From: Gemmatimonadota bacterium
Lineage (GTDB): Bacteria > ARS69
Assembly (NCBI GenBank): GCA_030747075.1
Contig: JASLLL010000042.1
Coordinates: 1 to 16,196 of the forward strand
Direction of reading: 5' to 3'
DNA length: 16,196 nt
Shown: positions 1-16,196 of the stretch, piece by piece
How positions within the stretch are numbered: the first letter of the stretch is position 1
How the letters are laid out: each line of letters starts with the position of its first letter
The notes under the pieces: generated by a model
The model's database searches: none
The model's input: the letters and a program-made list of their open reading frames with translations, nothing else
Told to the model about the DNA's origin: nothing
Made by a program: the position numbers and the translations under genes

Positions 1-66
1 CGAACGGATTTGCAGCGAACGGTCGGGGACCCGAGGAACCACTTCTCGATCGGCGTTGAGTTCTGA
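1..66 (+). CDS. C-terminal end of a probable outer-membrane beta-barrel protein (partial)
   Basis: The frame that begins at base 1 reads 21 codons and stops with TGA at 64-66. The peptide ends in NHFSIGVEF. Alternating hydrophobic residues that finish in a C-terminal phenylalanine are the usual last strand, the BAM-recognised beta-signal, of outer-membrane barrels such as TonB-dependent receptors. It lies 77 bases upstream of the GWxTD lipoprotein on the same strand and may share its transcript. Only the tail is visible, so the family cannot be named. The call rests on the C-terminal pattern alone and could be wrong. Confidence 0.4.
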   Translation, partial: RTDLQRTVGDPRNHFSIGVEF

Positions 67-143
67 CGAGACACGGGCCGGGCCCGGCGCATGCCGGTCA
101 CACACAGGGCAGGGCGGTTTCTGAAGCGCAGGGAGAGGCAGAC

Positions 144-1688
144 ATGAAGCGATTGGGTTCCATTCTTGTGGCATTCGTTCTCGTGGGGGGGTGTGGACCG
201 GCACTGGAGGGTCCGACGCTGGATCTGAGCTCGGTGAATCCGGCTCCGGAGACTTATGCGCGGGAGGACCTTCGGCATCTTCAGTATCTATTGACCGATG
301 CAGAGGCCAGCGCATACCTGATGATGGCCGACACGGATCGTGAAGGGTGGATGCGTGCCTACTGGGCATCGCTGGATCCCACCCCCACCACTCCCGAGAA
401 CGAACGACACGATGCCCACTATCGACGCCTCGCCTACGCGATGGACCGGTTTGCCATCGACGATCCTCCGGGATGGGATCGGCGCGGGGAACTTCTCATT
501 CGCTATGGACCGCCCGACCAGCGGGACCGGCGCAGCGGAGATGTGGTTGAGGGGCTGGGGCTCGTTCCTCCCGCGGAGGTGTGGATCTACTTCCAGTTGT
601 CCCACGCGTTCCAGTTGGAGGACATCACGCTAAAGGACAACTTTCAGGATTCCTTCGAACGACAGGGGAGCGGTCGAGTGGATCTTCAGGGGAATATCGC
701 AGCCATGCAGGATGTGGGATCCAGCGAAGGGCGCCGTTCCTCGTTCGGTAGACAGGAGATTGATGCCTACGATGTGGAAGCGGAGATGCGACAGCGAACC
801 CTCAAGTCCATGATGCAAAGGGGGCAGACTGCCCTTCGGGAGACGCCGCATGTTTACCTTCACGACTATGGCGGAGCGAGCTTGGAGTATGTCTTCGATG
901 TCCTGAACTTCGCCGGACCCGCAGGGGAGGGTGACACCCGCGTAGAAGTCAATCTGGCCGTGGCATCAAGCCAACTGGAGTATCGGGACAGCGATGTCGA
1001 AGGCATCGAGGCGGTTCTGGAGGTGGAGGGACTTGTTCAGGACCCGGACTATCAGCCCGTGGCCCGGACTGCGCACACGACTCGGAATCACCGTCTCGAT
1101 CAGACAGGGCTTGGGGAGTCTCTCGTCTTGGATCGCCTTGCCGTGCGCCTGCCTGGCGGGGAGTATCGCCTGGCGCTTTCACTGCGGGACAGCCTGAGCG
1201 GGAATGTGGGCATCTACCGCACTGAGATCCTTGTTCGTGAGTTCCCCCCGGGCGTATTGGCGCTCTCCGACATTCAGGTCGCGCTGGATGTGGATCGAGC
1301 GGAACCCGGCGACCCGTACGCGAAGGGCGGCTTTCGCGTGACTCCTTACCCGGCCGCGGTGTTTCCGCCCGGCCGCGATGTCTTCCTCTTCTTTGAGGTA
1401 TACGGGCTGGCGGTGTCCCCGGCAGGGGAGTCCTTCTACGAGGTGGAGTTCACCATTCGCCCGGTGGGTGAGGTGGGAGTGGCCTGGTTCGGCACTTCCC
1501 GAGGGAAGGCGGCCCCCGGGGTGGGTACTGCTTACGACGGTGTTGGAGTGGGTGCACGGGCTGCGGAGTTCATTGCCTTGGATCCGGAGACGCTCAAGGA
1601 GGGGACCTACGAGGTGGAGATCCTCGTGACGGACCGCGTCTCAGATGCGGTCGCCACGGAGCGGATCTCGTTCGCCTGCGGTGGCTAG
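144..1688 (+). CDS. GWxTD-domain lipoprotein
   Basis: A 514-residue protein. The start is supported by a GGGAGAGG Shine-Dalgarno at 131-138. The N-terminus is a lipoprotein signal peptide: Lys2-Arg3, a hydrophobic stretch, and lipobox LVGGC with Cys17 as the predicted lipidated residue. Residues about 70-130 match the GWxTD domain. They show DPTPTTPENE, then YRRLAYAMDRF, then the name-giving motif at G110-W111 and GELLIRYGPPD ending at D125. The motif here reads GWDRRG instead of GWKTDRG. The rest is beta-rich, probably Ig-like, with segments near 240-365 and 370-510. GWxTD proteins are common in FCB-group and related phyla and usually lack an assigned function; a periplasmic or outer-membrane role is inferred. 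A run of seven G (185-191) codes for the residues just before the lipobox cysteine. The gene is convergent with the next one, with only 40 bases between the stops. Confidence 0.88.
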   Translation: MKRLGSILVAFVLVGGCGPALEGPTLDLSSVNPAPETYAREDLRHLQYLLTDAEASAYLMMADTDREGWMRAYWASLDPTPTTPENERHDAHYRRLAYAMDRFAIDDPPGWDRRGELLIRYGPPDQRDRRSGDVVEGLGLVPPAEVWIYFQLSHAFQLEDITLKDNFQDSFERQGSGRVDLQGNIAAMQDVGSSEGRRSSFGRQEIDAYDVEAEMRQRTLKSMMQRGQTALRETPHVYLHDYGGASLEYVFDVLNFAGPAGEGDTRVEVNLAVASSQLEYRDSDVEGIEAVLEVEGLVQDPDYQPVARTAHTTRNHRLDQTGLGESLVLDRLAVRLPGGEYRLALSLRDSLSGNVGIYRTEILVREFPPGVLALSDIQVALDVDRAEPGDPYAKGGFRVTPYPAAVFPPGRDVFLFFEVYGLAVSPAGESFYEVEFTIRPVGEVGVAWFGTSRGKAAPGVGTAYDGVGVGARAAEFIALDPETLKEGTYEVEILVTDRVSDAVATERISFACGG

Positions 1689-1728
1689 TCCGGGTTGCCG
1701 ACGACCGGCGTGGAGCGCAAGCCGCGCC

Positions 1729-2886
1729 TTACGCCCCGCGACGCTTCGGTGGCGGCGGCCTCTTGGGGGAGTCTGTCGGGCTGGCGGGCTTTGACATTCC
1801 CGGGGTGCCCTTTCCGCTCTCCTCCTTGTGCACCTTGGCCTTGGTTTCCTTCTTTGGTGGCGCGGGCTTCGGTACGGGTTTCGTGGGGGCCACGCTCTTC
1901 TTCACCGTCTTTCGTGGAGGCGTGACCTTGCGGGTCGGCTTGTGTGTGCGGGGCTTCTGGCGCAGGTCGCGGTCCGGGGCCTTCAGCGCGGAATGCTGCC
2001 CGGGAGTCGTGGACCGATGCACCGGCCTTCCGACAGCAGGTCGTCTCTGGTGGCTCTTCCCGGGGTGAAGGGAGGAGCGGCCGCTCGTGCGGCGGTTTCC
2101 GCGGTCGAGGTTCGTCTTCGCGACATGCAGCCTTTGCCCGCGATCCTTCAGGGAAGGCCGTCCCTTTACCTCACGAGTCTTGGTGCGCGTGGCGCGAAGG
2201 CCATAGCCGATTCCCGCTTGTTTCAGTCCGGGGACTCCCGAGGCAACCCGGAACCCGCCCGATGAACCGGGAGGGGAAGACTTGTACTTGACGAGGCTGG
2301 GAGCGCGGTGTCGTGGCGGCATGTAGACATATGGGTCGCGTGCGTAGTAGCCGTAATCGTACCCACCATACGAGGAGTACCACCATCCGGCGCACGGGGA
2401 TGCATAGCAGGTTCGAGTCGTGAACCAGACGGGGCACCAGGCTCCGGTACTCATGATGTAGGAGACGCGATACGGATAATACCAGGAGTCGTAGTACCAG
2501 TAGTCCCACCAGTAACTGTCGTACCACCAGTTTGAATACCGGTAGTCGAGCGAGATGGCGACTCGGCTGACCGGGCCGTCGTCATACTCTGCGGGCGTGT
2601 CTTCCACGAAGGTCGTTTCCATGCCGTCCTCAGGCGGAAGGGCCGTATCCACCATGAACTGGATGACATACTCGGGGACTCCGACCTCTTTCAGGTGGAG
2701 GATCTCCTCTACCGAAAGCAGGAAGACCGATTCCGTGACGATGATCTCCGACACGATAATGTCCGCGGAGACCCCCGCCGTATGGAGACGGAGGACATCG
2801 TAGGTGGTGAGCGCGTCCGTGGCGCTCCAGGCAGTCGGGGCGAACATCAGGAGTCCTGCCAGCACCGCGAGGGTGAGCGATTTCAT
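1729..2886 (-). CDS. Exported protein with helical repeat, Tyr/Trp-rich block and basic tail
   Basis: A 385-residue protein with no family I can name. The start at 2886 is chosen over a longer frame (to 2979). It has a GGAAGGAG Shine-Dalgarno nine bases upstream and begins a clear signal peptide (MKSLTLAVLAGLLMF, probable cleavage at AWS-A after residue 21), and the extension would contain the promoter. Residues 29-80 hold two copies of a short helical repeat, pattern (V/I)LxLxxxGVxxxxI, seen in many FCB and planctomycete exported proteins. Residues 115-139 are extreme: 16 of 25 are Tyr or Trp. A second Tyr/Gly/Trp-rich stretch with three cysteines runs to about 195. From about 200 to the end the chain is disordered-looking and strongly basic (Lys, Arg, His, Pro), ending PPPPKRRGA. 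The layout suggests an envelope protein that binds an anionic or glycan surface, but this is inference. Confidence 0.75.
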   Translation of the reverse strand: MKSLTLAVLAGLLMFAPTAWSATDALTTYDVLRLHTAGVSADIIVSEIIVTESVFLLSVEEILHLKEVGVPEYVIQFMVDTALPPEDGMETTFVEDTPAEYDDGPVSRVAISLDYRYSNWWYDSYWWDYWYYDSWYYPYRVSYIMSTGAWCPVWFTTRTCYASPCAGWWYSSYGGYDYGYYARDPYVYMPPRHRAPSLVKYKSSPPGSSGGFRVASGVPGLKQAGIGYGLRATRTKTREVKGRPSLKDRGQRLHVAKTNLDRGNRRTSGRSSLHPGKSHQRRPAVGRPVHRSTTPGQHSALKAPDRDLRQKPRTHKPTRKVTPPRKTVKKSVAPTKPVPKPAPPKKETKAKVHKEESGKGTPGMSKPASPTDSPKRPPPPKRRGA

Positions 2887-2938
2887 GAGCGACGGCTCCT
2901 TCCGCGAGGAGGTGAGGAATCCTGCCGAACCGATTTCA

Positions 2939-2967
2939 ACCATAGATCCGTGCCCGTACGATGTCAA
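2939..2967 (-). promoter_or_regulatory. Sigma-70-type promoter of the Tyr/Trp-rich exported protein
   Basis: Read on the minus strand there is a perfect -35 box TTGACA (2967-2962), a 17-base spacer and a -10 box TATGGT (2944-2939, four of six consensus bases). Transcription would start near 2932, leaving a leader of about 45 bases before the ATG at 2886. The fit is good for G+C-rich DNA. It also argues against the longer reading frames that start at 2979 (minus) and 2961 (plus), because both would run through the promoter. Confidence 0.55.
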
Positions 2968-3027
2968 ATCAGCGCCCACACAACGCCCGCAGCCTCACGG
3001 CTTTGGCGGTTTCCTCCGGGGCCAGCC

Positions 3028-3056
3028 TTGACCGTGTAGTCGCCTCCTTCTACCCT
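3028..3056 (+). promoter_or_regulatory. Possible sigma-70-type promoter of the hydrolase-cutA-moeA operon
   Basis: TTGACC (3028-3033), a 17-base spacer and TACCCT (3051-3056) precede the GTG start at 3090. The -35 box matches at five of six bases and the -10 box at only three. The spacing and its place in the divergent intergenic region are right, but the call is weak. Confidence 0.3.
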
Positions 3057-3089
3057 TCGGTGCCCTTTGCAGCCAAGGAGAGAGATTCC

Positions 3090-4988
3090 GTGATTCCGAG
3101 GGTTCTCATTGCTGCGGTGGCGCTGACCACGCTCCTGCCAGGTTGTGGGCCGCGTTCCGGTGTGGCTCCTGACGGCGTGCTCCTGACGCTGGACACTTGC
3201 AGGGGTGACCGCTGGGGTTGCACGGGCGACATGGCGGCCCGGACGCCGCACCTGGATCGGCTTGCGCGCAGCGGCAGTCTCGCCTTCGAAGGGCGCGCTC
3301 CGGCCCCGATTACGCTTCCCTCGCACGCCACGATGATGACCGGACTTCCGCCTTCGGTTCATGGCGTTCACGACAACGGTGTCTATCGTCTATCTTCGGA
3401 GAGCGGGATCACTCTGGCGGAAGTGCTCCGCGACGCGGGGTATCGAACCGCCGCGTTTGTCTCGGCCTTTCCGCTGGCGTCCCGGTTCGGAATGGACCGT
3501 GGATTCCACCACTACGATGACGCCCTGCAGCGCACTTCAGGCACGGAACCCCGGCACCTGCGGGAACGCCGCGCGGACCGGACGGTAGCCCGGGTGAAGC
3601 GCTGGCTGAGAGAGACCCCGAGCACGGGTGCCGACGCCCCCCTTTTCCTCTGGGCGCACTTCTTTGATCCCCATGCGGACTACGCACCTCCCGCTCCGTG
3701 GACGAACGCCTCCGGTGGAGATGCATACCGTGCGGAGATCGCCTTCGTGGACACCGAGGTTGGAGAGCTTCTCAGAACGCTGGACGAAGCTCGCCCGGGG
3801 CGCACCCGTTGTGTAGTGGTGGCATCGGATCACGGAGAAGGGCTGGGCGACGCCGGGGAATCCACGCACGGCATTCTCCTGCGTCTCTCGACGATACGGG
3901 TTCCCATGCTGGCGGTATCGGACAAAGCACGCCCCGCGCTTCTCGGAGGGGCGCGTTCTCTGGCCCGGGTTCCCGCCACGGTTCTTTCGCTCCTGGGCGT
4001 GGAAGGTGCGCTCTCGGACGGAGCGGCGCCGGTGCTGGAGGCCCCGGTCACATCCGTCCAGGCGGAGACATTCTATGGCTGGTTCAACTTTGGTTTCCAC
4101 GCGCTGCGTTCCCGGGAGAGTGGGCGGTGGCGTCTCGTTTCCGGGAAGGTGGATCGTCTGTACGACCTGTTGTCCGATCCGGGAGAAACGACCGACCTTG
4201 CGCTGGAGTACCCGGAGGTCGCTGCAGATCTCCGATCGGAAATGGAAGACGCATGGAGAGAGCAGCGTTCGCAGTCGGCCAGGGGAGCGGAGCGCGAGAT
4301 GGAGCCGGAGGAGTCGGCGGCCCTTCGTTCGCTGGGGTATGCGGCAGGGGCCTCCCGGCCGACGGGGAGCCTGGAGCGTGGACTCGCTTCCGGCCCGTCG
4401 CCGGAGGGGTTGGTGGAGTTCGTGGATGTGATCAGCCGGGGGATTGCGTTGCTGGAGTCCGGAAATGCCGAAGAGGCGGTCACCTTGCTGGGCGCATCGT
4501 CGCCATCGGGCACGAGGGTCCGCATGCGTCTGGAGTATCTGGGCCGTGCGCTCTTGGAGCTGGATCGGTATGAGGAAGCGGTGGCCGCGCTTCGAGAGGC
4601 GGTGACTCTCGGTCGCAATCCGGAGACCGTCTACTTGGATCTGGCGCGGGCGGAGGGAGCGTTGGGACATCGGGCAGAACTTCACGCTGCCTACGCCCGG
4701 GCGCTTCGCATGCACCCGGGCTCGGTGGCTGCGCGGCAGGGACTGGCGCAGGCGTACCTCGTGGAGGGAGAGGGCGGCAAGGCAGCTGATGTGCTTCTGG
4801 AGGCAGCGCGTATTCGGCCGCGCTCGGCCGTCGTGCATCTGAATCTGGCGCAGGTGCTGGAGATGCTGGGGCGGGCGGAGGAGGCGCAGGTTCACTGGCG
4901 GAAGTGCCTGGAACTGGACCCGGATGGCCCGTCGGGAGAGGCGGCCCGTCGTGTTCAAATGGGCCGAGGAGAGAGTGGCAATGGCTGA
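3090..4988 (+). CDS. Sulfatase-fold (alkaline phosphatase superfamily) lipoprotein with C-terminal TPRs
   Basis: A 632-residue protein. GTG at 3090 is preferred to ATG at 2961: AAGGAG lies nine bases upstream, and the chain then opens with a lipoprotein signal ending in LLPGC (Cys19). Residues about 30-400 have the sulfatase fold: LLTLDTCRGDR (Asp35 as a metal ligand), TPHLDRLA, the nucleophile motif TLPSHATMMTG (about 75-85), FFDPH (Asp193, His195), SDHGEGLGD (Asp247, His248) and THG (His260). The nucleophile position is Thr75, not the Cys or Ser of the CxPxR motif that matures to formylglycine. True sulfatase activity is therefore unlikely, and a phosphatase, phosphodiesterase or phosphotransferase reaction is more probable. 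Residues about 455-620 form three to four TPRs (for example YEEAVAALREAV). The protein is probably membrane-anchored and periplasmic, with the TPRs binding a partner. It overlaps cutA by eight bases. The substrate is unknown. Confidence 0.85.
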   Translation: MIPRVLIAAVALTTLLPGCGPRSGVAPDGVLLTLDTCRGDRWGCTGDMAARTPHLDRLARSGSLAFEGRAPAPITLPSHATMMTGLPPSVHGVHDNGVYRLSSESGITLAEVLRDAGYRTAAFVSAFPLASRFGMDRGFHHYDDALQRTSGTEPRHLRERRADRTVARVKRWLRETPSTGADAPLFLWAHFFDPHADYAPPAPWTNASGGDAYRAEIAFVDTEVGELLRTLDEARPGRTRCVVVASDHGEGLGDAGESTHGILLRLSTIRVPMLAVSDKARPALLGGARSLARVPATVLSLLGVEGALSDGAAPVLEAPVTSVQAETFYGWFNFGFHALRSRESGRWRLVSGKVDRLYDLLSDPGETTDLALEYPEVAADLRSEMEDAWREQRSQSARGAEREMEPEESAALRSLGYAAGASRPTGSLERGLASGPSPEGLVEFVDVISRGIALLESGNAEEAVTLLGASSPSGTRVRMRLEYLGRALLELDRYEEAVAALREAVTLGRNPETVYLDLARAEGALGHRAELHAAYARALRMHPGSVAARQGLAQAYLVEGEGGKAADVLLEAARIRPRSAVVHLNLAQVLEMLGRAEEAQVHWRKCLELDPDGPSGEAARRVQMGRGESGNG

Positions 4989-5334
4989 GCGGAGTCTGGT
5001 GGAGATCGTGACCACCGTGGAGACCGAAGGAGAGGCGGAAGATCTGGCGCGTGGGATTCTGTCCGAGCAGCTCGGGGCCTGCGTGGGGATCGAGCGGGTT
5101 CGCTCGCTCTTTCGTTGGCGCGGCTGCATCGAGGATGAAGGAGAGTACCGCGTCTCCATCAAGACGGTACCCGGGCTTGCGTCGCGAGTGGAAGCATTCG
5201 TCCTGAAGGAACATCCGTATGAGACCCCCATGGTCCTCCGAATGGCCGTGGACAGTTCCACCAAGGCATACTCCCGATGGGTGGAGGACTCCGTTGCACC
5301 GGTGCCGCCGGACAATCCAAAGGAGAACGCATGA
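4981..5334 (+). CDS. cutA: CutA1 divalent-cation tolerance family protein
   Basis: A 117-residue protein, normal length for CutA. ATG at 4981 is preferred to the in-frame start at 4924 because it gives the family N-terminus (SLVEIVTTVETEGEAEDLA) and has GAGGAGAG just upstream. Family motifs are visible: GACVGIERVRSLFRWRG, then EYRVSIKT, HPYETPMVLRM and a C-terminal YSRWVEDSV. CutA forms a compact cytoplasmic trimer with a ferredoxin-like fold related to PII signalling proteins. It was linked to copper and other divalent-cation tolerance in E. coli, though its biochemical role remains unsettled. Its start overlaps the hydrolase stop by eight bases and its stop overlaps the moeA start as ATGA, so the three genes are almost certainly co-transcribed and translationally coupled. 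Confidence 0.93.
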   Translation: MAERSLVEIVTTVETEGEAEDLARGILSEQLGACVGIERVRSLFRWRGCIEDEGEYRVSIKTVPGLASRVEAFVLKEHPYETPMVLRMAVDSSTKAYSRWVEDSVAPVPPDNPKENA

Positions 5335-6602
5335 CCCCGTCGTTTCGTCGCGACGCACTGCCTCTGACCCCGTTCGACGAAGCGGTGGCCCTTGTTCGTG
5401 CGGAAGCCACTCCGCTGGAAGTGGAGATCGTGGAGGTGTCGGTCGCAGTCGGGCGCATTCTTGCGGAGCCTGTCACGGCGCCCCATTCGGTGCCTCACTT
5501 TGAGAACTCCATGATGGATGGTTTTGCGGTGATCGCTGCCGATGTCGTGGGAGCGTCTGCGGATCGGCCCGTGGCGTTGAACATTGTCGGGGAGGTTCCT
5601 GCGGGGGCAACCCCGGACTTCGCGGTGAAGAGCGGGACGGCTGCCCGGATCATGACCGGGGCCCCGGTGCCGGAGGGGGCCGACACGGTGATTCCCGTGG
5701 AGTGGACGGACCCGGACGGGGAGGCGGTCCGGATTCGCAGGGACGCCGCTGCGGGGAACTCGATCCGCCGTGTGGGCGAAGACATGAACGCGGGCGCAGA
5801 GGTCTTCCGCACAGGCAAGCGTCTTCGTCCCCAGGAGTTGGGCGTGCTGGCATCGCTGGGCATTGCGACGGTGTCCGTGTACCGGCGGCCCACGGTTTCG
5901 GTCTTGTCCACGGGGGACGAGCTTCTCGCGCCGGGGGAGGCTCTGGCTCCGGGGAAGATCCATGGATCCAACGGATTGACGATCGCCGGGCAGGCCGCGG
6001 AGGCGGGAGGACTGGTGCGAGACTTCGGGATTGCCCGTGACGAACCGGCGGACCTTGCCCGGAAGCTGGAAGCCGCCGCAGAGGCGGATGTGGTCCTGAC
6101 ATCGGGAGGCGTCTCCGTGGGGGAGCGTGATCACCTGCAGGATGTTCTGGAGGCGAGGGGATTCCGCCGGATCTTCTGGCGCGTGGAGGCCAGTCCGGGG
6201 AAGCCGCTGCTCTTCGGGAAACTGGGGGAAGCGTTCGTCTTCGGACTTCCCGGGAATCCCGTCTCCTCCATGGTGGCTTTCGAGAACTTCGCCCGCCCTT
6301 TTCTGCGCCTCCTTCAGGGAGACGATCAGCCGGACCGGCCGCGCCTGCGGTGTCTCGCAAAGGGGCGGATCCACGGCCCCGCTCCCCGGCGGCATTTCGC
6401 CCGCGTCCGCGTGGAGTCCACCCCGGATGGTGTCTTCGCCCGGGAAGTCGGTCCGCACGGATCCGGGAACTTGCGCTCCATGGCCGAGGCGAACGGGCTG
6501 GCTATTCTTCGCGAAGGCGTGTCCGAGGTCCAGCCGGGGGAGCCGGTAGAGGTCCTGCTTCTCTCGGAGCCGGATTGGGCGGGAACGTTCGCCGGTCGTT
6601 GA
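5331..6602 (+). CDS. moeA: Molybdopterin molybdotransferase MoeA
   Basis: A 423-residue cytoplasmic enzyme that inserts molybdate into adenylylated molybdopterin, the last general step of molybdenum cofactor synthesis. ATG at 5331 overlaps the cutA stop (ATGA) and follows AAAGGAGAA. MoeA landmarks appear in order: FENSMMDGFAV (Asp63), TGAPVPEGADTVIPVE, the MoCF-binding domain with VLSTGDEL (Asp196) and TSGGVSVGERDH (from Thr257), GLPGNPVSSMVAF (Pro307, Pro310), and a C-terminal domain with RHFARV and GSGNLRSMAEANGL. Length and motif order are those of a full, intact enzyme. No other cofactor-synthesis gene lies in the window, so the neighbourhood of cutA and a lipoprotein hydrolase does not reveal which molybdoenzyme it serves. 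An internal, longer start at 5277 is rejected because it lacks a Shine-Dalgarno. Confidence 0.95.
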   Translation: MTPSFRRDALPLTPFDEAVALVRAEATPLEVEIVEVSVAVGRILAEPVTAPHSVPHFENSMMDGFAVIAADVVGASADRPVALNIVGEVPAGATPDFAVKSGTAARIMTGAPVPEGADTVIPVEWTDPDGEAVRIRRDAAAGNSIRRVGEDMNAGAEVFRTGKRLRPQELGVLASLGIATVSVYRRPTVSVLSTGDELLAPGEALAPGKIHGSNGLTIAGQAAEAGGLVRDFGIARDEPADLARKLEAAAEADVVLTSGGVSVGERDHLQDVLEARGFRRIFWRVEASPGKPLLFGKLGEAFVFGLPGNPVSSMVAFENFARPFLRLLQGDDQPDRPRLRCLAKGRIHGPAPRRHFARVRVESTPDGVFAREVGPHGSGNLRSMAEANGLAILREGVSEVQPGEPVEVLLLSEPDWAGTFAGR

Positions 6603-6661
6603 CAGGCCGGGCGCAGAGAAGGCGGAGCCACCCTGCTCGTGCTTCACGGGCCTCGCGAACC

Positions 6662-6698
6662 CTCTCTCGCTGGGGCCGGGCGAACCCGGAGTGGAGAG
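6662..6698. other. Long hairpin in the convergent moeA/NicO intergenic region
   Basis: The 296 bases between the moeA stop and the end of the transporter gene hold no convincing gene. Within them, CTCTC (6662-6666) and CGCT (6668-6671) pair with AGTG and GAGAG (6690-6698) around a one-base bulge. Inside, CCGGG (6676-6680) and CCCGG (6685-6689) close a CGAA tetraloop. A four-base GGGG bulge separates the two stems. No T-run follows on either strand, so it is not a textbook intrinsic terminator. A bidirectional end-of-transcript structure is the likeliest role. A second, imperfect inverted repeat lies at 6788-6816. Confidence 0.35.
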
Positions 6699-6898
6699 TG
6701 TGAACGGATCACGGAGCGGGCAGCGTCCGCCGACACCAATCATAGCACACAGTTGTGGTGCAGCACGGTCCGCTCAGGCTGCCTGCCCCATTGAATGCGC
6801 GATTTCCGTTCATTGGAAACTTCGGGGAGTCGCGGCCAATCCGCGCCGGGGTTTGCCGATCTTCGGGGATTGCCGGAGATTCTGTGCAGGTGCGACGA

Positions 6899-8311
6899 CT
6901 ACAGGAGTCCCGTTTCGGCAAGAGCCCGCCAGGCCAGCACGATTCCGAACACCATGACCGCGACCGAAGAGGCGGCAGCGAATCCGCGCAGGACCTTCGA
7001 GTCCAGCGGAGCGCGATCAAAAAGCCGTCGAGCGGTGACGAAGAGAATCCCGACGGCGGAGAGAATGGCGGCCATCCCGATGCTGAATGCGGTGATGAGG
7101 AGCAACCCGAATGAGGTTCGGCCCAGAGACACGGCGGCGAGCAGAACGACGATTCCGGCAGGGCAGGGGACGAGGCCGCCGCTGATTCCGAGGGCGAGGA
7201 TCTCGCGGGGAGAGGCGCCCGTCGGTGGGTCGTGGGTGTGGTCGTGAGAATGCTGGTGAGAGTGGCCGCGGAACTCACGGATGCGGGAGCGGAGCATGGT
7301 CGCACCGACCAGCGTGACCAGAAGCCCGGACGCGACTCCGAGCCACGGGATGAGCAGTTCCGGAACGAAGTGCTGCGAAAGAAGAAGGACCGCGAAGCCC
7401 AGCACGAACACGACCAGCGTGTGCGTCACGGTAACGATGATGCCCAGCAACACAGCTTGAGCCACCGTCCCTCGCGAGCCCACGAGGTACGCGGCGACCA
7501 GCGCCTTCCCGTGCCCCGGCTCCAGTGAGTGCCCGGCGCCGAGAAGCATCGCCAAGAGCAGCGACACGAGCACTGCCCGCGCGGACAGATCTCCCCCGGA
7601 GACGAGGTTCACGAAGCGGCCGCCCTCGGGGCGCGGCGCGGCGAACTCGGCCGGGAGTTCGATGAGGTCCGCGTTCTCAGCCGTCAGCCCGGGGCCGAAG
7701 ACACACCAGGCGCTGGTGTCGGTCGGAGGGTCGAAGAGGTACTCCTCCGGGTACTCGGTCAGGCCGCCGCTGGTTGGAAGATTGGCACGCAGAGATGTCT
7801 TCGCGACTTGCAGACCGTCGGACGCCGAGATACGGATCTCCTTCCAGCCCATGTGGTCGGGATAGTTGGAGTCGGCCCAGACGAGAAGGTGGGTCTCCTC
7901 TTCACCCGGGCTTTCCATGATCGCTTCAAGCTCCCAGGTTACGCGTACGGTCGACAACCCGCCCTGCCCGGGAGGGAAGACGACGCGACTCCATAACGGG
8001 GAGAGGATCCGGTGCTGTCCGTTCACTTCCAGCGAGAGTCGGGGGAGGACTTCGCCGGTCAGTTCTGACAGGTAGGCATCCCTTTCCTCGGGCGTGACGC
8101 GATCGTCGAGGTCCGTATCGATTCTCGCGAGTTCACGGACGGACGGGACTTCCGCAAAATCCAGCAGGTACTTCACGCGGGTCGTGTCCGGGCTGATGTC
8201 GATTCCGGCATAGTGGCTGATGGACACATTGCCCATGGGATGTGCGTGTGAGGTTCCCGCGGACAGAACGATCGCCGCGCAGCACATCGTGACGACCGGA
8301 CGGAGGCTCAT
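6899..8311 (-). CDS. NicO-family nickel/cobalt transporter with exported N-terminal domain
   Basis: A 470-residue membrane protein. ATG at 8311 overlaps the stop of the upstream gene as ATGA. Residues 1-23 are a signal peptide (probable cleavage SHA-H). Residues 24 to about 235 are a periplasmic domain starting HPMGN; it carries an EF-hand-like loop DTDLDDRVTPEE from Asp65. The C-terminal half has about six membrane segments with NicO signatures: GAGHSLEPGHGKALVAAYLVG, THTLVVF and SGGLVPCPAG. A cytosolic-type loop near 348-362 is packed with histidine (GHSHQHSHDHTHD). NicO/RcnA-type proteins move Ni2+ or Co2+; import and export members exist and the sequence does not settle the direction. No urease, hydrogenase or cobalamin gene, and no recognisable cobalamin riboswitch, is present to indicate the metal. 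Confidence 0.87.
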   Translation of the reverse strand: MSLRPVVTMCCAAIVLSAGTSHAHPMGNVSISHYAGIDISPDTTRVKYLLDFAEVPSVRELARIDTDLDDRVTPEERDAYLSELTGEVLPRLSLEVNGQHRILSPLWSRVVFPPGQGGLSTVRVTWELEAIMESPGEEETHLLVWADSNYPDHMGWKEIRISASDGLQVAKTSLRANLPTSGGLTEYPEEYLFDPPTDTSAWCVFGPGLTAENADLIELPAEFAAPRPEGGRFVNLVSGGDLSARAVLVSLLLAMLLGAGHSLEPGHGKALVAAYLVGSRGTVAQAVLLGIIVTVTHTLVVFVLGFAVLLLSQHFVPELLIPWLGVASGLLVTLVGATMLRSRIREFRGHSHQHSHDHTHDPPTGASPREILALGISGGLVPCPAGIVVLLAAVSLGRTSFGLLLITAFSIGMAAILSAVGILFVTARRLFDRAPLDSKVLRGFAAASSVAVMVFGIVLAWRALAETGLL

Positions 8312-9315
8312 GGCTTGCTGAACTCCCGGACCGCGCGGCGCATGGCATCCCATGCGGAGTCGGGCGCCTCGCAGGTGAGACTCGCCATTCGCTCGGTCCC
8401 CCGATAACTCCAGAACGCGATGGAATCAGCCCCAGCCTGTGCGGCCGCAGCCACAGCGCTCACGATGCTTCCTTCCTCCGACCGGCGAATCCGGATTCCC
8501 TGCACCCAGACTTCCATGTCGTGTCCGGTCCGGCTGCACTCCGCACGGAGGCGCTCCGCATGTGATCGGACATACTCGGCCGGGTCGACCGGGCGGTCCA
8601 TCCAGTACGGGTCGGTGGCCATCCGATCGATGCCCGGCAGCTGGCTCAGCAGGCTCCAGTCGTCCGAGCCCGCCCCCTGGTGCTCGCCGTGGGGGAGAAG
8701 GCAGAGAGTGTGCTTCGCGCGGTGCTCTGCCGCGGTCTCGATGGCGGAGCGCAGCAGATTGCTCAAGGAGCGGGCGCGGAAACTGTCGAGATCGTGGTGC
8801 CCTTCCGGCGGGAGATTCCCGCTGCCGCCCGCATCGCGCCACGCCCGTTCACAGGCTTCACAGCGGCAGCACGGGGAGGCGGGGTGGTCTTCGCGAAAGG
8901 CGCCAAGATGGTAGTGGGGTTCGTCCCAGAAGAGACGATCCGGGTCGAGCGAGATCGCGGTGGTGGTCCAGCGGGAGAGAAGGGATCGTGTCTCCTCGGC
9001 GTTCGGGCAGCAGGCGGGAACGGAGTGGCCGTGGGCGTCCACCTGGCGGCAGGAGAGATCCACGAGTGCGCGCTCCGAATACGCTTCGCCACCAAACAGC
9101 CCGCCAACACCCCAAGGGTCCAGGGTCGCTTCCAGACCGCGCGAACGCGTCTCTTCCACCAGTCGCCCGACATCTTCCACATGGTACCGGAGGTCGTGCT
9201 CGGAGAATGTATGGATGACGGACGAGAAGCCCGCCTCCGCGATATCGTCCAGATCGGCCCGGGCATGGCGGATGTCGCGCACCCCAAAGTAGCTGACCCC
9301 GAATCGTATGCCCAC
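8308..9315 (-). CDS. Conserved TIM-barrel-like protein of unknown function
   Basis: A 335-residue protein without signal peptide or membrane segment. GTG at 9315 is preferred because GGGAGG sits four bases upstream; ATG at 9327 in the same frame is the alternative. The chain looks like a (beta/alpha)8 barrel of glycoside-hydrolase type. It starts at once with a beta strand (RFGVSYFG), then ATLDPWGVGGLFGGEA, RLFWDEPHYHLG (candidate acidic active-site residues), a CCRCEAC cysteine cluster followed by ERAW, and TDPYWMDRP near the end of the barrel. I recognise this motif set from hypothetical proteins of several phyla but know no assigned reaction. The stop overlaps the NicO transporter start, so the two are co-translated. 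It may act on a sugar or glycan substrate, but this is inference from fold alone. Confidence 0.7.
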   Translation of the reverse strand: MGIRFGVSYFGVRDIRHARADLDDIAEAGFSSVIHTFSEHDLRYHVEDVGRLVEETRSRGLEATLDPWGVGGLFGGEAYSERALVDLSCRQVDAHGHSVPACCPNAEETRSLLSRWTTTAISLDPDRLFWDEPHYHLGAFREDHPASPCCRCEACERAWRDAGGSGNLPPEGHHDLDSFRARSLSNLLRSAIETAAEHRAKHTLCLLPHGEHQGAGSDDWSLLSQLPGIDRMATDPYWMDRPVDPAEYVRSHAERLRAECSRTGHDMEVWVQGIRIRRSEEGSIVSAVAAAAQAGADSIAFWSYRGTERMASLTCEAPDSAWDAMRRAVREFSKP

Positions 9316-9376
9316 CGGTCCTCCCATGCTAGATTCCCGAGAAGCACTGAGCGTACCCCGGCGGACGAACCACCGC

Positions 9377-9397
9377 ACGGGGAAGTTCCGTCCCCGT
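9377..9397 (+). other. Hairpin just upstream of the permease Shine-Dalgarno
   Basis: ACGGGGA (9377-9383) and TCCCCGT (9391-9397) form a perfect seven-base stem with a seven-base loop. The stem ends five bases before the GGAGGAG ribosome-binding site at 9403-9409. It could be a 5'-leader control element or a protein-binding inverted repeat. It does not resemble a purine or preQ1 riboswitch. Confidence 0.35.
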
Positions 9398-9412
9398 CCC
9401 CCGGAGGAGTTC

Positions 9413-10807
9413 ATGCCGTCGTCATCCCGCCCCATCTACGGCCTCGATGATCGTCCGGAGTTTCCACGCAATCTGGTTCTGGCGTTGCAGCATGTCCTGA
9501 CCATGTTTGGCGCCACCGTGAGCGTTCCCCTTCTCCTGGGGCCGGCCATGGGAATGAGTCCCGGGGAACTCGCGATTCTCGTCAGTTCGGTCATGCTGTG
9601 CTCCGGAGTGGCCACCTTCCTGCAGGTGACCTGGGGATCGCGCCTGCCGATCATTCAAGGGGTGTCGTTCTCGTTCCTGGCGGCCTTCTTCGCGATCATC
9701 GCCACCACGGGCGGAGACGGTCCCCGGGCCATGCGTCTCATCGCCGGGGCCATTCTCATGGGGAGTCTGGTGGAGATGGGGCTCGGATTCGGCGGCTTCG
9801 TCGGGCGTCTTCGACGCCTTCTCTCTCCGGTCGTCGTCGGACCGGTCATCATGCTGATCGGGCTGGCGCTGTTCGGGCACGGCGCACCGAAGGCCGGGAC
9901 GGATCCCCGGATCTCCGGTCTCACCGTTCTCCTGATCATTGTGTTCACGCTGATTCTCTCCCGGAAGTCCTCCTTCTTCCGCATCTTCCCGATCCTCTCG
10001 GCGGTGGTGCTGGCGTATGCCGTTGCGCTGGGGTTCTCGCTGGCCGGCGTGTTTGCCCCGGGGCACCCCAGCCATGTGGACCTGTCGACGATCGGCAACG
10101 CTCCGTGGTTTCGCACGACCGGCCTGGTTTTCCCATGGGGGCGGCCGGAGTTTGATCTCACATTCCTGATCGCGATTCTCGCGGCCTACTTCGCGTCGGC
10201 GGTGGAGTCCTTTGGCGACTACCATGCCGTGGCGGCCATGGCCGGGGCGGAGGCTCCCTCCGGAAAGCAGTTGAACCGCGGGATTGGCTTCGAAGGAGTC
10301 GGGTGCGCGGTCACCGGCCTTCTTGGCGGATTCAGTTCCACCTCCTATTCCGAGAATGTCGCACTGGTCGGGATTACGAAGGTGGCGTCCCGGCGCGTGG
10401 TGCAGATCGCGGCGCTCCTTCTGGTGACTCTCGGGATGTTCTCCCGGTTCGGTGCGGCCGTCGCCACGATACCCGGGCCGATTGTGGGGGGACTCTACTG
10501 CGCTCTCTTCGGGTTGATTTCGGCCGTGGGTATTCAGCAGCTTGCGAAGGCGGACCTGACCAGCGACCGCAACCTCTTCATCGCCGGGTTCTCGCTCTTC
10601 ATGGGGCTGTCCGTACCGGCGTGGATGGCGGGAGGAACCGGCTACCAGCCCGGTGCGGAGGAGTTCCTGGCCGGGCTTCCATCATGGCTGGGTGAGGTCC
10701 TGCGGTCCGTCGGCGGGACGGGCATGGCGGTCGCGGGTGTCCTTGGGCTTGTGCTGGACAATGTGATCCCGGGAACGGATCAGGAGCGTGGGCTCGCAGG
10801 CGATTGA
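9413..10807 (+). CDS. NCS2/SLC23-family permease (nucleobase- or ascorbate-type)
   Basis: A 464-residue inner-membrane transporter. ATG at 9413 has GGAGGAG at 9403-9409, so the longer frame from 9308 is rejected. NCS2 features are clear: the opening NLVLALQHVLTMFGATVSVP, QGVSFSFLAAFFAI, VVVGPVIMLIGLALFGHGAP, ESFGDYHAVAAMAG (Glu265, Asp269), SYSENVALVGITKVASRRV (Glu314) and SDRNLFIAGFSLFMGLSVP. By analogy with UraA and UapA, Glu265, Asp269 and Glu314 would line the substrate site. Length and the expected 14-segment hydrophobic pattern fit the family. The C-terminal third resembles the plant and animal SLC23 branch more than classical uracil or xanthine permeases, so the substrate stays open. 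The gene is divergent from the TIM-barrel gene and lies 55 bases before the tryptophanase on the same strand. Confidence 0.9.
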   Translation: MPSSSRPIYGLDDRPEFPRNLVLALQHVLTMFGATVSVPLLLGPAMGMSPGELAILVSSVMLCSGVATFLQVTWGSRLPIIQGVSFSFLAAFFAIIATTGGDGPRAMRLIAGAILMGSLVEMGLGFGGFVGRLRRLLSPVVVGPVIMLIGLALFGHGAPKAGTDPRISGLTVLLIIVFTLILSRKSSFFRIFPILSAVVLAYAVALGFSLAGVFAPGHPSHVDLSTIGNAPWFRTTGLVFPWGRPEFDLTFLIAILAAYFASAVESFGDYHAVAAMAGAEAPSGKQLNRGIGFEGVGCAVTGLLGGFSSTSYSENVALVGITKVASRRVVQIAALLLVTLGMFSRFGAAVATIPGPIVGGLYCALFGLISAVGIQQLAKADLTSDRNLFIAGFSLFMGLSVPAWMAGGTGYQPGAEEFLAGLPSWLGEVLRSVGGTGMAVAGVLGLVLDNVIPGTDQERGLAGD

Positions 10808-10832
10808 CGAAGCCCCTCCCGGGCGATAGCTT
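10804..10832 (+). promoter_or_regulatory. Possible promoter of the tryptophanase gene
   Basis: TTGACG (10804-10809, overlapping the permease stop), a 17-base spacer and TAGCTT (10827-10832) precede the tryptophanase start by about 30 bases. The -35 matches at five of six positions and the -10 at three. It is plausible for an internal promoter, but weak. No tnaC-like leader peptide fits in the 55-base gap. Confidence 0.3.
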
Positions 10833-10862
10833 GGACCCGGCGTATGACTGGAGGAGTGTGTG

Positions 10863-12260
10863 ATGGGACTGCCGCCGTACAAGGTAAAGGTCGTCGAGCC
10901 GGTTCGTGTGTGGAGCGCGGACGAGAGACTGACACAGGCCCGCCGAGCCGGGTTCAACCTGTTTCAGATCCCCGCGAAGTATGTCTATGTGGACCTCCTC
11001 ACGGACAGCGGAACTTCCGCGATGAGCGCGGACCAGTGGTCTGCCATCATGCGCGGCGACGAAGCCTATGCGGGCAGCGAGAGCTTCTATCGCCTGGAGC
11101 ATGTGGTCCGTGAGATCTTCGGATTCCGGCATGTGATCCCCACCCATCAGGGCCGGGCCGCAGAGCATCTTCTCTTCTCGGTTCTCGTCAAGCCGGGAGA
11201 TTTCATCCCCTCCAACACTCACTTTGACACCACCCGCGCCAATATCGAAGTCGCTGGCGGAGTGGCCATGGATCTTGTGATCGACGAGGCGCAGATCCCC
11301 ACCGCGCAGCATCCCTTCAAGGGCAATGTGGACATCGAGAAGGTGGAGCGCGTCATCCAGGAGAAGGGGCGGGAACGAATCCCCCTTGCGATGATCACCA
11401 TCACCAACAACAGCGGGGGAGGGCAGCCTGTCTCGCTGGATAATATGGCCGCCTACCAGAAGCTCCTGGAGAGGCACGGGATTCCACTCTTCATCGACGC
11501 GTGCCGGTTCGCCGAGAATGCCTTCTTCATTCAGGATCGAGAAGGTGCCCACGCCGGGCGGTCCATTACGGATATCACGGCAGACATCTTCTCCCTGGCC
11601 GATGGTTGCACCATGAGCGCCAAGAAGGACGCGCTTGTGAACATCGGTGGGTTTCTTGCCCTTCGCGAAGAGGATCTCGCTCGTCGGATCAAGGAGCGGC
11701 TTGTTCTGTACGAGGGGTTCTCCACTTACGGCGGAATGGCGGGCCGGGATCTGGAAGCGGTGGCCACCGGCCTGGAAGAGGTCGTAGACCCGAACTATCT
11801 GGCGCACCGGATTGAACAGGTCCGGTATCTCGGAGAAGGGTTGGAGCGCGAAGGGATCCCCATGCTGGTGCCGTTCGGCGGACATGCGGTGTATGTGGAT
11901 GCCGCCGCGTTTCTTCCGGATATCCCCCGCGAGTACTTCCCGGGGCAGGCGCTTTCCGTGGAACTGTTCCTGCAGTCGGGAATCCGCACGGTGGAGATCG
12001 GAGGCGTCATGTTCGGGCGGACCGATCCGGATACCGGGAAACCTGTCTTCCCGCGCCTGGAACTCGTGCGTCTCGCCGTCCCGCGCAGGGTGTACATGCG
12101 GGAGCATCTGGACTTTGTGATCGAGAGCATGGCGCGCCTCCGGGATTCCCGTACCGGGATTCGCGGGTATGAGTTCGAGTATCAGGCGGAAGTTCTGCGC
12201 CACTTCACGGCCCGCTTCCGCAGAGTCCCCGTTCCTTCCGAAGCGCGCACCGCTTCCTGA
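10863..12260 (+). CDS. tnaA: Tryptophanase (beta-eliminating lyase, PLP-dependent)
   Basis: A 465-residue cytoplasmic enzyme of the tryptophanase / tyrosine phenol-lyase family, predicted to split tryptophan to indole, pyruvate and ammonia. ATG at 10863 has GGAGGAG (10850-10856) upstream; the adjoining GTG at 10860 is the alternative. Family motifs: LLTDSGTSAMS, MRGDEAYAGSESFY, PTHQGRAAE, TITNNSGGGQPVS, DACRFAENAFFI and DGCTMSAKKDALVNIGGF with the PLP lysine at Lys255. The framework is closer to tyrosine phenol-lyase (for example DGCTMS, GRDLEA). At the three positions that separate the enzymes it has the tryptophanase residues: Asp122 (TPL Thr124, E. coli TnaA Asp133), Ile379 (TPL Arg381) and His447 (TPL Phe, TnaA His463). 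These equivalences come from remembered sequences, not an alignment program. The preceding gene is a permease, but not a tryptophan permease. Confidence 0.88.
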   Translation: MGLPPYKVKVVEPVRVWSADERLTQARRAGFNLFQIPAKYVYVDLLTDSGTSAMSADQWSAIMRGDEAYAGSESFYRLEHVVREIFGFRHVIPTHQGRAAEHLLFSVLVKPGDFIPSNTHFDTTRANIEVAGGVAMDLVIDEAQIPTAQHPFKGNVDIEKVERVIQEKGRERIPLAMITITNNSGGGQPVSLDNMAAYQKLLERHGIPLFIDACRFAENAFFIQDREGAHAGRSITDITADIFSLADGCTMSAKKDALVNIGGFLALREEDLARRIKERLVLYEGFSTYGGMAGRDLEAVATGLEEVVDPNYLAHRIEQVRYLGEGLEREGIPMLVPFGGHAVYVDAAAFLPDIPREYFPGQALSVELFLQSGIRTVEIGGVMFGRTDPDTGKPVFPRLELVRLAVPRRVYMREHLDFVIESMARLRDSRTGIRGYEFEYQAEVLRHFTARFRRVPVPSEARTAS

Positions 12261-12263
12261 TCG

Positions 12264-12282
12264 GCGTGCCCGCTCTCTGGGC
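12264..12282 (+). terminator. Possible terminator after tryptophanase
   Basis: GTGCCC (12264-12269) and GGGCAC (12277-12282) form a perfect six-base stem with a seven-base loop, four bases after the tnaA stop. Only a weakly T-rich TCTGTT follows, so termination may be partial or factor-dependent. The position suits separating tnaA from the pilin operon. Confidence 0.4.
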
Positions 12283-12385
12283 ACTCTGTTCACAACCCGA
12301 ACATCCTCTTCCACCGGCGGTGCCAGGAATCACCGGATTCCCCTGTACAGCCCGGTTTTCGGCCAGAGCACCTTCGCGCATTCTC

Positions 12386-12401
12386 TGGCATGGAAATGGC
12401 G
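12386..12401 (+). promoter_or_regulatory. Possible sigma-54 promoter of the pilin operon
   Basis: TGGCATG-N4-TGGCG fits the -24/-12 consensus TGGCACG-N4-TTGCA with the invariant GG and GC in correct spacing (GG at 12387-12388, GC at 12399-12400). Transcription would start near 12412, just before the GGAAAGGGGG Shine-Dalgarno. Pilin genes are sigma-54/PilR dependent in several bacteria. No activator gene is in the window. The leader would be short if translation starts at 12428. Confidence 0.4.
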
Positions 12402-12427
12402 TACTCCGAATGGGGAAAGGGGGTTCC

Positions 12428-12961
12428 ATGTCCAAGTCCAACTGGCGCCTGTCTCGATGCAGCCCGGCGCAGCTACGGCAGAGCATGATGAGGGTTGCGC
12501 GCAGGCGGCGCGGCTTCACGGCGACCGAGCTCATGGTGACGATGGGAGTTCTGGGGATTGTGGGCGCGTTGTCGTGGGGCGGCATGAGCGGACTCATGGA
12601 GTCGAGGAAGCTCTCCGGAAGCGCAAACCGACTCGTTGCACACCTTCGCCTGGCTCGCGAGAAGGCGGTGTCGGAAGGGAACAACTTCATTGTCACATTT
12701 CGACCGAATCTCGATGACTACCAAGTCTGGGATGATGAAGGGAATGACTCGGTCTTCGGGCCGAAGGACAGCAGGCAGGAGTTTTCGCTGGATTCAGGAG
12801 TTCTGCTTCAAAACGCGGTCTTCTTCTCAGGCAATCGCGTGGTTTTCCGCCCGGACGGGACGAGCAGCGCGTCGGGTTCCGTCTGGCTGGAGGGGAAGGA
12901 TGCCGTCAAGAGAATCGATGTGCTGGCCTCGACCGGACGGATTGTCGTGGGGGAGGGATGA
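12428..12961 (+). CDS. FimT/GspH-like type IV pseudopilin
   Basis: A 177-residue minor pilin. A class III prepilin leader ends at Gly29, and the mature chain starts FTATELMVTMGVLGIVGAL, with the conserved Glu at +5 and a hydrophobic helix that serves as membrane anchor and pilus core. The chain then reads GLMESRKLSGSANRLVAHLRLAREKAV, typical of FimT/GspH, followed by a beta-rich domain with VVFRPDGTSSASGSVWL. That last pattern is the usual C-terminal signature of this subfamily. ATG at 12428 has GGAAAGGGGG upstream; ATG at 12485 would give a more usual ten-residue leader but shows no Shine-Dalgarno, so the start is uncertain. The stop overlaps the next gene as ATGA. A prepilin peptidase (PilD) must be encoded elsewhere. 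Confidence 0.85.
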   Translation: MSKSNWRLSRCSPAQLRQSMMRVARRRRGFTATELMVTMGVLGIVGALSWGGMSGLMESRKLSGSANRLVAHLRLAREKAVSEGNNFIVTFRPNLDDYQVWDDEGNDSVFGPKDSRQEFSLDSGVLLQNAVFFSGNRVVFRPDGTSSASGSVWLEGKDAVKRIDVLASTGRIVVGEG

Positions 12962-13353
12962 AACGCGTGTCGCATCGGCAGCGTGCAAACGGTGAGCGGG
13001 GGTTCTCGCTGGTTGAGTTGATGATCGCGATGGTCGTCCTGGGGATTGGCCTGCTCTCACTGGCCGGTCTCTTTCCGCTGGCGATGGAGCGTGTGGCCGC
13101 CGGGGATCTGGACTCGCGGGCGACCTTTCATGCCGAGGCCAAGCTGGAGGAACTGAAGAATGTACCGTGGCTGCAGTTGTCCGGGCAATCCGGGACCGAC
13201 TCCCCGGACGGCAGATACCAGAGGGCGTGGAGTGTGGATGATGATGTTCCGGCGGTAGGAATGAAGCGGCTTGGAGTCGTGGTTTCATGGTCCGACAATC
13301 ACTCCCCGCGCCAGGTGACGCTGGCCACCTTCGTTTCCGATTCCGGCGTTTGA
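12958..13353 (+). CDS. PilV-like minor prepilin
   Basis: A 131-residue minor pilin. The leader ends ERG (Gly15), and the mature chain opens FSLVELMIAMVVLGIGLLSLAGLFP with Glu at +5. This is the N-terminus of the PilV/GspI class, whose hallmark is the -IGLLSLAGL- continuation. The remaining globular part is short: AKLEELKNVPW, a loop, then VVVSWSDNHSPRQVTLATFVS, as in PilV proteins. In known systems PilV-class subunits sit in the tip or priming complex of the pilus. The ATG overlaps the upstream stop (ATGA). The purine-rich GGGAGGG lies directly against it, so GTG at 12967 is an alternative start. The next pilin gene starts 12 bases after the stop. Confidence 0.87.
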   Translation: MKRVSHRQRANGERGFSLVELMIAMVVLGIGLLSLAGLFPLAMERVAAGDLDSRATFHAEAKLEELKNVPWLQLSGQSGTDSPDGRYQRAWSVDDDVPAVGMKRLGVVVSWSDNHSPRQVTLATFVSDSGV

Positions 13354-13364
13354 GGAGCCGCGTC

Positions 13365-16196
13365 GTGTCTCTCCGGAATTCGCGTGGCTTCACTTTGACG
13401 GAGATGGTGATCGCGCTTCTCGTGGTGGGCTTGCTGGTTGCCGGGGTGTATCGCGTCTTCATCTCGGCCGAGGAGTCCTACGAGCGCGGCACGGAGAGCG
13501 TGGACGCGCAGCAGAATGCACGGGCGGTGCTGGCGTGGATGGGGCAGGAACTCCGATCGGCAAAGGGATTCTCGGTCATCGATTCCTCCGAAGTGACGCT
13601 GGTGACCGATGCTCGAGTTCGCGATCAGATTCGCACCTTCCGGCTCGACACAGCCGATCAGGACGGCGACGGGATCACTTCGGAACTGCTCCTGATCCGA
13701 AACCCGGCCGATGACGGATCGCCCGGGCCCGTGACAGACGAGATTGCGCTGGGAGTGGAAGTTCTGGCCTTTGTGTATCGGGACGGGGTCGGGGCGGTGA
13801 CGGGTTCGCGCGCGGCAGTTCATGAAGTGGAGGTGTTCGTGACGACGATCGGGTCCGGCAGCATGGCGAATGTCGACCGCGCGGGGGGGGCGGGTGTTCG
13901 GGAGGTCACGATGTCTACCCGCGTGCGATGCCGCAACCTCGGCAAGAGCGTCCCGACGCTCGGGGACGCGACTCCCCCCGACCCGCCACAGGGTCTGGTG
14001 GCGATCATGGCGTGCGGTACGGCCACCGTCGCATGGAGCGCGAATGCGGAAGCGGACCTGGCCGGATACTACCTGTCCTACTCCAACGCAGGAGGCGGGT
14101 CTCCCTATACCGGAACGGACTCCGACCAGGGGCCGTCGCCGATATTTGTCGGGAATGTGCTGAACTACACGCTGACCGGACTCGACCAGAGCGATATCTA
14201 CCACTTCAACCTGGAGGCGGTCGACGCAGCGGACAATGTGAGTTCATTTGCGCAGGAGGTGTCGGGCCAGCCGCAGGACGCACAACCTCCATCCGACCCG
14301 ATGAATCTGGCCGGGCGCGTAATCGGGAACGACAGCATCGAACTGGAGTGGGACTCGTCCCCGGAGTGGGACATCGGCGGCTATGAGATCCACTGGTTCG
14401 ACACGCAGGACTCGTCCAATGTCACCGTAGATACATCCAGCGGTCCGGAGTGGGTGCTGGTCGGGCTCACGAACGGCTCCGTGTACTCCGTCCGGGTTCT
14501 GGCTCTGGATGCTTGCGGCAACGCGAGTGATCTGACCAATCCCATCACGGTCACCATGGTTCCGTGCGACGAAGACATCACCTTCCCGGCGATTCCGACG
14601 AACTTCGCGGCCTTCGCCGGAGACGAGGTGGTGCATCTGTCGTGGGATTCCGTCCCCGATCCGGATGTTGTGGGCTACGAGGTCTTCTTCCGTGAATCGG
14701 GAGGAGGCGGCGGGACGACGCTGCTCGTGGGGAATGTCACATCATACAGCGTATACGGGCTCTACAACCAGACGACCTATGAGTTTCAGGTGGCCGCCCT
14801 CGACGGCTGTGAACACACCGGAGGCTTCACGGGGATGGTGAGCGCCACTCCTGTGCAGTGCGCGGGGAATACGGACCCTCCCGCTGTTCCATCGAACCTG
14901 ACGGCACAGGATGCCGGGTTGGGTGATCAGGTGTCGCTCTCCTGGACGCTTTCACAGAACGAGGGAGACATATTGGGGTATCGCGTCTGGTGGGGGACGG
15001 TCCCCGGGACCTGGAGTGCGTCGGAAGATGTGGGCGATACCGTGTTCCATGAAGTGACGGGTCTTTCCACCGGCGTGACCTACTACTTCACGGTGACCGC
15101 GTACGATGTGTGCGGGAACGAGAGTGCGTATGCGCAGTCGGTGACGGAAATTCCGACCTGGGGCTGTGCCTGTCCACCGGTGGCGGTGTGCTCGGCGCCC
15201 GCTGACTACGCGGTTCTGCAGGGGACCGTTCCGTGGACCGTATCCACTACCGCGTGTTCCACGAGTACCGTCAGCTATGTGGAGTTCTGGATCGACGGCC
15301 AGATTCGCTATGTGGACTACACGGCTCCCTGGGAGTACGGCGACTTTGGAATCGGATGGTACACCGTGACGGAGTCAGACGGACCGCATCAGCTGGTGGC
15401 GGTTGCCGCGGACCCGATGGGTTGTGAGGACTCCGACACGCTGGATGTCTATGTGGACAACTCGGGAATCGGGCCATCCTGCGTCGGTGTCGAGAATGGA
15501 GGCCCGGCCACCCTCGGAGGCGCCTGGGGGGAGAGCCTCTCCTTCCCGCTCACGAATCTGTCGGCGGTAGATACCTACTATCTGGACGGAATGAGTCTCA
15601 CCTGGAGTGACCCGACTCTTGGGATTCTCGCCGTCTTTGTGGATGGAGGCCTGGCCTATTCGGGGCCGAGTCCGGGACCGGCCTCGGGTGATACGGTTTC
15701 CATTTCGCCTTCCATCATGGTGCCCCCCCAGTCCAGCGTGACGGTGGATGTGACGCTCTGGGACAATCCTCCGTCGTTTCCTCCCGCCTTTGATCTCACC
15801 GGCGAGAACTGGACGGGGACATTCTTCGGAAGCCCCTCTGGAGTCTGCGGGCCGTATCCCATTCAGACGGATGTTGCCTGCTCTGTTGGGGTAGGGATTG
15901 TGAGCGTCACGAGCGCACGGGTCTACGATGTCTGGGGAGTTCCACAGATCGGAGACGAGTACTACACGGATCGTTCCTACACGCTGACCTATCTCCCGGT
16001 GGATCTGGACGATGCAATCCTGGTGCGCCAGCCCAATGACGACAAGAGCAGCGGGAACTCGCACGAACTCGTTCTCTCGGTCGACCACGATGTCACGGTC
16101 TGGATTGGATACGACCCGCGCGGGACACCGCCCGACTGGATCGAACAGAACTACACCGACACGGGACTCACGATCGGCGTGACGGACAGTGGAACT
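13365..16196 (+). CDS. PilW-like prepilin fused to four FN3 domains and further beta-domains (continues past window)
   Basis: The frame from GTG at 13365 (GAGGAG seven bases upstream) stays open for 944 codons to the window edge. A short leader MSLRNSRG precedes FTLTEMVIALLVVGLLVAGVY, a prepilin helix with Glu at +5; residues to about 200 form a PilW-like region. Then come four FN3 domains (about 204-304, 307-400, 406-500, 504-595), each with a hydrophobic-Trp strand (ELEWDSS, HLSWDSV, SLSWTLS) and a final Y/F-x-V-x-A strand. An Ig-like domain follows at about 606-698 (VEFWIDGQ, DGPHQLVAVAAD), then a beta-rich segment at 705-835. A last domain from about 844 contains YYTDRSYTLTYLP, RQPNDDKSSG and VTVWIGYDPRG. 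It is third in the pilin operon. The likely role is a long tip-located minor pilin that acts as adhesin or ligand-binding arm; this is inferred from architecture. An eight-G run lies at 13883-13890. Confidence 0.88.
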   Translation, partial: MSLRNSRGFTLTEMVIALLVVGLLVAGVYRVFISAEESYERGTESVDAQQNARAVLAWMGQELRSAKGFSVIDSSEVTLVTDARVRDQIRTFRLDTADQDGDGITSELLLIRNPADDGSPGPVTDEIALGVEVLAFVYRDGVGAVTGSRAAVHEVEVFVTTIGSGSMANVDRAGGAGVREVTMSTRVRCRNLGKSVPTLGDATPPDPPQGLVAIMACGTATVAWSANAEADLAGYYLSYSNAGGGSPYTGTDSDQGPSPIFVGNVLNYTLTGLDQSDIYHFNLEAVDAADNVSSFAQEVSGQPQDAQPPSDPMNLAGRVIGNDSIELEWDSSPEWDIGGYEIHWFDTQDSSNVTVDTSSGPEWVLVGLTNGSVYSVRVLALDACGNASDLTNPITVTMVPCDEDITFPAIPTNFAAFAGDEVVHLSWDSVPDPDVVGYEVFFRESGGGGGTTLLVGNVTSYSVYGLYNQTTYEFQVAALDGCEHTGGFTGMVSATPVQCAGNTDPPAVPSNLTAQDAGLGDQVSLSWTLSQNEGDILGYRVWWGTVPGTWSASEDVGDTVFHEVTGLSTGVTYYFTVTAYDVCGNESAYAQSVTEIPTWGCACPPVAVCSAPADYAVLQGTVPWTVSTTACSTSTVSYVEFWIDGQIRYVDYTAPWEYGDFGIGWYTVTESDGPHQLVAVAADPMGCEDSDTLDVYVDNSGIGPSCVGVENGGPATLGGAWGESLSFPLTNLSAVDTYYLDGMSLTWSDPTLGILAVFVDGGLAYSGPSPGPASGDTVSISPSIMVPPQSSVTVDVTLWDNPPSFPPAFDLTGENWTGTFFGSPSGVCGPYPIQTDVACSVGVGIVSVTSARVYDVWGVPQIGDEYYTDRSYTLTYLPVDLDDAILVRQPNDDKSSGNSHELVLSVDHDVTVWIGYDPRGTPPDWIEQNYTDTGLTIGVTDSGT
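13974..15153 (+). repeat. Four tandem FN3-domain coding units
   Basis: The units start near 13974, 14283, 14580 and 14874. Most open with a proline-rich linker such as PPDPPQGL, PPSDPMNL or PPAVPSNL. They are divergent at DNA level, with no obvious long identical stretches, so they look like old duplications and not a recently expanding array. Units two to four share a D-x-C motif in the F-G region and a second cysteine 17-18 residues later; unit one has DAADN instead. Confidence 0.7.

Follow-up and report, generated by a model that had tools for sequence, protein, structure and literature searches.

Type IV pilins that carry additional domains form a published class. In these modular pilins, non-pilin domains are grafted C-terminally onto an N-terminal pilin motif (IPR012902), and the survey of Raynaud et al. 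2021 showed that they are widespread, with >1,200 proteins in 264 architectures, a largest cited member of 860 amino acids and IPR003961 among the 15 commonest architectures (PMC8179133). In Streptococcus sanguinis, PilC combines a pilin with an Ig-like and a lectin part, PilB combines a pilin with a vWA part, and binding has been measured (PMC9934059, PMC8179133). A different arrangement is found in Pseudomonas aeruginosa and Myxococcus xanthus, where the usual PilW/PilJ minor pilin has no FN3/Ig arm and partners PilY1. PilY1/PilC is a large modular tip adhesin that is proposed to display binding modules at the end of the pilus; it is not a pilin and contains a PF05567 beta-propeller. How the tip of type IVa pili (T4aP) is capped in diderms without PilY1 is, to our knowledge, not well known.

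Here, we describe a gene at the end of a 16,196-nucleotide stretch of DNA (the window) from a Gemmatimonadota bacterium. The encoded protein belongs to the known modular pilins, among which it is long and well conserved; four fibronectin-like and further extracellular-type modules make it four to five times as long as a usual pilus subunit. The initial annotation implied that the fusion of a pilin with such modules was new; this does not hold, because the class, FN3 included, had already been published (PMC8179133). The possible novelty lies in the setting, namely the PilW slot of the H-I-J-K tip complex in genomes without detected PilY1.

The gene and its full length

The reading frame starts with GTG at 13365 and contains no stop in the 944 codons up to the end of the window, while the other five frames of the same stretch contain 4 to 32 stops. 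The gene was described as still open at the window edge, which is correct. As the window is the entire contig G000:C42, the gene is truncated by the assembly and not by the choice of window. Downstream extension recovered the remainder on contig G000:C22, which was reached with a PilX query taken from a relative. Bases 3-122 of this contig comprise 39 codons followed by a stop (TLDLWKAEFGAGEV...FVQCR*) and encode TLDLWKAEFGAGEVTLQGNKASGWGGGVATNYVPFVQCR, after which a PilX-like gene begins. Measured against the related genome G001, the gap between the two contigs is one nucleotide, and the full protein therefore has about 984 residues.

13365..16196, + strand: modular PilW-position minor prepilin, 944 of ~984 residues; the remaining 39 codons and the stop are on G000:C22

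Elsewhere in the window, the minus strand contains a 1,068-codon open frame (3537-6743) antisense to sulfatase-like, CutA-like and MoeA-like genes; as the DNA is high in GC, this is most likely a shadow frame.

Domain organization

Pfam searches matched N_methyl at residues 4-29 (5e-7, over the cut-off), fn3 in four stretches (5.8e-34) and Big_7 at residues 605-676 (2.9e-5). A class III prepilin N-terminus, four FN3 domains and an Ig-like domain are thus present in one uninterrupted frame, as initially proposed. IPR003961 corresponds to FN3. The modules are arranged as follows.

13365..13388, + strand: class III leader peptide VSLRNSRG with cleavage predicted ahead of F9 and a Glu at +5, RGFTLTEM (N_methyl 5e-7, TIGR02532 6.8e-6)
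13389..13967, + strand: pilin module with long N-terminal helix and globular part, ending in the conserved MSTRVRCRNLGKSVPTLGD (alignment, low-confidence model, hhalign)
13983..14231, + strand: FN3 domain 1 (PF00041 5.9e-5, 24.5 bits, just below the cut-off of 25)
14295..14552, + strand: FN3 domain 2 (PF00041 4.7e-9)
14595..14807, + strand: FN3 domain 3 (PF00041 7.1e-8)
14889..15131, + strand: FN3 domain 4 (PF00041 7.3e-10)
15177..15392, + strand: bacterial Ig-like domain Big_7, residues 605-676 (PF17957 2.9e-5, 25.1 bits against a curated cut-off of 24.1)
15423..15869, + strand: unnamed segment X, ~residues 687-835, conserved in G001, G002 and G275 by alignment, boundaries approximate
15882..16196, + strand: start of the unnamed C-terminal domain (YYTDRSYTLTYLP...YDPRGTPPDWI...), ~residues 840-984, completed on C22

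No Pfam or NCBIfam family matched ~residues 687-835 and 840-984. At least two further segments beyond the Ig-like domain had been noted initially, and two are present and conserved; their proposed beta-rich character was not confirmed, as the AlphaFold2 model of the C-terminal part (2 sequences) has a mean pLDDT of 39. The model of the pilin module (3-sequence alignment, pLDDT 42) shows a low-confidence helix at 11-64 followed by strands. With both models unusable, neither the pilin fold nor a ligand site is visible. In sequence searches of the PDB, the FN3 array matched only FN3 chains, and the pilin module had no reliable match. Relatives of the C-terminal domain, for which there is no Pfam model, occur in other long open frames of the distant genome G049 (C240, C79 and C136).

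Cysteines are strongly conserved, with 14 of the 16 in the window protein invariant across all four proteins compared. Three cysteine pairs with a spacing of 17-18 residues fall at the ends of FN3 domains 2 to 4, where they may form disulfides that lock the array.

Gene neighbourhood and pilus machinery

The modular gene is preceded by two minor prepilin genes.

12425..12961, + strand: FimT/GspH-class minor prepilin (H position; Pfam GspH 5.3e-10, N_methyl 9.1e-6); start set by judgement at MSKSN, in an open frame that extends back to 12266
12958..13353, + strand: PilV/GspI-class minor prepilin (I position; N_methyl 1.9e-8; NCBIfam PilV 1.1e-6 and XpsI 1e-7, both below their cut-offs)

On C22, the PilX-like gene comes next and after it two genes resembling PilS/PilR, one for a PAS histidine kinase and one for an NtrC-type regulator. 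The FimT-PilV-PilW-PilX order recurs in G001 and partly in G275. The PilX-like protein (L051 136-1926, G000:C22) has ~600 amino acids, carries ERGSVLVLAVLMI and lacks Glu5; it is large for its class and without a Pfam match. A second PilX-like gene with 57-60% identity to the first occurs in three related genomes (G001:C383, G002:C266 and G003:C29; L075, L076 and L077), and a pilin-motif regular expression found no minor pilins beside these copies, which were therefore left out of the comparison.

Contig C6 of the source genome encodes PilB- and PilT-type ATPases, PilM, PilN, PilO, a secretin and two major-pilin-like proteins. Judged by gene content, including a PilT family member and separate PilM, PilN and PilO, this set is a type IVa pilus. 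The two major-pilin-like genes are adjacent within the cluster (L074 10813-11873).

Assignment to the PilW position

The protein was initially called PilW-like, which is supported by synteny and profile comparison. Its gene lies between those for PilV and PilX, and it shares with PilW/PilJ of P. aeruginosa and M. xanthus the FimT/FimU-PilV-PilW-PilX order, the class III leader, Glu5 and RA..L....LR.A in the first 70 residues. In hhalign, its first ~68 residues, to which the match is limited, aligned with the PilW-position pilins of G029 and G044 (probability 96.7, E 3e-10). In these two genomes, PilY1 is encoded near the FimT, PilV and PilW genes, and PilW, counted from its cleavage motif, has 182 and 359 residues. 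Among the curated models, Pfam PilW did not match and TIGR01711 gspJ scored 0.039, far below its cut-off. By position and by its first ~68 residues, the protein is a PilW; by curated models it is not. Because those models remain below cut-off and the structure model is too poor, we refer to it as PilW-position rather than PilW.

Orthologs and the reality of the fusion

A co-linear protein of 991 amino acids without stops, 56% identical and with pilin and FN3 parts in one frame, is encoded in G001 (MAG JAGQIB01), which belongs to another genus of the same family; its full length was pieced together from two contigs overlapping by 56 nt. The distant genome G275, from another family, contains a 999-amino-acid frame that aligns end to end (34% identity over 965 columns) and is preceded by FimT and PilV genes. 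A scan of genome contigs for relatives returned only two, both already known (JAGQIB010000631, Gemmatimonadetes bacterium isolate HKST-UBA01, and JALGZR010000250). In G003, the PilX-like gene lies at a contig end and the PilW contig is missing, and in G004 neither was seen.

The initial annotation itself named an error that could undo the finding, a sequencing fault near codon 200 through which two distinct genes, one for a pilin and one for FN3 domains, would read as one. Exactly at this point, the pilin and FN3 parts of G002 are in different frames (L038, G002:C197, ~1500-1530). The break, however, comes from 14 bp (TCTCGGCGACGTGA) that are perfectly duplicated in tandem; the gene could be a pseudogene or misassembled, or the duplication could act as a phase-variable switch that yields either a short or a long pilin. 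Against a false join also stand the co-linear one-frame proteins of G001 and G275, the continuity of conservation and of third-position GC (0.67-0.85 both upstream and downstream of the junction), and the fact that an FN3 part on its own would be without a secretion signal. For the source genome, the intact orthologs rule out an assembly artefact, and this reading is rejected.

PilY1 and long PilW-position pilins in other genomes

The initial annotation also raised the presence or absence of pilY1 in related genomes. With one Pfam model (PF05567) and draft genomes, none of the five genomes of the phylum (G000-G004) yielded a PilY1, and the PF05567 beta-propeller is absent from the window protein. 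The same search was positive in 9 of 60 genomes, G029 and G044 included. A further nine genomes, selected because they contain long PilW-position open frames, were negative, giving, together with G000-G002, 12 genomes with such frames and no PF05567; among the nine, the frame of G313 has only 693 amino acids and the 1,108-amino-acid frame of G102 was taken from search output alone. A T4aP may be missing altogether from many of the genomes that have no PilY1. That PilY1 was undetected in these genomes fits the idea that the arm might assume a PilY1-like task.

The modules of the long pilins differ between lineages. In G240 and G368 (L116 3902-6823 and L118 5443-8295), PilW-position pilins combine FN3 with a terminal 3keto-disac_hyd-like domain of ConA-like fold. 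In the PilW position, G108 has Calx-beta, G138 has SdrD_B, CarboxypepD_reg and FG-GAP modules, and Big_7 is found in a 1,806-amino-acid frame of G108 and a 1,929-amino-acid frame of G374. Variable heads on a conserved carrier are as expected of a ligand-binding device. In overall plan, the pilins of G240 and G368 are similar to S. sanguinis PilC. Those of G108, G111, G138 and G374 (L119, L120, L121, L122 and L123) have ~970-1,900 amino acids, are spread over several families, carry Big_7, Big_13, Calx-beta, SdrD_B or FG-GAP modules, and are mostly encoded beside FimT, PilV and PilX genes.

It is conceivable, if somewhat doubtful, that giant modular PilW proteins (frames of ~950-1,900 amino acids) with lineage-specific terminal heads are a general alternative to PilY1 in diderm T4aP, the minor pilin itself having turned into the tip effector in several lineages without PilY1. 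The case for a general replacement is suggestive only, because the genomes were picked after the long-frame hits had been seen and PF05567 may miss divergent PilY1.

Proposed function and alternatives

The protein is probably a modular type IVa minor pilin of the PilW (J) position whose arm would act as a built-in tip adhesin or ligand-binder. Prepilin peptidase would cleave the leader, and the pilin part would assemble together with FimT, PilV and PilX, forming the priming/tip complex from which the filament starts. Arrays of FN3/Ig domains typically serve as stalks, and the arm would go through the secretin and project past the tip as such a stalk. The C-terminal domain, as the likeliest head, or the whole array would bind a surface, a polymer or a cell, and PilT retraction would pull on the bound contact. 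The job of the arm would be that of PilY1 in well-studied diderms and of the modular pilins PilB and PilC in S. sanguinis. Two points count against this reading, the junction frameshift of G002 and published models in which PilW lies below PilV, PilX and PilY1 and not at the very tip (PMC13190605). Furthermore, M. xanthus PilW-sfGFP is incorporated but jams the machine, and a large C-terminal addition is thus not automatically tolerated (PMC7541494).

The arm could instead be a non-adhesive spacer or plug in the periplasm or the secretin lumen, serving to prime assembly or to halt retraction at the correct point. Minor pilins and PilY1 form a priming complex, and in M. xanthus the plug density has been proposed to be the vWA domain of PilY1 (PMC7541494); moreover, no ligand site is indicated in our data. 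Six or more beta-sandwich domains would nevertheless make an overlong plug, and C-terminal modules that vary by lineage (ConA-like, Calx-beta, SdrD_B/FG-GAP, Big_7) resemble changing ligands more than a fixed mechanical part, which makes this reading unlikely. H-I-J-K minor pilins are common to T4aP and type II secretion, and FimT and PilV of this locus also match XpsH/XpsI and GspH models, so that the protein might be a GspJ-like pseudopilin with an arm that aids cargo recognition. The PilT family, the PilB-type ATPase, PilM, PilN, PilO, the secretin and the two major-pilin-like genes (in a search that did not extend to GspC, GspL and GspM), together with the PilS/PilR-like pair after PilX, argue for a pilus and render a secretion system decidedly improbable.

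Finally, the arm could serve to degrade polymers and not to attach, carrying an enzyme or a head that binds the substrate. FN3/Ig modules are common linkers in polysaccharide-degrading enzymes, including chitinases (the chitinase A1 FN3 was among the PDB matches of the array), and the pilins of G240 and G368 terminate in a 3keto-disac_hyd-like domain. The window protein, however, matched no catalytic family in Pfam or NCBIfam, and no enzyme genes were seen beside the modular pilin gene; this role is therefore very unlikely. A tip-exposed adhesin or ligand-binder accordingly remains the preferred, still putative, function of the arm.

Conclusions

Compared with the modular type IV pilins surveyed so far (PMC8179133), the present protein differs in its 984 amino acids and six or seven extra modules, and in its place as the PilW member of an H-I-J-K set, within a T4aP that is apparently diderm and in which PilY1 was undetected. 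With PilC and PilB of S. sanguinis it shares the plan of a minor pilin, an Ig-like domain and a terminal, here putative, binding module in pili without PilY1, but those belong to a monoderm, carry one or two extra modules and have measured binding, whereas the present protein ends in an unnamed domain.

Giant PilW-position pilins, whose conservation spans the full length even at 34% identity and whose terminal modules are swapped in other lineages, provide a concrete candidate for the tip cap. The modular-pilin idea, best worked out in a monoderm, would thereby reach the H-I-J-K tip complex in machines that are apparently diderm.
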